DNA of 64,000 bases from Planctomycetota bacterium (GTDB lineage Bacteria; Planctomycetota; Planctomycetia; Pirellulales; PNKZ01). The DNA lies in assembly GCA_018242585.1 (NCBI GenBank), contig JAFEBQ010000002.1, forward strand, positions 1-64,000. The letters are read 5' to 3'. Within the stretch, counting starts at the first letter, position 1. Each line of letters begins with the position of its first letter. The translations under genes were made by a program, and so were the position numbers. Of the stretch, positions 1 to 64,000 are shown piece by piece. Under the pieces are notes generated by a model that saw only the letters and a list, made by a program, of their open reading frames with translations, did no database searches and was not told the origin of the DNA.

Positions 1-1
1 C

Positions 2-343
2 GGCACCGGCGTGGTGATCGGCGAAACCTGCGAGATCGGCGACCACGTCAAGCTGTATCAGGGCGTGACGCTGGGCGCGCTCAGCTTTGCGACCGACTCG
101 GACGGGAACCTGGTCCGCGGGCTGAAGCGGCACCCGACCATCGAAGACAACGTGGTGGTCTACGCCAACGCCACGATTCTGGGCGGGGCGACGGTGATCG
201 GCCACGACTCGGTCGTGGGCTCGAGCGTGTGGCTGACGCGAAGCATCGACCCGCACACGACCGTCACGCTCGAAAAGCCCAAGCTGCGGATGCGCGCCGA
301 ATCGATCCAAGAGATGCAGGAAGAGTTGAATTATCAGATCTAG
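2..343 (+). CDS. cysE: Serine O-acetyltransferase, C-terminal part (5' end outside window)
   Basis: The open frame enters from the left edge and encodes the left-handed beta-helix part of a serine acetyltransferase, which makes O-acetylserine for cysteine synthesis in the cytoplasm. Visible are hexapeptide-repeat turns ([29 protein letters not shown]) and the family segment [12 protein letters not shown] with the catalytic-loop type of sequence following. The tail [20 protein letters not shown] differs from the short enteric CysE tail and suits the EpsC/SatA-like branch. About 113 codons are present and the N-terminal helical domain is missing only because of the window edge. The stop codon touches the inverted repeat that follows. 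Confidence 0.85.
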
Positions 344-472
344 AAGTTGCGAGTTGCTGGTTCCTAGTTGCTAGAGCAGACAAAAAACCGCCAGCGCCGC
401 GAGACGATTCTCAGCGACGCTGGCGGTTTTGCATTTTCACTAGCAACTAGGAACCAGCAACTAGCAACTTCT
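342..472. repeat. Inverted pair of heptamer-repeat arms around a terminator
   Basis: Two 33-bp arms, 342-374 and 440-472, are reverse complements with one mismatch. The right arm splits into degenerate 7-bp units CTAGCAA, CTAGGAA, CCAGCAA, CTAGCAA. A 34-bp stretch (436-469) recurs without mismatch at 31658-31691, in the BMC operon 31 kb away. The left arm begins inside the TAG stop codon of cysE, and the right arm ends just before the stop codon of the convergent DUF4912 gene. Confidence 0.9.
384..430. terminator. Bidirectional Rho-independent terminator between convergent genes
   Basis: A 13-bp perfect stem (AAAACCGCCAGCG at 384-396 with its complement at 418-430) is flanked by A and T runs, so it can terminate transcription from both the cysE side and the DUF4912 side. 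It sits at the centre of the larger inverted repeat 342-472. Confidence 0.85.
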
Positions 473-473
473 C

Positions 474-1673
474 TCAGTCACTCGAATCGCGGACCACCGG
501 TTCCATGACCTTGGTGTTTCGTTCGACGGCCAGGACGACGGTGCGCTGTTCCAGGCCATTGGCGCTGCAGGCCACGGCCGGAATCACCTGCCGGCAGTTC
601 GGCATGCTGTAACGAACCGTGAAGGTGCCATCTTCGCGGAGCTTAACCGGATCGCCCTGCAGCGTGACGTGGGCGTCGGGTTCGGTGGTGCCGTAAACGA
701 TCAGTTCGGCGTCCATCTCGAACGTAAAGCTCTTGCGGCGCGGCACGGCGGCCTGGACGCCCGAGCCGTAGCCCGTGAGCATCGGCGAGCCCATCGGCCG
801 GCGCAGGCGCTCTTCGAACAGCTCTTGGAGTTGGGTCGTGTCGCCATCGACGTTATAGCCGCCGCTCATGGCGTAGATCTTTTCGCAGTCTTCGGCCACG
901 GCGCTCCAATTCTCGTCGAGCGAATCTTTCGAGCCGGGGCGCGGCGTGCTGACGACGTTGCTGCGGGCCAGGGCGTGGAACCGGCCGCTGGTGGCCAGGT
1001 AGCCGATCACCACGCGGTAGGAACACGGTGGGTTCTTGACGTCGATGTACCAGTTGCTAACGCCACCGTGAATGTCGATGTCGCGAAGCTTGGTTTCGGC
1101 GGCGCTGGTGGTGCCACCTTCCGAGACTTCGAGCACTCGCAGAATCGGCTTGGCGCTGTGCCATTCCTGGCCCAGGGCGGCTTCGGCCCGCTCGACACCG
1201 GTGCGGCTAAGCTCCCAATAGGCGTGCAGCCAGTACGGATCGCGGACCATCGCCACCAGGCGATCCTTAACGCCGCCCGGCTTGTTCTGAGGCGTGTTCG
1301 ACGACAGATTCTTGAACCGCTGCTGTTCCAGCTTGGCCAACTGAATACGGCGCGAAGCGGCCGAGTCGGCTTTCGGCGTGGCCGGCTTGGCAGTCGGACG
1401 TACGGCGGGCTTGGCGGCCATTGGCGTGGCGCCGTTGCGCGCGATCGGCGCGCTGGCGGCACGCATGGGAGCGATCGACGTAGCCTTGGCCGCGATAGGC
1501 TTGGCCAGATGCATGGTAGCGCCGCTCTTCGCTCGATCGACCGACTTCGAGACGCGCAGCAGCGCTTTGACGAGTTGCTCCTTGCGCATGGCGTGCCAAC
1601 CTTGCACGCCATGCTTGCGTGCCAACTCGGCCAGATTCTTGGCGGTATACGTTTTGAGCGTTTCTGCAGTCAT
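474..1673 (-). CDS. Rho_N / DUF4912 domain protein
   Basis: This 399-residue protein begins with a Rho-N/SAP-like helical module (residues about 6-42, TYTAKNLAELARKHGVQGW), a short nucleic-acid-binding type fold. A long Ala/Pro/Lys-rich linker with low complexity follows (about 45-115). The C-terminal half matches DUF4912 (about 140-245, with RDPYWLHAYWEL and the SNWYIDV segment). A further domain (about 310-395) looks like a beta-sandwich. The family is widespread in Planctomycetes and Firmicutes and its molecular role is unknown. The basic, Pro/Ala-rich linker and Rho_N module suggest a cytoplasmic nucleic-acid-associated protein, which is inference. It is convergent with cysE across a shared terminator. 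Confidence 0.8.
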   Translation of the reverse strand: MTAETLKTYTAKNLAELARKHGVQGWHAMRKEQLVKALLRVSKSVDRAKSGATMHLAKPIAAKATSIAPMRAASAPIARNGATPMAAKPAVRPTAKPATPKADSAASRRIQLAKLEQQRFKNLSSNTPQNKPGGVKDRLVAMVRDPYWLHAYWELSRTGVERAEAALGQEWHSAKPILRVLEVSEGGTTSAAETKLRDIDIHGGVSNWYIDVKNPPCSYRVVIGYLATSGRFHALARSNVVSTPRPGSKDSLDENWSAVAEDCEKIYAMSGGYNVDGDTTQLQELFEERLRRPMGSPMLTGYGSGVQAAVPRRKSFTFEMDAELIVYGTTEPDAHVTLQGDPVKLREDGTFTVRYSMPNCRQVIPAVACSANGLEQRTVVLAVERNTKVMEPVVRDSSD

Positions 1674-2624
1674 GGGCGGCGATTCTCCCTAGCTAACGGC
1701 GCGCACGCTGCGGTCGACGATCACTCGACTTGGTTGATCGTCGGTCATGGCAGACAAACAGCGTTGCGTGACGATTCGGTGAAACTTTAATATTCGGTGG
1801 GCGCTAGCGTCGTGACGACTCGACAGCGAAGGCGAGGTCACAAGCGGGTCGAGATCAGGTGGCGCTGGTCAGAGTTCCGCGAGCAGTTCGACCCTGGGCG
1901 CTTGACTGTCTCGCGTCATCACGACACCTGCGCGGCCCTGGGATTCAAAACTCTCGTGCCCTGACAACCGACCTGATCTCCCATCACGATCAAAGGGCTA
2001 TCGTGGCGTGTGGTCCAAAGCGGGGTGACCACGGGCAACCAAAGACAGGAGACTTGCCGGCGAGCTTCCGTCGTCCATTTTGGGCCAGCCGCGACAGCGG
2101 TTTCCCAATTCGGGACGCGCGAAAATTCGCTTAATTCCGAGTTTAACCGTGGTGTGCCGGATATGCAAACAACGAGCAACCCAATAGAGGGGGTTTCGTG
2201 CCCGCTGTTGGTGTTGAGCAGGGCCGCACGACAGCCTGTCGTGGAGTGCCTTGAACGACCTGTGTGTTCTCAGTGAATCGTGATTCTAAGATCACGAAAG
2301 CTGAATCGCCGCTGGTTCAATAGCAGGGCTCGTTTGGCTGATTTGGTGTCGAGAAGCGGGCGTTTCAAGCCCTTGAAAACAGTCATGTTATGGCTGCGGG
2401 CGCGACTTTGTGAAAAAAAACACTAATTTGTTCGCAGGGTCGTTGACAACTCTAACTTGCGACCGTTACAGTTCTGTCACGCTCGCACCGCCTTTGTGCC
2501 AGCACTAGCCCAGCTAGGTGGGATATTCACTCGTCTGGCCAAGTCGTGGCAGCGGTTTTCTTGCTCTGTTGACACTATCCGTTTACCGGTTGCTGTTCGT
2601 GCCAGCCCACCGGTCGGACCATCC
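1674..2624. other. 950-bp spacer upstream of the ATP synthase operon, no gene recognised
   Basis: I find no convincing protein gene here. Short frames (for example 2010-2276) lack a ribosome site, domain or codon bias. The stretch is less GC-rich than its surroundings and has small hairpins, such as TCGTGAT...ATCACGA at about 2278-2299, and an A run at 2413-2420. It could hold a long leader or a small RNA, but nothing in the sequence proves that. Confidence 0.4.
2443..2472 (+). promoter_or_regulatory. Candidate sigma-70 promoter for the atp operon
   Basis: A perfect -35 box TTGACA (2443-2448) is followed after 18 bp by TACAGT (2467-2472), which matches 4 of 6 bases of the -10 consensus. It lies about 155 bp upstream of the first gene of the ATP synthase operon and is the best promoter match in the spacer. 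Confidence 0.5.
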
Positions 2625-2626
2625 AT

Positions 2627-2848
2627 GTGACCGACTCGCCTCCTCGACCACCGATGGGTGAAGCCCTTGATTGGGTCTCGCGCATCTTCTCGGTGGTCAT
2701 CGTGATGGTGGGGCCCGGGCTCCTGGGGCAATGGCTCGACCGCAAGTTTGGCTTGCACTTTCTAGCCACGGTCGGATTCGTCGGCGGGCTGTTGATCGGG
2801 ATGGCTTATCTGATCTGGCTGGTCGGCAAACTCGGCAAGCCCAAGTAA
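2627..2848 (+). CDS. AtpZ/AtpI-like small membrane protein
   Basis: This 73-residue protein has two predicted membrane helices (about 17-36 and 43-65) separated by the loop GQWLDRKFGLHF. That is the layout of the AtpZ / 'F0F1-ATPase subunit (Ca2+/Mg2+ transporter)' family (AtpZ/AtpI). Family members are encoded at the head of atp operons and assist assembly of the c-ring or cation handling. The GTG at 2627 is used as start. An overlapping ATG two bases upstream is followed at once by a stop, and the next in-frame start would remove only nine residues. The position as first gene of the operon supports the call. Confidence 0.75.
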   Translation: MTDSPPRPPMGEALDWVSRIFSVVIVMVGPGLLGQWLDRKFGLHFLATVGFVGGLLIGMAYLIWLVGKLGKPK

Positions 2849-2928
2849 GCGATCCCTGCTGAGTACTAAGAAAAGCTCGTAGAAAAAAACCACCGCACGT
2901 TTACCGGCGACAAGACACGACGTCTCGC

Positions 2929-3420
2929 ATGAGCACCTCGCCTAACACTCACGAATCGCGACCGGCGCGCGGCGGCATGATCGCCACGCTATTGGTCTTG
3001 ATCGTGGTGATGTGCGCGGCCACGGCTGTGTGCGCCTGGCGCGCCGGCGTTGCCGACGGTGTCGAAGGCGTGCGGGCCGCGATCGTGGCCGGAACCATCT
3101 GCACGCTGGCCGCGGCCACGGCGCTAATCATCGGCATGTTGCTGCACAACACGCCGTGGGGCATTCACGCCATGCTCGGCGGCACGCTGATTCGCACGGG
3201 CATTCCGCTGGCCGCCGGGGCGATCTTACAGGCCCAGGGTGGCGCGCTGGCCCGGGGCCACATCATGAGCCATTTACTCGCACTCTTCTTGTGCGCGCTG
3301 GCGGTGGAAACGTCGTTGCTGTGGCGCTGGATTCACGTGCATAGTGTTCCCGCCATTAAAACGATGCGGCGTCCCCGCCAGCAAGACGATGCGGCGAAAG
3401 GTTGCTTAAGCGATGGCTGA
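2929..3420 (+). CDS. AtpI-like membrane protein of the ATP synthase operon
   Basis: This 163-residue hydrophobic protein has four predicted membrane helices (about 17-38, 48-73, 80-97, 108-130) and a basic cytoplasmic tail. The sequence is not strongly diagnostic. Its size, topology and place between the AtpZ-like gene and atpB are those of AtpI/'ATP synthase protein I', a non-essential assembly factor for the c-ring. The last eight bases overlap the atpB start codon, which points to translational coupling. Identity as AtpI is inferred mainly from position. Confidence 0.6.
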   Translation: MSTSPNTHESRPARGGMIATLLVLIVVMCAATAVCAWRAGVADGVEGVRAAIVAGTICTLAAATALIIGMLLHNTPWGIHAMLGGTLIRTGIPLAAGAILQAQGGALARGHIMSHLLALFLCALAVETSLLWRWIHVHSVPAIKTMRRPRQQDDAAKGCLSDG

Positions 3421-4537
3421 CCCGATCCTGCACATCAAGGACGCCTACTTCTTCGAGATTCCGAAGAATCTCTGGACGTACAACTTCCACAGCTATGACG
3501 AGGTCAAGCTGCCCATCGGGCATGCCAACCTGGTCAAGCTGGCCCAGGATCACCATCTATCGATTGGCGAATTCAACAAAGCCCTCGACGGCAAAATCCT
3601 GATTCCGCAACCCGTCGCCACGCTGAAGAACCTGTACGAAAAAGAGAGCGGCTTCGCCATCTCGAAGTACATGCTTCTCGAACTGCTGGCCGCGGCAATT
3701 GTCTGTTGGCTATTCATTCGGCTGGCCAACCGGATTGCGCGCGAAGGACTGCCCAAGGGCCGCGCGGTCAATCTGCTCGAATCGATGTTGCTGTTTGTGC
3801 GCGACCAGATCGTGCGCCCGGTCATCGGCGAGCATCATCACGACGAGCACGGCCATGACGAGAGCCACGAAGGCCATCATGAAGGGCATGCGTTGCACAG
3901 CCACGGCGTGCTGAACGGCGACGAAGCCGGCCACGAGTTCGCGCACAGTGAGCACAAGCTTGCCGCCGTGCCCGACCATGCGGCCCACGCGGTTCCCAAG
4001 GTCGGCCACGGCGCCGACCGGCTGTTGCCGTTGTTCTGGACGATGTTCTTTTTCATTCTCATGTGCAACCTGTTGGGGATGATTCCCTGGCTTGGCGCGC
4101 CAACCAGCGAGCTCGGTGTGACGTTCGGCTTGGCCTGTGTCACGTTCGCCGCGACGTTGTCGCTGGGGATGATGACGTTCGGCCCGCTGAAGTGGTGGTG
4201 GTACCAGGTGCCCAAGATGGACCTCCCCTGGTACGTCTGGCCCCTGAAACTTGGCATTCTGGTGATTGAGTTGCTGGGGCTGGTGATCAAGCACCTGATC
4301 CTGAGCGTGCGTCTGTTGGCCAACATGGTGGCCGGCCACCTGGTGCTGTTGGGAATCATGGCGTTGATCGTCGGGGCCGCCACGGCCTCGACCGGCATGT
4401 GGGCCGGCGTCACCGCGGCCAGCGTCGTTGGTTCGACTTTGTTTAGTTGCCTGGAACTGTTTGTGGCTTTCCTCCAGGCCTATGTGTTCACGCTGTTATC
4501 GACCCTGTTCATTGGCGCGGCCATGCATCGGCACTAG
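3413..4537 (+). CDS. atpB: ATP synthase F0 subunit a with a His-rich insert
   Basis: Subunit a forms the proton half-channels next to the c-ring in the cytoplasmic membrane. The essential arginine lies in the conserved segment LSVRLLANMVAGH (Arg300). The aromatic helix segment FWTMFFFILMCNLLGMIPW and the C-terminal helices also fit. At 374 residues it is roughly 100 longer than the usual protein. The extra length is an N-terminal extension plus a hydrophilic His-rich stretch (residues 141-199 hold 17 His, with many Asp/Glu) between the first membrane helix (about 86-108) and the rest. The start overlaps the end of the AtpI-like gene. Confidence 0.95.
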   Translation: MADPILHIKDAYFFEIPKNLWTYNFHSYDEVKLPIGHANLVKLAQDHHLSIGEFNKALDGKILIPQPVATLKNLYEKESGFAISKYMLLELLAAAIVCWLFIRLANRIAREGLPKGRAVNLLESMLLFVRDQIVRPVIGEHHHDEHGHDESHEGHHEGHALHSHGVLNGDEAGHEFAHSEHKLAAVPDHAAHAVPKVGHGADRLLPLFWTMFFFILMCNLLGMIPWLGAPTSELGVTFGLACVTFAATLSLGMMTFGPLKWWWYQVPKMDLPWYVWPLKLGILVIELLGLVIKHLILSVRLLANMVAGHLVLLGIMALIVGAATASTGMWAGVTAASVVGSTLFSCLELFVAFLQAYVFTLLSTLFIGAAMHRH

Positions 4538-4597
4538 TCGCGTCCGAAACCGTTTTTTGATCGCATGGTTCTTACTTCGTAGAAGGAGATGGTTAAC

Positions 4598-4903
4598 GTG
4601 AATAAGTTCGCAAGCTTGACCTCGCTGGTGTTCGGTATGTTGTTGATTGCCGCCCCGGCCATGGCTGCCGACGGCTCGGCCATCAGCTTCAGCGGCGCGT
4701 TCGGCGCTGGCCTCGTCGTGATCGGCGCCGCCTACGGCATCGGCAAGCTGGCCTCGGCCGCGCTCGAGAGCATGGCTCGCCAGCCCGAAGTGGCCGCCAA
4801 CTTGCAGGTCGCCATGATCATCGCGGCGGCGTTGATCGAAGGTTTCACGTTCTACGCCCTGATCGTCTGCTCGGGTCAGAACCCCTGGCCGGCCGCTGGC
4901 TAA
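4598..4903 (+). CDS. atpE: ATP synthase F0 subunit c with N-terminal signal-like extension
   Basis: Subunit c makes the rotating membrane ring. The protein ends in two membrane helices joined by the polar loop RQPE, and the ion-carrying glutamate is in ALIEGFTFYAL. GTG at 4598 is preferred as start because the strong ribosome site AGAAGGAG (4581-4588) is nine bases upstream. An in-frame ATG at 4589 directly abuts that site and has no spacing. From the GTG start the first 24 residues resemble a cleavable signal (ending AMA before AD), an extension also seen in c-subunits of some other bacteria. The residues after the Glu (GFT) do not show the usual sodium-site pattern, so proton coupling is the likelier reading. 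Confidence 0.93.
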   Translation: MNKFASLTSLVFGMLLIAAPAMAADGSAISFSGAFGAGLVVIGAAYGIGKLASAALESMARQPEVAANLQVAMIIAAALIEGFTFYALIVCSGQNPWPAAG

Positions 4904-4960
4904 GCGTCGACTCGTTCGCTTCGATCGCCCGCGGTTCACTGAACCTTGAAGGTTGCTGCT

Positions 4961-5599
4961 ATGTTGCGATTTGTCTTTGCGTTGTGGCTAACGCTGGTCA
5001 GTTTTGGTCTGACGCCGTCATTGCTGGCGGCTGATGCGCCGAGCGATCACGGCCACGGGCACGCCCACTTGGGCGATCCCGAGCACCCGTCGGCTCGCGA
5101 CCCGCTACAGTTCAAGACCGATCTGGCCATTTACTCGTTCGTGGTGTTCCTGCTGCTGATGCTGATTCTCCGCAAGTTCGCTTGGGGACCGATCAGCAAG
5201 GCGCTCGACACCCGCGAGCAGCGCGTGGCCGACGATCTGGCGGCGGCGGCGCGGCATCACTCCGAGGCCAAGCAGTTGTTGTCCCAGTACGAGGCCAAGC
5301 TGGCCGCGGCCCAGGACGAAGTGCGTCAGACCATCGACGAAGCGCGCCGCAACGCGCAAGCGATGCAAGACGACCTGCTGGCCAAGGCTCGCACCGACGC
5401 CAGCAACGAAATGGCCCGAGCCAAGCGCGAGATCGATCTGGCGCGGGACCAGGCGTTGGAGCAACTGGCCCAACTGGGCGCGAACCTGGCGGTCGACCTG
5501 GCCGGCAAGATCGTGCGCAGCAAACTGCAACCGGCGGACCATGCCGCGTTGATCGACGAGGCGATGAAGAACCTGGCCCCCACGGCAGGCAAGCACTGA
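4961..5599 (+). CDS. atpF: ATP synthase F0 subunit b
   Basis: The b subunit is the peripheral stalk. After an N-terminal hydrophobic segment that looks like a signal peptide (ending LLAADA) there is a short His-rich linker (His30, 32, 34, 36, 42), then a membrane helix (about 55-72) and a long Ala/Gln/Glu-rich coiled coil (about 80-200). ATG 4961 is chosen because GAAGGT lies about seven bases upstream; the in-frame TTG 15 bases earlier has no site. The His-rich linker faces the same compartment question as the His-rich insert in subunit a. Confidence 0.9.
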   Translation: MLRFVFALWLTLVSFGLTPSLLAADAPSDHGHGHAHLGDPEHPSARDPLQFKTDLAIYSFVVFLLLMLILRKFAWGPISKALDTREQRVADDLAAAARHHSEAKQLLSQYEAKLAAAQDEVRQTIDEARRNAQAMQDDLLAKARTDASNEMARAKREIDLARDQALEQLAQLGANLAVDLAGKIVRSKLQPADHAALIDEAMKNLAPTAGKH

Positions 5600-5650
5600 A
5601 CCGTCGGGCAACCAACCTAGGTCATTCGAGTCGAAGAGCAAGGTTAGTCG

Positions 5651-6334
5651 ATGAGCAACGCCGAGCACTTGAACCCAGCCGATCAGCAAGACCAGGACGA
5701 GCACCTGTCGTCCTCGGTCGAATCGCACCAGATCGACGTGGGCGCCTACCACGTCGGGTTGGTCTATGCCAACGCGCTGCTGGCGGCGGCCCAATCGGCC
5801 GGCAAGGTCGACGACATCGTGGCCGAGTTCGACGCGCTAATTTCCGAGGTTGTCAATCGGTTGCCCCGGTTCGTCGATCTGTTGTCGTCCGAGATGATCG
5901 CGGCCGAGGAAAAGCGGGCGATCTTCGATCGCGCGCTCAAAGGGCAAATCTCGCCGCTGTTGCTCAACTTTTTACATGTCGTCGTCGAGCATCGACGCGG
6001 CAACTGCTTGCGGGCCATGCACCGCGCGCTGCTCGACCTGGTCGATCAGTTGCGCGGCCGAGTCCGCGTTCACGTCACCACGGCCGCGTCGCTTGACGCC
6101 GCGGCTCGCAATAACATCATCGCCCAGTTGCGCACCAAGCTGGGCGCCGAACCAGTGATCGAGTCGCAAGTCGACCCGGCGCTGATCGGCGGCGCGGTCT
6201 TCCGCGTCGGAGACACCGTATACGACGGGTCCGTGGCCTCGCGGCTCAACCGGATTCGCCAACAGATGATCAATAGGAGCGTCCATGAAATTCAAAGCCG
6301 ACGAGATCGCTTCAGTTCTGCAGCAGGAAATTGA
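5651..6334 (+). CDS. atpH: ATP synthase F1 subunit delta
   Basis: Delta joins F1 to the b stalk. The middle of the protein shows the helical OSCP/delta domain ([22 protein letters not shown]), and the C-terminal part shows the conserved IDPALIGG-type strand (here [26 protein letters not shown]). At 227 residues it is longer than the usual 180, with about 35 extra hydrophilic residues at the start. The frame runs 50 bp into atpA, so the last 17 codons overlap the start of the next gene. Family members usually end near RLNRIRQQM, so the tail may be dispensable. Confidence 0.92.
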
Positions 6335-7820
6335 GCACTACCAGTCGCAAATCGACGTTCGCGAAGTCGGTCGCGTGCTCGAGGTCGGCGACGGCATTGC
6401 CCGCGTCTATGGCCTGAGCGGCGTGATGGCCGGCGAAATGGTCGAGTTCCCCAACGGCGTGCAAGGGTTGGCTTTCAACCTGGAAGAGCACTCCGTTGGC
6501 GTGATCATCCTGGGCGACTATCTGAGCATTCGCGAAGGGGAAGAGGTCCGCAGCACGGGCCGCTTGCTCAGCGTGCCGGTCGGCGACGCCCTGTTGGGTC
6601 GCGTGGTCGATCCGCTGGGCAACCCGCTGGACGGCAAGGGCCCGATCGCCAGTAGCGAGCGCCGCCCAGTCGAAAGCATGGCCCCCGGCGTGGCCGAGCG
6701 CCAGCCTGTGCGCGAGCCGCTGCAAACCGGGCTCAAGGCCATCGACGCCATGACGCCCATCGGCCGCGGCCAGCGCGAATTGGTCATCGGTGACCGCAAG
6801 ACCGGCAAGACCGCCATCGGCCTGGACGCGATCATCAACCAGAAGAACTCGGGCGTGAAGTGCTTCTACGTCGCGGTCGGTCAAAAGGAATCGACCGTCG
6901 CCGGCGTGATCGAAGCCTTGCGCCACCACGGCGCGATGGACTATACGACGGTCATCGTCGCCGGCGCCAGCGACCCGGCCCCGCTGCAATACATCGCCCC
7001 CTACGCGGGCACGGCGATGGCCGAATACTTCATGTACAACGGGCAGCACTCGCTGATCATTTACGACGACTTGTCGAAGCAGGCCCAGGCTTATCGCCAG
7101 TTGTCGCTGCTGATGCGTCGTCCCCCCGGACGCGAAGCCTACCCGGGCGACGTGTTCTACGCCCACAGCCGGTTGCTCGAACGCTCGTCCAAGCTGAGCG
7201 ACGCACTGGGCGGCGGCTCGCTGACCAGCTTGCCGATCATCGAGACCCTGGAAGGGGAAGTCTCGGCGTACATCCCGACGAACGTCATCTCGATCACCGA
7301 TGGCCAGATTTACCTGCAGCCCGACTTGTTCTTTGCCGGCCAGCGTCCGGCCATGAACGTCGGTATCTCGGTGTCGCGCGTCGGCGGTGCCGCTCAGATT
7401 CCGGCCATGAAGACCGTGGCCGGCGGTTTGCGTCTGCAACTGGCGGCCTTCCGCGAGTTGGAAGCGTTCGCCCAGTTGGGTACCGACCTGGACCCGGCCA
7501 CGCAACAGCGGTTGGATCGCGGTTACCGGATGATCGAGTTGTTGAAGCAAGGTCAGTACGCGCCGCTGGATGTGCTCGACGAGGTGCTCAGCATTTACGC
7601 CGGCACGCGCGGTCACCTGGACAAGGTGCCCCGCGACCAGGTGGCGACATGGGAACGCGAGTTCCACCAGTACATGCACGCCAACCAGGCCGCGTTCATG
7701 ACCAAGCTAAAGGAAACCAAGAAGCTCGAAATCGACAAGGCGACCGACACGAGTGCCGACCTGGAAGCCGCCATCGCGGCCTTCCAGAAGCAGTACGCGG
7801 CCGCCCACGGCAAGAAGTAA
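6285..7820 (+). CDS. atpA: ATP synthase F1 subunit alpha
   Basis: This is the non-catalytic nucleotide-binding subunit of F1, 511 residues and of normal length. The Walker A loop [11 protein letters not shown] is near residue 170, with the beta-barrel crown before it and the C-terminal helical domain after. The ribosome site AGGAG (6275-6279) is five bases before the ATG, although this start lies inside the 3' end of atpH. Codon use is strongly GC-rich like its neighbours. Confidence 0.98.
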
Positions 7821-7909
7821 GCAAGGTCAGGGGAAGCTCCCAGGCGGAATGACTTTGGCGACAGCGAAACTGGGTTACCAGCAAATCTGACGGCAAGGGA
7901 CCAACAGCC

Positions 7910-8326
7910 ATGAGCAACGACATCCCTCCGGTTCCACCATTGGAACCTGAGGTCATGCCGACAGGATCGCTAACGAATGACGAGAAGTTGTGGGCGACGT
8001 TTGCTCACTTGTCCGCGTTGGCAATTCTGCTTCAGGTTCCCGTTGGCAACGTGATTGGTCCGTTGGTGATTTGGCTGATTAAGCGAAATGAATCAGGTTT
8101 CGTTGATGCACATGGCAAGGAGTCTCTGAACTTTCAGATCTCCATTACGCTGTATTTGTTGGTGATGATTGCTATTGGGGCCATTACCTGCGTTTTGCTT
8201 CCGATAGTCGTGGTATTGGGTCTGGCGATTGAAGTGGCAGCCGCGGTCTTCGTGATCATGGCTGCGATGAAAGCAAATAACGGCGAAATGTACGAATATC
8301 CGCTGACGATTCGTCTGATTAAGTAA
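7910..8326 (+). CDS. DUF4870 membrane protein inserted in the atp operon
   Basis: This 138-residue protein has a Pro-rich start and a segment typical of DUF4870 (LWATFAHLSALAILLQVPVGNVIGPLVIWLIKRNES, then FVDAHGKESLNFQISI). Three to four membrane helices follow, and it ends EYPLTIRLIK. DUF4870 proteins resemble Tic20-like membrane proteins and have no established role. It sits between atpA and atpG on the same strand, where no ATP synthase subunit is expected. Its base composition is close to 52% GC in the lines I counted, lower than the flanking atp genes, with T-rich codons. That suggests later insertion into the operon. Confidence 0.85.
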   Translation: MSNDIPPVPPLEPEVMPTGSLTNDEKLWATFAHLSALAILLQVPVGNVIGPLVIWLIKRNESGFVDAHGKESLNFQISITLYLLVMIAIGAITCVLLPIVVVLGLAIEVAAAVFVIMAAMKANNGEMYEYPLTIRLIK

Positions 8327-8347
8327 CTAACGCGTTAAACGACAGAC

Positions 8348-9229
8348 ATGGCAAAAGCTCGCGCTCTCGATAAACGACGCAAGTCGGTCAAGAACATCCG
8401 CAAGATCACGCGGACCATGGAATTGATCGCCACCGCGCGATTCAAAAAGGCCATGGACCGCGCCCACGCCGCCACGGCTTACACCAAGCGGATGACCGCG
8501 CTGGTGGCCGATCTGGCGAACAGCGGCCTGACGGTCAGCCATCCCTTGTTGGATGCGCGGCCCGAGACCAAGACCGTGGCGCTGCTGGTCTTGACCGGCA
8601 ATCGCGGCCTGTGCGGCGGTTATAACTCGAATGTCCAGCGCGCCGGTCTGGCTCGCTACCAGGAACTGAAAGCTTCGATCCCCAACGTGCGACTCGAAGT
8701 CTCGGGCAAGCGCGGCATCTCGGCCTTCAAGTTCCGCGGCGCTACGCCCGACGTCAGCTACACCCAGTTCGAGGACAAGCCGACGTTCGAGGAAATTGAC
8801 GCCCTGGCCAGCCAGTACCTCGAAGAGTTCATCACCCGCAAGATCGACCGGCTGGACGTGGTGTACACCCAGTTCACGAACATTGCCCGCCAACAAGCCG
8901 TGGTCGAAACGCTGTTGCCGCTCGGCTCGCTCACCGGCGCTGACAGCGGCGGCGAGTCCCACAGCAGCCGGATGTACGAGTTCATGCCGTCGGCCGAAAG
9001 CATTTTGGAAGAGGTCGTACCGACCAGCTTCAAGATCAAGTTGTTCAAGTGCTTTCTCGACGCCGCGGTCAGCGAGCAGATCGCCCGCATGGTGGCCATG
9101 AAGGCGGCCACCGAAAACGCCGACAAGCTGATCAAGCGGTTGGCCATGCAGTACAACCGCGCTCGGCAAAGTCAGATCACCTCGGAAATCATGGAAGTCC
9201 TCGGCGGCGTCGAAGCGCTGAAGGGCTAA
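8348..9229 (+). CDS. atpG: ATP synthase F1 subunit gamma
   Basis: Gamma is the rotor shaft of F1. The 293-residue protein starts with the typical coiled helix (RRKSVKNIRKITRTMELIA) that enters the alpha/beta barrel and ends with the matching C-terminal helix (ARQSQITSEIMEVLGG). The central segment TGNRGLCGGYNSN is the family signature. The gene begins 21 bp after the DUF4870 gene. Confidence 0.97.
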   Translation: MAKARALDKRRKSVKNIRKITRTMELIATARFKKAMDRAHAATAYTKRMTALVADLANSGLTVSHPLLDARPETKTVALLVLTGNRGLCGGYNSNVQRAGLARYQELKASIPNVRLEVSGKRGISAFKFRGATPDVSYTQFEDKPTFEEIDALASQYLEEFITRKIDRLDVVYTQFTNIARQQAVVETLLPLGSLTGADSGGESHSSRMYEFMPSAESILEEVVPTSFKIKLFKCFLDAAVSEQIARMVAMKAATENADKLIKRLAMQYNRARQSQITSEIMEVLGGVEALKG

Positions 9230-10759
<1,530 letters not shown>

Positions 10760-10794
10760 TTCTTGTCCGGGCCGCCGCCGCGCAGCGGCCGCAT

Positions 10795-10829
10795 TTATTA
10801 AGCATTAAGCATTTCGCATTAAGCATTCC
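10795..10829. repeat. Heptamer array between atpD and atpC
   Basis: Five 7-bp units in register: TTATTAA, GCATTAA, GCATTTC, GCATTAA, GCATTCC. They end three bases before the atpC start codon. No Shine-Dalgarno sequence is present in this leader. This is the same arrangement as in front of atpD but with a different unit sequence. Confidence 0.85.
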
Positions 10830-10832
10830 ACC

Positions 10833-11291
10833 ATGGAACAGTCGACAGCAACTCCGGGGCGCGCACTGACGTCGGAACACGGCGGCGTGTTGCAGTGCCT
10901 GGTCGTGACGCCCGAAGCCACGGTCGTCGAGGCCAGCGCCAACTTCATTGTCGTGCCGCTGTTCGACGGTGAATTGGGGATCGCCCCGGGACACAGCGCC
11001 ATGATCGGCCGGCTGGGCTTTGGCGAAATGCGGCTTACCTCGCCCGAGGACAAGACGACGGCTTACTACATCGACGGCGGCTTCGTGCAAGTCGTCGACA
11101 ACGTGGTGTCGATTCTCACCCATCGTTCGCTGCCGGCCGAGAAGATCGACCCGCAGGTGGCCAGCGAAGCGTTGTCCGCCGCGCACAAGCGGCCGATCAC
11201 CACGCCCGAGTTGCAGCAAATCCGCGACCGGCTCGAATCGCAAGCCCGGGCCCAACTGTCCGTGGCCCGCCGCAGCCGGCGTGCGAAGTAG
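10833..11291 (+). CDS. atpC: ATP synthase F1 subunit epsilon
   Basis: Epsilon is the small F1 rotor subunit that can inhibit ATP hydrolysis. The beta-sandwich domain is clear (QCLVVTPEATVVEASANFIVVPLFDGELGIAPGHSAMIGRLG), and a C-terminal helical part rich in Arg/Gln follows. The 152-residue length includes about 18 additional residues before the usual start. It is the last gene of the operon; a hairpin repeat element lies 23 bp downstream. Confidence 0.95.
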   Translation: MEQSTATPGRALTSEHGGVLQCLVVTPEATVVEASANFIVVPLFDGELGIAPGHSAMIGRLGFGEMRLTSPEDKTTAYYIDGGFVQVVDNVVSILTHRSLPAEKIDPQVASEALSAAHKRPITTPELQQIRDRLESQARAQLSVARRSRRAK

Positions 11292-11313
11292 GCAGCGATC
11301 GCCGCGCATTGAC

Positions 11314-11368
11314 ACCTCTCCCTTGATGGGAGAGGTCGCTCACAAAGTGAGCGGGTGAGGGTGAAAAC
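11314..11368. repeat. Double-hairpin repeat element after the atp operon
   Basis: Two adjacent hairpins: ACCTCTCCC with GGGAGAGGT (11314-11336), and CGCTCAC with GTGAGCG (11337-11353), followed by a GGTGAGGG tail and an A run. It could also serve as terminator. A homologous element in the opposite orientation lies at 14716-14776. Its second stem uses different bases that still pair. Confidence 0.8.
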
Positions 11369-11440
11369 GTGACAGGCCAATTCGCGCCGAGCTTGCTTCA
11401 CGCTCGCCTTACTCGAGACATTTAAGGCCCGCCATGCGTT

Positions 11441-11484
11441 TACCCTCCCCCAGCCCCTCCCTGCCAGGGAGGGGTGTTTATCGC
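11441..11484. repeat. Hairpin repeat, near-identical copy at 35965-36009
   Basis: The stem CCCCTCCCT/AGGGAGGGG with a 3-base loop sits in a conserved frame that starts TACCCTCCCCCAG and ends TGTTTATCGC. The copy near 35.97 kb matches over about 44 bp apart from two loop bases. It lies in the 233-bp spacer between atpC and the heme/HEAT gene, next to the double-hairpin element. Confidence 0.85.
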
Positions 11485-11524
11485 TCGCGCCGCCTCCCTT
11501 TGTCGTGATCGACGCGAGGGGATA

Positions 11525-14500
11525 TTACTTCAACGACTGCAAGAACGCGATCACGTCGCGGATTTGTTCCGGACCTAGCAACCGCTCAAACCCTTGCGGC
11601 ATGATCGACTGCGGGCTCGGCGCCATCTCTTCGATCGTCCGCCGCGACACCCGCACTTCCTTCCGATCGGCCATCCGCAGATAGACCGCGTCGTTCGTCT
11701 CGCGACTGAGAATGCCCGTGTAGGCCTGGCCGTCCTGGGTCACGATCGTATAGCTCTCATAGCCGCGGGCCAGCGACGCGCTCGGATAGATCAACGATTC
11801 GAGCAGATCGATCTGCGAGCGAATGCCGCCGATCTTGGTCAGGTCGGGTCCGATCGCGCCGCCGTTGCCGTTCACTTTGTGACAGGCCGCGCAGGTGCTC
11901 TTGGCCGCGAAGAAGACGTCGCGCCCGCGTTTCGGATCCCCCCCTTGCAACGACTGGGCCAATGACGCCAACTCACTGCGGCGCGAAGCCACGGCCGCTT
12001 CCAAGCGGGCCAGGTTCTCGCGGGCCGTCGACCGCAATTCCTCGGGCAAGGTCTCGCCCAGCTTTTGCCAGAACGCCGCCGCCAGCGCGTCGCGCCCCGG
12101 CGATTTGGCCAGCGCCGCCAGCATGGCCCGGCCGACCTCGACCGATACCGGCCGTTCATAGGCGCGGCAGAGCGCGGGCAGTTCCAGCGGTCCGGCCTTC
12201 ACCAGTGCGTCACACATCGCTTGTTGCTGCTTCTCGGTCAGCGCGGCCGCGCCCAACGCCTGGGCCACGGCCAGTCGATCGACCGGCAACCGATCTTCGC
12301 CCAAACGGACCATTAGCATGTCAAAGCCAGCATCACTCACCGGCTTGCTGCGCCGGGCCAGCGCAATCCAAGCCGCCGCCCGCACGTCGGGGGCGAGTCC
12401 ATCGCGCGCGGCCACGGCCAACAGCGCCGGTTCCATCTCGGCCGAGCCGCGCGTGGCGGCCGCCTCGATGGCCCGGCTGACCAGTTCCGGCTGATTGCCG
12501 CCGAGCGTCTCGATCACCGCTTGCCGCCAGCCGACCGGCAATGTTTCCAGGTCGCACTCGGCGATCACTTCGATCAGCGTCCGCCGTAGTGGGAGAGGAG
12601 CCTGGGCGTCGAGCAATCGCTTGCCGACGCTCGCTTGCAGGTCGCTGTCGCGGCAGAACGCCAGCAGCACACCGCGCAAAGCCGCCAGCCGTTCATTGCT
12701 GGTATTCTTGTCAGCCAGCCAGCGATCGACGAGCGGCAGGGCCTCGCTGCTCCAGCTACGGCGACGCAAGACATCGAGCGCCGCTTGTTGCAACGGCGCA
12801 TCGGTGGTGTCAAGCAGCGCCGCGACCTGGGCGCGTTTGAGCGTCTGCTCATTCATTTGATCGAGGGCGATCAGCGTCATGCGCCGTACCGAGGTGAGTT
12901 CGCTTTCAAGCCCCTTGGCAGTTTGTGCCGGATCGTTCAGTTGGATCAATGCGTAGATCAGCGCGTGCTCGACAAACCGGTCGTGGGGTTTATTAGCTGC
13001 CATAAGCAACGTCGGCACCGCTTCGTGATCGCCAATGCGTCCCAAGGCCGAATATACTTCACGCCGCAAAGCTGAATCGCTGTCAGGCGACAATGCGAGT
13101 TCTAATAACTTCTTTAATGCCCCTGTCCGGTGTTGAAGCCCAACCACGCTGACTGCAACCTGCGCTACTCGGCAATCTTTATCTTCAAGCGCGAGGTGAA
13201 TCCCAAAATATTCCTTACGATCGATGCGCGACAATACCCAAACCAATCGTTGGCGAACTTCTACACTAGTAATCGTTGGAAACGCGCTAGTAATCACTGC
13301 TGCCGCGAATTCGCTCCCACCAACAAGTCGATACATTGCGCGATCTCGCACCGCAGGACGCTCATCACCAACGAGTTCAATCAACTTCGCGAGGTCCAGC
13401 TTCTGCCACTCAATTTGCTTCCCCCGCGGGTCGTCGACTGTGGCCGCGTCGTTCTTCCGCACACGATAAATCGCTCCCAGCACGCCTGGCTTGGCGATTT
13501 GCGACGATGGGCAGCCAATCCGGAACCAGCCGCCCGTGTCGATCACCAGCAAACTGCCGTCGGCGTCTTCCAACACGTCGGTCGGGTGAAAGTCGGAATG
13601 GTCGCAGGTGAGGAACGCTTCTTCTTCTCCCTTGAACGTGCCGCCGTCGCGAGTCAGCTTGCAACGCACGACCGCGTGGGGATTGAAGTGCGTGGCAAAA
13701 ATCGTCTCGACGCCGGGGTTCGAGAACTGGGCCCCGCGGGCTCGCATCACGCCCGACGGCGCCACGCCGCCAAAGCGAATCACCTGCGGCATCAATTCGC
13801 CCGTCCGCTTGAACTCCTCGACGCAGCGTTGATCCTGCCGCGGGTAGGCGCCACCGTAGACCCAATGGACCAGGGCGTCGTGCCGGCCATCGATCACATC
13901 GAAGATCGCCACCGTGCCAATCGGCTCGCCCGCCTCGGTGAAGCAGACCTCCACGGGGTTGTCCATGCCGCCACCGGCGAACGATTCGACCTCGCTCCCG
14001 TCGAGCTTGCAGCGGAACAGTCGCGCGGCCAGACCTTTGCTGATTTGCTTGCCGTTCTCGTCGACAAAGTTGTGCCCATGCCGGCCGTCGCACCAATACA
14101 AGCGTTCGTCAGGCCCCAGGAAGCAACCGTGAATGTCGGCCGCGTTGCCCGTGAAGCCGAACTCCGAGACCAGGATTTCGCGCTTGTCGGCCACGCCGTC
14201 GTCGTCGGTGTCGGTCAGCTTCCAGATGTGCGGTGGACTGGCGGTGTAGACGCTTCCCTTGTGCCACAAGGCCCCCATCGGAAACGTCATCTTGTCGGCG
14301 TAGACCACGCTGTGATCAAAGCGGCCGTCCCCATCGCGATCTTCCAATCGTAGAATCCGGTTCGGCAGCTCGGCCATCAATTGCTTGGCCGGCAGATTCT
14401 GGCCCGGGCCGTCGCACACGTACAACCGCCCCTGATCGTCAAAGCCGGCCATCGTCGGATGCTCGACCAGCGGCGGGCCGGCGACGAGCTCGATAGTGTA

Positions 14501-14626
14501 CCCCTCGGGCACGCGCAGATCGCTCACCTTGACCGGCGGCGCGGCGGGGGGCTCGTCGGAGATGGCGGTGTCGGTCACGAAGCAAGTAACAACGACAGCC
14601 AGCCAATAGTGCCATGCTTTGGACAT
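11525..14626 (-). CDS. Secreted membrane-bound dehydrogenase-like / HEAT / cytochrome c protein
   Basis: This is a 1033-residue planctomycete-type protein with four parts: a signal peptide (1-24); a beta-propeller of the 'membrane-bound dehydrogenase' family (about 30-390); a long HEAT-repeat region (about 400-850); and a C-terminal heme-binding domain with the c-type motif CAACHKVNGNGG near residue 910, ending in PSPQSIMPQGFERLLGPEQIRDVIAFLQSLK-type cytochrome helices. The family is expanded in Planctomycetes and Verrucomicrobia and is thought to oxidise sugars or other substrates outside the cytoplasm; the substrate is unknown. Bases 13081-13320 are about 50% GC (119 of 240 by hand count), clearly lower than the rest of the gene, although the reading frame is unbroken there. 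Confidence 0.85.
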   Translation of the reverse strand: MSKAWHYWLAVVVTCFVTDTAISDEPPAAPPVKVSDLRVPEGYTIELVAGPPLVEHPTMAGFDDQGRLYVCDGPGQNLPAKQLMAELPNRILRLEDRDGDGRFDHSVVYADKMTFPMGALWHKGSVYTASPPHIWKLTDTDDDGVADKREILVSEFGFTGNAADIHGCFLGPDERLYWCDGRHGHNFVDENGKQISKGLAARLFRCKLDGSEVESFAGGGMDNPVEVCFTEAGEPIGTVAIFDVIDGRHDALVHWVYGGAYPRQDQRCVEEFKRTGELMPQVIRFGGVAPSGVMRARGAQFSNPGVETIFATHFNPHAVVRCKLTRDGGTFKGEEEAFLTCDHSDFHPTDVLEDADGSLLVIDTGGWFRIGCPSSQIAKPGVLGAIYRVRKNDAATVDDPRGKQIEWQKLDLAKLIELVGDERPAVRDRAMYRLVGGSEFAAAVITSAFPTITSVEVRQRLVWVLSRIDRKEYFGIHLALEDKDCRVAQVAVSVVGLQHRTGALKKLLELALSPDSDSALRREVYSALGRIGDHEAVPTLLMAANKPHDRFVEHALIYALIQLNDPAQTAKGLESELTSVRRMTLIALDQMNEQTLKRAQVAALLDTTDAPLQQAALDVLRRRSWSSEALPLVDRWLADKNTSNERLAALRGVLLAFCRDSDLQASVGKRLLDAQAPLPLRRTLIEVIAECDLETLPVGWRQAVIETLGGNQPELVSRAIEAAATRGSAEMEPALLAVAARDGLAPDVRAAAWIALARRSKPVSDAGFDMLMVRLGEDRLPVDRLAVAQALGAAALTEKQQQAMCDALVKAGPLELPALCRAYERPVSVEVGRAMLAALAKSPGRDALAAAFWQKLGETLPEELRSTARENLARLEAAVASRRSELASLAQSLQGGDPKRGRDVFFAAKSTCAACHKVNGNGGAIGPDLTKIGGIRSQIDLLESLIYPSASLARGYESYTIVTQDGQAYTGILSRETNDAVYLRMADRKEVRVSRRTIEEMAPSPQSIMPQGFERLLGPEQIRDVIAFLQSLK

Positions 14627-14715
14627 GCGACATCCTTCCGGCGTGGAGATGAACGGTAGGCAGGCGGGGCAGGGCGTGTACGGTCGGGTGAGTGGGTTGC
14701 GCTGGTGTCAGTTTC

Positions 14716-14776
14716 TTACCCCTCACCCGGTTCGCTATGCGAACCACCCTCTCCCACAAGGGGCGAGGGTTGAAAA
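14716..14776. repeat. Double-hairpin repeat element, inverted copy of 11314-11368
   Basis: Read on the minus strand it has the same order as the copy near 11.3 kb: a CCTC..GAGG hairpin, then a second hairpin, then GGGTGAGGGG. The second stem here is GGTTCGC with GCGAACC (14729-14745) instead of CGCTCAC with GTGAGCG, so base pairing is kept by paired changes. It fills the spacer between mfd and the heme/HEAT gene. Confidence 0.8.
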
Positions 14777-14779
14777 CAA

Positions 14780-17700
14780 TCAATCCGACTGGAGCAGTGT
14801 TTTTATCAAGCTCAGTAGCGCGTCGGGGTCGGGCTTGCTTGACGATATCGTGCCGTAAGCAGTTCGCGTGTCGACGACTCTAAGGCGCTTCGGCTGGCGT
14901 CGGACCAATTGGTCGATCCTTGGTCGCGACGAGTAGCCGAAGACAATATGATTTTCCTCTAAATGGATCGAGTCGATCAACCAGTTTTTGGCCAAAACGC
15001 CAATTTCGGTTCGCCGCAACAGCCGATCGACCTCCTCGGGCATGGGTCCGAACCGGTCGACCATCTCATTGCGCAGGTCGCTCAACTCGGCCAGTGTGCT
15101 CACGCGGGCCAATCGCCGATACAGGTCGATCTTGAGCCGCATGTCGGGCACATAGCGCCGCGGCAGCAGCGCTTCGCCCGGCAAGGTAAGCGTAACTTCC
15201 AAATTGGGCTTCGGCGGCAGCTTTTTCAGGCGGCGAACCGTCTTATCCAGTAAATCGCAGTACATCTCGTAGCCAACGGCCGCGATGTGACCGCTTTGCT
15301 GGGTGCCCAGAATGTTGCCCGCGCCGCGAATCTCGAGGTCGCGCATGGCAATGGCAAAGCCGGCCCCCATGGCGCTGAACTCTTCGATGGCCGTCAGCCG
15401 CTTAGCCGCCGTGGGTGTGAGCGACTTGCGCGGATCGAGCAGCAGATAGCAATAGGCCCGATGCTTGTAACGCCCCACGCGGCCTCGCAACTGGTGCATA
15501 TCGGCCAGGCCATACGACTCGGCATCGTCGATAAAGATCGTGTTCGCATTCGGAATATCGAGGCCACTTTCGATGATCGTCGTCGACAGCAGCACGTCGA
15601 ACTTGTGGGCCACGAAGTCGAGCATCACCTCTTCCAGCGCGTCCTCGCCCATCTGGCCGTGGCCGATGCCGAAGCTGGCCTCGGGCACGATCTGTTGCAA
15701 GCGCCACTGCAGCTTCTCGATGTCGTGGATGCGATTGTGGACAAAGAAGACCTGCCCGTTGCGGTTCAACTCTCGCAGGATCGCCTGCCGGATCAGGTCG
15801 TCATCAAACCGGGTGACGCGAGTTTCCACGGCCAGCCGGTCGGCCGGCGGCGTCTCCAAATTGCTGATGTCGCGCAGCCCCAGTAGCGACATGTGCAAGG
15901 TGCGCGGGATGGGCGTGGCGGTGAGCGTCAGCACGTCGACGATATGCCGGTAGGCCTTGAGCCGTTCCTTGACACCGACACCGAAGCGTTGCTCTTCGTC
16001 AATGACCAACAGGCCCAGGTTCTTGAATTGAATATCGTGCGACGCCAACCGGTGGGTGCCGATGACGATGTCGATCTTCCCTTCGGCCATCCCTTTCAGA
16101 ATGTCCCGTTCCTCCTTGGCCGAGCAGAAGCGGCTGAGAACGGCGATACGGCAGGGGAACTCGGACATCCGGGCCAGAAACGTCCGGCCATGCTGCGCCG
16201 CCAGCACCGTCGTCGGCACTAGCACCGCAACTTGGTAACCGGCGTCGACGGCCTTGAACGCCGCGCGCATGGCCAGTTCGGTTTTGCCGTAGCCGACGTC
16301 GCCACAGACCAGCCGGTCCATCGGCCGTGCCGCGGTCATGTCCTGCCTGATCGCCGCGATGCCGGCCAATTGATCGGGCGTCTCTTGATACGGAAACGAG
16401 GCGTCGAACTCCTGCTGCCAGAGGCTATCGGTCGGAAAGGCGATGCCGGGGCGCGACGCTCGAGCCGCCTGCAGTTCGAGCATGTCGGCCGCCAGATCGG
16501 CCACTGCTTGCTCGGCGTCGGCCTTTTGCCGGCTCCAACTGCGGCCGCCGATCTTGGCCAATGTGGGGCGGGCCTTGCTGCCGCCGACGTATTTTTGCAC
16601 CAGTTCGATCTTCGAGGCCGGGACGTACATCCGCGTCTGACCGTCGAACTCGATCTCGAGGTGTTCTTCGGTCTGGCCGTGCGCTTCGAGCTGTCGCAGG
16701 CCGCGGTACTTGCCGATGCCATGCGCGACGTGGACCACGTAGTCCCCCTCGCGCAAGTCGAGAAAGCTGTCGATGATCCGCGTCAGTCGTCGTCGCGACG
16801 GCCGCGCCACGTCGACCCGATGGAACAGCTCGCCGCCGCTGATCAGCACGACCCGGTCGTTGACCAGCCGGAAGCCAGCACGCAGGTGCCCTTGCGGGAA
16901 GTGGAGCTTCCCTTGCTTGGCCAGTTGCGTGTCGGCGAACAGCTCGCTCAGGCGTTGCGATTCGGCCTCGGTCTGGCAGACGATGTAGACATCCTGCCCC
17001 AGGCCGGCCGCGTCGAGTTCGCTGCGAACTTTGGCGATGTCGCCGCTGAAGCGCTCGACCGACTCGACCTTCATCCGGTAGGTCGTCTCCATCGAACTGA
17101 CCGACAACGACGCCGCGGTGACCGAGGGGAACCGATAGGCCGCCTCGAGCGCGGCGCTGACCGAAAAGAAGCCTCGCGGATGGTCAAGGCGGTTCAGGTA
17201 ATGGCGGCCTTCGTCTTCGAGTTGGTTCGGCTCGATCATCAGGAACCAACTGTTTCGCGGCAGATGGTCGGCCAGCGCCGCGCTGTCGCCGGTCGACGGC
17301 CCCAGGGCCGTCAGCTCGACTGTTTCCATGGTGGCCAGGCTGCGCTGGCTTGACACCTGGAATTCGCGGATCGATTCGATCGTGTCGCCGAACAGCTCGA
17401 TGCGAATCGGGTCGTACCAGTCGGCGGCGAAAATGTCGATGATCCCGCCGCGTCGCGAGAACTCGCCCGGCAACTCGACCGCGGCCATCCCCTGGAACCC
17501 TTGCTCGACCAGCCAGCGGACCAGCTCTTCGACGTCGAGGGTTTGACCGACGGCCAACCGGCGCGCCTGCCCGGCCAAGCGCTCGGGCGAGGGAACCGGC
17601 TGCAACAAGCTTTGAATGCTGGTGACCAGCACCTGGCCCGGGCGTTCGTCGCGCAGTTGCTTCAGCACCCGTAGCCGGTCGCCGAAGACTTCGTCGCGCA

Positions 17701-18016
17701 CCGACTGCTCGCTGGGCAGGGTGTCATAGGCCGGAAACCGCGCCGATTCGCGTGGCGAGAAGAGGAGCAGGTCGTCGACCATTTCGTCGATTTCGGCCTG
17801 ATGCGGACAGACGATGACCAGTGTCGCCGCACAGCGCTCGGCCAAGGCTGCCGCGGCCAGCGCGCACGATGAGCCCCGGACTCCGTCGAGCGTGGCACTG
17901 TGGCCAGCCTGGAGGCTGGCCAAAACCGCGCCGAAGTCCTCGGCCTCGAATAACCGTCCCACCAGGGGCCCAAGGGGGGCGGCCGACTGCTGTAACCCTT
18001 CCGTAGTCGCGGCCAT
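14780..18016 (-). CDS. mfd: Transcription-repair coupling factor
   Basis: Mfd removes stalled RNA polymerase from DNA lesions and recruits UvrA. At 1078 residues it is slightly shorter than the roughly 1150 of E. coli. In order: UvrB-like N-terminal domains (about 20-330, including FPAYDTLPSEQS), the CarD-like RNA polymerase interaction domain (REGDYVVHVAHGIGKYRGL, about residues 415-440), the RecG-like translocase with Walker A GDVGYGKTELAMRAAF, the DEEQ box (VIDEEQRFGVGVKE), and the C-terminal TRCF domain. All motor motifs look intact. The ATG at 18016 gives the best match to the family start. Confidence 0.97.
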   Translation of the reverse strand: MAATTEGLQQSAAPLGPLVGRLFEAEDFGAVLASLQAGHSATLDGVRGSSCALAAAALAERCAATLVIVCPHQAEIDEMVDDLLLFSPRESARFPAYDTLPSEQSVRDEVFGDRLRVLKQLRDERPGQVLVTSIQSLLQPVPSPERLAGQARRLAVGQTLDVEELVRWLVEQGFQGMAAVELPGEFSRRGGIIDIFAADWYDPIRIELFGDTIESIREFQVSSQRSLATMETVELTALGPSTGDSAALADHLPRNSWFLMIEPNQLEDEGRHYLNRLDHPRGFFSVSAALEAAYRFPSVTAASLSVSSMETTYRMKVESVERFSGDIAKVRSELDAAGLGQDVYIVCQTEAESQRLSELFADTQLAKQGKLHFPQGHLRAGFRLVNDRVVLISGGELFHRVDVARPSRRRLTRIIDSFLDLREGDYVVHVAHGIGKYRGLRQLEAHGQTEEHLEIEFDGQTRMYVPASKIELVQKYVGGSKARPTLAKIGGRSWSRQKADAEQAVADLAADMLELQAARASRPGIAFPTDSLWQQEFDASFPYQETPDQLAGIAAIRQDMTAARPMDRLVCGDVGYGKTELAMRAAFKAVDAGYQVAVLVPTTVLAAQHGRTFLARMSEFPCRIAVLSRFCSAKEERDILKGMAEGKIDIVIGTHRLASHDIQFKNLGLLVIDEEQRFGVGVKERLKAYRHIVDVLTLTATPIPRTLHMSLLGLRDISNLETPPADRLAVETRVTRFDDDLIRQAILRELNRNGQVFFVHNRIHDIEKLQWRLQQIVPEASFGIGHGQMGEDALEEVMLDFVAHKFDVLLSTTIIESGLDIPNANTIFIDDAESYGLADMHQLRGRVGRYKHRAYCYLLLDPRKSLTPTAAKRLTAIEEFSAMGAGFAIAMRDLEIRGAGNILGTQQSGHIAAVGYEMYCDLLDKTVRRLKKLPPKPNLEVTLTLPGEALLPRRYVPDMRLKIDLYRRLARVSTLAELSDLRNEMVDRFGPMPEEVDRLLRRTEIGVLAKNWLIDSIHLEENHIVFGYSSRPRIDQLVRRQPKRLRVVDTRTAYGTISSSKPDPDALLSLIKTLLQSD

Positions 18017-18100
18017 CGCTGGGCGGATTCTACGGGAAAAGGGCGGGGCGGGGAATGCTTAATACGTAATTGACAGCATGTTACCGGGAGCGTCTCGCGA

Positions 18101-18130
18101 TTGGCGAGTGTCTGGCGTGGTGGGTAGAAT
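18101..18130 (+). promoter_or_regulatory. Candidate promoter of the DUF104 gene
   Basis: TTGGCG (18101-18106) and TAGAAT (18125-18130) are separated by 18 bp, about 48 bp before the start codon. The boxes match 4 and 5 of 6 consensus bases. Confidence 0.45.
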
Positions 18131-18177
18131 GAATCTCGCGAGACTTTTGTATCGGAGCAACGCTGGGGACAACGACC

Positions 18178-18393
18178 GTGAAAGCCATTCATGCGATTTA
18201 CGAGAATGGTGTCTTCAAGCCCACCGAGCCAGTGGAACTTCCCGAGGCGAGCCACGTCGTTTTCGAGCCGAAGATCGTGAGCCCTCAAGGCTCCTCGGCG
18301 AGCATCGACGACGTTTATGCTCTGTTGAGTCGTCGTTTCAACTCGGGCCAATCTGACGTTGCGGCTCGTCACGACGAGCATCAATTTGGGTAG
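18178..18393 (+). CDS. DUF104 (AF2212-like) antitoxin-type protein, orphan
   Basis: This 71-residue protein opens with the DUF104 signature (KAIHAIYENGVFKPTEPVELPE). DUF104 proteins are small beta-strand proteins usually encoded directly in front of a PIN-domain toxin and regarded as its antitoxin. No toxin gene follows here; the next 140 bp hold only hairpin repeats and the next gene is convergent. The start is a GTG with a plausible promoter upstream. It may be a solitary regulator or the remnant of a toxin-antitoxin pair. Confidence 0.7.
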   Translation: MKAIHAIYENGVFKPTEPVELPEASHVVFEPKIVSPQGSSASIDDVYALLSRRFNSGQSDVAARHDEHQFG

Positions 18394-18497
18394 CACCGAC
18401 AACTTGTTGTCGGTGTCGCGCAGCGACAAGAGGGCAATGGAATAACTGCCCTACTCCCTCTTGCGGCTACGCCGCCCAGACAAGCAAGTTGTCTGGG
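18394..18497. repeat. Cluster of hairpin elements with ACAA/TTGT stems
   Basis: Two strong hairpins, CACCGACAA with TTGTCGGTG (18394-18415) and CCCAGACAA with TTGTCTGGG (18475-18497), bracket a third weaker one (CAAGAGGG...CCCTCTTG). The element lies between the convergent DUF104 and TPR genes and begins right behind the DUF104 stop codon. Two stems sharing an ACAA-TTGT core point to a repeat family rather than a single terminator. Confidence 0.75.
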
Positions 18498-18534
18498 CCA
18501 CCCATCGTTTGAGAGCGCGCGTGAGATTGACCGC

Positions 18535-19287
18535 TTAGCTGCGTTCGGCGGCCGGCGGCGCCGGCAACGGTTTCGGCTTGGTCAACGCTTCGAGACAAGC
18601 GCGGGCTTGGGGCAGATCGGGCTGCATTTCGAGCGCCCGATGAAAGGCGTCGATCGCTTCCCCTTTGCGTTCCGCGCGGGCCAGCAGCACGCCGACGTTG
18701 GAATGAGCCGCCGCCGGCCCGACTGCTTCGGCGAACAGATCGTACGCCTCGTTGAAGCGCCCCTGATAGCCGAGCGTCAGGGCCAAATTGATCTTGGCCC
18801 GTTCCAGGTCGGGGTGGCGTTCGAGCGCCTGGCGAAACCAGTGCTCGGCCTGCTTGTAATCTTCGCGGTGGTAATAGTAGTAGCCCATGTCGTTCAGCAG
18901 GTCGGCGTCCTTGGGCATCCGCTTCAGCGCCTTCTCGAACTCTTGCAAGGCGTGGATCGAATCCCCTTGCCGGTCATAGCAGACCGCCAGCAGCCGGCAG
19001 ACTTGCACCTGCTTGGGATCGAGTTGGCGAGCGCGCTCGAACAGTTGAATCGCTTCGCGGTCGTAGCCGTTCTGCATCAAATCTTCGGCCGTCTTGATGC
19101 AAGCCTGGGCCGCCTCCTTGGGAGGCAGCTCGGTCGGCACCTGCTTGGTCCGCTTGCTCAACCCCTGGGGCATCGACGGCTTGGGGGCCATCATCTTCTG
19201 CCACAACTTCTGCGGAGGCTCGGCCGCGTGGACCGAGAAGCCGACCAGGAGGAACGTGAACGCGAGCGAGATGCGGAGGAGACTCAT
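18535..19287 (-). CDS. Exported TPR protein linked to the secretin
   Basis: This 250-residue protein has a signal peptide (1-22, ending VHAAEPP) and about five TPR units between residues 55 and 235 (for example YDREAIQLFERARQLDPKQ, DSIHALQEFEKALKRMPKD, AEHWFRQALERHPDLERA). TPR arrays mediate protein contacts. The gene is the third of a minus-strand group after the secretin and a lipoprotein, so an accessory role in that envelope complex is likely but inferred. Its start codon lies two bases from a heptamer array that replaces the usual ribosome site. Confidence 0.8.
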   Translation of the reverse strand: MSLLRISLAFTFLLVGFSVHAAEPPQKLWQKMMAPKPSMPQGLSKRTKQVPTELPPKEAAQACIKTAEDLMQNGYDREAIQLFERARQLDPKQVQVCRLLAVCYDRQGDSIHALQEFEKALKRMPKDADLLNDMGYYYYHREDYKQAEHWFRQALERHPDLERAKINLALTLGYQGRFNEAYDLFAEAVGPAAAHSNVGVLLARAERKGEAIDAFHRALEMQPDLPQARACLEALTKPKPLPAPPAAERS

Positions 19288-19289
19288 AG

Positions 19290-19317
19290 CGATTAACCAC
19301 TAGCGGTTAGCGATTAG
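19290..19317. repeat. Heptamer array in front of the TPR gene
   Basis: Four 7-bp units on the plus strand: CGATTAA, CCACTAG, CGGTTAG, CGATTAG. On the minus strand the array ends two bases before the ATG of the TPR gene. Confidence 0.8.
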
Positions 19318-19367
19318 ACAAAATGTCCGTAGTCAGTTGTAAAGAACCGCGTCGTGTAGGTAACAAG

Positions 19368-19395
19368 CAACGGACCACTGACAACGGACCAATTA
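19368..19395. repeat. Heptamer array overlapping the lipoprotein stop codon
   Basis: Units CAACGGA, CCACTGA, CAACGGA, CCAATTA. The last three bases (19393-19395) are the TAA stop codon of the minus-strand lipoprotein gene. Together with 19290-19317 it occupies a large part of the 105-bp spacer between two genes of the same group. Confidence 0.8.
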
Positions 19396-20088
19396 GAACA
19401 TGCCCATGCCGCCACCCATGCCACCCATGCCACCACCCATCATCGAGCCACCCATCCCCATCCCGCCGCCCATGCCACCCATCCCGCCGCCACCCATGCC
19501 ACCCATGCCACCCATGCCCATCCCCATGCCACCACCCATCGCGCGGCGTAGACCATAGAGGGCCGACTCCTGGCCATATAATCCTTCTTGCTCGGGTTTG
19601 GCAACGACAACGCGTTCGGGCGAGCCGGTGTAACCGTTCTCGGCCAGGGCTTGGATGACGAACACGCGACGTTCTTCGTCGAGTCCCTCGTCATCGCTGG
19701 TGGCGATCACCACGGGATAGGGAACCGAGTCGAGCGTCTTGGCGATTTTCACCACGTGACGATGCCCATCGGGTCCGAGCGTCTTGCCACGCATGTACCA
19801 TTCGTTCTGGAATACGACGAACTTCGAGGCTTCGCCCCGATCCATCTGGGCATGCTGCCATTGACAGTTATAAGTTCCCGCCGGCGGCGGAATGGCCCCA
19901 TTCGGAATCGACGCACACTTGTCGCAGTCCAACAGCCCGTGGTCAGGGCATGAGTTGGGCGGTGGTGGACAGTGTTTTCGATGCGGCTTGCAGCAATTGC
20001 AGCCGACCAGCGACGTGGCCAATAACAGCGTACCGGCCGTCGTCGCGACCGAGCGCAACCACTCGGGTTTGGGCAAGTGAATACTCAC
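19393..20088 (-). CDS. Secretin-associated lipoprotein with Met/Gly-rich tail
   Basis: This 231-residue protein has a lipobox LVGC with the acylated cysteine at position 30, a Cys/Pro-rich segment after it, and a central domain (about 75-180) containing a signature FVIQALAENGY typical of outer-membrane partners of secretins. From about residue 184 to the end it is almost only Met and Gly (GMGG-type repeats). It is encoded directly after the secretin gene, separated by two bases. A CpaD-like role in a Tad-type or related pilus/secretion system is possible from context, but sequence alone does not prove it. The tail could bind metal or be a simple slippage-prone repeat. Confidence 0.7.
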   Translation of the reverse strand: MSIHLPKPEWLRSVATTAGTLLLATSLVGCNCCKPHRKHCPPPPNSCPDHGLLDCDKCASIPNGAIPPPAGTYNCQWQHAQMDRGEASKFVVFQNEWYMRGKTLGPDGHRHVVKIAKTLDSVPYPVVIATSDDEGLDEERRVFVIQALAENGYTGSPERVVVAKPEQEGLYGQESALYGLRRAMGGGMGMGMGGMGGMGGGGMGGMGGGMGMGGSMMGGGMGGMGGGMGMF

Positions 20089-20090
20089 GG

Positions 20091-22595
20091 TTATCGTCCC
20101 CCCGTGACTGGATAAGGCGAGGTTGGCGGCGCGATGGGCACAGGCAGAGCAGGCGGCGCGGACACAGGCGCGGTCGGCGCTGGCGCGGCCGGCCGGCTCA
20201 GATTGGCTTCAATGTTCACCGACTGATACGCCGGCGGCGGGTTGCTGTGCTGACGCGGATCGAACGCCGGATACGACGTTCCCTGAATGCCGACTGACCA
20301 CTGCCCCACGTTCGAGGGAGCGGCAGGCGGTTGCGATTGAGGCGGAACGAACGGCAAGTTGGCCGCGACCGGCACCACCTGAACGCCCGTCGTCGTTACC
20401 GTGCTGGCTATCGGAGTGGCGGTGTTCGCACGCTGTGAAAACGAATCGCCTTCGGTCGGCGGCGGCGCGATCACCGGCGGCGTCGAGAGGACCGGCCCGC
20501 TCGGCACGCCGGGTTGAATCGCCTCGGTTGGCACGTGCCCCGTGGCGGGGGTCGGACACTGGGCCTTGCCAGCGTACGGGTCACAGCACCCGTAGGTCCG
20601 CCCTTGCACGCCGACGATCAATTGATCTTCGCACCGCTCGTAACGCCGCAGTCGAGCCCAATCGGTTCGCACCGAGGCGCGGAAATCGTAGTTGCGCCGG
20701 CTTTCCAGTCGATTGCACAGGAAGAACTCCACGTCGCCCGGCTCGAAAACATCGGCGCCGGGGACCGGCGGCGTCTGGCACGCTTCGAGCGGGTGAACCA
20801 GTTCGGGCGTGACCAGAATCATCAATTCCTGTTCCGCCGACGAAGTGCTGTTCGAGCCGGCCAACTGTCCGATGATCGGCAAGTCGCCGAACAGCGGGAT
20901 GCGGCTGGAATTGGCGCCAAAATTGTTTTGAATCAGGCCGGCCACTGCCAGGGTCTGGCCCTCGCGTAGTTCCACCGTGGTCGTATAGGTGCGAGATTGG
21001 AGCCCCGGCACCGACGAGCCGCTGACCGTCGTGCCCAGCGACGCGTCGCGAGTGCTGACGCGCGACATCATGACCAATCGAATCCGGTCCCGATCGGTGA
21101 TGTAGGGGATGAAGCTGACTGAAACGCCGAACGGCACGAAGCTGACCCCCTGACCGACCGCGCCAAAGGTGAGCGAGGCGGCCGGCACGGGGAACTCGCC
21201 ACCTGCTTGAAAGTTAGCGCGCTGGCCGTTGGTGGTGACCAGATTCGGTTCAGCCAGCGAGCGGGCCAGCGACAAGGTTCGCAGCGCGTTGATCGCCAGC
21301 GAGATCTGCCCATTGTCGAGTAGCGCCGGCAGGTTGCCGGTGCCGATACCGCCCGCCACGCTTTGAAAGACGTAAGGGAACAACGGCGCCGCGTTGGCCG
21401 AGGGGTTCGGCGAGTAGGCCGAGATATTCATGCCAATGCTGCGGGCGGCGGTACGGTTGACTTCGGCCACGGTGACGCGAAGCATGACTTGTTGCTCGCC
21501 TGGCACGCGCAGCAAATTGATGATGTTGGCCGCGCTGGTCAGCACCTGGTTGAAAACAGCGTTTTCCGACGAGATGGCCTGGGCCTCGGGGATCGACGTG
21601 GCGCTACCGAAATAGCCGGCCTGCGTTAGCGGCACGTCGCCCAGTTGATTGGCTTGTAAGCCGCCGGCGGGACGCACCCCTTGGCTTTGTTGATTGCCTC
21701 CTCGGGTGTTGGCGCCGACGACTTGTAGAATCTGCGAGGCCTCGACGATATCCTTGGCTTCGCCACGGACGACGACCTTGTCGCCGACGAGCGAAAGCTG
21801 GACCGAGCTGTTCGGGAAGTTCCGATTGATTTCGTCTTCGAGCGCCTTGTAAACCGCTTCCAGACGCAGCTTGGCCTCGGGATCGGGCAACACGCGGACC
21901 AGATAGCTGAGTACCTTTTGGCCGCCAGGCGCGCCGGGCTGGTCGAACCAAAGATTCAGCACCGTGCTGCCGACCGTGCTGCCGGTGATTGAGAACTCGC
22001 GATCGGTAATCAGCAAGTAGTTCACGACTCGCTCGTCGGCCACTTGGATACGCACCGGCGCTTGCTTCAGCTTGAGCAACCGCGGCCGATGAATCACCAG
22101 GTCGAAGGTGTTTTCGGGGTCAATCGTCCGTTCGACGAATTGGTTGAACTGCTGCGCGACTTGCGGCGTGGGCTGGGGCGTGTTGCCAAAGCCAGCCGGA
22201 TTGCCCATCAGGGGCATCCGAACTGCGCCGGGCCCGAACTCATCGGCATTGTTGATCGCCGTGGGTGGCGATTCGTTCGCGCCGGCAGGGGCTGGCGGAG
22301 CAGGGACGATCAACGGAGGTTGCCCCGGTTGCTGGGCCAGACGAATCTGCGCGGTTGAAAGCTGCTGCTGGCTACCAGCGCGAACATCGGTCAGTCGACC
22401 ACCCGAAAGCTCGCTGACGCGCCCCACGTGCGGCGCACTGTCCACGGCCTCGCGCGGTTGCTCGGCAAACGACGGCGGCGCGGCCAACTGGCAGCTCACT
22501 GCCAGCGCTAACACCACGCGCAAGCCCCGCGCGCTTGCTGTGCGCGTGGGCCACAGCCCCATGCCCAGGATCCGCTTGAGCAGGTGCAAACTCAT
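20091..22595 (-). CDS. Secretin of a type II/III or Tad-like system
   Basis: This 834-residue outer-membrane channel protein has a signal peptide (about 1-44), a secretin-associated N-domain (about 160-255, with FDLVIHRPRLLKLKQAP) like that of CpaC, a BON-type domain (about 256-305) and the secretin core (about 345-610). The core contains VMLRVTVAEVNRTAARSIGMN and the late secretin signature QELMILVTPELVHPL. The last 200 residues are Pro/Ala-rich with several Cys and are unlike a classical secretin end. The group secretin-lipoprotein-TPR lacks pilin, ATPase and platform genes in this window; those must lie elsewhere if the system is complete. Confidence 0.88.
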   Translation of the reverse strand: MSLHLLKRILGMGLWPTRTASARGLRVVLALAVSCQLAAPPSFAEQPREAVDSAPHVGRVSELSGGRLTDVRAGSQQQLSTAQIRLAQQPGQPPLIVPAPPAPAGANESPPTAINNADEFGPGAVRMPLMGNPAGFGNTPQPTPQVAQQFNQFVERTIDPENTFDLVIHRPRLLKLKQAPVRIQVADERVVNYLLITDREFSITGSTVGSTVLNLWFDQPGAPGGQKVLSYLVRVLPDPEAKLRLEAVYKALEDEINRNFPNSSVQLSLVGDKVVVRGEAKDIVEASQILQVVGANTRGGNQQSQGVRPAGGLQANQLGDVPLTQAGYFGSATSIPEAQAISSENAVFNQVLTSAANIINLLRVPGEQQVMLRVTVAEVNRTAARSIGMNISAYSPNPSANAAPLFPYVFQSVAGGIGTGNLPALLDNGQISLAINALRTLSLARSLAEPNLVTTNGQRANFQAGGEFPVPAASLTFGAVGQGVSFVPFGVSVSFIPYITDRDRIRLVMMSRVSTRDASLGTTVSGSSVPGLQSRTYTTTVELREGQTLAVAGLIQNNFGANSSRIPLFGDLPIIGQLAGSNSTSSAEQELMILVTPELVHPLEACQTPPVPGADVFEPGDVEFFLCNRLESRRNYDFRASVRTDWARLRRYERCEDQLIVGVQGRTYGCCDPYAGKAQCPTPATGHVPTEAIQPGVPSGPVLSTPPVIAPPPTEGDSFSQRANTATPIASTVTTTGVQVVPVAANLPFVPPQSQPPAAPSNVGQWSVGIQGTSYPAFDPRQHSNPPPAYQSVNIEANLSRPAAPAPTAPVSAPPALPVPIAPPTSPYPVTGGR

Positions 22596-22809
22596 AGGAC
22601 CTCGCTCGCCGCCAGACCGTGTTAAAAGACGAAAGAGAGTGAAATGTTGCGGGTAATATCGGCTTCATCGATTACAAAGCTTGAACCGCAGACCGGCGGC
22701 ACACGTTAAATCTGGTAGCTTGGCCTGAGTCTATCGTCGCTAGCAGTGGCGAAATCGCCTGTTAGAATGCCGCCTAGTTTGCCAAGTCGACTGCGGGTTA
22801 CCTAAAGCC

Positions 22810-24120
22810 ATGACCGACGCTAACCAGCGCGATCCTGTCGCTGAAATCATTGATAGCAACCGCCGCTTCGTGGGGCGCTATCCCATCTTGCTGCGAGCCA
22901 AGCTGGCGCGACTGGGGAAGGATGCCTTCAGCTTCTTCCGCGGCACGGTCCATCTGTTTGCCTCGGACCAGCAACGGGGCTTTTCCGACCTGCGGGTGCC
23001 GACCCCTTGGAAAGACATCGAGTCGCGGCTGATCGGCGACGTGCATAGCGAAAATTTCGGCACCTACAAGGCGGCCGATGGCACCGTGCGCTATGACATC
23101 GACGACTTCGACGAGACGGCTCGCGGCAACTTCGCGCTTGACGTGCAACGCGGGGCGATCAGCCTGTTCCTGCTGGGCGGGCCGTTGAACTGGTCGTTGA
23201 GCCAAGCCGTCGACATGACCGAATCCTTCGTCGGCGCTTACGTCGAGGCGATCAACAAGCTGGCTCCCGGTGACCAAGCGGAGAAGTTCGGCTGTTCGGA
23301 TCAGAACCTGCCCCAGTTGCCGGCCGCGCGAAAGTTGATTCTCGACGCCGTGGCCGCCAAGCGCCCCGAGTTCATCGAACACCTCACGACCGGAGCCGGT
23401 CACGACCGAAAGATCACCCGCAACGAACGCTGGTTCGACATCACCGCCGACGATCAACAGCGAGTGACGCGACTGTTGACCGACTATGTCAAACGGCTCG
23501 ATCCCAAGTTGCGCGAGCAGGATGACTTCTATCAACTGATCGATTCGTGCGGACGGGTCTCGGGGTGCGGCAGCCTGGGGCGCTATCGGTTCGTGGCGCT
23601 ATTGAATGGCGATGGTAGCAAGGCCGCCAAGAATGTGCTGCTGGAGTTCAAGGAATCGCTCCCTAGCGCGTGGGACCGCGTGCGCGGCATCACCGAGGAG
23701 AAAGACCAGCCGCGGGCCGCGGAAGTCGTGGCGGTCGAGCGCGCCATGCAAACGGTCAGCAACCGCTACCTAGGCTGGGCGGCCGACGGCGACGCCACGT
23801 TCCAGGTCCGCGAGATCGGCCCGCGCAACGGGCGGCTCGACGTTGCAGTGCTGCACGAGACCAAGGAGTTCGAGTCGCTAGGCCGCCTGTTCGGCAAGCT
23901 GCTGGCCAAGTGTCACGTCAAAGGGGACGATCGCCGCGCGGACCAGCCTCCCGGCTTCGAGATCATGGCCGCCCTGCACGGTCACACCGATCGCTTCGTG
24001 CGCCGCGTGACGACGCTGGCCCAAGCGTACTCCGAGCGTGTGTTAGAAGACTATGAAGAGTACGTGAAGCGTCAGGCCGAAGTGGCGCAAGCATGGGGCG
24101 TGAGCCAGACGGGCAAATGA
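22810..24120 (+). CDS. DUF2252 family protein
   Basis: This 436-residue protein carries the features of DUF2252: an N-terminal AKLARLGKDAFSFFRGT, then GDVHSENFGTYKAADGTVRYDIDDFDE, which has the look of a kinase-type catalytic loop with Asp residues, and RCHVKGD-like elements late in the chain (LLAKCHVKGDDRRAD). The family is distantly related to aminoglycoside phosphotransferase-like kinases and has no settled function. It is divergent from the secretin gene and is followed on the same strand by an HD-domain protein. Confidence 0.85.
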   Translation: MTDANQRDPVAEIIDSNRRFVGRYPILLRAKLARLGKDAFSFFRGTVHLFASDQQRGFSDLRVPTPWKDIESRLIGDVHSENFGTYKAADGTVRYDIDDFDETARGNFALDVQRGAISLFLLGGPLNWSLSQAVDMTESFVGAYVEAINKLAPGDQAEKFGCSDQNLPQLPAARKLILDAVAAKRPEFIEHLTTGAGHDRKITRNERWFDITADDQQRVTRLLTDYVKRLDPKLREQDDFYQLIDSCGRVSGCGSLGRYRFVALLNGDGSKAAKNVLLEFKESLPSAWDRVRGITEEKDQPRAAEVVAVERAMQTVSNRYLGWAADGDATFQVREIGPRNGRLDVAVLHETKEFESLGRLFGKLLAKCHVKGDDRRADQPPGFEIMAALHGHTDRFVRRVTTLAQAYSERVLEDYEEYVKRQAEVAQAWGVSQTGK

Positions 24121-24164
24121 GTTACCTCGTTAGCCGGCTAAAAGAGCGCCCGCCGAGGTCGACC

Positions 24165-24194
24165 TTTACCCTGCGGAACCGGCTTGCATATAAT
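24165..24194 (+). promoter_or_regulatory. Candidate promoter of the HD-domain gene
   Basis: TTTACC (24165-24170), an 18-bp spacer and a perfect TATAAT (24189-24194), about 92 bp before the start codon. Confidence 0.5.
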
Positions 24195-24286
24195 CCCCCC
24201 GGCCAAGCGAGCGGCGCGTTCCTTGACGAGCGGGCTGTAATCGAGGGCCTATCGCCACCACCCACGGCCTTTCTAGGCCGCGAAAC

Positions 24287-24982
24287 ATGGCGCAAGACAA
24301 ACTGCGACAGCAGATTGCTTGGGAAGCGGCGCGTCTCATGTACGAGCGCCGCGACTCTTTTCATCGAGCCAAGATCGAAGCGGCGCGACGATTGGCCGGC
24401 GGCTGGGTTCACCCGCGACGCCTGCCCAGTCATCGCGAGATTCGCCATGAGCTTGAGTCTCTCTCGCGGCATTACCACGAGACTGACGAGCGGTTGCTGC
24501 CACGTCCCACGACCGACGATCGGTTCGAGGCCTATCGCGCGCTGCTGATGCCGCTGGAAGAAGTACGTCTTTCGCCGGAGAAACATCCGGAAGGGGACGC
24601 GCTTTATCACAGCCTGCAAGTCTTTGAGTTGGCTCGACGTGAGTTGCCTTACGACGAGGAGTTCCTGTTGGCGGCGCTGTTGCACGACGTGGGCAAAGCG
24701 GTCGAGCCGCGGCAGCCGCAGTTGGCCACGCTGGAGTTGTTGACCGATCTGGTCACCGAGCGCTGCCTGTGGTTGATCGAAAATCGGCCAGCGGCCGCCG
24801 CTTGGCTCGACGGTCAACTGGGGAGCCGAGCCCGCAAGCGGCTGGAAGACTCGGAACACTACGAAGAGTTGATGCTCTTGGCCCGCTGCGATCGCGCTGG
24901 CCGAGTGGCCGGTGGCGACGCCCCCGAGGTGGACGAAGCGCTCGACTATCTGCGCAATCTGGCCGAGATGTGCGACGAGTGA
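24287..24982 (+). CDS. HD-domain phosphohydrolase-like protein
   Basis: This 231-residue soluble protein has a metal-binding HD signature: a preceding His (DALYHSLQVFELARR), the HD pair in LLAALLHDVGKAVEP and a downstream Asp. HD proteins hydrolyse phosphoester bonds in nucleotides or related compounds; the substrate here cannot be read from the sequence. The gene has its own good promoter and is not obviously coupled to the preceding DUF2252 gene. Confidence 0.75.
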   Translation: MAQDKLRQQIAWEAARLMYERRDSFHRAKIEAARRLAGGWVHPRRLPSHREIRHELESLSRHYHETDERLLPRPTTDDRFEAYRALLMPLEEVRLSPEKHPEGDALYHSLQVFELARRELPYDEEFLLAALLHDVGKAVEPRQPQLATLELLTDLVTERCLWLIENRPAAAAWLDGQLGSRARKRLEDSEHYEELMLLARCDRAGRVAGGDAPEVDEALDYLRNLAEMCDE

Positions 24983-25018
24983 CAATTTGCCTCGGCGCGA
25001 AACTGAGCCGTTGGCGTA

Positions 25019-26299
25019 TTACTTGCCGAAGATGCGATCGCGTTTGGCTTTGTTCCAGGCCAGCTTCTCGGCCGGCGTCATCTTGGCCACTTCGGCCGGT
25101 GTGATCTGTTTCGACGCGCCATGATCGTGCTCATCGTGGCCATGCCCAGCGCCGTGAGTGCCACAGGCGCAAGCCGTCGGCGTGCCGCCGCAGCCACAAT
25201 CCTCTTTTGACGCCGCGGCAGCTTCCTTCTTCTGCATGGCCACCGGCAAGGCCGGGACCGAACCGCTCGAACCGTGATAACTCGTCACGCCGCTTTGCAG
25301 CGTCAGATCGTCGGCCAACGCTCGCGTGGGACGAATACCCAGCTTCTGCAACACGGCGTGGTACGCCCGCACGGCTTCCTCGGCCGCGATCTGTCCATCG
25401 GCGATCATGCGCAAGAACTCGACGAACGCCAACTGGTTCTCGGCGTTGTTGATCTTGCGGCCGAACAAGGCCACACGCGCGCCGTACTTCTTGGCCTCGG
25501 ACAAGAGCTTGAATGCGTCGTAGGTCGTGCCGGCGCTGCCGCCGAGAATGCCCACGACCAGGTGGGGATCGTACGCCACCAACTCTTCCAACGATCGCGG
25601 GCCGTGATAGGCGATCTTCAAGAACACCGGGCGACCGGCCTGGGCAACGCCCCCGAGCGCCCGAGTGATGCAGTCATTGACGAACTGCGCGGTCTTTTCC
25701 CCCTCCAGGCCCGCCGGCGCGTTCGGATCAAACACTTCCAGGAAATGTCGAAAACCTTTCCGCTCGGCCTCTTCGCGGAATTGGTTGTAGGCTTCGAGCG
25801 AAGCCAGGTCTTCATCCAGCCGGTTGTTGAACGTGACGCTGTACAGCCCCAGGTTCGTCCCTTGCTCGCGCTCGTCATCGCGGCAATCGAGATGTCCGCA
25901 TTGAATATGATCGAGCGACGCGGTTCGGAATGGTCGCGATGGCTCGACCACGTACCGCCCATGACGTACCGCGAAAATGTCGGTCGCGTCGTTGGCTCGG
26001 GCGGCCGGCGTGATGTGGCTGTTACGGAACAGACCTTCCTGGTGGGCGAGTTGATCGTTGGTGCTCGACGACATCAACATAATGTCGACCAGCCCTTGTT
26101 CGACGATCTGCCGAATCTGGGCCCGATACTCGGGCAGGGTCCGCATCCGTCCCTCGCCCGCGTGCATTTCGGGGCTGCGCCCCGCCGAGCCAATGCCGAA
26201 CGCCATGTCGGCGTCCTTGGCGTCGGCCAGGATAAACTCGCGCGCGCCCGAGGGATCGGCATGAATGGCCGCCAACTTCCGGTCTAGTGATTTCTGCAT
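25019..26299 (-). CDS. Class-I-aldolase-like (DhnA-type) protein with Cys/His tail, last gene of the BMC operon
   Basis: This 426-residue protein is predicted to be a TIM barrel. A Lys that could form a Schiff base is at 228 (RPVFLKIAYHGP), and a phosphate-loop-like segment is at 249-262 (VGILGGSAGTTYDAF), the pattern of DhnA/FbaB-type aldolases. After residue 355 there is a linker with a metal-site-like cluster (Cys368, 370, 377, 379 and His382, 386, 388, 391, 393), then a terminal amphipathic helix (about 400-425), which could be a targeting peptide. ATG 26299 with AGAGGA upstream is preferred; the frame extends to a TTG 21 bases earlier. Its place at the end of the microcompartment operon suggests a role in making or using lactaldehyde or DHAP; the reaction is unproven. 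Confidence 0.7.
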   Translation of the reverse strand: MQKSLDRKLAAIHADPSGAREFILADAKDADMAFGIGSAGRSPEMHAGEGRMRTLPEYRAQIRQIVEQGLVDIMLMSSSTNDQLAHQEGLFRNSHITPAARANDATDIFAVRHGRYVVEPSRPFRTASLDHIQCGHLDCRDDEREQGTNLGLYSVTFNNRLDEDLASLEAYNQFREEAERKGFRHFLEVFDPNAPAGLEGEKTAQFVNDCITRALGGVAQAGRPVFLKIAYHGPRSLEELVAYDPHLVVGILGGSAGTTYDAFKLLSEAKKYGARVALFGRKINNAENQLAFVEFLRMIADGQIAAEEAVRAYHAVLQKLGIRPTRALADDLTLQSGVTSYHGSSGSVPALPVAMQKKEAAAASKEDCGCGGTPTACACGTHGAGHGHDEHDHGASKQITPAEVAKMTPAEKLAWNKAKRDRIFGK

Positions 26300-26341
26300 G
26301 AGGTATCCTCTGGCAAACAATGCGCGAACTCGTGGCCCCGC

Positions 26342-27286
26342 TTACTTCTGACCACCCAGGCGCGCCAACACGGTGTCGATCGTGCCGCGCAGCACCTGGC
26401 CGCTGCGCCGCAGAGCTTGCAGTTCCTTGGGCCACAGTTCGATCTCGTGAGTCTTGACGACCCCTTTGCGTCCGACCACCGTCGGCACCGACAGGGCCAC
26501 GTCGCGCAGCCCGTAACAACCCTTTTGCACGCTCGACACCGGCAACACGCGCTGGCGATCCAAGGCGATCGACTCGATCACTTCTTGAATCGACAAGCCG
26601 ACGGCAAAACCAGCGCCACCTTTCTTCTTGATCACTTCGGCCCCCGAACCCTTGGTCCGCGCGAACAGATCCTCGCCCAGCTTGGCCGACCAGCCCGGAT
26701 ACTTTTCCAGGGGCAAGCCCGCCACCGTGGCGCTCGACCAGATGGGGACCATCGTGTCGCCATGTTCCCCCAGAATCAGGGCCGCCACCTGCGTTGGCGC
26801 GGCTTCAATCTTTTCGGCGATCAGGCTGCGGAACCGCACCGTGTCGAGCACTGTTCCTAGGCCGATCACCTGCTCAGTCGGCAAGTCAAGCCGCTGAGCC
26901 GCCAGATAGGTCAGCACGTCGACCGGGTTCGAGACCACGACGACGATCGCTTCGCGCTTGTAGCCGACCTTGGCGATTTCGGTCAGGATGCCCACGAACA
27001 AGTCGGTGTTGCGATTGATCAGGTCCAACCGGCTTTCGTCGGGCTTGCGCCGCAGGCCGGCGGTGATGCAGATCACGTCGCTTGACGGAATGTGCTCATA
27101 ACCGCCGGAAACGATGCGCTGATCGGCCATCAGACTGGCGCCGTGAAGCAGATCGAGCGCCTGGCCACCGGCCGCTTCGGCGTTAACGTCCAACAGGGCG
27201 ATTTCGCGGACCACCTTGCCAGTCTGCAAGGCAAACGCCGTGCATGACCCGACCAGCCCCGCCGCCCCGATAATGCTGACCTTCAT
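26342..27286 (-). CDS. Lactate/malate dehydrogenase family protein of the BMC operon
   Basis: This 314-residue NAD-dependent 2-hydroxyacid dehydrogenase shows the nucleotide loop GAAGLVG (7-13), Asp33 for NAD preference, catalytic His175 in LGEHGD, Asp148 and Arg151. At the position that decides substrate (residue 102 in LDH numbering: Gln in lactate, Arg in malate dehydrogenases) it has Arg80 in AGLRRKPDESRLDL. Malate/oxaloacetate or another bulky acid therefore fits better than lactate. In planctomycete microcompartment loci this gene is usually called lactate dehydrogenase. No encapsulation-type helix is visible, so it may act outside the shell. ATG 27286 is chosen (MKVSIIGAAG). Confidence 0.85.
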   Translation of the reverse strand: MKVSIIGAAGLVGSCTAFALQTGKVVREIALLDVNAEAAGGQALDLLHGASLMADQRIVSGGYEHIPSSDVICITAGLRRKPDESRLDLINRNTDLFVGILTEIAKVGYKREAIVVVVSNPVDVLTYLAAQRLDLPTEQVIGLGTVLDTVRFRSLIAEKIEAAPTQVAALILGEHGDTMVPIWSSATVAGLPLEKYPGWSAKLGEDLFARTKGSGAEVIKKKGGAGFAVGLSIQEVIESIALDRQRVLPVSSVQKGCYGLRDVALSVPTVVGRKGVVKTHEIELWPKELQALRRSGQVLRGTIDTVLARLGGQK

Positions 27287-27323
27287 GGATGATGTTCCTG
27301 GATGTGTTTGCAAGTCGTCTTAA

Positions 27324-27400
27324 GTAGGTCAGGTACCCCGTACCTGACAATTGTGTGTAACAACCATGACCAGTTGTCAGGCACGGGGTACCTGACCTAC
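27324..27400. repeat. Long inverted repeat between two BMC operon genes
   Basis: Arms of 27 bp (27324-27350 and 27374-27400) pair with a single mismatch across a 23-base loop; their core is GTCAGGTACCCCGT. It lies within the operon between the aldolase and dehydrogenase genes. It would form a very strong RNA hairpin able to reduce expression of the last two genes or stabilise the upstream message. Confidence 0.85.
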
Positions 27401-27420
27401 GGCTGATCTGATTTTCGACA

Positions 27421-28305
27421 TTACTTCTGCGCCAAAGCGGCCATCACACGATCGGTGATCGCTTGAATCAGCGCTTCCTGGTCGCCACCTCCGGCTGCCG
27501 GCGCGGCCGACACCGTGGCCTTGGCCGCCGCGGCCACTGCGCGGCTATTGGCAGGCGCCGGAGCCTCGAACGCCAGGCGCTCGACACCGGTAGCCTTCCA
27601 ACTGTCACGGAAAATGTCGTTCGCGCAGATGTCGCAGTTCTCCATGCCGGCCGCCAAGCGTGGATCGCTCCAGCCCCACTTGGCCTTCAGGTCCAACAGC
27701 TCGCGCGACTTCTCTTCGTTCAGATAGGTCACGCGCCCCAGGTCCTTGGAAAGCATCAGAATCCGGCAGTAGGCGTCGAGGATTTCGGTCCACCAATAGG
27801 CCCGCTCCACCGACTCGCCAAAGCTGACCGTGCCGTGGTTGGCCAGGATGATGACGTTGGTCTTCTTGACGAACGGCAGCACGGTGTCGGCGAACTTCTG
27901 CCCCCCCGGAGTTTCATAGACGGTGATCGGCGTCTCGCCCAGAAAGACTTCGATCTCGGGAAGCACGCACTGCGGGATCGGCTCGCGAGCGACGGCAAAG
28001 GCGGTCGCATGCGGCGGGTGGCAGTGGACCACGCTCTTGATGTCCGGACGCTCTTTCATGATCGCCAGGTGCAACATGATCTCGCTGGTCCGCTTGCGGC
28101 GGCCCGACAGTTGGTTCCCCTCCATGTCGACGATGCACAGGTCTTCGGGGGTCATAAACCCCTTCGAGATCATCGTCGGAGTGCATAAGACCTGGTTCTC
28201 GGCCAGCCGGAACGAAATGTTGCCGTCGTTGCCGGCGGCATATCCTTTGTTGTAAATCCGGCGGCCAATGTCGCAGATCTCTTGCTTGAGCTTGTGCAAA
28301 TTCAT
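27421..28305 (-). CDS. Class II sugar-phosphate aldolase with C-terminal encapsulation peptide
   Basis: This 294-residue enzyme is related to L-fuculose-1-phosphate/L-rhamnulose-1-phosphate aldolases, which split deoxysugar phosphates into DHAP and L-lactaldehyde. The metal-binding residues are in place: His94 and His96 (HCHPPH), His157 (ANHGTV) and the catalytic Glu75 (RRKRTSEI). The catalytic domain ends near residue 225. After it come a linker, an Ala-rich stretch (about 250-275) and a short amphipathic helix (DQEALIQAITDRVMAALA) that resembles BMC targeting peptides. It is the entry enzyme of the pathway and is predicted to reside inside the shell. Confidence 0.9.
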   Translation of the reverse strand: MNLHKLKQEICDIGRRIYNKGYAAGNDGNISFRLAENQVLCTPTMISKGFMTPEDLCIVDMEGNQLSGRRKRTSEIMLHLAIMKERPDIKSVVHCHPPHATAFAVAREPIPQCVLPEIEVFLGETPITVYETPGGQKFADTVLPFVKKTNVIILANHGTVSFGESVERAYWWTEILDAYCRILMLSKDLGRVTYLNEEKSRELLDLKAKWGWSDPRLAAGMENCDICANDIFRDSWKATGVERLAFEAPAPANSRAVAAAAKATVSAAPAAGGGDQEALIQAITDRVMAALAQK

Positions 28306-28355
28306 GTCGGCTTCACTTTCGCGTGAGGGCGGATCGTTGACTGGAAGATGGTTCG

Positions 28356-28667
28356 TTACTTCGCCGGCTTCGCGCTCGGCGGCTTGATGGCAATGTGTAC
28401 GGTATCGAGCAGGGCGGCGTTGTAAGCGTCGACCGGCTTCAACTCGGGCTCGAACGGCTGGGCCGCTTCGCCCCCTTCGCTGACGGCGATTTGCTGTCCC
28501 AGTCCGGCGCCGCGGTCGTCATAGACCACCAGCGCCTCGCCGGCGGGCGTTTCACCGCTGGCCAACTCGGCCCAGGTTTGCGGCACCGCCAGCTTGTACG
28601 TCGCCCCCGTCAGCAACGGGTGCCAGCGACTCAACGTGACGGTTCCGATGACTTTCGCAATTCTCAT
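28356..28667 (-). CDS. BMC-P vertex protein (EutN/CcmL family), copy 1
   Basis: This 103-residue pentamer-type shell protein starts with the EutN/CcmL strand MRIAKVIGTVTLSRWHPLL, continues with GEALVVYDDRGAGLGQQIAVSEG and ends with LLDTVHIAIK. Pentamers cap the vertices of the icosahedral shell. It is one of three non-identical vertex genes in this operon. A repeat of 8-bp units lies directly upstream. Confidence 0.92.
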   Translation of the reverse strand: MRIAKVIGTVTLSRWHPLLTGATYKLAVPQTWAELASGETPAGEALVVYDDRGAGLGQQIAVSEGGEAAQPFEPELKPVDAYNAALLDTVHIAIKPPSAKPAK

Positions 28668-28683
28668 TTTCGTTTCGCTTAAT

Positions 28684-28812
28684 TAGCCACGGAGGCACTG
28701 AGACACGGAGAGAAGCACGGAGAAAACGGTTTCGATTCGGTCTTTCTGCCTTGTCTCTTTTTCTTCCACTCTTCTCCGTGCAGTCCTCTGTGTCACCGTG
28801 CCTCCGTGGCTA
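28684..28812. repeat. Inverted octamer arrays (CACGGAG type)
   Basis: The left arm has units CCACGGAG, GCACTGAG, ACACGGAG, then AGAA, GCACGGAG (28687-28722). The right arm has the complement in CTCCGTGC, CTCTGTGT, CACCGTGC, CTCCGTGG (28774-28809). The right arm ends CTA at 28810-28812, which is the TAG stop codon of the upstream minus-strand gene. Similar arrays lie at 36068-36107 and 40461-40656. Confidence 0.88.
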
Positions 28813-29526
28813 GGATTTGTCCAGCGCCGCCAGCAACTTCGGGCAGCCTCGCTCGCCGGGCCAAGTGGCCACCGCGGCGATGGCTCGGCCTAGCTGATAC
28901 GCACTCGCGCCTCGCAGGCTGACGATCAAAAAGTTCGCACCCAGCGTGCCGGCCAATTCGTTCACATCGCTTTGCCCATCGACCAGTGCCGCTCGCACGC
29001 CGGCCCGTCGATTGGCCAGGCATAGAGCCGCGCTCGTCGCTTCGGTGACCAACACCGCCAACTTCCCGCCTCGTGCCGCCTCGATCGCCAGCGCGCCGAC
29101 CGAATCGACCAGCCCAGTCTGGGCCACTTGTTCCAAGTTCAGTTTTTGACTTCTTAGCGCCGCCACCAGTGTCGCCGCATCGGCCCGGCTTTGGGCCCGG
29201 CCGATCACGACGTTCAATGCCGCGGATGCCGCCGCGCCGGCCGTGCCACGCACCACCGTCACCCCGGCCGCTTTCAACAGGTCGCGCGCCGCCGGAGTAA
29301 TCACCGCCTTGGCGTTGACCTGTAGCTTGCTCTTTCCCGTCAGCCTCCCGTCCAGCGCCGCCACGGTGATCACTTGGCCGGCAATGCTCACCGTGTCACT
29401 TGGCGTCTTCGGCTTCGTCTCGCTCGCGACGTGCTCGCCAGCCGCCGCAGGCATCAGCCGCGCCAGCACCTCGCGCACCACTCGCTCGATTTGTTCCTTG
29501 CTGATGTCACCGGCGGGCGTGCTCAT
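28810..29526 (-). CDS. BMC cargo protein of unknown function with RpiB-like C-terminal part
   Basis: This 238-residue protein begins with an amphipathic helix (residues 8-25, DISKEQIERVVREVLARLM) very like encapsulation peptides, followed by a Pro/Ala/Thr linker. A small domain (about 46-95) has the segment AKAVITPAARDLLKAAGVTVVRG. The C-terminal part (about 155-215, ANRRAGVRAALVDGQSDVNELAGTLGANFL) resembles the half of RpiB/LacAB isomerases that follows the catalytic Cys, but the first half and its CGTG-type motif are not apparent. A non-catalytic or altered sugar-phosphate-binding protein inside the shell is the best guess. Its start overlaps by 4 bp the stop of the preceding vertex gene. 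Confidence 0.65.
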   Translation of the reverse strand: MSTPAGDISKEQIERVVREVLARLMPAAAGEHVASETKPKTPSDTVSIAGQVITVAALDGRLTGKSKLQVNAKAVITPAARDLLKAAGVTVVRGTAGAAASAALNVVIGRAQSRADAATLVAALRSQKLNLEQVAQTGLVDSVGALAIEAARGGKLAVLVTEATSAALCLANRRAGVRAALVDGQSDVNELAGTLGANFLIVSLRGASAYQLGRAIAAVATWPGERGCPKLLAALDKS

Positions 29527-29783
29527 GCGTCGGGAATTCCCAGCACATGCCAGCGGACGGGGGTCGTCTTGCTCGACAACATTTCCCGCGTGCCGCGGCC
29601 GTCGCTCGTCAACATCACGATCTGTCCCGCCCCGGCTCCCAGTTGATCGACCGCCAACACCGGCTCGCCGTCGGGCGAACGGCCGTCGGCCAGCAACATC
29701 TGGACCACCAGCAACTTCGTTGCGCGCATCGACTCGTGCTTCACCGTGGCAGTCGCGGTACCAATCACCAAGCCGTTTTGCAT
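29523..29783 (-). CDS. BMC-P vertex protein (EutN/CcmL family), copy 2
   Basis: This 86-residue EutN/CcmL-type pentamer starts MQNGLVIGTATATVKHESMRATKLLVVQ and ends VLGIPDA. The strand pattern and the GAGAGQIVMLTSDG segment fit the family. It is the shortest of the three. It overlaps the next gene by 4 bp (stop/start ATGA), which suggests coupled translation. Confidence 0.9.
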   Translation of the reverse strand: MQNGLVIGTATATVKHESMRATKLLVVQMLLADGRSPDGEPVLAVDQLGAGAGQIVMLTSDGRGTREMLSSKTTPVRWHVLGIPDA

Positions 29784-29795
29784 AGCAATTGCCGC

Positions 29796-31229
29796 TTACT
29801 TACCCAAGATTCGCAGATCGTCAATCAGCGAGCAGCGGCGCTGCCGCGTGAACGTCAGCGGCGTCGTCACCCCTTCGCCGGTCGGTGTGGCGATTGAGAA
29901 CGACAAGTACCCTTCGCCACCCAGGCCTAGCGACGCCATGCACGGGCCGTTCTTGGCGAACAGCGTGGTGTCCATGGCGCGCCCCATCTTGGTCATGTTG
30001 CGAACATTGTTCGAATGGATGATGGCCGTGTGCCGGAAGCCGTGCTCGTAGAACTTGGCCTTGGCAATCGCCTCGTCCACATCGCTGACACGGACGAACG
30101 GGATGAAGGGCATCATCTGCTCGACAGGCACGAACGGGTTGAACTCGTCGGTCTCGCCGAAGATCAATTCGACGCTGCCGGCAACTTGCTTGCCGGCAGC
30201 GCGGGCCAGCACCTTGGCGTCCTGGCCCAAGAATTCCTTGGCCGGAGCGTCGTGCTTGTGCCCCGGTTCGCCGACGCTGACGATCGCCTTGGACGTCAAG
30301 GCGTCGATCTCGCGGGCGTTCAACCGCGCGGCACCGGCGCGCTCCATGGCGCTCATCATCGCGTCAAAGACCGAATCGACGACGAAGACTTCCTTCTCGG
30401 CAATACAGAGCAGATTGTTGTCGTACGCGCCCCCTTGGATGATGCACCGCGCGGCACGATCGAGGTCGGCCGTCTCGTCGACCACAACCGGCGGATTGCC
30501 CGGCCCGGCCACGACGGCCCGCTTGCCGCTGTTCAGCGCGGCCCGCGCCACGGCTGGCCCGCCAGTGACGCAAATCATCTTCACGCCCCGGTGCTTGAAT
30601 ATCTGTTCGGCCGATTCCAGGGTCGGCTCGGCGATCAGGCAGATCAGATTATCGATGCCCAGGTCGCGATAGATCGCCTGGTTAAAACGGCGGACACCTT
30701 CGGCCGCGACCTTGCGTCCGCTGGGGTGCGGGTTCACGACCAAGGTATTGCCGCTGGCGATCATGCTGACCGCGTTGCCCGTGATCGTCGGAAGCGAATG
30801 GGTCACCGGCGTGATCGCACCGATCACGCCGAACGGCGCGTACTCGATCACGGCCAGCCCGTGGTCGCCGCTGAAAACTTCGCTCTTCATGAACTCGACG
30901 CCGGGCGTCCGCTCACCCAGGGTCTTGAGCTTTTCGATCTTGTGCGCCAGCCGGCCAATCTTGGTCTCTTCCATCTCCATCGTGCCCAACTCGACGCAAC
31001 TGTCGATCGAGATGCGGCGGATGTGATCGATGATTCGCTTGCGATCCGCCAGCGACCGTTCGGAAAGCTGGTCAAAGGCTTCGGTGGCGGCGGCCACGGC
31101 CTCGTCGACACACGTGAAGATGCCGTGCCGGCCGGCAAAGCTGCGTGGAGCGACCGGCGCGGCGCTATTGCCCATTTGGCTAAGCACCTGCTGAACAACG
31201 CTGCGGATCAAGTCTTCGGTGGCTTGCAT
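29796..31229 (-). CDS. CoA-acylating aldehyde dehydrogenase (PduP-like), BMC core enzyme
   Basis: This 477-residue enzyme oxidises an aldehyde to acyl-CoA with NAD+ inside the microcompartment; L-lactaldehyde to lactyl-CoA would follow from the aldolase. The catalytic Cys is Cys275 in [11 protein letters not shown], and the segments [19 protein letters not shown] and [18 protein letters not shown] are typical of PduP/EutE. Residues 2-19 ([18 protein letters not shown]) form a predicted encapsulation helix before a Pro/Ala linker. ATG 31229 is preferred to a TTG three codons upstream. Confidence 0.93.
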
Positions 31230-31252
31230 AGTTGTCAAATAGACGTCGGGGT

Positions 31253-31567
31253 TTAGGAGTTTTCTTTGCTAAACACGCACTTCTCATCGACCTGCACGGT
31301 GTCGATGATGCCGATGATCGTGGCATCGACCGGCAGGGTTTTGGTCTCAGGCGTCAGTCGGGCGCTCGAACCTTGCACGATCAGAACAAATTCATTCTGG
31401 CCGGCGCCGACCGTATCGACCGCGACGAACGTCCGGCCGGTCGTGACCAGCCGATCGCGCGCCGATCCGTCAATGCGATAGGGCTCGACAATCAACAGCT
31501 TGTGGCCGACCATGGCCGCGGATTTCTGCGTGGCCACCACACTGCCGGTTACTTTGGCGACAAACAT
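31253..31567 (-). CDS. BMC-P vertex protein (EutN/CcmL family), copy 3
   Basis: This 104-residue vertex pentamer starts [29 protein letters not shown] and contains [27 protein letters not shown], the canonical EutN/CcmL core, then [10 protein letters not shown]. Its start codon is only six bases from a long heptamer array, and no Shine-Dalgarno sequence is present in between. Confidence 0.93.
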
Positions 31568-31572
31568 GGGAA

Positions 31573-31691
31573 AGTTGCTGGTTGTTAGTTGCTGGTTGTT
31601 AGTTGCTGGTTGTTAGTTGGTCCGAGGTCAGTTGTCCGTTGTCAGTAGATAGTTGCCTTCACTAGCAACTAGGAACCAGCAACTAGCAACT
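31573..31691. repeat. Longest heptamer array, 12 units in register, plus inverted arm
   Basis: From 31573 to 31614 the 14-bp pair AGTTGCT+GGTTGTT repeats three times exactly. The 7-bp register then continues without a break to 31656 as AGTTGGT, CCGAGGT, CAGTTGT, CCGTTGT, CAGTAGA, TAGTTGC. The last part (31658-31691) is a 34-bp exact copy of 436-469 in the opposite sense. The array fills the space between the acetate-kinase-like gene and a vertex gene and encodes the last residues and stop codon of the kinase. Confidence 0.9.
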
Positions 31692-32868
31692 CCTTTGCCT
31701 GTCGGGCTACTACGATCTCTTCATTCGTCGGGACGATCCAAATCTGTGTCCGGCTCTCGGTCGAATGGATTGTTCCTTCGCCGCGGGCCGTCTGGTTCCG
31801 TTGCTCGTCGAGCACGATCCCCAGTTCTTGCAGCTCGCGACAAACCGCCGAGCGGACACTGACGCTGTTTTCGCCAATGCCGCCGGTGAACACGATGGCG
31901 TCGGCGCCACCCAGCTCGACGAGGTACGCTCCCAAGTACTGACGAATCGACGCGGCAAAACAGTCGAGCGCCAATTGCGCTCGCGAGTCGCCGCGGCTGG
32001 CCGCCTGTTCCAAGTCGCGAACATCGCCGCTCGTGCCGCTCAGTCCCAACAATCCACCTTTGTTCGCCAGCTCGTCGAGCAGTTGCTCGAGCGAACGGCC
32101 GGTCGCTTCCATCACCACCGGCAGCGCGAACACATCGAAGTCACCGACACGGTTGTTGTGGAACAGGCCGCTCTGCGGGCTCATGCCCAGGCTGCTCGCC
32201 ACGCTGCGGCCATTGCGAATGGCGCACAACGAGTTAGAGCCTCCCAGGTGACACGAGATGACCCGCAAATCGGTGCGTCCCATCAGCTCGGCCGTGCGAC
32301 CGGCGATGTACCGATGGCTAGCGCCGTGGAAACCCCAGCGCTTGACCTGGTACTTCTCGGCCCACTCGTACGGCGCGGCGTAGTAGCGATTGGCCTCCGC
32401 GGCCGTCTGGTGAAAGCCTGTTTCAAAGGCCGCCACCAGCGGAATCTCGGGCAGCTTCTCGCTCAATAGCCGCATGGCCGCGATGTACGGCGGATTGTGC
32501 GCCGGCGCGACATGACGCATGGCTTCCATGGCGTCGAGCACGTCGGGCGTCACCCGCTGCACACCGCTGTAGCGACCGCCGTGAACCGCCTTGAAGCCGA
32601 TGGCCGCCACTTCGGCGGCCGACTTCAGGCAGCCGCTTTGCGGGTCGGTCAACTGTTCGAGGCAAAGCTTCACCGCCACGGCATGATCGGGCACCGCGGC
32701 CGTCAGCTCGCGCCGCTGGCCGCCAATTTCGACAAAGCACCGACTTTCGGCCGAGCCGATCCGCTCGGTCCCACCCCGCGCAAGCTGCCGCTCGTCGACC
32801 ATGTCGAACAAGCGGTACTTGAAACTGGTGGAACCGAGATTCGCGACCAAGATTTTCATCTTCTGCAT
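31669..32868 (-). CDS. Divergent acetate-kinase-family enzyme of the BMC operon
   Basis: This 399-residue member of the acetate/propionate kinase family converts an acyl-phosphate and ADP to acid and ATP. The fold markers are clear: N-terminal [35 protein letters not shown] and FTGGIGENS. Several active-site positions differ from ordinary AckA. The Arg of HRVVHGG is Lys93 (GFKAVHGG), the catalytic Asp of FDTAFHQT is Glu150 (FETGFHQT), and the HLGNG loop reads HLGGSNS (207-213). Arg240 is kept. In this locus the substrate may be lactyl-phosphate. No targeting helix is seen. The last codons and the TAG stop (LLVAGS) are written by a heptamer repeat. Confidence 0.85.
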
Positions 32869-32940
32869 CCATGACTGCGGATAAAAGTAGCGCTGTCGAA
32901 ACGCACGATTACGCGCGCGACGAACAGTCGCCCATACGGT

Positions 32941-33207
32941 TTACAGGTACGCCTTCACCAGTCCGTCGGCCGGACGCGGAATGACGTGGCTGGCAACCAG
33001 CTCACCGATCTGCGTAGCGGCCTGAGCGCCCGCTTCAACGGCCGCGCGGACGCTGCCGACGTCGCCACGGACGACGGTCGTCACCAACCCGCCGCCGATG
33101 GAAATCCGCTTCACAATTTGCACGTTGGCTGCCTTGGCCATCGCGTCGGTCGCTTCGACCAGCGACACCAGACCCTTGGTCTCTACCAATCCGATTGCAT
33201 CGTTCAT
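32941..33207 (-). CDS. BMC-H shell protein 1
   Basis: This 88-residue hexamer-forming shell protein has the single BMC domain: [23 protein letters not shown], the pore-loop segment [20 protein letters not shown] and the terminal VIPRPADGL. Hexamers tile the facets of the shell and their central pores pass metabolites. The start is set at ATG 33207, because homologues begin here; the frame extends upstream with unrelated codons. Confidence 0.95.
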
Positions 33208-33259
33208 TGCTGTAATGGTCCTTAACATGAATGGAAAATACGTGGCCCGGTCGTTCACG

Positions 33260-33568
33260 CTACTCGGCGCCCTTCGACACCACGCCGCTGGGGAGCACGA
33301 TGTTCAAGTCGTCGTGCGGACGCGGAATAACCTGGACGCTGACCACTTCGCCCAACCGACCGGCCGCCGCGGCGCCGGCATCGGTGGCGGCCTTCACGGC
33401 GGCCACATCACCCGTCACAAAGGCGGTGACCAGGCCGCTGCCGACCTTGTCCCAACCCAGGAACTCGACATTTGCCGCTTTCATCATTGCGTCGCTGGCC
33501 TCGACCAAGGAGATGAACCCCTTGGTTTCGATCATGCCGAGCGCTTCCATTGCCTTCGCTTTCGCCAT
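33260..33568 (-). CDS. BMC-H shell protein 2
   Basis: This 102-residue BMC-domain shell protein is a paralogue of the one downstream: [27 protein letters not shown], pore segment [19 protein letters not shown], then VIPRPHDDL and a longer C-terminal tail. The pore residues differ from copy 1 (KVGSG against SIGGG), so the two hexamers may pass different molecules. ATG 33568 is preceded by the ribosome site GGGAGTG. Confidence 0.95.
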
Positions 33569-33661
33569 GAAACACTCCCAAAAAGAAAACCCATCGAACC
33601 CATTTTCAAGCGTCGCCGGCAACAAGTCGGCGCGCGTTTCACTCTGCTAAAGTCTCGAATG

Positions 33662-34327
33662 TTACTTGATCAATTCGACCCGCGTGGCGTGATCCAGATC
33701 GGTGGCGTTCCCCTCGTCGGTGTCGATATGCACTTCCAGCTTGCTGGTCGCGTCGGCCCGCACGAGCAAATCTTCATAGACCGTGGTGCAGGTCGATTCG
33801 ATCCGCAGCTTCATCCGCCCGCCGTTCTTGACGCCGTAGTAGTCGGCGTCCTTCAGGCTCATGTGGACGTGCCGTTCGGCGCGGATCAATCCCTGTTTCA
33901 ACTCGACGACGCCTTTCGGCCCGACCAGGATGCAACCGGGCGTGCCGTCGATCTTGCCGCTGGCGCGAACCGGAATGTCGATGCCCAGGCTAATGCTGTC
34001 GGTGAACGCCAATTCGACCTGGCTGGCCGGGCGCGTGGGACCGAGGACGCGAACCGACGGCAACATCCGCCGTTTGCTGGGGCCCACGACCATCACCGTT
34101 TCCTCGGCGGCGTAAAAGCCGTCTTGAAACAGGTTCTTGTGCGGCGTCAGCTTGTGTCCCGCGCCAAACAGGATCTCGACGTGCTCGTCGGTCAGATGGC
34201 AATGCCGGGCCGAAACGCTGACCACCAGGTTCGGCTCGGTGGCCTTCGCGCCAGCGCGGGCCAACACAATCTGGCGGACGATCGATTCGATTTGGGTCCG
34301 ATCAAGCGGCGTGGCGACAATGCTCAT
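33662..34327 (-). CDS. pduL: PduL-type phosphotransacylase with N-terminal encapsulation peptide
   Basis: This 221-residue enzyme exchanges CoA for phosphate on the acyl group and so regenerates CoA inside the shell. The two PduL domains are seen with the zinc-binding residues expected from the family: His42 and His44 (ARHCHLT), Glu105, His153 and His155 (ERHVHMS) and His200. Residues 8-24 ([17 protein letters not shown]) form a predicted targeting helix. It is the first enzyme gene after the regulator. There is no Pta-type gene in the window. Confidence 0.93.
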
Positions 34328-34351
34328 GGTGCGATTACGTTGAAGTGGTGA

Positions 34352-35158
34352 TTAGTTTGAATTGGCTTTCGACGTGGCGACTTCAACGGCGGCTGGCGGT
34401 GTCTCGGCCACCAGCACACGAACTCCCGCGGCTTCGATTTTCTTGCGCCAGGCGGGGCTGATGCCCGAGTCGACCACCAGCACGTCCACGGCATTCAGCG
34501 CACACAGATGGGCCAGGCTTTGATGCCCGAACTTGGTGCTGTCGGCCACGACGATCACTTCGTCGGCGGCGCGCATCATCGCCTGCTCGGTTTCGACCAG
34601 CAGCAGGTTGCTGTTGAAGAAGCCCCGATCGTTGATGCCGGCCACACTGAGAATCGTGCGCCGCACACTGACGGCCGCGAGCATGCTGTTGGCGTGCGGT
34701 CCCAGCGAGACGCCGGTTCGCGGATAGACATAGCCGCCGACCAAGACCAGGTCGGCGCTTGGATTGGTGGCAAACAGATTCGCCACCGGCAGCGAGTTGG
34801 TGACTATTTGCAGGCGACGATCGCAGAGCAGCCTCGCCACTTCGTACGTCGTGCTGCCGCCGTCCAGGAGCACACTGTCGCCGTCCTCGACCAGTTCGGC
34901 CGCGCGCTGGCTGATGGCGTGCTTCTTGTCCCATTGCGCTGGTTGCCGTTCTTCAAAATGCGGAAGCCGCGGCGACGTTCCGGTGTAAAAAACGCCGCCG
35001 TGGGTGCGTCGGGCCGCCCCTTGCTCCTCGAGGGCTTCCAAATCGCGCCGGACGGTCGATTCAGAGACTTGCAGCTCGTCTACCAGGTTCGGCAACGATG
35101 CAAACCCTGTGCGCCGAATAAGTTCCAACAATCGGCTGCGTCTGGACTCGCCCGACAT
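34352..35158 (-). CDS. DeoR-family regulator of the BMC operon
   Basis: This 268-residue repressor-type protein has an N-terminal winged helix-turn-helix (FASLPNLVDELQVSESTVRRDLEALEEQGAARRTHGG) and a C-terminal DeoRC sugar-phosphate-sensing domain (SVLLDGGSTTYEVARLL, VLVGGYVYPRTGVSLG). DeoR regulators usually repress sugar catabolic operons and release DNA when a phosphorylated sugar binds. As first gene of the operon it is probably autoregulated, with a deoxysugar phosphate such as fuculose- or rhamnulose-phosphate as the likely inducer (inference). Confidence 0.92.
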   Translation of the reverse strand: MSGESRRSRLLELIRRTGFASLPNLVDELQVSESTVRRDLEALEEQGAARRTHGGVFYTGTSPRLPHFEERQPAQWDKKHAISQRAAELVEDGDSVLLDGGSTTYEVARLLCDRRLQIVTNSLPVANLFATNPSADLVLVGGYVYPRTGVSLGPHANSMLAAVSVRRTILSVAGINDRGFFNSNLLLVETEQAMMRAADEVIVVADSTKFGHQSLAHLCALNAVDVLVVDSGISPAWRKKIEAAGVRVLVAETPPAAVEVATSKANSN

Positions 35159-35208
35159 GGTTACTTTCGCCCAACGAATAGCTAGCTATAAGCACAATTT
35201 TTACCAGA

Positions 35209-35237
35209 ACTGTGACCGTATGCAATCAATACTGTGA
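35209..35237. promoter_or_regulatory. Candidate operator: two ACTGTGA direct repeats before the BMC operon
   Basis: ACTGTGA occurs at 35209-35215 and again at 35231-35237, 22 bp apart, about two helical turns. It lies in the AT-rich 220-bp spacer just upstream of the deoR start. Same-face direct repeats suit a DeoR-type repressor. No promoter boxes can be assigned with confidence. Confidence 0.35.
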
Positions 35238-35379
35238 AAGATTGTTGCCAATATGTCTCGTTCACATGCTCATTTGCGAACAATTATCGCCACAAGCCGA
35301 TGTGGGGTTTGGACTTATCTCATCAATCGGTTCCCATGAAACCCGCAAGTAATGGAACGCGTGAGCGGTGGGAGAGGCA

Positions 35380-35836
35380 ATGAATGTCGTGCAAATGCAA
35401 CTGGTGCTTCACGAGCGGCCGATGCTGATCGTGCCCGACGGCGTCACGTTGCGCCCTATCCGCCTGCCCGACGACGTACCCGCGTATTTGGCGCTGCGCG
35501 TCGCAGCCTTTGCTGGGCAGGCCGCGCCGGCGCGAACTTGGGAGAAAGAAGACTTCGCGCGCGAACTCAGCAGCCAGCCTTGGTGGCGCGCCGAGCGCTG
35601 CTGGGTGGCCGAGGTTGCTGGCCAATCAAGTAACGCTGATGGTTGATCCCGAATGGCAACGACACGGTATTGGCCGTGCGCTCGTGACTGCGGCGCTACA
35701 GGTCGCTTGGGACGACGGGCAGCGGACGATCATGCTCGAGACGCATCGCGCCTGGTTGGCGGCGTTGCGACTCTACGAGTCGCTTGGGTTTGATGAGGTA
35801 GGGGGGCAGAAGCGCGCGGGGCCAGGGAGGATGTAA
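35380..35836 (+). pseudogene. Broken GNAT-family N-acetyltransferase gene
   Basis: The frame beginning at ATG 35380 (ribosome site GGGAGAGG upstream) encodes a GNAT N-terminal half up to CWVAEVAGQ and stops at 35646. The C-terminal half with the acetyl-CoA loop (VDPEWQRHGIGRALVTAALQ) and YESLGF continues to 35836 in the next frame (+1). Around 35625-35640 the central strands expected between the two halves are missing, so a deletion with frameshift is likely. A sequencing error alone would not explain the missing strands. Confidence 0.75.
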
Positions 35837-35878
35837 TCCGTGAAGTCCAGCTGCGCGCGGCTGATTCGGGCTATTCTT

Positions 35879-35908
35879 CCGTCATTCCCGCGCAGGCGGG
35901 AATGACGG
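35879..35908. repeat. Perfect 13-bp stem hairpin
   Basis: CCGTCATTCCCGC and its complement flank the loop GCAG. It resembles REP-like 'GTCATTCCCGC' palindromes seen in many bacterial genomes. It lies behind the broken GNAT gene. Confidence 0.8.
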
Positions 35909-35964
35909 CGTATGACTCGCTCCTGCATTTGCCTGACCGCCATCTCTTTTGGCCGGCGACGTCC

Positions 35965-36009
35965 TTACCCTCCCCCAGCCCCTCCCTGAAAGGGAGGGGT
36001 GTTTATCGC
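35965..36009. repeat. Hairpin repeat, copy of 11441-11484
   Basis: Same frame TACCCTCCCCCAG...TGTTTATCGC and stem CCCCTCCCT/AGGGAGGGG, with loop GAA instead of GCC. The 275-bp spacer 35837-36110 holds only this, the hairpin before it and the octamer array after it. Confidence 0.85.
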
Positions 36010-36067
36010 GCGAGCTGCTTTGCGTTTAGGACAATGGGAGGCACAATTCTCCTCCCTCACATCCCCC

Positions 36068-36107
36068 CTCCGTGCAAAGCTCCGTGTCCCCGTGCCTCCG
36101 TGGCAAG
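36068..36107. repeat. Octamer array (CTCCGTG type) behind purN
   Basis: Units CTCCGTGC, (AAAG), CTCCGTGT, CCCCGTGC, CTCCGTGG. The array ends three bases from the purN stop codon. It is a single arm of the family found as inverted pairs at 28684-28812 and 40461-40656. Confidence 0.85.
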
Positions 36108-36110
36108 TCT

Positions 36111-36752
36111 TCAAGGAGCGACGCGAACGACTCTGCCATCAACCCGCAACCGCCCGGCGGCCAGCAGCCGCAGCGCCTCGGGATAGGCTTCGCACTCGGC
36201 TTCAAAGACCCGCGCGGCCAGCGTATCGGCCGTGTCTCCTTCAACGACCGGCACGACGTGCTGCAAGATGATCGGCCCGTGATCGTACTGGTTATCGACA
36301 AAGTGGACCGTGCAGCCGGAGATCTTCGCGCCGTAGTCGAGCACCGCCTGATGGACGTGATGGCCGTACATACCCAGGCCGCAAAAAGCCGGGATCAGGC
36401 CCGGGTGAATGTTGATCACACGGCCGAAGAAATCGTCGGGAATCGGCACGAATTTCAGGAACCCGGCCATCACGACCACGTGCGGGTTCACGGCCCGGAT
36501 CGCGGCGAACACGGCGTCGCTGTACGCCTCGGGCGTGGCGTAATCGCCGGCACCGAAGACCTGGCTCGGCGCGCCGACGGCCACAGCATGTTGCAACCCA
36601 CGGGCGGTGGGCGTGCTGCTGATGACCAGATCGACGCGGGCCTTCAATCGCCCGGCGGCGATTTGCTCATTAAGATTCTTGAGCGTCGTGCCGCCGCCGG
36701 AAATCAGCACCACCATCCGCAACAGTTCGGTCGGCAAGGTGGGCGGGCTCAT
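36111..36752 (-). CDS. purN: Phosphoribosylglycinamide formyltransferase
   Basis: PurN transfers a formyl group from 10-formyl-tetrahydrofolate to GAR in purine synthesis. The 213-residue protein shows the phosphate loop [13 protein letters not shown], the catalytic Asn/His in [11 protein letters not shown] and the catalytic Asp in [11 protein letters not shown]. Length is normal. The start codon overlaps the stop codon of ileS by 4 bp, so the two are translated in series. Confidence 0.95.
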
Positions 36753-39700
36753 GACCCCACCACCTTGACGAATAGCTTCAAGTCGTGACCAGCGAGCGAG
36801 ACGCTCACCGCCTCGACGCCCGACACGGGCAACTCGTGCAGCGCGGCGCCGAGCGTCTCGCTGCAGATCGTCTTGCCGAAATCCTTGATCGCCTGGGCCA
36901 CGTCGCCGGTCGCGCCGACGATGCTCACCTCGATCCGGTCAGTGTAATTGCAGTTCATGTCCTTGCGGACGCTTTGAATGGCGTGGATCAGTTCGCGAGC
37001 CCAGCCTTCAACCACCAGTTCAGGCGTCAACTCGGTGGCCAGCACGACCACGGCCGAGGCCCCTTGCGCCGCCGCCCAGCCAGACTTGGCCTGTAATCGC
37101 ACCTGCAAGTCGGCCGCATCGAGCGTTACTTCGCCACCGGGGAGCGCGAACTTCACGTGGCCATTGCTCTGCATTTCCGCTAACAGCTTGGCCGCGTCGG
37201 CCGTGCCGAGGGCTTGCTTCAATTGAGGCAGTTGCTTGCCCAGCCGGGGGCCCAGACGTTTCAGATCAGGCAGCACCGTGTAGGTGACGTATTGATCGGC
37301 GTTGGCGGCGAACTCGACCTGCTTGACGTTTAGCTCCTCGCGTACCAGCGACGTATGCCCGGCCAGCCACTCGGCATGCGCCGGATCGGCCAACACGATT
37401 TCGACCTTGTCCAAGGGCTGGCGGACTTTCAACTTGGCGGCCGTGCGAGCGCTGCGGCCCAGCGAGACGATCTCGCGCACCACTTCCATTTCGCTCGACA
37501 GCCGGCGATCGATTAGTTCGGTCTGCGGCTCCGGGAAGGCGGCCAAATGGACGCTTTCGGTCGCGCCGCCGCTCTTGCCCCCCGTGCCCGCGCCGGCCAG
37601 ATTCTGCCACAAGGTTTCGGCCAAAAACGGCACGAACGGCGCCACGAGTTTTGCCGTGGTCAACAAGCATTCGTACAGGGTCCAGTACGCATCGAGCTTA
37701 TCACGGTCGCGCTTGTTACTGCTCCAGAACCGGTCGCGACTGCGGCGGACGTACCAGTTGCTCAGCGCGTCGACCAGGGCGGTGATCCGCTGGCAGGCGG
37801 CGTAATTGTCGTAAGCGTCCATCCGCTCGATCACATCGCTGGTCGTGCGGTGCAACTCGCTGATGATCCAGCGATCGAGTTCGCCCCGCTGGCTGACCGG
37901 GCGGTACGACTTGCCACGGGCCAAGACCTCGGGGCCCAGGTCGCCGACTGGGCCCTTCAACTCGGCGGCCGGGTCGAACCCGTCAATGTCGGCGTAGATC
38001 ACGAAGAAGCTATAGACGTTCCAGAGCCGCAGCAGGAACTCGGGCACGCTATCCTTGATGGCCTGCTCGACGTAGCGAATGCTGGTCCACGGCGGCTGAT
38101 TGGCATAGAAGTACCAACGCAGCGCGTCGGCGCCGTAGCGGTCGAAGATTTCGGACGGCTCGCGGTAGTTCCGCTTGCTCTTCGACATCTTGCCGACTTT
38201 TTGCGCAAAGCCGCCGGTGCCGCAGGCATGCTGCGCGTCCTCTTCGGTCAGGAAGACTTGCTTGCCGTCCTTCGACTCCCACCATTCGGCCAGCATCAGT
38301 CCCAGCACGATGCAGTTCTTGAACGGGTGCGGGTAGTCGCGATTTTGGACCGACTGCTGATGCTCGCCGAACAGCAACGTGCTGATTGCCAGTTGGCTGT
38401 AGAACCAACCGCGGGTCTGGTCGATCGCTTCGCTGATAAAGTCGGCGGGGAACTGGCTGTTGAACTTTTTGGCGGCCGCATCGGCCCGTTCGCCGCGGTA
38501 ACCCCACTGGGCAAACGGCATCGCCCCCGAGTCGTACCAGCAGTCGATCACCTCGGTCACGCGCTGCATCCGCGCCCCCTTGGCGAACGGCGAGTCGTAC
38601 GTGATCTGATCGATGTACGGTTTGTGAACCCGCAAGTCATCGGGCAGCTCGGGGTTCGTTTTCTTGGCAGCTTCCCAGACGTCGGCGCCGCGAGCGCCGG
38701 GCTTCTTCAACAGCTCTTCATAGCTGGCCACCGATTCCATCTTGCCGGTCTGGTCACAGACCCAAATCGGCAGCGGCGTCCCCCAGTAACGCTCGCGCGA
38801 CAAAGCCCAGTCGACGTTCGTGGCCAGAAAGTTGCCAAAGCGACCGTCACGGATATGTTCGGGCAGCCAGTTGATGCGGGCGTTGTTCGCCAGCATGGCA
38901 TCCTTGAACTCGCTGGTTTTGATGAACCAACTGCGACGCGGATATTGAATCAGCGCGTCCTCTTCAGCCCGCCAGCAGAACGGATACTCGTGCAGGTATT
39001 GCTCCTGGTGCAGCAGCAAGCCGCGAGCCTTGAGATCGCGGGTGATGTCGCGATCGCACTCCTTGACCCAACGTCCGCGAACGTATTCGGGCGCTTCGTC
39101 GGTGAACTTGCCATCCGGGCCGACACAGCAAATCAGCGGTGGCGTATCTGGACTTTCAAAGAGAGCTTTTTGACGCTGCAAGGCGTCGTAGTCGACCTCG
39201 CCGAATGCAGGCGCAACATGCACTATTCCTGTCCCAGTGTCGGTCGTCACAAATTCACCTGGGATTACCCGCCAGCCAACGTAATCACTGGAGGCAGCCA
39301 TCAGGTCCGCCAATTGGACCTCTTTGTCACCGCACAAGTAGTAGAAGTTTGAATAGAACAACTCGCGCGTTCTGACACCCGCCACGTCATCCCGGAACCG
39401 GCCTGTAGCCGAACCGAGTTTTGCATAATAGCAATCGAAAGGTGGCGCATATCGCAATCCGATAAGTTCTTCACCACGGAATTGCTTTACGACGTGAGGA
39501 TTGGAAATTTTTGCTTTGTTCGCCAAGTCACTGATTATATCCTGGCTCGATGCAACGATCGTCTTCCGTCCATCCAATTCCTCGATCAGCGCGTAGAAGA
39601 TTCTCGGATTCACCGCCGCGAACTGGTTACTGGGCAGCGTCCATGGTGTCGTCGTCCAGACCAGCAGGCTGGTGTTGCCGTCGAGGCCGAGTTGCTTGGC

Positions 39701-40354
39701 TCGCTCGTCGGCTACGATCGGAAAGCGAACGTACACGCTCGGGTCGGCCACTTCGCGATAACCCTGGCCAACTTCGCCCGAGCTGAGGGCCGTGCCACCT
39801 TGCGCCCACCACCAGACAATCTTGTGTCCCTGGTACAACAGCCCGCGGTCGAACAACTCTTTGAGCGACCACCAGACGCTTTCGATGTAGCTTTGGTGAT
39901 AGGTCACATAGGCGGCATCCAGATCGACCCAAAAGCCAATCCGCCGCGTCAGCCGTTCCCACTCTTGCATGTAGCGCCAGACGCTCTTCTGGCACAGTTG
40001 GATGAACCGCTCGACGCCGTAGGCTTCGATCTCTTCCTTCGAGTGGATGCCCAGCCCTTTGCAAACTTCAACCTCGACGGGCAGCCCGTGCGTGTCCCAG
40101 CCGGCCTTCCGCTCGCAGCGATAGCCGCGCATGGTCCGGTAGCGAGGAAACAGATCCTTGATCGCGCGAGTCAGACAGTGCCCGGGGTGGGGCATGCCGT
40201 TGGCCGTGGGGGGGCCTTCGAAGAAAATGAAGGGGCCGCGGGGCGAGTCCTTGGCCAGCGACTTGCGATAGATGTCGCGGTCGAGCCAGAACCGGCCGAT
40301 GTGCTCTTCGAGCTTGGGAAAACTGACCGAGCCTGCGACCGGTTCAAACGCCAT
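36749..40354 (-). CDS. ileS: Isoleucyl-tRNA synthetase
   Basis: This 1201-residue class I synthetase charges tRNA-Ile. The HIGH motif reads HPGH (residues 56-59, in [16 protein letters not shown]) and the KMSKS motif is intact ([13 protein letters not shown], near 724). [12 protein letters not shown] and the overall length indicate the eukaryote-like (type 2) IleRS, which is often mupirocin-insensitive. The CP1 editing domain contains [18 protein letters not shown]. Bases about 39130-39640, which encode much of CP1 (residues about 240-408), are markedly AT-richer: 50 of 120 bases are G/C at 39421-39540. Confidence 0.95.
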
Positions 40355-40460
40355 GGGTATCGAGCAACCGCCGGGGGAATCTGAGCCAAAATTGAAACCC
40401 GAAGTAAACCACGTGCGGGGGTTTTTTGCAAATGGGGCCGGGGAGCCGAAGAAAGATTAG

Positions 40461-40656
40461 CCACGGAGCCACGGAGGCACGGAGGCACGGAGAAGAATGA
40501 CCAACGCCCAAATCCCAATGACCAATTAAAGCAAGCAAGGGAACTCGCGCCTCGCATGCTATCCTCCTTGGACATTGGTCATTGGGACTTGGTCATTATC
40601 TCCTTCTCTACCTTCTTCTCCGTGTAATCCTCCGTGCCTCAGTGTCTCCGTGGCTA
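40461..40656. repeat. Nested inverted repeat: octamer arms around heptamer arrays
   Basis: The outer arms are octamers CCACGGAG, CCACGGAG, GCACGGAG, GCACGGAG (40461-40492) and CTCCGTGT, (AATC), CTCCGTGC, CTCAGTGT, CTCCGTGG (40618-40653). Inside them are heptamers ATGACCA, ACGCCCA, AATCCCA, ATGACCA (40497-40524) and, roughly inverted, TTGGACA, TTGGTCA, TTGGGAC, TTGGTCA (40568-40595). The outermost CTA (40654-40656) is the stop codon of the PNP gene. This accounts for most of the 300-bp spacer between PNP and ileS. Confidence 0.88.
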
Positions 40657-41493
40657 AGTCTTCCGCCGAGCGGTTTCGGCTTTGAGCACGCCCAGGACGA
40701 TCGCGCGGAGTTTCGGTCCTGCCACGGCCGCGTGGGCCAGGATGGTTTCGATCGCCACTGGCTCCAGCGCGTCGGGCAGGCACAGATCGGTCACCGCCGA
40801 CAGCCCCAACACGCGCAGGCCCGCGTGAACCGCCACCAGCACCTCGGGCACGGTCGACATACCGACCGCGTCGGCGCCAATCTGGCGCAAGAAGCGATAC
40901 TCGGCCCGGGTTTCCAAGTTTGGCCCCAGCACCGCCACGAACACGCCCCGATGGCAGGCAAAATTCGCCTGCCGCGCGATGGACAAGGCCTCGTCGATCA
41001 ACGCCGGCTCGTAGGGTCGACACATGTCGGGAAAGCGCGGTCCCAGCCGGTCATCGTTGATGCCAACCAGCGGGTTGCCACCCATCAAGTTGATATGGTC
41101 GTCGATGACCATGATGTCGCCGGCGCGGAACTGAGGATTCAATCCTCCACAAGCGTTCGACACGATCAGCAGTTCGGCCCCTAGTGCCTTCATCACCCGA
41201 ACCGGCAGCGTGATCTGCTGGTACGAGTATCCTTCGTAGGCGTGAAAGCGTCCTTCCATGGCCACGACCGGCACACCCGCCAGCCGGCCACAGACCAACT
41301 GTCCCGCGTGGCTGACGGCGGTGGACTTCAGGAAGTGGGGAATCGAGCCGTAGTCGATCTTCACCGCGTCGGTAATCTCGGCCGCCAGGCCGCCGAGGCC
41401 AGTCCCCAAGATGATGCCAGCGCGTGGCGTCTCGCGCCACTGGCCGCGGATGTGCTGAGCGGCGGCTTGGATTTGATCGTGCAGGTGAAGCAT
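40654..41493 (-). CDS. Purine nucleoside phosphorylase (trimeric type)
   Basis: This 279-residue cytoplasmic enzyme splits purine nucleosides with phosphate into base and ribose-1-phosphate. The trimeric PNP/MTAP signature is clear: phosphate-binding [12 protein letters not shown], the segment [35 protein letters not shown], and the late Asn/Asp base-recognition region read here as [14 protein letters not shown]. Residues near the base differ enough that the exact purine is open. It precedes ileS-purN on the same strand. The TAG stop codon is provided by the end of an octamer repeat. Confidence 0.93.
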
Positions 41494-41546
41494 GGGCGTG
41501 ATGTCGTTGTTGTGATTGCACTATTGTGAGTTGCGAATATCGATCA

Positions 41547-41714
41547 TTAGCCCCCGGTCAATGACCGGGGGCCTTGTGCTTGCCATTTCGTTCACGCGCC
41601 GCACCGCTTTGCGACATTGCCGCAGCAAGGGCTCCCTAAGCGCCGCCCAACATGCGGTCAATCGCTTCCGTGGCGCGGTATCACTCGCCCCCGGTCATTG
41701 ACCGGAGGCTAATG
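41547..41714. repeat. Inverted pair of GCCCCCGG hairpin elements
   Basis: The first element is a perfect palindrome, GCCCCCGGTCA with its complement (41550-41572), flanked by TTAG and CCTTGTG. The second (41686-41714) has GCCCCCGGTCA...TGACCGGAGGC followed by CTAAT and lies in the opposite sense. The same element occurs inside the HisA-like gene at 54466-54499. The 110 bp between the pair show no gene. Confidence 0.85.
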
Positions 41715-41767
41715 GAAATGCGGTAAGCATTGCACGCCTAAAGAACAAATTGCGTGCAAAGTCGCAA

Positions 41768-41804
41768 GAGCTTCGCACTGGTCGGCAAGCCACCCGTGGC
41801 ACCC
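41768..41804. repeat. Partial copy of the GCACTGG/CCAGTGC element
   Basis: AGCTTCGCACTGG and CCGTGGCACCC recall the better preserved palindromic element at 56188-56228. The inner stem is degraded here. It lies just behind the stop codon of the TPR gene. Confidence 0.5.
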
Positions 41805-41852
41805 TGAAGATAGCAGGGGCCGCGAAAAAGAGGCGCACCGTTGACTGGGCGC

Positions 41853-42302
41853 TTACTCTTCGCCGGCTTCGGCCAAATATGGCGCTAATAGAGCCGCGAA
41901 GCCGGGGTGCTCGCGCAGCGGATCCAGGTCGGTGTCGGCTTGCAGATGCTCGAGGTTGTCGTAGCCCAAGTCGAGCGCGCGACCCAGGTGTTTGAGCGCC
42001 TCGTCCACCTGACCATTCAACGAGAGGCTGCAAGTCAGGTTGTAATGCACCACCGGATCGTTCGGCGCCAAGATGACCAGTCGACGATCGATCTCCAACG
42101 CGCGCTGATGCAGTCCTTTGCGGGCGAGTAATTCACCCAGGCAGCGGAGCACGTCCAGATAGCTGGGCGAACGCTCCAGGATCGCGCCGTAGAACGCGAT
42201 ATCGAAATCGACTTGGCTGCGATGGCCGGCGCGCGACAAGACGCTCTCGGGCAAACGACCGAGCGAGTCATGAGCGCCGTCGGGATTCTCGGGCAGGGTC
42301 AT
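41853..42302 (-). CDS. Small TPR protein
   Basis: This 149-residue soluble protein has about three TPR-like helical pairs (ILERSPSYLDVLRCLGELLARKG, ALEIDRRLVILAPNDPVVHYNL, EALKHLGRALDLGYDNLEHLQ) and an acidic end (LAEAGEE). It has the planctomycete 'TPR end of group' form DPLREHPGFAALL. It is probably an adaptor; no partner is obvious. The start is placed at ATG 42302 (MTLPENPDG), since upstream codons do not look coding. Confidence 0.7.
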   Translation of the reverse strand: MTLPENPDGAHDSLGRLPESVLSRAGHRSQVDFDIAFYGAILERSPSYLDVLRCLGELLARKGLHQRALEIDRRLVILAPNDPVVHYNLTCSLSLNGQVDEALKHLGRALDLGYDNLEHLQADTDLDPLREHPGFAALLAPYLAEAGEE

Positions 42303-42422
42303 CAAACGCACTCGCCACAGTATCGAGAATAAACCACGATCGAGGAAAAACCACGCCACGCGCCGCTGGTATGCACTTCACCGCGCCTACCTTAAGCCTA
42401 GCCTGATCGAGCGATTTCGCTA

Positions 42423-42716
42423 CTAGAAATCTTCTTCGTCCTCGAAGTCGGCGCCGTCTTCGTCTTCCTCGCCGGTAGCCGTGTCGGCCTTTTCAGGCGC
42501 GTTCAACTGCTCTTCAAAGTCGCGGAAGTCTGAGTCGTCGGCTTCGTAATCTTCGTCAAACTCTTCGTCAAACTCGGCGACTTCAAATTCTTCGATATCA
42601 TTGCGCGCATCAGGTTCGCTGATGATCGGCGGACGACGAACCGGAGCGGCCCCCTCGGCCGCGGGCTCGCTGGTCGTTTCTTCCAGATCGTCATCGTCGT
42701 CGTCGTGTGACGCCAT
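42423..42716 (-). CDS. Very acidic small protein
   Basis: This 97-residue protein contains 43 Asp/Glu (21 Asp, 22 Glu) and almost no hydrophobic core. It has a run of six Asp near the start and a C-terminal EEDEDGADFEDEEDF. It is probably disordered. Acidic proteins of this type can mimic nucleic acid, act as histone- or polymerase-binding tails, or buffer cations; nothing shows which applies. The start is ATG 42716 because the codons upstream (basic and hydrophobic) do not match. I do not recognise a family. Confidence 0.6.
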   Translation of the reverse strand: MASHDDDDDDLEETTSEPAAEGAAPVRRPPIISEPDARNDIEEFEVAEFDEEFDEDYEADDSDFRDFEEQLNAPEKADTATGEEDEDGADFEDEEDF

Positions 42717-43077
42717 CGGTTTGATCCTCGATTCGTTGAATACTGCCGACGCCACGAAACCCTGGACAGCGTACGACGTTGGAGACCGCGCCACGAATGC
42801 CGGCCATGCGGGCTGGCAAGAAGGCGAACCTGCCGAGCGTCAATAATGTCACCCGAGAAGCGTCCCCCCAGACTTGTTAGTATCTTCCGACCTGCGTTTT
42901 GTCAAGGAACCATATGGCCCCTTCCACCGCGCGCAAGTCGTTGGCCGTGAATGCGAAACGCACGCGAGAGTGCCGAGTGGCGCGACACTTCCGACTGGGG
43001 CGGAATCTGCGGCAACTGGGCGTGGCCGGAAGCCCCTGAGGTGGTCACTTGGGTGTGCTGACCAGTTCGACGAAAAC
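42717..43077. other. 360-bp spacer without recognisable gene
   Basis: No convincing frame, hairpin array or promoter was found. Its GC content is slightly lower than that of the flanking genes. Confidence 0.4.
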
Positions 43078-44217
43078 CTAGTCGTGGTCGCCGCGGCGCT
43101 GCTGTTCTTTCTGCCGGCGCATTACCTTGCGGGCCGACTTGTTCAACTTGCGCCCCGGGGAATAGTCGTCCTCGTCGTCGACCCGGTAGCGCTGCTGGCC
43201 CTGCTGGGGAGTGTCGTCCTCGTAGTCGTCGTCATCTTCTTCCCGATGGCTGCGGCTCGATGACGAGGCGGCTGTCGCCGATTTCGGCGTGTCGAGATCG
43301 CTTCGCTTGGCCGCGCTCGACGACGAGCTGGCCGAAGTGTCGGCTTTGACCTTGGCCGCGGCTTTCTTTTCCTTGGCTGTCTTCGTTTCCGGCGGAAGCA
43401 ATCCCAAGGCGTCGCGGATCACATACCGGGCGTGAAGCGTCATGGCCAACAGCAGCAACACGTTCCCCAGCAACTGCCCGGCCCCTTCGACCAGGATGAC
43501 CGTCACGTCACTTTGCGGGAACAGCACACCGATCTTGGCCACGGTCGAGGCCAGATAGCAAGTCACGGCCAAAGTTAACACCGTCGTCGACGAGCGGCAG
43601 CGCCGCATGTCGAGCACCAGCCGAGTGCAAATCGGCCCCAGCAACAGCGCATAGCCCGCCACCCACCAGATAAAGCCAGTGCCCGGCCCCAGGTCGCCGG
43701 CATGGTGGACCATGACGATCTCGAACGTCTCGTGCAGATGGGCCACGGCATCGACGCTGAGCAGCAGCCAGCCCGCCGCCGCCCACAACCAAATCCGGTA
43801 CCGGCCGTGGTAGTCGTCGGCCTTGTGGCGTCGCACAATGTAAATCAGCAGCGCCACGACGGCGGCCGCGCCGCGCGTGAACGACGAGAACCAAACGGCC
43901 AGGCTATTAGCCCCGTCGATGTCAAACGCGGGCAAGTGCGTGGTGCCGGCAAAGGCGGCGATCTCGGGCATGAAATAATGCCCCGCCGCCAGCGCCGCCA
44001 CCGCCAGCAACCCCAGCGTCGTGAACAGCGCGATCACGCTGTAGCGCTGGGGAATCAGGTCGATCACGCTCGGATGCGTGCCGGGGGCGGCGGGCCGATC
44101 GGTGGCCCGACGACGCGGCGTCGCCCCCTCGTTGACTTCGTGGCGCGCACCGATCACTTCGTCGGTCAACACACGTCGGCGTCGATCGTCGTTGGAAGAA
44201 CCGCCAAAAAACGACAT
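43078..44217 (-). CDS. Multi-pass membrane protein with charged disordered tail
   Basis: This 379-residue protein has a hydrophilic N-terminus (1-50), about seven predicted membrane helices (about 56-270) and a long tail (about 275-379). The tail is rich in Lys, Ser, Asp and Glu and ends in a basic stretch (KLNKSARKVMRRQKEQQRR). I recognise no family. ATG 44217 is chosen because the frame further upstream is the antisense of the methyltransferase gene. It is divergent from that gene. Confidence 0.65.
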   Translation of the reverse strand: MSFFGGSSNDDRRRRVLTDEVIGARHEVNEGATPRRRATDRPAAPGTHPSVIDLIPQRYSVIALFTTLGLLAVAALAAGHYFMPEIAAFAGTTHLPAFDIDGANSLAVWFSSFTRGAAAVVALLIYIVRRHKADDYHGRYRIWLWAAAGWLLLSVDAVAHLHETFEIVMVHHAGDLGPGTGFIWWVAGYALLLGPICTRLVLDMRRCRSSTTVLTLAVTCYLASTVAKIGVLFPQSDVTVILVEGAGQLLGNVLLLLAMTLHARYVIRDALGLLPPETKTAKEKKAAAKVKADTSASSSSSAAKRSDLDTPKSATAASSSSRSHREEDDDDYEDDTPQQGQQRYRVDDEDDYSPGRKLNKSARKVMRRQKEQQRRGDHD

Positions 44218-44499
44218 GGGCGTGGAGTTTGCCGGAGCGCTCGGGGGGTCGCCGACCGGGCCATCCTTGACCGGGTGCATCGCGCGACTGCCGTCTTCTC
44301 TGACTTCGGCATTTGCCCGCGCTGACTCCATGTCGGCGTTGCGGACCCGCAATCTCAACGCCAGCACCGCCAGCAGCGCCGGTTGCCATTGCTCGATTCG
44401 TGCGGAAATCGGTAAATTCGTCCTCCGCTGAATGCATCGCGCGCATTCGCCCTGGGGCACCGGGCAATTCCTCGCATTTTGGTCAAGGACGACCGCATC

Positions 44500-45261
44500 A
44501 TGCAGCCCGACGTCGACGCATTTATCAAGCTGGCCAGCCGCGTGTTCACCATCGAAGGGACCGTCTGCCAACTTGGCTCGCGCCGCGAAGTCGATCAGGA
44601 CCACCTGACGCCGGTTCGCGAGCTTTTCGCCGGTCGCACGTTCCTGGGCATCGACGATCGCCAAGGTCACGGCGTTGATCGCGTGGAAGAGTTCGCGGCT
44701 CTCAGCCTGCCCAGCCGATCGGCCGCGACCGTGGTCTGCCTGGAACGGCTGGAGTGTATCTTCGAGGTGCAAGCCGCCGTGGCCGAGATGCTCCGCATTC
44801 TCACCCCGGGCGGCCTGGTGTTCGTGGCGGCCAGCATGAGCGGCCCGTCGCCGGGCTACCCTTGGGACTATTGGCGGTTGACGCCTCATTGTCTGTGCCG
44901 GCTGTTCGAATCGCTCGATGGGTTGCTGGTCGGCTGGCGCGTCGACCGGGCGAATCGTCCGCTGACCGTCTTTGCCGTGGGTTGTCGCGGGCCGGTGCCG
45001 GTGCGGTTTGCCGAAGACGTGGAAACATTTACGGCGAAGTTCGACGCCTGGCTGCGGGCCGACGAGGTCAGCCGCCGCCGCTGGTGGCAGCCGGCGCTGC
45101 GGCGCGTCGAACGATTGATGTCGCGCAGCGATCGCACGTCGGCTGACAGTGCGCCGGTCACGTGGAACTTCCAACTCACCGGGTCACAGGCCTGGCGGCA
45201 GGTGATCCTGCCCCAGGCTTCACGCCCGCCGCAGATCGGCACGCAGCTCGATTTGGGCTAA
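44500..45261 (+). CDS. Class I SAM-dependent methyltransferase-like protein
   Basis: This protein of about 253 residues has a Rossmann-like core: a glycine-containing first motif (GTVCQLGSRREVDQ), the acidic residue after strand two (FLGIDDRQGHGV) and the typical post-motif LRILTPGGLVFVAAS. It has the form of methyltransferase type 11 proteins, often in polysaccharide clusters; the substrate is unknown. The WDYWRLTPHCL segment is shared with many sugar- or lipid-modifying methyltransferases. ATG 44500 has AAGGA about 12 bases upstream. Confidence 0.7.
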   Translation: MQPDVDAFIKLASRVFTIEGTVCQLGSRREVDQDHLTPVRELFAGRTFLGIDDRQGHGVDRVEEFAALSLPSRSAATVVCLERLECIFEVQAAVAEMLRILTPGGLVFVAASMSGPSPGYPWDYWRLTPHCLCRLFESLDGLLVGWRVDRANRPLTVFAVGCRGPVPVRFAEDVETFTAKFDAWLRADEVSRRRWWQPALRRVERLMSRSDRTSADSAPVTWNFQLTGSQAWRQVILPQASRPPQIGTQLDLG

Positions 45262-45349
45262 CGCCGGCAACTTGCTCGCCCTCGCCCCCGCAGCGGCTAT
45301 AATGAGCCGCGCATCTGGGCGATCTCATCTCATGCGCGGAGGGCGTATC

Positions 45350-47782
45350 ATGCCCGACTTCGAGCAGCTTGGCGTGTTTTACCTGGGCAAGCAGTACGAC
45401 ATGGCCGGCCAAAAGCTGCGCGACGAGTTGCTGCTGTACGACGCCAAGGATCTGACCACTCATGCCGTCTGCGTGGGCATGACCGGCAGCGGCAAGACGG
45501 GCCTCTGCCTGTCGCTGCTCGAAGAAGCGGCCATCGACGGTGTGCCGGCGATTGCCATCGACCCGAAAGGGGATCTGGGGAACCTGCTCCTGACGTTTCC
45601 GCAATTGCGCCCCGAGGATTTCCGCCCGTGGGTCGATCCGGCCGACGCCACGCGACGCGGGATCACCCCTGACGAGTTGGCCGCGAAGACAGCGACTCAG
45701 TGGCGCGACGGCCTGGCTGCTTGGGGCCAGGACGGCGCCCGCATCCAGCGGTTCCGCGATTCGGTCGAGATGACAATCTACACTCCCGGCAGTAGCGCCG
45801 GCGTGCCGCTGACGGTGTTGCGCTCGTTCAACGCGCCGTCGGCGGCCGTGGTGGCCGACGGCGACGCGCTGCGCGAGCGAATCAACGGCTCGGTGGCCGG
45901 GCTGTTGGCGCTGGTGGGCATCGAGGCCGATCCGCTCAAGAGCCGCGAGCATATTCTGCTGGCCACGTTGCTCGATCGGGCGTGGCGCGAAGGACGCGAC
46001 TTGGACCTGGGTGGGCTGATTCGCGATATTCAACAGCCGCCGGTCGAGCGTGTGGGCCTGATCGACCTCGAAACATTCTTCCCGGCCAAGCAACGGTTCG
46101 AGCTGGCCATGCAGTTGAACAACGTGCTGGCCTCGCCCGGCTTCTCGGGCTGGATGCAAGGCGAGTCGCTCGACGTCAGCAAGCTGCTGTATCAATCCAA
46201 CGGCAAGCCGAAGTTGTCGGTCATCTCGATCGCTCACCTGTCCGATTCGGAGCGAATGTTCTTTGTCACGATCTTGCTCAACGAAGTACTGGCTTGGATG
46301 CGCAGCCAGCCCGGCACGTCGAGCCTGCGGGCGATTCTCTACATGGACGAGGTGTTCGGCTTCTTCCCGCCGACGGCGAACCCGCCGAGCAAGCAGCCGA
46401 TGCTGACGCTGCTGAAGCAGGCCCGCGCGTTCGGGCTGGGCATCGCGCTGGCCACGCAAAACCCGGTCGATCTCGACTATAAGGGGCTGTCGAACGCCGG
46501 CACCTGGTTCTTGGGCCGGCTGCAAACCGAACGTGACAAGGCCCGCGTGCTCGAAGGGCTCGAAGGGGCCAGCGCAGCGGCAGGCCACTCGTTCAATCGC
46601 GGCAAGATGGAAGCCACGCTCGCTGGACTCGGCAGCCGCGTCTTCTTGATGAACAACGTCCACGAAGACGCCCCGGTCGTGTTTCAGACCCGCTGGACAT
46701 TGTCGTATCTGCGCGGCCCCTTGTCTCGCGACCAGATTCACGAGTTGACCAAGCAACGCGCGCCGGCCGCGACGTCGGCTTCGCCCGTCACAGCCAGCGC
46801 CCCGGCGCCGCAATCGACGCCTATTCCCGCCGCGCCGATCGCACCATCACCGGCCAGTTCCCACCCGCGGCCGATGCTGCCGCCGGAAGTCAACGAGTGC
46901 TTTTTATTGTCGCGTCAGGCGGCCGGCAAAGGGGACAACGTCGTCTACGAGCCGCGCGTGCTGGCCCAGGCCAAGCTGCGCTTTAATCAGGCCAAGTCAG
47001 GCGTCGACCAGTGGCGCGAAGTCACGTTGCTGGCCACGCCGGCCGACGACGGCAGTGTCGATTGGGAGTCGGCCGAGGTGCTGGATGATGCCGAGAGCGA
47101 AGCCGCGCCGGTCGCGGGCGCGGGCTTCTCGCCGCTTCCCAAAGGGCTCGGTCTGGCCAAGAACTTCAAGAGCCTGGGCACGGCGGTGCAAACCCACTTG
47201 TACCAGAACGAAAAGCTGACGCTGTGGCGTTGCCCGGCCGTGGGCGAGGCGTCGCGCCCCGGAGAATCCGAAGCCGACTTCCGCATTCGCATGGCCCAGG
47301 CCGGCAAGGAAGCCCGCGATTCGGCGATCGACAAGCTGCGCCAGAAGTACGCTCCCAAGCTGAACGCGCTGGCCGAGCGACTGCGCAAAGCAGGGCAGAA
47401 AGTCGAAAAGGAAAAGGCTCAATCGAGCCAGGAAATGATGCACGCGGCCGTCAGCTTTGGCACGACGCTGGTCGGGGCGCTATTGGGGCGCAAACTGACC
47501 AGCGCCTCGAACGTGACCCGCGCCGCCAGTTCGATCCGTTCGGCCGGGAAAGTCGCCGCGCAACGTGGCGACGTGGCTCAGGCCGAAGAAAACGTCGAAG
47601 CGGTCCAAAGCCAGATCAACACGCTCAACGAGGAACTGGAAGCCGAGACCGGCAAGCTCCGTGACCAGTTTGGGGCCGATCAACTGGAACTCGAACCGGT
47701 GGTTGTTCAACCTAAAAAGTCTGAAATCTCCGTGACCCGAGTGGCCTTGGCCTGGCAGCCGACCGTGGTGCGACAGGCCTGA
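45350..47782 (+). CDS. HerA/FtsK-like ATPase (DUF87-type helicase domain)
   Basis: This 810-residue cytoplasmic ATPase has Walker A GMTGSGKT at 43-50 and Walker B with catalytic acid in ILYMDEV (Asp333, Glu334). A sensor-like segment follows (LLKQARAFGLGIALATQNPVDL), then TWFLGRLQTERDKARVLEGL. This is the HerA/VirB4-like bacterial family of unknown duty. The C-terminal part has a Pro/Ala linker (about 465-505), a further domain and a coiled coil (about 740-790). ATG 45350 with GGAGGG upstream is clear. TATAAT at 45298-45303 may be its -10 box. No nuclease (NurA) gene is adjacent. Confidence 0.85.
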   Translation: MPDFEQLGVFYLGKQYDMAGQKLRDELLLYDAKDLTTHAVCVGMTGSGKTGLCLSLLEEAAIDGVPAIAIDPKGDLGNLLLTFPQLRPEDFRPWVDPADATRRGITPDELAAKTATQWRDGLAAWGQDGARIQRFRDSVEMTIYTPGSSAGVPLTVLRSFNAPSAAVVADGDALRERINGSVAGLLALVGIEADPLKSREHILLATLLDRAWREGRDLDLGGLIRDIQQPPVERVGLIDLETFFPAKQRFELAMQLNNVLASPGFSGWMQGESLDVSKLLYQSNGKPKLSVISIAHLSDSERMFFVTILLNEVLAWMRSQPGTSSLRAILYMDEVFGFFPPTANPPSKQPMLTLLKQARAFGLGIALATQNPVDLDYKGLSNAGTWFLGRLQTERDKARVLEGLEGASAAAGHSFNRGKMEATLAGLGSRVFLMNNVHEDAPVVFQTRWTLSYLRGPLSRDQIHELTKQRAPAATSASPVTASAPAPQSTPIPAAPIAPSPASSHPRPMLPPEVNECFLLSRQAAGKGDNVVYEPRVLAQAKLRFNQAKSGVDQWREVTLLATPADDGSVDWESAEVLDDAESEAAPVAGAGFSPLPKGLGLAKNFKSLGTAVQTHLYQNEKLTLWRCPAVGEASRPGESEADFRIRMAQAGKEARDSAIDKLRQKYAPKLNALAERLRKAGQKVEKEKAQSSQEMMHAAVSFGTTLVGALLGRKLTSASNVTRAASSIRSAGKVAAQRGDVAQAEENVEAVQSQINTLNEELEAETGKLRDQFGADQLELEPVVVQPKKSEISVTRVALAWQPTVVRQA

Positions 47783-48182
47783 GCGAAACAGCCCCCGAGA
47801 CCGAAATAGACCGGCTGATCACGACCGGCCATCCATTGACTCGCGGGCCTTTGCCGTCGGCAAGCCGTCATTTCGCGACGGTTTCGCGAGACTGGATTCA
47901 CTTGTTGCCGACGCGAACTGAATCTGATCGCGGGGCACTCGAGTTGCCGTTCAAAGATAAGGTCGCTGAACAGCAGTCTTGTCGGCCTGCTCCGCGACGC
48001 AACACTTTGCCAGGAACAGTGTTGTTTCGCGCGACAAAATGGTTACCATTGGGTTTGTAGCGCGATCGTCAGGCCCCGGAGGCCACGATGGCCGGGCAGG
48101 GTCGTTGAACGGGGGCGTTGCTACCGACGGCAGCCTTGTGATGGGCTGCAGTTTTGCAATCGACATCGGGAGATCGAGACGC
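47783..48182. other. 400-bp spacer before the first toroid gene
   Basis: There is no gene. A small palindrome, AACACT...AGTGTT (48001-48023), lies near a weak -10-like TACCAT (48044-48049) and could be a regulatory site of the downstream gene. The evidence is thin. Confidence 0.35.
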
Positions 48183-49811
48183 ATGGCTGAGACACCTGCT
48201 CAGACAACGACAACTTCCGCAAAGACGGTTGCTCAAGCGGCGACCAAGGCCGCCCCCGCCAATGGTGCGGCGCCGACTCAAACGGCGGCGGTGCAACGTC
48301 AGGCCCCAGTTCAGGCTCGGGTGGCACAAGCCCCAACGCCGATAAGCATCCTCGATGAGTACGAGGAGATGAAGGCCGCCGGCTCGCTGGGCGTGCGCCA
48401 GATTCTGCCTGCCACGCTGGTCAGCTTGTTGGTCCACTGCGTGGCATTGATCGCGCTGGGGCTGGTGAAGAGTCAGACACCGACCAAGGAAGTGCCACGC
48501 GAGTTGGTGGCCGCGGTTGCTGATAACACTGGCGAAGTCGACGTTCTGGAAGAAGCGGTCCCGTTGGACGTTGATAATCAAATCACGGAACTCCCCGTCG
48601 AGACCGAAATGGTGACCGACGTGGTCGAATCGGCTTTGCCGATGGACATCTCGGCCGTCACGCTAGGCAACCCTGACTTGGTGGCTGGGTCACCGTTGGC
48701 GGTAAGTGAACTGGTTGGCAAGATCGGCGCCGGTGGTGGCGCGACGACCCTCTCGGGTTCGCGCGACAACAAGAACAAGATGGCGTCGGTCAAAGCCCGC
48801 GGCGGCAACGACGCCAGCGAAGCGGCCGTGGCCCGCGGCTTGGCCTGGCTGGCCGAGCACCAGATGCCCGATGGCAGTTGGAACATTGACCCAGGCCAAT
48901 GCCCCAAGTGCGGCGGCAAGTGCAAGGATCCCGGTAACCGCACCCAGGCCCGCATGGGGGCCACGGCGCTCGGCATCCTGCCCTTCCTCGGCGCCGGCCA
49001 GACGCACAAGACCGGCAAGTACGCCCAGAACGTGCGGGGCGGCCTGGACTTCCTGACCCGCAACATGAAGGTCACGCCCAACGGCGGCGACTGCTCGGAC
49101 CCGCAAGGTTCGCTCTACTCGCACGGGCTGTGCTCGATCGCGCTGTGCGAGTCGTATGCGTTGACCCAGGATAAATCGCTGGGGGCGGCGGCGCAGTTGG
49201 CAGTGAACTACATCTCGTACGCGCAAGACCCGGTGGGCGGCGGCTGGCGCTATGGCCCGCGCCAGCCCGGCGACACGTCAGTCGTCGGCTGGCAATTGAT
49301 GGCGCTTAAGAGCGGCCACATGAGCCATCTGAGTGTCCGCGGTGACACGGTGAAGAACGCCATCAAGTTCTTGAACGCCGTGCAGGCCGACGGCGGCGCT
49401 TTCTACGGCTACACGGACACGGGCAAGGGCCCGGGGACGACGGCGGTCGGCTTGCTGTGCCGCATGTACCTGGGCTGGAAGCGCGACGAACCGGCGCTCG
49501 AAAAGGGCGTGCAGTTCCTCTCGAAACGCGGTCCTTCGCCCACCGACATCTACTACAACTACTACGCGACGCAGGTTCTCCACCACTACGAAGGGGAACT
49601 CTGGACGCTCTGGAACGAGAAGATGCGCGACCAGTTGATTAACACCCAGGCCAAAGACGGCCATCAGGTCGGTAGCTGGTTCTACGCGGGCGGGCATGCC
49701 AACGAAGCGGGCGGCCGGCTCTATTGCACGTCGCTGTCGGTGATGACCCTCGAGGTCTATTACCGGCACTTGCCGCTGTACAAGAAGAACTCGACCGACG
49801 ACGATTTCTAA
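48183..49811 (+). CDS. Membrane-anchored squalene-cyclase/prenyltransferase-fold protein, paralogue 1
   Basis: This 542-residue protein has an Ala/Gln/Thr-rich N-terminus (1-55), one membrane helix (about 73-94), an extended region (95-200), and then an alpha-toroid domain with repeated QMPDGSWN, GGGWRYGPRQPGDTSVVGWQLMAL and GSWFYAGG-type units. Such domains resemble squalene cyclases and prenyltransferases, but no cyclase DXDD acid motif is seen, so a binding or structural role is likely. A three-Cys insert (C240xxC243xxxC247) is shared with the paralogue at 51925. GGGAG lies before ATG 48183. Confidence 0.8.
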   Translation: MAETPAQTTTTSAKTVAQAATKAAPANGAAPTQTAAVQRQAPVQARVAQAPTPISILDEYEEMKAAGSLGVRQILPATLVSLLVHCVALIALGLVKSQTPTKEVPRELVAAVADNTGEVDVLEEAVPLDVDNQITELPVETEMVTDVVESALPMDISAVTLGNPDLVAGSPLAVSELVGKIGAGGGATTLSGSRDNKNKMASVKARGGNDASEAAVARGLAWLAEHQMPDGSWNIDPGQCPKCGGKCKDPGNRTQARMGATALGILPFLGAGQTHKTGKYAQNVRGGLDFLTRNMKVTPNGGDCSDPQGSLYSHGLCSIALCESYALTQDKSLGAAAQLAVNYISYAQDPVGGGWRYGPRQPGDTSVVGWQLMALKSGHMSHLSVRGDTVKNAIKFLNAVQADGGAFYGYTDTGKGPGTTAVGLLCRMYLGWKRDEPALEKGVQFLSKRGPSPTDIYYNYYATQVLHHYEGELWTLWNEKMRDQLINTQAKDGHQVGSWFYAGGHANEAGGRLYCTSLSVMTLEVYYRHLPLYKKNSTDDDF

Positions 49812-49851
49812 GTCGATTCGTACACGAGTTGTCCTGAACGCTACCTCATAC

Positions 49852-49884
49852 AAGCCCAGGGGTCTCAACCCCTGGGCTTTTTCT
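49852..49884. terminator. Strong terminator between convergent genes
   Basis: An 11-bp perfect stem AAGCCCAGGGG/CCCCTGGGCTT with loop TCTCAA is followed by TTTTTC on the plus strand. It serves the toroid gene. On the other strand it overlaps the last codons (KKKPRG) of the redoxin gene. Confidence 0.9.
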
Positions 49885-51682
49885 TGCGCACCGCGCGCCG
49901 CCACGCCACGGCGCCCACCATCGACAGCAGCGCCCCGCGCGCCAGCCACACGCTCCACGGTTGTGTCACGTCGGCCGACGTACGCTCGATCGCCACGTCG
50001 TAATAGCCGTTGAACATCTCGTCTTCGCTGCGCGAACCGGTGCGGACTTCGACCGTCGGGTCAGGGTTCACTGGATTCGTGGCCGAGTTGTCGTACACGG
50101 CCGAACAACGCAGCACCGTACCGGTCGGGAAGCGTTTCGGCTCGGCCAGTTCGTACCGATGCTGCCAGTTGTAATCCCAGCGCGGCACGCTAAGCAGCGT
50201 CTCGCGATGGCCGTCAGGATACTCCGCTTCGTACCGAAACGACTTGCCCCGCAGGTGCAAGTGCGGAAACATCGCCAGCAACAGCATCTCACGCTCGCAC
50301 GGCGCGGCATGTTCCACGCGGTGTGCGGCCGCGCCAGGCGGAATCCTTAGCTGTTCATCGACCACCAGCCGCGTGGCAACCTCGTGAGTCACGCGCTCGG
50401 GCGAGCAGAACTTCAGCCCTAACTCGGTGCGATCTGTTTGCTCGACGCCATTGGGGACGTAATGCATGACGAATCGCACGCGCCACCCGGCGGGCAGGCG
50501 CTTGGCCATCCCCGACGGAAACTCGGTCGCGCCAGTCCCCGCGGCCATCGCCGCCAGGCAGACCGAGCCGAACGCGCCGGCTTCGACCACGTCGTCGCTG
50601 CTCGGCGGGCAGAGGAACACGTTGCAGTGATGGACTACGGCCCGATTGCTGGGCCGCACCTCGACCGCGGTCACCCAACGATCAGTTGCCAAGCCTGGGT
50701 CGACATCGAACGTCTGATATTCCAGCATGCCAGTCGCTGGTACACGGAACTCGACCGGCATCGCGATGACTGCTTCCGGCTGGCCGATCTCCCAATTGCC
50801 TATCGCAACTGTGTCCGCGTCCTTCTTCACCTCAGTCTCCGCCGCCACATCCCCGCGCGGACATCCCGCCGCCACCCAAGCCGCGATCTGTTCACGCTCG
50901 CCAACCGTCAAGCTGGCGTCGTTCGCGAAGTGTCCGAGCCGCGGATCGGCGTGCCAGGGTGGCATGCGGCCATTGCCGACGACCTCGGCGATCATCGCGC
51001 CCCAGCCGACCATTTCCTCGTAACGATTCAACGGCATCGGCCCCATGCCGCCAGTGCGGTGACAGCGCATGCAGTGCGATTTTACGATCGTCGCAATATG
51101 CTCCTCGTACGTGATGCGCTGTTCGCCAGCCTGCGATACCCCGTGGGCAATTAAACAGCCCGTCGCCGGCGTCTCGGGCACGGTCACGGGCCAGCCGGAC
51201 AGTAGTTCATCGAGCGCGCGGCGCAGGTCGTGCGACTCGGCCGCCGCGCGCCGCGTGCCAAGCTGGTATTGGTCGTCAACGCGGCCACGGTAGCGCACCT
51301 GACCGCCGCGGTCGAGTACCACGATCGCGGGCGTCCGCTCGACCTGCCAACGATCGGCCAGCGTCGTCCCCAGGTCTTTGGCGATCGGATACGCGAGTTG
51401 ATGCTCGGCCGCGAACCGGCGCAGCTCGGCGACGCTGTCCTGTGCATGAGAATCGATCGCCAGCACGCGCACTCCGCGCGGCTGATACTCCGCGGCAAGT
51501 TCATTGAGCCGCACGGCGTACAACCGGGCCAAAGGGCACTCGACCCCTAAAAACGCCACGACCAGCAATTGCTCGTCGTCGCCGACCTCGACACGCTGGA
51601 TTTGCCCCACCACGTCGCGCACCTCGGGCGTTCCGCTCAGCGCTGCACAGAGCAACAGCGGTACAATCCAACCGGTCATCAC
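49865..51682 (-). CDS. Redoxin / cytochrome c / PHM-like copper monooxygenase fusion
   Basis: This 605-residue exported protein has a signal peptide (1-18), a thioredoxin-fold redoxin domain (about 25-165, single Cys49 in VECPLARLY), a c-type heme site C204-M-R-C207-H208 with Met residues after it, and a peptidylglycine-hydroxylase-like copper domain pair (about 300-570). The copper ligands expected in that family are visible: His351-His352, His407, His474 and His476 (PHLHLRGK) and Met556. A membrane helix (about 575-595) and basic tail follow. It probably carries out periplasmic redox chemistry; the substrate is unknown. The last codons overlap the terminator hairpin. Confidence 0.85.
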   Translation of the reverse strand: MMTGWIVPLLLCAALSGTPEVRDVVGQIQRVEVGDDEQLLVVAFLGVECPLARLYAVRLNELAAEYQPRGVRVLAIDSHAQDSVAELRRFAAEHQLAYPIAKDLGTTLADRWQVERTPAIVVLDRGGQVRYRGRVDDQYQLGTRRAAAESHDLRRALDELLSGWPVTVPETPATGCLIAHGVSQAGEQRITYEEHIATIVKSHCMRCHRTGGMGPMPLNRYEEMVGWGAMIAEVVGNGRMPPWHADPRLGHFANDASLTVGEREQIAAWVAAGCPRGDVAAETEVKKDADTVAIGNWEIGQPEAVIAMPVEFRVPATGMLEYQTFDVDPGLATDRWVTAVEVRPSNRAVVHHCNVFLCPPSSDDVVEAGAFGSVCLAAMAAGTGATEFPSGMAKRLPAGWRVRFVMHYVPNGVEQTDRTELGLKFCSPERVTHEVATRLVVDEQLRIPPGAAAHRVEHAAPCEREMLLLAMFPHLHLRGKSFRYEAEYPDGHRETLLSVPRWDYNWQHRYELAEPKRFPTGTVLRCSAVYDNSATNPVNPDPTVEVRTGSRSEDEMFNGYYDVAIERTSADVTQPWSVWLARGALLSMVGAVAWRRAVRKKKPRG

Positions 51683-51849
51683 GGCGCTCGTGAAGTGGCC
51701 TGCAATGCATCCAGCGCAAATCTAGCTTGCCACTGCCGCTGTCGGGCTGTCCCCGACGATCCGCAAATCATTCGCCAGCCTCGCCGTAACCCATTACGAA
51801 TCAACCGGTTATTTCGCCGCCCCAGGGCGACCGACACGTTGCCGTGAGC

Positions 51850-51855
51850 TATAAT
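51850..51855 (+). promoter_or_regulatory. Candidate -10 box of the second toroid gene
   Basis: A perfect TATAAT lies 70 bp before the start codon in the 240-bp spacer. No good -35 box is at the right distance. Confidence 0.35.
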
Positions 51856-51924
51856 TGGCAAAGCGAGCGGCCCATCTGGGTTGGAAAAACGGCCCGGCCG
51901 CGCGCTACCTTCCGCGGTAGTCCG

Positions 51925-53676
51925 ATGAGTGTCTCCACCGGAGATTCGAACGCCATGCCGGCCGATGCCGCGTTGTCGGCGCGCGAGGTGGGGCTCGAAC
52001 TCGATCATCTACCGGCAAAGTCGGCGTCACCGCAGCCGGGTCCGCTGGACGTCGGCCTCGAACTGGACGGCCTCGCGCCCATCGCGGCGCCGCCCATCGA
52101 AGTCCTGACCGCCCAGGTCACGGCCCCTCCGATCGAGATTCAAATCGCAGCCCCCGCCGCCCCTCCCACCGTGGTGCCGCGCGCCACGGAAGTCGACTCG
52201 CTCGACGCGGCCGCGAACAATCAGGCCAGCATCTGGTTCCGCGCACGACAGCGATGGCTGACCCGGCGCAACACGCCCTTGATCAGCTTCACGACCAGCG
52301 CCGTGGTCCACTGCGTGACGTTCATCTTGCTGGGACTCTCCACGACGCCGATCACACCGCTGGCCGAGCCGGTGACACTGATTGCCCGCGTCGACGGCCC
52401 GACCGGTGAACCGCAACAAATGGCCGTCGACGTCACGATCGAAGAATCGACCGTGACCGAAACCTCGGTGCCGATTTCGGCCGATTCGCTGGTGGCCATC
52501 CCTCAACGTGTATCGCCCGCCGCGAGCCGGCTGGTCCCGGTCGAGACGAACCCCCTGGCGCTGGTTTCGGCCGGCGAGCTGTTGCACTCGGTCGGCGGCA
52601 CCAACAGCACGATGGCTGGCAGTCTGGCCGGGCGCGGGCCGGTGCAGCGCGCCGGGCTGATCGACTCGGAAGGGGGGACGCCCCATAGCGAAGAAGCCGT
52701 CTCCCGCGGCCTGCGCTGGCTGCAAACACACCAGAACCGCGATGGCAGTTGGCATTTCAATCACCACGACTGCCCCGCCTGCAACGGCCAGTGCGGCCAG
52801 CCCGGAAGTTCATCCTCGACCACGGCGGCCACTGCGCTTGCCCTGTTGCCGTTCCTGGCTGCCGGACACACGCACCGAACCGGCGATTACCAACTGACCG
52901 TCGAGCAGGGGTTGTATTACTTGCGAGGTCGCGGGCGGCAGGTCACGCACGGCTCGGATTTCCAGGAAGGGACGATGTACGCGCAAGGGATGGCGGCGAT
53001 CTGTCTGGCCGAGGCGCTGGGCATGACCGGCGATCAATCGCTGCGCGAGCCGGCCGAACGAGCGATCGAATTCATCCTGTTCGCGCAAGATAAAAAAGGG
53101 GGCGGCTGGCGGTACACGCCGGGCCAGCCCGGCGATATGACCGTGACCGGCTGGCAACTGATGGCCCTGCGTTGCGGCCAGATGAACTATCTGAAGGTTC
53201 CGGCCGAGAACGTGAAAGCGGCGGTCGGCTTCCTGGACACGATGGGCGAGGACCAAGGGGCAACGTACGGCTACCTAGGCCCCGGGCGCGAACCCGTGAG
53301 CACCGCGGTCGGTTTGCTGAGCCGGATGTACAACGGCTGGCGGCGCGATCACCCGCCCATGGCCCGCGGCGTGCGCTACCTGATCGGCCAGGGTCCGTCA
53401 AAGGACGATATGTATTACAACTTTTACGCCACGCAGGTCATGCACCACTGGGGTGGCATCGAGTGGCACGACTGGAACAACAAGCTGCGCGAATACCTGA
53501 TTCAAGCCCAAGGCCGCCAAGGACACGAGACCGGCAGTTGGCACTTTGTCGACGCCCACGGCAGCAGCACCAAGGGGGGCCGGCTCTACAACACCTGCCT
53601 GGCGATCCTGACCTTGGAAGTCTATTACCGGTATCTGCCGATCTACGACAAGACGGCCGTGAACGACAGTTTTTAA
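51925..53676 (+). CDS. Membrane-anchored squalene-cyclase/prenyltransferase-fold protein, paralogue 2
   Basis: This 583-residue protein has the same plan as the protein at 48183: a disordered start (1-100) with a duplicated GLELD motif (VGLELDHLP and VGLELDGLA), a membrane helix (about 118-137), an extended region, and an alpha-toroid with RDGSWHFN, GGGWRYTPGQPGDMTVTGWQLMAL and GSWHFVDAHG units. Both carry the three-Cys insert (C283xxC286xxxC290 here) and end in LEVYYRYLPIYDK-type sequence. Start ATG 51925 is likely; ATG 51955 with GGAG 11 bases upstream is an alternative. The gene precedes the HisA-like and carboxylase genes on the same strand. Confidence 0.8.
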   Translation: MSVSTGDSNAMPADAALSAREVGLELDHLPAKSASPQPGPLDVGLELDGLAPIAAPPIEVLTAQVTAPPIEIQIAAPAAPPTVVPRATEVDSLDAAANNQASIWFRARQRWLTRRNTPLISFTTSAVVHCVTFILLGLSTTPITPLAEPVTLIARVDGPTGEPQQMAVDVTIEESTVTETSVPISADSLVAIPQRVSPAASRLVPVETNPLALVSAGELLHSVGGTNSTMAGSLAGRGPVQRAGLIDSEGGTPHSEEAVSRGLRWLQTHQNRDGSWHFNHHDCPACNGQCGQPGSSSSTTAATALALLPFLAAGHTHRTGDYQLTVEQGLYYLRGRGRQVTHGSDFQEGTMYAQGMAAICLAEALGMTGDQSLREPAERAIEFILFAQDKKGGGWRYTPGQPGDMTVTGWQLMALRCGQMNYLKVPAENVKAAVGFLDTMGEDQGATYGYLGPGREPVSTAVGLLSRMYNGWRRDHPPMARGVRYLIGQGPSKDDMYYNFYATQVMHHWGGIEWHDWNNKLREYLIQAQGRQGHETGSWHFVDAHGSSTKGGRLYNTCLAILTLEVYYRYLPIYDKTAVNDSF

Positions 53677-53710
53677 GAATCGAGTTGGCGAGCAAGGCAG
53701 GGCGGCAGCG

Positions 53711-54532
53711 ATGGATGTCGTACCGGTAATCGATCTGCGGGAAGGAGACGTGGTCCGCGGCGTCGCCGGGCGACGGGCCGAGTATCGGCCCATCGCGAGC
53801 GCGCTTTGTGCTGGGAGCGTGCCGGCGGAAGTGGCGGCCGCGTTCGTCGAGCGATTTGGCTTCGATTCGGTCTATGTCGCCGATCTTGATGCGATTACTG
53901 GCCGCCCGCCAGCGGTCGACGCTTACGCCCAGATTGCCGCCGCAGGGCTGACACCTTGGATCGACGCGGGTGTGCGCGACGCGGCCGGCGCGAAGGAGTT
54001 ACTGGCAGCGGTTGACCAAATTGACGCCAACGCCTCGCTGATCGTCGGCCTGGAATCGATTGCCTCGCGCGACGCATTGCGACAGATTGCCGCCGCGCTC
54101 CCACGTCAGCGGTTGATCTTCAGCCTCGATTTGAAGCAGGGCGAGCCGCTGGCTGCCGCTGACTGGCAAGGGGTTTCCGCCGAGTCAATCGCCGACGAAG
54201 CGATCAGTCTCGGCTTTGCCCGGCTGATCGTATTGGATCTGGCCCAGGTCGGCACCGGTCGCGGGCCGGCGGTCGCGACTTTGTGTGCAAAAATCCGCCA
54301 ACGATACCCATGCGTGGAATTGATCGCCGGTGGTGGTGTGCGCCGCGGCGACGATCTGCGAACATTAGCCGAATCGGGCTGCGACCTCGCACTAGTGGCC
54401 AGCGCGTTGCACGACGGCTCGCTGACTCGCGCTGATTTGGTTCCTTTCCGTAGAATGATAGACGCCACAAGGCCCCCGGCGACCCGCCGGGGGCTAACGG
54501 CTGCACACGACGCATTGCCACGCTTGAATTGA
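53711..54532 (+). CDS. HisA/HisF-related TIM-barrel protein
   Basis: This 273-residue protein of the HisA/HisF superfamily keeps the two active-site Asp positions (Asp8 in PVIDL, Asp140 in FSLDLK) and the phosphate-binding LIAGGGVRRGDDL. The usual HisA active-site segment is replaced by VLDLAQVGTGRGPAVATL. That is the form of the hisAF-related group found in methanogens and in organisms with tetrahydromethanopterin C1 metabolism, including some Planctomycetes. The role is inferred and true HisA activity is doubtful. Residues 252-263 are encoded by a hairpin repeat element that has entered the 3' end of the gene. The gene ends 12 bp before the carboxylase gene. Confidence 0.75.
   Translation: MDVVPVIDLREGDVVRGVAGRRAEYRPIASALCAGSVPAEVAAAFVERFGFDSVYVADLDAITGRPPAVDAYAQIAAAGLTPWIDAGVRDAAGAKELLAAVDQIDANASLIVGLESIASRDALRQIAAALPRQRLIFSLDLKQGEPLAAADWQGVSAESIADEAISLGFARLIVLDLAQVGTGRGPAVATLCAKIRQRYPCVELIAGGGVRRGDDLRTLAESGCDLALVASALHDGSLTRADLVPFRRMIDATRPPATRRGLTAAHDALPRLN
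54466..54499. repeat. GCCCCCGG hairpin element inside the HisA-like gene
   Basis: CACAAG is followed by the stem GCCCCCGGC (54472-54480), loop GACCC, complement (54486-54494) and TAACG. It matches the element at 41547-41578 read on the other strand (CACAAGG, palindrome, CTAA). It is translated in frame as RPPATRRG. Confidence 0.85.
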
Positions 54533-54544
54533 ACACGAGGAATC

Positions 54545-56173
54545 ATGGCCGACCGATCTGCATCCCCCAGCCTTTCAGCCCTTTGGTCGCAAATCGCCGA
54601 AGAGGAACAATCGCTTCAACTCGGCGGCGGTCCCGACGCCATCGACCGGCAACACGCCAAGCGTCGTCTGACCGCTCGCGAGCGCATCGCCCAGTTACTC
54701 GACCCGGGCAGTGAATGGTTCGAGTTGGGGCTCTGGTCCGCCTGGGGTATGTATGAAGAGTGGGGGGGCGCACCGGCGGCGGGCGTGGTTTGTGGCGTCG
54801 GCACGATTGCCGGTCGGCGGCAAATGATCATCGCCAACGACGCCACGGTGAAGGCCGGCGCGTTCTTTCCAGCCACCGCCAAAAAAGTGCTCCGTGCGCA
54901 GCGGATCGCGTTCCAGAATCGGCTGCCGCTCGTCTATCTGGTCGATTCGGCCGGCGTCTTCTTGCCGCTGCAAGAGGACGTCTTTCCCGACGAGGACGAC
55001 TTTGGCCGCATCTTTCGCAATAACGCCGTGATGTCGGCGGCGGGACTATCGCAAATCGCCGCCATCATGGGCAATTGCGTCGCCGGCGGCGGCTACTTGC
55101 CCGTGCTTTGCGACAAGCTGCTGATGACCGAGGGGAGCGGCCTGTACCTGGCCGGCCCGGCCCTGGTGCGCAGCGCCATCGGCCAGCAGGTTTCCAGCGA
55201 GGAACTCGGCGGCGCGGCCATGCACGCTCAAGTCTCGGGCACGATCGACTATCGCGACCCGGACGACCCCAGTTGCCTGGAGCGATTACGCCGACTGCTG
55301 GCGCTGGGCCCGGCCGACGCGACCACTCCGGTCTCGCCACTGGCTCGTACCACTGCCGCCGCGCCCAAACGCTCGGCGGCGGAACTCGACAAGATTTGCA
55401 CTGGTGGGCCACGCCACGAGTACGACATCCGCCAAGTGCTCGAATGTCTGGTCGACGCGGACTCGTTCGACGAGTACAAGCCGGAATATGGCCAGACGGT
55501 CGTGTGCGGCACGGCGCGAATCGGCGGCTACAGCGTCGGCATCGTCGCCAACCAGCATCGCCACGTCCGCCCGGCCGACGGCCCGATCCAGTTCGGCGGC
55601 GTGCTGTACGTCGACAGCGCCGAGAAGGCCGCGCGGTTCGTGATGAACTGCAATCAGGACTGGCTGCCGATTATCTTCCTGCAAGACGTCAACGGCTTCA
55701 TGGTTGGCCGCGACAGCGAACGCTCGGGCATTATCAAGGCCGGGGCCAAGCTGGTCAGCGCCATCAGCAACAGCCGGGTGCCGAAGATCACGATCCTGCT
55801 TGGCGGCTCGTTCGGGGCCGGCAACTACGCCCTGTGTGGCAAGGCCTTTGATCCGCGCTTGATCCTGGCCTGGCCCAGCGCCCGCTGCGCCGTGATGGGG
55901 GCCGACCAGGCGACCAGCACGCTGTTGGACGTGACGGTCAAGAGTCTGGAGCGGCAGGGCAACAAGGTCGACGCGGCGGAACTGTCGGCCTTGCGCGAAC
56001 GAGTGCGCGGCGATTACGAGCGACAGACCGACGTGCGCTACGCTGCGGCCCGGCAGTGGGTCGACCAGATCATCGAGCCGGCCCGCACGCGCGAGGAATT
56101 GATCACGTCACTCGACATCGTGACTCGACATGTCGAAGCCGAGGCGTTCCGGCTGGGCGTGTTCCAGGTGTGA
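54545..56173 (+). CDS. Acyl-CoA carboxylase carboxyltransferase (beta) subunit
   Basis: This 542-residue biotin-dependent carboxyltransferase of the methylcrotonyl-/geranyl-/propionyl-CoA type moves CO2 from carboxybiotin to an acyl-CoA. The N-terminal and C-terminal crotonase-like halves are both seen (VYLVDSAGVFLPLQEDVFPDEDDFGRIFRNN; LGGSFGAGNYALCGKAF and WPSARCAVMGADQA). The KRRLTARERIAQLLDPGS start is typical. The MCC-type segment GRIFRNNAVMSAAG favours methylcrotonyl-CoA. No biotin carboxylase or biotin carrier gene lies next to it. The ribosome site GAGGA precedes ATG 54545. Confidence 0.9.
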   Translation: MADRSASPSLSALWSQIAEEEQSLQLGGGPDAIDRQHAKRRLTARERIAQLLDPGSEWFELGLWSAWGMYEEWGGAPAAGVVCGVGTIAGRRQMIIANDATVKAGAFFPATAKKVLRAQRIAFQNRLPLVYLVDSAGVFLPLQEDVFPDEDDFGRIFRNNAVMSAAGLSQIAAIMGNCVAGGGYLPVLCDKLLMTEGSGLYLAGPALVRSAIGQQVSSEELGGAAMHAQVSGTIDYRDPDDPSCLERLRRLLALGPADATTPVSPLARTTAAAPKRSAAELDKICTGGPRHEYDIRQVLECLVDADSFDEYKPEYGQTVVCGTARIGGYSVGIVANQHRHVRPADGPIQFGGVLYVDSAEKAARFVMNCNQDWLPIIFLQDVNGFMVGRDSERSGIIKAGAKLVSAISNSRVPKITILLGGSFGAGNYALCGKAFDPRLILAWPSARCAVMGADQATSTLLDVTVKSLERQGNKVDAAELSALRERVRGDYERQTDVRYAAARQWVDQIIEPARTREELITSLDIVTRHVEAEAFRLGVFQV

Positions 56174-56187
56174 CGCCGGTTGGCGGT

Positions 56188-56228
56188 TCGCACTGGTGGA
56201 CTAGCCCACCAGTGGCACCCAGTGCGAA
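56188..56228. repeat. Nested palindromic element (CACTGGTGG type)
   Basis: The inner stem is CACTGGTGG/CCACCAGTG (56191-56214); the outer pair is TTCGCACTGG and CCAGTGCGAA. It lies between the convergent carboxylase and RmlD-like genes. A degraded relative is at 41768-41804. Confidence 0.8.
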
Positions 56229-56251
56229 GCTCTCGAAATGCGAAGCGGCGC

Positions 56252-57202
56252 TTACGCCGCGTGCTGGAAGTCGTGACGCGACGGAGTGAGCAGTGACTCG
56301 CGGTGGCCGTTGACCGTTTGCTCGGCAAAGCGAAACAGCCCTTCGCGCAACATCGGCAACGGCACGCGCAGCTCGCGTCGAGCCAAGGCCGTGTTCAACG
56401 ACGTTTCGTCATGGTATGCCCGCGTGGTCGAACGCCGGGCTGGCGGTTCCAGGCGGACTTGCTTGCCGGTCAGACCAAAGGCGACGGCCATCTCGGCCGC
56501 GAACCGGTACTGACTGGTGCGCTCGGCGCCGGTCAGATGATAAACGCCGCGCAGGTCGACGGTCAGCGCGCGGTGCATCAGTTCGGCCAAATCGGTGACC
56601 AGGATCGGCGTGGCGTAGTTCTGGGCATCGACCGGGCAGGGGAGCCCTTGGCTGAGTTGTTCGTAAACTTGCTCGGCGAACGAAGCTGGCGTGCCGGCCG
56701 GGCTCCAACCATAAACATGGCTGCGAATCACCAGCGAGGCGTTCCCCAACAGGGCTCGTTCGAGCGCCCGGGCCGCGTCGGCGGCGGGGCTAGCGCCGGT
56801 GGCGGGCGAGATTTCGGCGTGGAACATTCGCGGCCCACAGAAGGCCGCGTCGGTGGTGAGCGCGGCCAGTTGCGCGCCCGAGCGATGGGCGGCCGCCATC
56901 AAGGCTTGTACGATTTGCATCTCGCCGGCGGTGTCGAACGAGTCCTGGCTTTGCAGATCCCACGAACTCTGCGACAGGGCGCCGCAATGCACGATCCAGC
57001 GCGGCGACACGTTCGAGGCAACCGCGGCGACTTCGTCGGCATCGGCCAGATCGCAACTCTGGAATGCACAACCTTCGACCGAGTTGCTGGGGTCGGCGCC
57101 AAGCGTCGTCACCTGCCAACGATCGCGCAGCGCCAAAGCAAGATTCGCGCCAACCAGCGTCTCGGCGCCGGTCAACAACAGCTTATCCACGTTTGCCTCC
57201 AT
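56252..57202 (-). CDS. RmlD-like NAD(P)-binding protein, catalytic pair not conserved
   Basis: This 316-residue extended short-chain-dehydrogenase protein resembles dTDP-4-dehydrorhamnose reductase: the nucleotide loop LLTGAETLVGANLA, WIVHCGALSQ, LTTDAAFCGPR (RmlD has STDYVFDG here) and a C-terminal TSQYRFAAEMAVAFG. The catalytic YxxxK expected after that segment is not present; the aligned stretch reads SPAADAARALERAL. It may have lost reductase activity. The start is ATG 57202 (MEANVDKLLLTGAE). Confidence 0.75.
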   Translation of the reverse strand: MEANVDKLLLTGAETLVGANLALALRDRWQVTTLGADPSNSVEGCAFQSCDLADADEVAAVASNVSPRWIVHCGALSQSSWDLQSQDSFDTAGEMQIVQALMAAAHRSGAQLAALTTDAAFCGPRMFHAEISPATGASPAADAARALERALLGNASLVIRSHVYGWSPAGTPASFAEQVYEQLSQGLPCPVDAQNYATPILVTDLAELMHRALTVDLRGVYHLTGAERTSQYRFAAEMAVAFGLTGKQVRLEPPARRSTTRAYHDETSLNTALARRELRVPLPMLREGLFRFAEQTVNGHRESLLTPSRHDFQHAA

Positions 57203-57508
57203 GCTCGACAGCACGCCTCGGTGCGCCATCCCCCATGTCCGCCATTTGCCGGGCGAGTTGCGTCGCGCCGCGGCCGCTGGCATCTGACTGATTCCATCCT
57301 TGGTCCCAGTCAGGGCGGGGATTGTATCGAGACCTGTAATGTGATCCAAGGCCGATTAGACGCTAGCGGCCGCGGTTATTTTTTGGTCAGGATTTCTGCC
57401 GGGTCGGCGTGAGGGAACCGGAAAATGTCGGCCGTTTTCTCGGCATTTCTGCTCTGTTCGTCACCGCCGGGCCGCCAGTCGGCCTGGGCCGGTTTTGCCG
57501 TGCCGACC

Positions 57509-57514
57509 TATAAT
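57509..57514 (+). promoter_or_regulatory. Candidate -10 box of the LOG-family gene
   Basis: A perfect TATAAT lies 115 bp upstream of the start, in the 426-bp divergent spacer 57203-57628. No convincing -35 box was seen. Nothing else was recognised in the spacer. Confidence 0.35.
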
Positions 57515-57628
57515 AGAAAGGCCCTTGGGTCACCGGCGCGTCGCCGTCCGCCCCAGGCGGGCCGCTAGCGACGCCCCGGGGCCGCTGGACCGCCACGCCG
57601 CACACGCACGCACGAAGCGAGGCCTGAA

Positions 57629-58684
57629 TTGAGCACGCTTGAACCGGAACGATGGATTCCCACGCCGCCGCCGTCCTTGCCCGGCGATCGGCTGATGGAA
57701 GGGGCCGGCGAGGCCGAGCCGTCGCAGGACTTGATCGACATGATCAAGGAGTCGGCTGACAAGCTGGTCCGCGATCACACCAGCCGCGGCGATATCAAGA
57801 TTCTGGAACGCGCCCTGCGCGAATTGCGTTACGCCTTCAAGGTGTTCGCTCCGTATCGCGGGCGGCGCAAGGTCACGATCTTTGGCTCGGCCCGGACGTT
57901 GCCCAGCCACCCGACCTTTCACCAGGCGATAGCCCTCGGCCGCGCCATGGCCGAAAAGAACTGGCTCGTCGTCACCGGCGCGGCCAGCGGCATCATGGAA
58001 GCGGGACACCAGGGGGCCGGCCGCGACCACTCGATGGGCATCAACATCATGTTGCCCTTCGAGCAGGAAGCCAATCCGGTCATCAACGGCGATCCCAAAC
58101 TTGTACACATGAAGTACTTCTTCACGCGCAAATTGCTGTTCGTAAAGGAATGCGACGCGGTCTGCCTGCTGCCCGGCGGGTTTGGCACCTTGGACGAAGG
58201 GCTCGAAGTGCTGACGTTGCTGCAAACCGGCAAGCGCGACATGGTGCCGGTCGTGCTGGTCGACGAGCCCGGCGGCAAATTCTGGAGCGACTTCCAGGCA
58301 TTTATCACGCACCGGCTGCTGGGACACGGCATGATCTCGCCCGACGACCTGGCGCTATTCAAGCTAACCGACAGTATCGACGAAGCGGTCAACGAGATCG
58401 TCAACTTCTATCGCGTCTATCACAGTATGCGTTATGTCCGCAACAAGCTCGTGTTGCGATTGCAAGCCGCGCCGAGTGCCGAGTTGCTGGCGCGGATCAA
58501 CGCCGACTACAGCGACATTCTGGTCGAAGGTCAATTCAAAGTCGCGGCCGCGCTGCCCGAAGAAGCCGAAGAGACGACGCTGGCCAAGCTGCCGCGGCTG
58601 GTATTCCGCTTCAATCGCCGCAGCCTGGGCCGACTGCGTCAGTTGATCGACCTGTTGAATCGCGAAGTCACGCTGCCGGCGTGA
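57629..58684 (+). CDS. LOG-family Rossmann-fold protein
   Basis: This 351-residue protein of the LOG/lysine-decarboxylase-like family has the signature PGGFGTLDE (182-190) and Arg168-Lys169 in FFTRKLLFVKECD. LOG proteins are phosphoribohydrolases acting on nucleotide 5'-monophosphates (cytokinin-activating in plants). The extra N-terminal 75 residues and C-terminal 85 residues make it longer than the classical 200-residue form and match a planctomycete-type long version. The start is a TTG, supported by GAGG six bases upstream; the next ATG would remove 22 residues. Confidence 0.85.
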   Translation: MSTLEPERWIPTPPPSLPGDRLMEGAGEAEPSQDLIDMIKESADKLVRDHTSRGDIKILERALRELRYAFKVFAPYRGRRKVTIFGSARTLPSHPTFHQAIALGRAMAEKNWLVVTGAASGIMEAGHQGAGRDHSMGINIMLPFEQEANPVINGDPKLVHMKYFFTRKLLFVKECDAVCLLPGGFGTLDEGLEVLTLLQTGKRDMVPVVLVDEPGGKFWSDFQAFITHRLLGHGMISPDDLALFKLTDSIDEAVNEIVNFYRVYHSMRYVRNKLVLRLQAAPSAELLARINADYSDILVEGQFKVAAALPEEAEETTLAKLPRLVFRFNRRSLGRLRQLIDLLNREVTLPA

Positions 58685-58701
58685 TTCGAAGAGGAACACT
58701 C

Positions 58702-59556
58702 TTAGCGTTTCGCTCCGCGGGCTTCGCCATTTTGTCGTGCGTGCAGGTCGATCAGGTACGCATTTGCGAGACGGTTCGCCGCTCGCTGGGCCGCGGCGTC
58801 CCCCGACAGGTACAGCCCAACGGTCATGCGCCCTTGGCCCGCGGTCTCTTCCTGCTTGACGAACAACACCTTTGAAACGCCCCGAGCCTGGCAGGTCACA
58901 ACCAGCCGATCGTAGCGCCACTCGGCCGGCACGGCCAATTGCAAGCGGAACATGTGGGTTCCCTGCAAGCTCTCCTGGTTCGATGGATGGAGCTTGAAGA
59001 ACACACCATGACCGGCGTGCAACGTGCCGCTGGCCCGCAGGAGCTTCTTGGGGGCCAAGCGCTGATAGGTTTCGAGCGCCGTCTTCTTTTCGGTCCAGTG
59101 GTTGCCAACGCCGGGGGAAGTTTGCACCTCGGCCGGGCCGACGCGCAGGCTCGGCAGCAGATTGCCCGACACGTCCAGCGTGTGCTGCAGCTCGGTCGTT
59201 TCCTGCCGGGCGATCGGGCCGGCGGCGTCGCTGCTCATTTCGGTGCGCGGGAAAAAGTCGACCACGCGCGCCCGCTGCTCGGGGCTGTCAACGGTGATCA
59301 ACACCTCTTTCAGGTCGTCTTCGCTCCCCGCTTCCAACAACATCGACACTCGCAGCTCGACGGCCAGCACGCGGGTCTGGGGATTGGTCTTCAACTGCTC
59401 GTCGGTCGTGACGTCGGTGGCGACCGCCGTGGCGTCGGTATCGAACCGCACCCGCGGCGGCGCCGCGTGGGCGAACGACGGCATGGCCAGCGCGGCCAAC
59501 AGGACGAGTGACGAGAACATGGGACGAAACGTGGACAAAACAAGCGCGACGCGCAT
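58702..59556 (-). CDS. Secreted protein of unknown function
   Basis: This 284-residue protein has a signal peptide (about 1-31, ending SFAHAAPP). The mature part is rich in beta strands and contains LITVDSPEQRARVVDFFPRTEM, LHAGHGVFFKLHPSNQESLQGTH and RLVVTCQARGVSKVLF. I do not recognise a domain. It is convergent with the LOG-family gene and only 17 bp separates them. Confidence 0.65.
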   Translation of the reverse strand: MRVALVLSTFRPMFSSLVLLAALAMPSFAHAAPPRVRFDTDATAVATDVTTDEQLKTNPQTRVLAVELRVSMLLEAGSEDDLKEVLITVDSPEQRARVVDFFPRTEMSSDAAGPIARQETTELQHTLDVSGNLLPSLRVGPAEVQTSPGVGNHWTEKKTALETYQRLAPKKLLRASGTLHAGHGVFFKLHPSNQESLQGTHMFRLQLAVPAEWRYDRLVVTCQARGVSKVLFVKQEETAGQGRMTVGLYLSGDAAAQRAANRLANAYLIDLHARQNGEARGAKR

Positions 59557-59836
59557 AGCGTAGTCTCCCGCTAGAGTTCCGGAAAACCTGACACCATCGA
59601 GCCGACCGCTTCATGCGAGATCGACTGACAAAAACCTCCTTGTCATGACACGTCCCCGTGTAGATGCCGCGACAGACGCGAACACTCGGACGGACGTGGC
59701 CAGGGCTGCTGAGCGGTGACTCCGCACCGCATCGACGTTCTATCTGTACGCAAGCGCGGCAGCGGAAGTTCGCGTGCGAACGTCATTGCGCGAAACGCAT
59801 TGCGCCCATGTGATCGGCAAAGCTTGCCTAAAGGCC

Positions 59837-59942
59837 GTAGGGTGCTCTGCGAGCACCAAAACATCACATCGCCAGCCAAAAAGCTCGGCGCAAAAGCCAA
59901 AGGTCGTGAGCGGGATAAGATGGTGCTCCCAGAGCACCCTAC
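59837..59942. repeat. Pair of GGTGCTC hairpins in inverted orientation
   Basis: Each end forms its own hairpin, GGTGCTC with GAGCACC (59841-59857 and 59922-59938). The outer parts GTAGGGTGCTCTG (59837-59849) and its complement (59930-59942) also pair with each other. The whole 438-bp spacer 59557-59994 holds no recognisable gene; this element is its only clear structure. Confidence 0.82.
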
Positions 59943-59994
59943 GAATGCCAGCAAGTGCAATGATAGCCAGCAGTCATTGCTGCCGGCGATTCGC

Positions 59995-61494
59995 CTACGC
60001 TAGCACGTCGCTGACGACGTTCCCTTCGACCAGCGGCAAGGGGCGACCCAGCGCATCGCGGACCATTGTGTGATGGTCGATGCCCATCAAGTGATACATT
60101 GTCGCCAGCATGTCCTTGGGGCTGACGGGTCGGCTGACCACGTCGCCGGCTTGCTTGTCGGTGGCGCCGACCAGACGGCCGCGCGCCGTACCGCCGCCCG
60201 CCACCACGTTGCAGTAGGCGCGCGACCAATGGTCGCGGCCGCCACCGCGCGCGGTGCTGATCCGCGGCGTGCGCCCGTGTTCGCTGGTTAGGACCACTAG
60301 CGTGTCGTCCAGCAGGCCGCGCTGATCCAGATCGGTAATTAGCCCGTACCAGCCCACGTCAAACCCGGGGCACAACTCTTCCTTCATCCGCGGGTAGTGG
60401 TTCCAGTGCGTGTCCCAAGCGCTGCCGGCCACGCCGTACTCATCCCAGAAAATGGTGACCACCCGCGCGCCAGCTTCGACCAATCGTCGGGCCGTCAAGC
60501 AGGAATGGCCAAACAGGGTGTTGCCGTATAATGCTCGCGACGGTTCCGATTCCAGCCGCGTGTCGAGCGCCTTGCGCAAGCGATCGGACTGAAGCAGATC
60601 GTACGTCATAGCCCGATACCGGTCGAACTGATGACCGACCGGGGCTTCGGCCAGATCGGCCCGTTGTTGCTCAAGCTGAGCCACCAGCGATCGTCGGCGG
60701 TTCAACCGGTCGAGCGTCAGATCACCCTGCAGGCTCGTAACCGCCGGCACTTCAAAGTGGCTGTCGGGCGAGACGCCCATGTACGGGTCGTTTTCGGTGT
60801 AGACCATCTCGCGCAGCGTCTTCTCAATGCCGCGCGTGGCTGTGCCACGGAATTCGCCCCACACCGGGTCGTACTCGGCCCCCAGGAACGCGGCGTACGG
60901 GCCGGCCCGGGGCACTTCGCCCACGCGGCGCGAGCTGAACTGGAAGGGCAGGGCGATATTGTTGGGCAGGTCGCGCGGGCGTTCGGTCTTGCGCTTAGCG
61001 TCGATGAAATCGACCACCGAGCCAAAGAAAGGCCAATGCCCCGCGTCGCGTGGATTCAACTCCATCGGAACCGTCACGACCGGCACGCCACTCAGCGCGT
61101 AGGCCGCGCCGTGAATTGGGAACGGATGGCTCATCGAGCGGACGACCGTGCAGCGATCCATCGCCTTGGCCGCGTTGGGCAGCAACTCGCCAACACGGCA
61201 GCCCGGCAGGCTGGACTCGATCGAATCCAACTCGCCGCGCACCTCGACGGGGGCGTCGGGCTTGGGATCGAACGTCTCGAGCTGGCTCGGCGCGCCGTAC
61301 AGGTGAATCAAGATGACGTTCTTGGCCTGGCCAAACGATCGTGGCCGCGCGGCCCCTTCGCTGGCGGCGGCCTCTTGCAGGCGCAGCATGTCAGCCAGCC
61401 CGAGCCCCGCGAGCCCCAGCCCACCGACGCGCAGCATCTCGCGTCGCGTTAGATTGCCACACACCGTTCGTCGCGAACCAAGCACGGTGAACAT
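59995..61494 (-). CDS. DUF1501 protein with Tat-type signal, copy 1
   Basis: This 499-residue protein of the DUF1501 family (alkaline-phosphatase-like fold, planctomycete expansion) has a Tat-type N-terminus (NLTRREMLRVGGLGLAGLGLADML) and then VILIHLYGAPSQLETFDPKPDAP. Further family segments are TTIFWDEYGVAGSAWDTHWNHYPRMK and VVLTSEHGRTPRI. It is probably exported folded and may bind metal and act on sulfated or phosphorylated polymers; the activity is not proven. DUF1501 genes usually pair with DUF1549/DUF1553 genes, which are absent here. The start is ATG 61494. Confidence 0.88.
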   Translation of the reverse strand: MFTVLGSRRTVCGNLTRREMLRVGGLGLAGLGLADMLRLQEAAASEGAARPRSFGQAKNVILIHLYGAPSQLETFDPKPDAPVEVRGELDSIESSLPGCRVGELLPNAAKAMDRCTVVRSMSHPFPIHGAAYALSGVPVVTVPMELNPRDAGHWPFFGSVVDFIDAKRKTERPRDLPNNIALPFQFSSRRVGEVPRAGPYAAFLGAEYDPVWGEFRGTATRGIEKTLREMVYTENDPYMGVSPDSHFEVPAVTSLQGDLTLDRLNRRRSLVAQLEQQRADLAEAPVGHQFDRYRAMTYDLLQSDRLRKALDTRLESEPSRALYGNTLFGHSCLTARRLVEAGARVVTIFWDEYGVAGSAWDTHWNHYPRMKEELCPGFDVGWYGLITDLDQRGLLDDTLVVLTSEHGRTPRISTARGGGRDHWSRAYCNVVAGGGTARGRLVGATDKQAGDVVSRPVSPKDMLATMYHLMGIDHHTMVRDALGRPLPLVEGNVVSDVLA

Positions 61495-61794
61495 TGCCGG
61501 CCTCTTGGGAACAGAGTACGAGGTCAGGTGGGGCGCGACCCAACGGGTCACGGCGGACGTGTGGCGACGGCGTTCAACACACGGCCGGCGTCTTATCTCT
61601 TCGGACTGCGGGCAGGAAGGTATTTATTGATCGGGCGGAGTTTATATACTAAAGAATCGCTAGCTTGGTGCAAAGCTAATTTTCCCGCCCCAGATTCCCA
61701 CCCCCAGCGTTAAGTGCTTGCGCCAGCCGCAGCTATGAGCGCGGCATACCGAGTTCGGTACCCTGGTTTCGATAGGCCCGAGGGACGCTGACCG

Positions 61795-63246
61795 ATGCTC
61801 ACCTTTGCCGATCGGCCCGCCGAGAATGGCCCGGTGTCGACAAGTTCGGGCACGCCGCGCAGCTCGGGCCTGAATCGTCGCGCCTGGTTGCACATCGGCG
61901 GGCTCGCGGCGGCGGGGCTCTCGTTGCCAGAACTTTGGTCCGCCCGATCGGTGCAAGCGGCCGGCGAAAAGTTCTCGCCCGGCTTCGGTCGCGCCAAGTC
62001 GTGCATCATTCTGTTTCTCAGCGGGGGCCCCTCGCAGCTTGAACTGTGGGATCCCAAGCCCGACGCGCCGGCCGAGGTGCGCGGCTCGCTGAAGCCGATT
62101 GCCACCAAGAGCCCGGGACTGGCGATTGGTGAACTGCTGCCGCAGACGGCCGCGCTGAGCGAACATTGGACGGTCGTACGGTCGATGACCACGCGCGATA
62201 ACGCCCACTCGTCGAGCGGTTACGCCATGCTGACCGGCGCGCCCCACGCGCCGATGAACGCCGAGGACCAGAAGCCCGGCGCGCCGAATGACTGGCCGGT
62301 GATGGGCGCGATTGTCCAAAAGTTTCGCGCTCAGCAGCCCAATCAACAAACCGCCTTGCCGGCCGCCGTCCGCTTGCCGACCGAAATCTGGAACAACGGC
62401 CGTATCCTGTGGCCCGGTCAGGACGCCGGCTTCTTGGGCCGGGCAACCGACCCGTGGCTGTTGAACTGCAATCCAAACGATGTGCAATTCGACGTGCCCG
62501 GACTGTCACTGCTGGAAGGAAACACGGCGATCGAGTTCGATCGCCGGCGACAACTGCTGCATGAAATCGCTTCGTCAACCTCGACAAGCACTCAACCACC
62601 CGTTTCGGAGCGCTGGTCGCAGCTACGGCAACAGGCATTCGATCTGATCGGTTCCGGGCGTTCGGCTCGCGCCTTTCGTTTGGATGATGAGTCGTCGGCG
62701 ATGCGCGACCGGTACGGCCGAACACGGTTTGGGCAGAGCGTGCTCCTGACCCGACGCTTGGTCGAAGCCGGCGTGTCGCTGATCCAGGTCAACTGGGCCC
62801 GGCAGGATGACGACCCGGTCGAAAGCCCGATGTGGGACACCCATCGGGGGAATGAGAACCGATTGAAGACGGCCCTCGTGCCACCGCTGGACCAGGCCTA
62901 TTCAGCTTTGCTCGAAGACCTGCGCGACCGCGGGCTGCTCGACGAGACGTTGGTGGTCTGCATGGCTGAATTCGGCCGGACGCCCAAGATCAACCGGAAT
63001 GCGGGTCGCGACCACTGGGGACACGCTTTCTCAGTGGCCCTGGCCGGTGGGGGTGTACGGGGGGGCCGGGCCATTGGGGCGTCGGACAAACTGGCGGCAT
63101 ACCCCGCCTCGCGGCCGACCGGGCCAGGCGACCTAAGTGCCACGATATTCCACAGTTTGGGGCTGCCGGCCGAAACGATCATCCACGACCGTTTGGGGCG
63201 TCCACTACCAATTAGTACCGGTCAGGTCATTTCTGAGTTATTCTAA
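61795..63246 (+). CDS. DUF1501 protein with Tat-type signal, copy 2
   Basis: This 483-residue paralogue is transcribed divergently from copy 1 across a 300-bp AT-richer spacer. It shows a Tat-like start (LNRRAWLHIGGLAAAGLSLPELW), IILFLSGGPSQLELWDPKPDAP, then VNWARQDDDPVESPMWDTHRG and CMAEFGRTPKINRNAGRDHWG. The two copies differ clearly in the middle, so they are old duplicates rather than a recent tandem. The next gene on this strand is a secreted PPC-type protein, a common companion. Confidence 0.88.
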   Translation: MLTFADRPAENGPVSTSSGTPRSSGLNRRAWLHIGGLAAAGLSLPELWSARSVQAAGEKFSPGFGRAKSCIILFLSGGPSQLELWDPKPDAPAEVRGSLKPIATKSPGLAIGELLPQTAALSEHWTVVRSMTTRDNAHSSSGYAMLTGAPHAPMNAEDQKPGAPNDWPVMGAIVQKFRAQQPNQQTALPAAVRLPTEIWNNGRILWPGQDAGFLGRATDPWLLNCNPNDVQFDVPGLSLLEGNTAIEFDRRRQLLHEIASSTSTSTQPPVSERWSQLRQQAFDLIGSGRSARAFRLDDESSAMRDRYGRTRFGQSVLLTRRLVEAGVSLIQVNWARQDDDPVESPMWDTHRGNENRLKTALVPPLDQAYSALLEDLRDRGLLDETLVVCMAEFGRTPKINRNAGRDHWGHAFSVALAGGGVRGGRAIGASDKLAAYPASRPTGPGDLSATIFHSLGLPAETIIHDRLGRPLPISTGQVISELF

Positions 63247-63322
63247 AAGCCCGCCTGCTCTTTGCCGCTTGTTGCCCCGCCGCACCCGCCCGCCTTTTGA
63301 ACGCATCGAAGAAGCGCCCGCC

Positions 63323-64000
63323 ATGAATCACTGCCTGAGACGAGCCCGGCTGATTGCTTGTTTGCTGATCCCAGCTTGGGCGGCGCTCTGCTCGTTGGCC
63401 GCAGCACAAGCGCCGACGGTGAATCAGCTTTGGCCGCGGGCGGTTCGCCCCGGTGGCACGCACGAGTTGGTGTTTCTGGGTGCGAATCTGGCGAAGCCGA
63501 CGCGGTGGTGGACGAACGGGCCGTTGCGCTTCGAGCCGGCCGAAGCCGGCGCCGACAAACAAAACAGCGCCGAGCGAACCGGCGTCCGAGTCGTGGTGAC
63601 CGACGAGGCGATGCCGGGCGTGTACGCCGTGCGAATGGCGACGGTGCAAGGCCTGTCGAATCTGCAACTGATCGTGGTCGACGACTTGCCGACCTTGGCG
63701 GCTGGCAATTCGCATCAAGCCCCCGATCGCGCGCTGCCCGTCGAAGCGCCCGTGGCCGTCGAAGGTCTCTGCGCCGCGGGACAATATGAATACGTTAAGT
63801 TCCATGCCCAGGCGGGGCAGCGGCTGTCGTTCGATGTCTTTGCCCGACGGCTGGGCTCGCCGCTCGACCCCGTGCTGAGGCTGCTCGATGCGACCGGCCG
63901 CGAGTTGGCCTACGCCGACGATGACGAGGTGGCCGGCGCCGACAGCCGGCTGACCTATCGCTTTGAGCGCGAAGGGGACTACCTGCTCGAGCTGCGCGAC
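63323..64000 (+). CDS. Secreted pre-peptidase C-terminal (PPC) domain protein, 3' end outside window
   Basis: The 226 codons seen begin with a signal peptide (about 1-29, ending SLAAAQAP), then a beta-domain of IPT/TIG-like form (APTVNQLWPRAVRPGGTHELVFLGANL). A PPC-type domain follows with VAVEGLCAAGQYEYVKFHAQAGQRLSFDVFARRLGSPLDPVLRLLDATG and ADDDEVAGADSRLTYRFEREGDYLLELRD. The frame is open at the right edge. In Planctomycetes such proteins often accompany DUF1501 proteins and act outside the cytoplasm. Confidence 0.8.
   Translation, partial: MNHCLRRARLIACLLIPAWAALCSLAAAQAPTVNQLWPRAVRPGGTHELVFLGANLAKPTRWWTNGPLRFEPAEAGADKQNSAERTGVRVVVTDEAMPGVYAVRMATVQGLSNLQLIVVDDLPTLAAGNSHQAPDRALPVEAPVAVEGLCAAGQYEYVKFHAQAGQRLSFDVFARRLGSPLDPVLRLLDATGRELAYADDDEVAGADSRLTYRFEREGDYLLELRD

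Follow-up and report, generated by a model that had tools for sequence, protein, structure and literature searches.

The window, a 64,000-nucleotide stretch of a Planctomycetota genome, contains two copies of a three-stranded repeat, each of which closely follows the 3' end of a gene and reads in the same direction as that gene. Copy 1 follows atpC, which encodes ATP synthase F1 subunit epsilon (10833-11291, + strand, stop at 11291), and copy 2 follows mfd, which encodes the transcription-repair coupling factor (14780-18016, - strand, stop at 14780). A PVC-type haem protein is also encoded in the neighbourhood. The original prediction had described the two copies as double-hairpin elements in opposite orientation; the double hairpins were real, both copies belonged to a large family with a common frame, and the opposite orientation was correct for the + strand, yet relative to the genes both copies were placed alike.

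Layout of the repeats in the window

Copy 1, on the + strand, began with the pyrimidine strand CCTCTCCC (strand 1, 11315-11322, read directly), followed by its Watson-Crick partner, the purine strand GGGAGAGG (strand 2, 11328-11335, assigned from sequence and folding), the inner hairpin CGCTCAC-AAA-GTGAGCG (11337-11353, arms 11337-11343 and 11347-11353) and a second purine strand, GGTGAGGG (strand 3, 11354-11361), which is the proposed reverse-Hoogsteen strand. Copy 2, a hairpin-bearing half of class B on the - strand (14720-14769), had the layout CCCTCGCCC / GGGAGAGGG / GGTTCGC-ATA-GCGAACC / GGGTGAGGG; here strand 1, CCCTCGCCC (14769-14761), strand 2, GGGAGAGGG (14755-14747), the inner stem of GGTTCGC (14745-14739) and GCGAACC (14735-14729), and strand 3, GGTGAGGG (14727-14720), were all read directly. 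Strand 1 was 8 nt long in class A (CCTCTCCC) and had the full 9 nt in class B, which contained a G.A mismatch within strand 1/strand 2; under RNA parameters, pairing of strand 1 with strand 3 was preferred in copy 2. As originally claimed, the inner stems of the two copies differed on both sides at 3 of 7 pairs (C-G/G-C, C-G/T-A and A-T/G-C). Their loops, AAA in copy 1 and ATA in copy 2, were not of the GNA type. Both copies folded better than all 200 dinucleotide shuffles, with z-scores of -3.7 and -4.0 for RNA and -5.4 and -4.5 for DNA.

Copy 1 had been taken as an element of its own, an extent that proved too short: it was one half of a class A composite unit (about 11312-11478, + strand) consisting of the hairpin-bearing half, a spacer and an inverted half of plain form. 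The ends of this unit are approximate, as weaker similarity ran ~10 nt further in the 3' flank. The plain half (11442-11474, - strand) read CCCCTCCC-loop-GGGAGGGG-CTG-GGGGGAGGG, with a 3-nt second loop as in the BoxC/PIT/TM_ECO motif of E. coli and other Enterobacteria (Holder et al. 2015, PMC4666352), and was followed by TGTTTATC, where there was one weak terminator-like site. No partner half was detected for copy 2, and a further plain half of this family lay alone at 35967-35999 on the - strand.

Copy number, inverted pairing and covariation

A pattern search of the 5.57-Mb genome found 86 strict copies, compared to 0 for the reversed pattern, and the covariance-model search that had been proposed as a check found 142. 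In the frame, a pyrimidine strand is followed by two purine strands, with a variable hairpin between them as second loop; strands 1-3 were fixed by the search patterns, which allowed variation in loop 2, at the loop-side pair and in the base that follows strand 3. Loop 2 was a hairpin in the 86 copies and short in the plain partner half; the count of inner-hairpin pairing used arms chosen for pairing, and the chimera test is its fair version. An inward-facing inverted partner lay within 150 nt of 75 of the 86 copies, and in class A its spacing was fixed in 47 of 50. Class A units had ACACC...GGTGT-like ends and partly conserved flanks, in which no target duplication of the kind expected of a MITE of a DDE transposon could be defined. 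Inverted repeats in the spacers were significant in other bacteria (5.69 vs 4.01; maximum of 500, 4.83), and not significant in the own genome (5.58 vs 5.29; maximum 5.78) or in the genome G003 (5.36 vs 5.57), while GANTC occurred in the spacers of 3 of 31 pairs and was not clearly enriched. By the gene calls of a home-made caller, 65 of the 86 hairpin halves lay behind a same-strand stop codon, and only 2 stood in a divergent context.

The presence of copies was lineage-specific. Four species of one genus carried 53, 1, 20 and 36 copies, and the copy was missing from all 6 orthologous junctions that were examined; this is absence at the level of the junction, and no base-exact empty site was found. 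In G003, tandem arrays of 190-220 bp units were present.

The inner hairpin covaried both within the genome and across phyla, and stem variety was far greater across phyla. Among 75 distinct genome copies the covariation score was 0.126, compared to 0.057 for shuffled alignments (reached in 0 of 500), although 2 of 5 covariation measures did not beat shuffles; helix 1 showed no covariation in this genome. Together with the stem variety across phyla, this provides good support for the originally predicted selection on a folded single strand. GNA and GNNA loops, which form a stable class of DNA loop, capped the hairpin in 64 of 75 rows from the own genome and, among the matches listed, in 55 of 93 from elsewhere, where 8 of 10 GNNA loops were GNYA rather than GNRA. 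The loci from other genomes were the first 80 loci of at least 118 stretches, heavy in alphaproteobacteria.

The third strand and competing explanations

The original prediction overlooked the third strand, with which the two hairpins become a motif for an intrastrand triplex like that of BoxC. In a sister family, the third strand mirrored strand 2 in 54 of 56 GGGAGAAG hairpins. In a set of 127 hairpins, 96 were shifts of the main arm, and the pattern had largely dictated their third strand; among the remaining 31, the mirror arrangement was favoured by 12, the direct one by 4 and neither by 15. The base after strand 3 tracked the loop-side bases more closely than in any of 1000 shuffles: in the E. 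coli table a loop-side C-G was followed by G in 15 of 15 cases, while the corresponding T-A rule was weak (4 of 8) in genomes other than this one and that of E. coli. That base showed no complementarity to the one immediately 5' of strand 1, and we therefore rejected a three-way junction in which strand 1 pairs with strand 3. The third strand was compatible with reverse-Hoogsteen triads on strand 2 and, as a pattern of sequence, follows a triplex code.

It was originally suggested that the elements might be 3'-end RNA structures; the hairpins would then protect or terminate mRNAs, and the transcript would be under selection. The location behind stop codons, the RNA folding beyond all 200 shuffles and the termination proposed for a related palindrome of Enterobacter sp. 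638 (PMC2869309) are in keeping with this idea, which we nevertheless consider unlikely, as Watson-Crick pairing in RNA leaves the mirror rule of the third strand unexplained and both third-strand covariation and the loop class, with its excess of GNYA, point to DNA. No T-tract stood behind the hairpin halves, so an ordinary intrinsic terminator was rejected; terminator-like sites in the region were at the shuffled level (4 vs a mean of 3.4), Rfam 15 gave 0 matches at gathering score in the window, and the E. coli relatives lacked terminator activity (PMC4666352). A further alternative is that the copies did not transpose and that slippage during replication, template switching or gene conversion, acting where a structure stalls the fork, spread and altered them; this appears more unlikely still. 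Genome instability through such a structure was proposed for the E. coli motif, the loci of which were more variable than controls (PMC4666352), and the tandem arrays of G003 would also fit; this reading, however, offers no ready explanation for why the copies are scattered as unlike halves in fixed inverted pairs, or for GNA loops with compensatory stem changes.

The REP/RAYT reading survived as an analogy only, in that the inverted pairs were REPIN-like and lineage-specific. Ten Y1_Tnp genes were indeed present in the genome and 1 of 10 Y1 loci had a half-unit, but 6 of 10 were flanked by their own, unrelated inverted repeats, none of the 10 was flanked by a pair of the present elements, and a relative of the same genus with 6 Y1 genes had 1 strict copy. 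Movement by a RAYT (Y1, IS200-like) transposase is thus very improbable, and ownership by a RAYT was rejected, as the Y1 genes carried other repeats wherever any were found. Chance likeness between two unrelated GC-rich hairpins, for which only the low complexity of the strands speaks, has a negligible probability and was refuted by the absence of matches to the reversed pattern and by the fixed pair spacing.

We favour, as moderately probable, the explanation that each copy is one half of a REPIN-like mobile element, non-autonomous and with ends that fold as single-stranded DNA triplexes. It builds on established features, namely the sequence frame, the covarying hairpin, the class of loop, the code of the third strand, inward pairing and lineage-specific presence; from these we infer folding in the cell, active mobility and an enzyme acting in trans. 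Once a half-unit becomes single-stranded, for instance at a replication fork or during excision, strands 1 (pyrimidines) and 2 (purines) would pair into a Watson-Crick hairpin, a second hairpin, usually GNA- or GNNA-capped, would form from the 14-30 nt that follow, and the final purine strand GGGTGAGGG would fold back onto strand 2 through reverse-Hoogsteen bonds. The result would be an intrastrand triplex of the BoxC/PIT/TM type in which a hairpin replaces the 3-nt second loop. The mobile unit, ~165 bp in class A, would comprise two unlike halves with their third strands inward; a trans-acting protein would act on the folded ends, recognising them and then copying or moving them, and insertions would survive mainly just behind stop codons. 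Neither a mobilising enzyme nor a target duplication was found.

More tentatively, and with somewhat less than an even chance, we propose a repeat superfamily spanning many phyla in which the three triplex strands co-evolve by a reverse-Hoogsteen code, a GNA-capped hairpin serves as a modular second loop, and cells select the folded DNA triplex as a mobile-element end recognised by an undiscovered enzyme that handles single-stranded DNA. If true, this would be evolutionary evidence for cellular selection of a folded DNA triplex as a mobile-element end, and the old question of whether BoxC/PIT triplex repeats ever adopt this structure inside cells, and what accounts for their strong conservation, becomes testable. 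Natural covariation of a third strand, with a hairpin constrained visibly only to fold, is a different kind of evidence; it offers recognition of folded single-stranded DNA ends as a candidate mechanism, and the compensatory pairs and GNA-loop variants are ready-made test molecules.

Comparison with known palindromic repeats

RIME and the long intergenic repeats of alphaproteobacteria are palindromic and composite, and by their description may resemble the present units; many of our cross-phylum matches fall in these bacteria. Like REPINs and REP-RAYT systems with their GTAG and CGTC repeats, which also occur in Planctomycetes (PMC3733652), the units here are short, palindromic, intergenic, multi-copy and arranged in inverted pairs with lineage-specific amplification; unlike them, they had no GTAG/CGTC tag in the aligned frame (flanks were read by eye), were not tied to Y1 genes and had a triplex-type third strand. 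The CCCTCTCCC palindrome of Enterobacter sp. 638, with ~100 copies often at gene 3' ends, has the same pyrimidine/purine hairpin, but the portion of the report at hand presents it as a simple hairpin and presumed terminator and describes no inner hairpin (PMC2869309).

The closest likeness is to BoxC/PIT/TM, the three strands of which, CCCTCNCCC, GGGNGAGGG and GGGNGAGGG, occurred here in the same order and in agreement with the consensus. Both are intergenic, vary in copy number between close relatives and often occur as inward-facing pairs in which two unlike halves are inverted, the gaps in the E. coli motif being 16-27 nt. As single-stranded DNA, the E. coli motif formed an intrastrand triplex by CD and NMR, whereas in vivo footprinting revealed no stable triplex and no function was found (PMC4666352). 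In E. coli the motif is found more often upstream of genes, the present copies behind stop codons, and the second loop here is a variable hairpin of ~18-21 nt instead of 3 nt. No description of a hairpin-bearing triplex repeat was recognised in the portions of the literature covered by our search; judged from its sequence, the frame is known and the form with a hairpin for loop 2 appears to be new. Because this hairpin form exceeds the loops of 1-6 nt allowed in the published search (PMC4666352), the superfamily is probably larger and more widespread than has been recorded.

The element and its genome-wide family

Both elements of the original prediction, at 11314–11368 (forward strand, class A, 3' of atpC) and 14716–14776 (reverse strand, class B, 3' of mfd), were borne out on direct reading. 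Each comprises a pyrimidine/purine hairpin (strand 1, loop 1, strand 2), a second hairpin that forms loop 2, and a purine tail, strand 3 (GGGTGAGGG); the predicted two-sided changes in the second stem were present in 3 of 7 pairs between the copies. A whole-frame pattern matched the 5.57-Mb genome at 86 sites, divided equally between the strands (43 each), and the reversed pattern at none. The covariance-model search that had been proposed returned at least 142 matches at E ≤ 0.001, including by construction the 75 distinct copies from which the model was built; this is a lower bound because scoring covered 150 of the 5,666 first-look candidates. A sister form with stem CTTCTCCC/GGGAGAAGG gave 210 matches on both strands (roughly 105 hairpins), and the plain form, with a short second loop (CCCCTCCC/GGGAGGGG), gave 88, also on both strands.

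The window holds a composite (about 11312–11478), a solo copy (14720–14769) and a solo plain half (35967–35999). About 60 nt from the last lies a further perfect-looking hairpin (35879–35907; CGTCATTCCCGCGCAGGCGGGAATGACG). Some class A copies (in the stretches L003, L010, L059, L067, L081, L087 and L089) carry an extra variable hairpin just 5' of ACAC, e.g. TTCGGCC-TGC-GGCCGAA, and therefore the element may be built of modules, a third covarying hairpin among them.

Inner hairpin and third strand

Covariation was upheld for the inner helix by some measures only. Among the 75 distinct own-genome copies, 6 of its 7 pairs were changed on both sides, its covariation score was 0.126 vs 0.057 when shuffled, and 58 cells were changed on both sides vs 21.3 in shuffles (0 of 500 for both); however, the number of pairs and the number of pair types stayed within the shuffled range (142 of 500 each), and covariation was absent from helix 1. 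The two middle inner pairs were mostly non-Watson-Crick; a tandem G.A mismatch, with GA facing GA, occurred in 34 of 75. Swapping right halves between copies lowered the best hairpin score from 10.57 to 8.26 in this genome (maximum of 200 swaps, 9.04) and, among the matches listed, from 11.49 to 7.26 in other bacteria (maximum 8.29).

Loops of the form d(cGNNAg) are stable in DNA. GNA or GNNA loops closed 64 of 75 distinct own-genome rows and, among the matches listed, 55 of 93 in other bacteria (45/59 triloops, 10/21 tetraloops, 0/13 of other lengths), where 8 of the 10 GNNA loops listed were GNYA and thus not of the RNA GNRA class; the window copies have AAA and ATA. A stable family of DNA loops is formed by d(GNA) triloops with a C-G closing pair (PMC5815330).

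Reverse Hoogsteen pairing of strand 3, folded back on strand 2, predicts a mirror image of strand 2 in which each A of strand 2 faces A or T; pairing of strand 3 with strand 1 predicts a repeat of strand 2. In CTTCTCCC/GGGAGAAG hairpins collected without use of strand 3, the mirror GGATGAGGG followed in 54 of 56 distinct cases (own genome 22/23, other bacteria 13/13, the relative G003 19/20), which are not independent events because they are probably of shared descent; a direct match was also present in 6 of the G003 cases. Further mirror arms include GGGGGAAGG with GGATGGGGG (stretches L130 and L156) and GGGGGAGAG with GTGAGGGGG (L165). Over all 127 asymmetric arms, 53 were perfect mirrors and 4 perfect direct repeats, with preferences of 78 mirror, 17 direct and 32 tied; the 31 outside the main arm divided into 12 mirror, 4 direct and 15 neither. 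For copy 2, the fold predicted with DNA parameters pairs strand 1 with strand 2 and retains the inner hairpin, and RNA parameters prefer strand 1 with strand 3; purine-motif triplexes cannot form in RNA, as PMC4666352 puts it.

A triplex would also be extended at its loop-1 end by the base just 3' of strand 3, which the search pattern left free. In 113 distinct elements, mutual information between this base and the two loop-side bases exceeded that of 1000 of 1000 shuffles; association with bases 5' of strand 1 was weak (u2, u3 and u4 matched or exceeded in 17, 44 and 54 of 1000 shuffles), and the base was Watson-Crick complementary to u3 32 times vs 36.4 expected. With one element per locus, C-G was followed by G in 14 of 15 and G-C by G in 1 of 12. 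The T-A rule held in 37/37 in this genome, mostly in one lineage, and weakly elsewhere (4/8). In E. coli, from a published table, the T-A rule held in 4/5, C-G then G in 15/15 and unpaired T/T then C in 3/3.

Paired arrangement, gene context and candidate mobilising enzymes

The predicted REP/RAYT character was retained as regards the inverted pairs, which are REPIN-like, but not the RAYT link. Of the 86 own copies, 75 belonged to an inverted pair with the third strands facing each other. For class A the partner was a plain half in 47 of 50, with gaps clustering at 30, 70 and 79–81 nt; for class B, of 36 copies, 20 had a partner of the GGGAGAAGG form, 8 had other partners and 8 had none (gaps mostly 38–43). 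The distances between facing third strands (30, 70 and 80 nt in class A, about 40 in class B) look like steps of ~10 nt. Among the matches listed in other bacteria, the partner lay inward in 40 of 87, outward in 8 and direct in 5, and four of E. coli's five published pairs are inward (gaps 16–27) and one outward. Ten Y1 transposase genes were found in the host genome, six with flanking inverted repeats of their own, none resembling this element. Two of these (L036:1387–2036 and L040:1225–2068) have long repeats carrying GTAG, as in classic RAYT-REP pairs, and four have other inverted repeats. Since six of the Y1 genes carry other repeats and a half-unit lies within only 1 of the 10 loci, a RAYT link is not supported; no other enzyme was found.

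According to a home-made gene caller, 65 of 86 own copies had their hairpin half behind a same-strand stop codon (58 of the 65 within 110 nt); 31 contexts were convergent, 44 co-directional, 2 divergent, 4 scored inside genes and 5 unresolved on one side. The element was seen in none of six family relatives around atpC, where gene order was compared in outline at most, and two G003 composites beside conserved gene ends were each looked for at the matching junction of three congeners and seen in none (0/6); the flanks there also differ.

Spread and relation to known repeats

At least 101 elements in at least 80 contigs were collected from other bacteria, with record titles naming Proteobacteria, Acidobacteria, Planctomycetes, Verrucomicrobia, Chloroflexi, Armatimonadota and others; among the matches listed, loop 2 had 94 distinct sequences, all but one of which contain a hairpin. 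Within the host's phylum the pattern occurred in 32 of 392 genomes (control, 0 among the matches listed), and strict copy numbers in four species of G003's genus were 53, 1, 20 and 36. In G003, inverted pairs are also arranged as tandem arrays of 190–220 bp units; a metagenome-assembled Proteobacteria contig (L150:2822–3399) has a similar array, in which four copies on one strand follow each other at intervals of about 180 nt.

In all three strands the element corresponds to the E. coli BoxC/PIT/TM_ECO motif, which reads CCCTCNCCC, 3–6 nt, GGGNGAGGG, 3 nt, GGGNGAGGG (PMC4666352). Holder et al. found by CD and NMR that single-stranded DNA of this motif folds into an intrastrand triplex, could not demonstrate a stable triplex in cells, and limited loops to 1–6 nt in their motif search. 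Further literature cited comprises PMC3733652, PMC6006769, PMC2869309, PMC5815330 and PMC1273637. Whereas loop 2 of BoxC is 3 nt, here it is about 18–21 nt and itself a hairpin, and G003 has BoxC-like short-loop copies side by side with hairpin copies. The element is a variant of the BoxC/PIT/TM kind of repeat that carries a hairpin, and we infer that it acts in the manner of a REPIN, with ends that would fold in the cell as DNA triplexes, and that it would be mobile.
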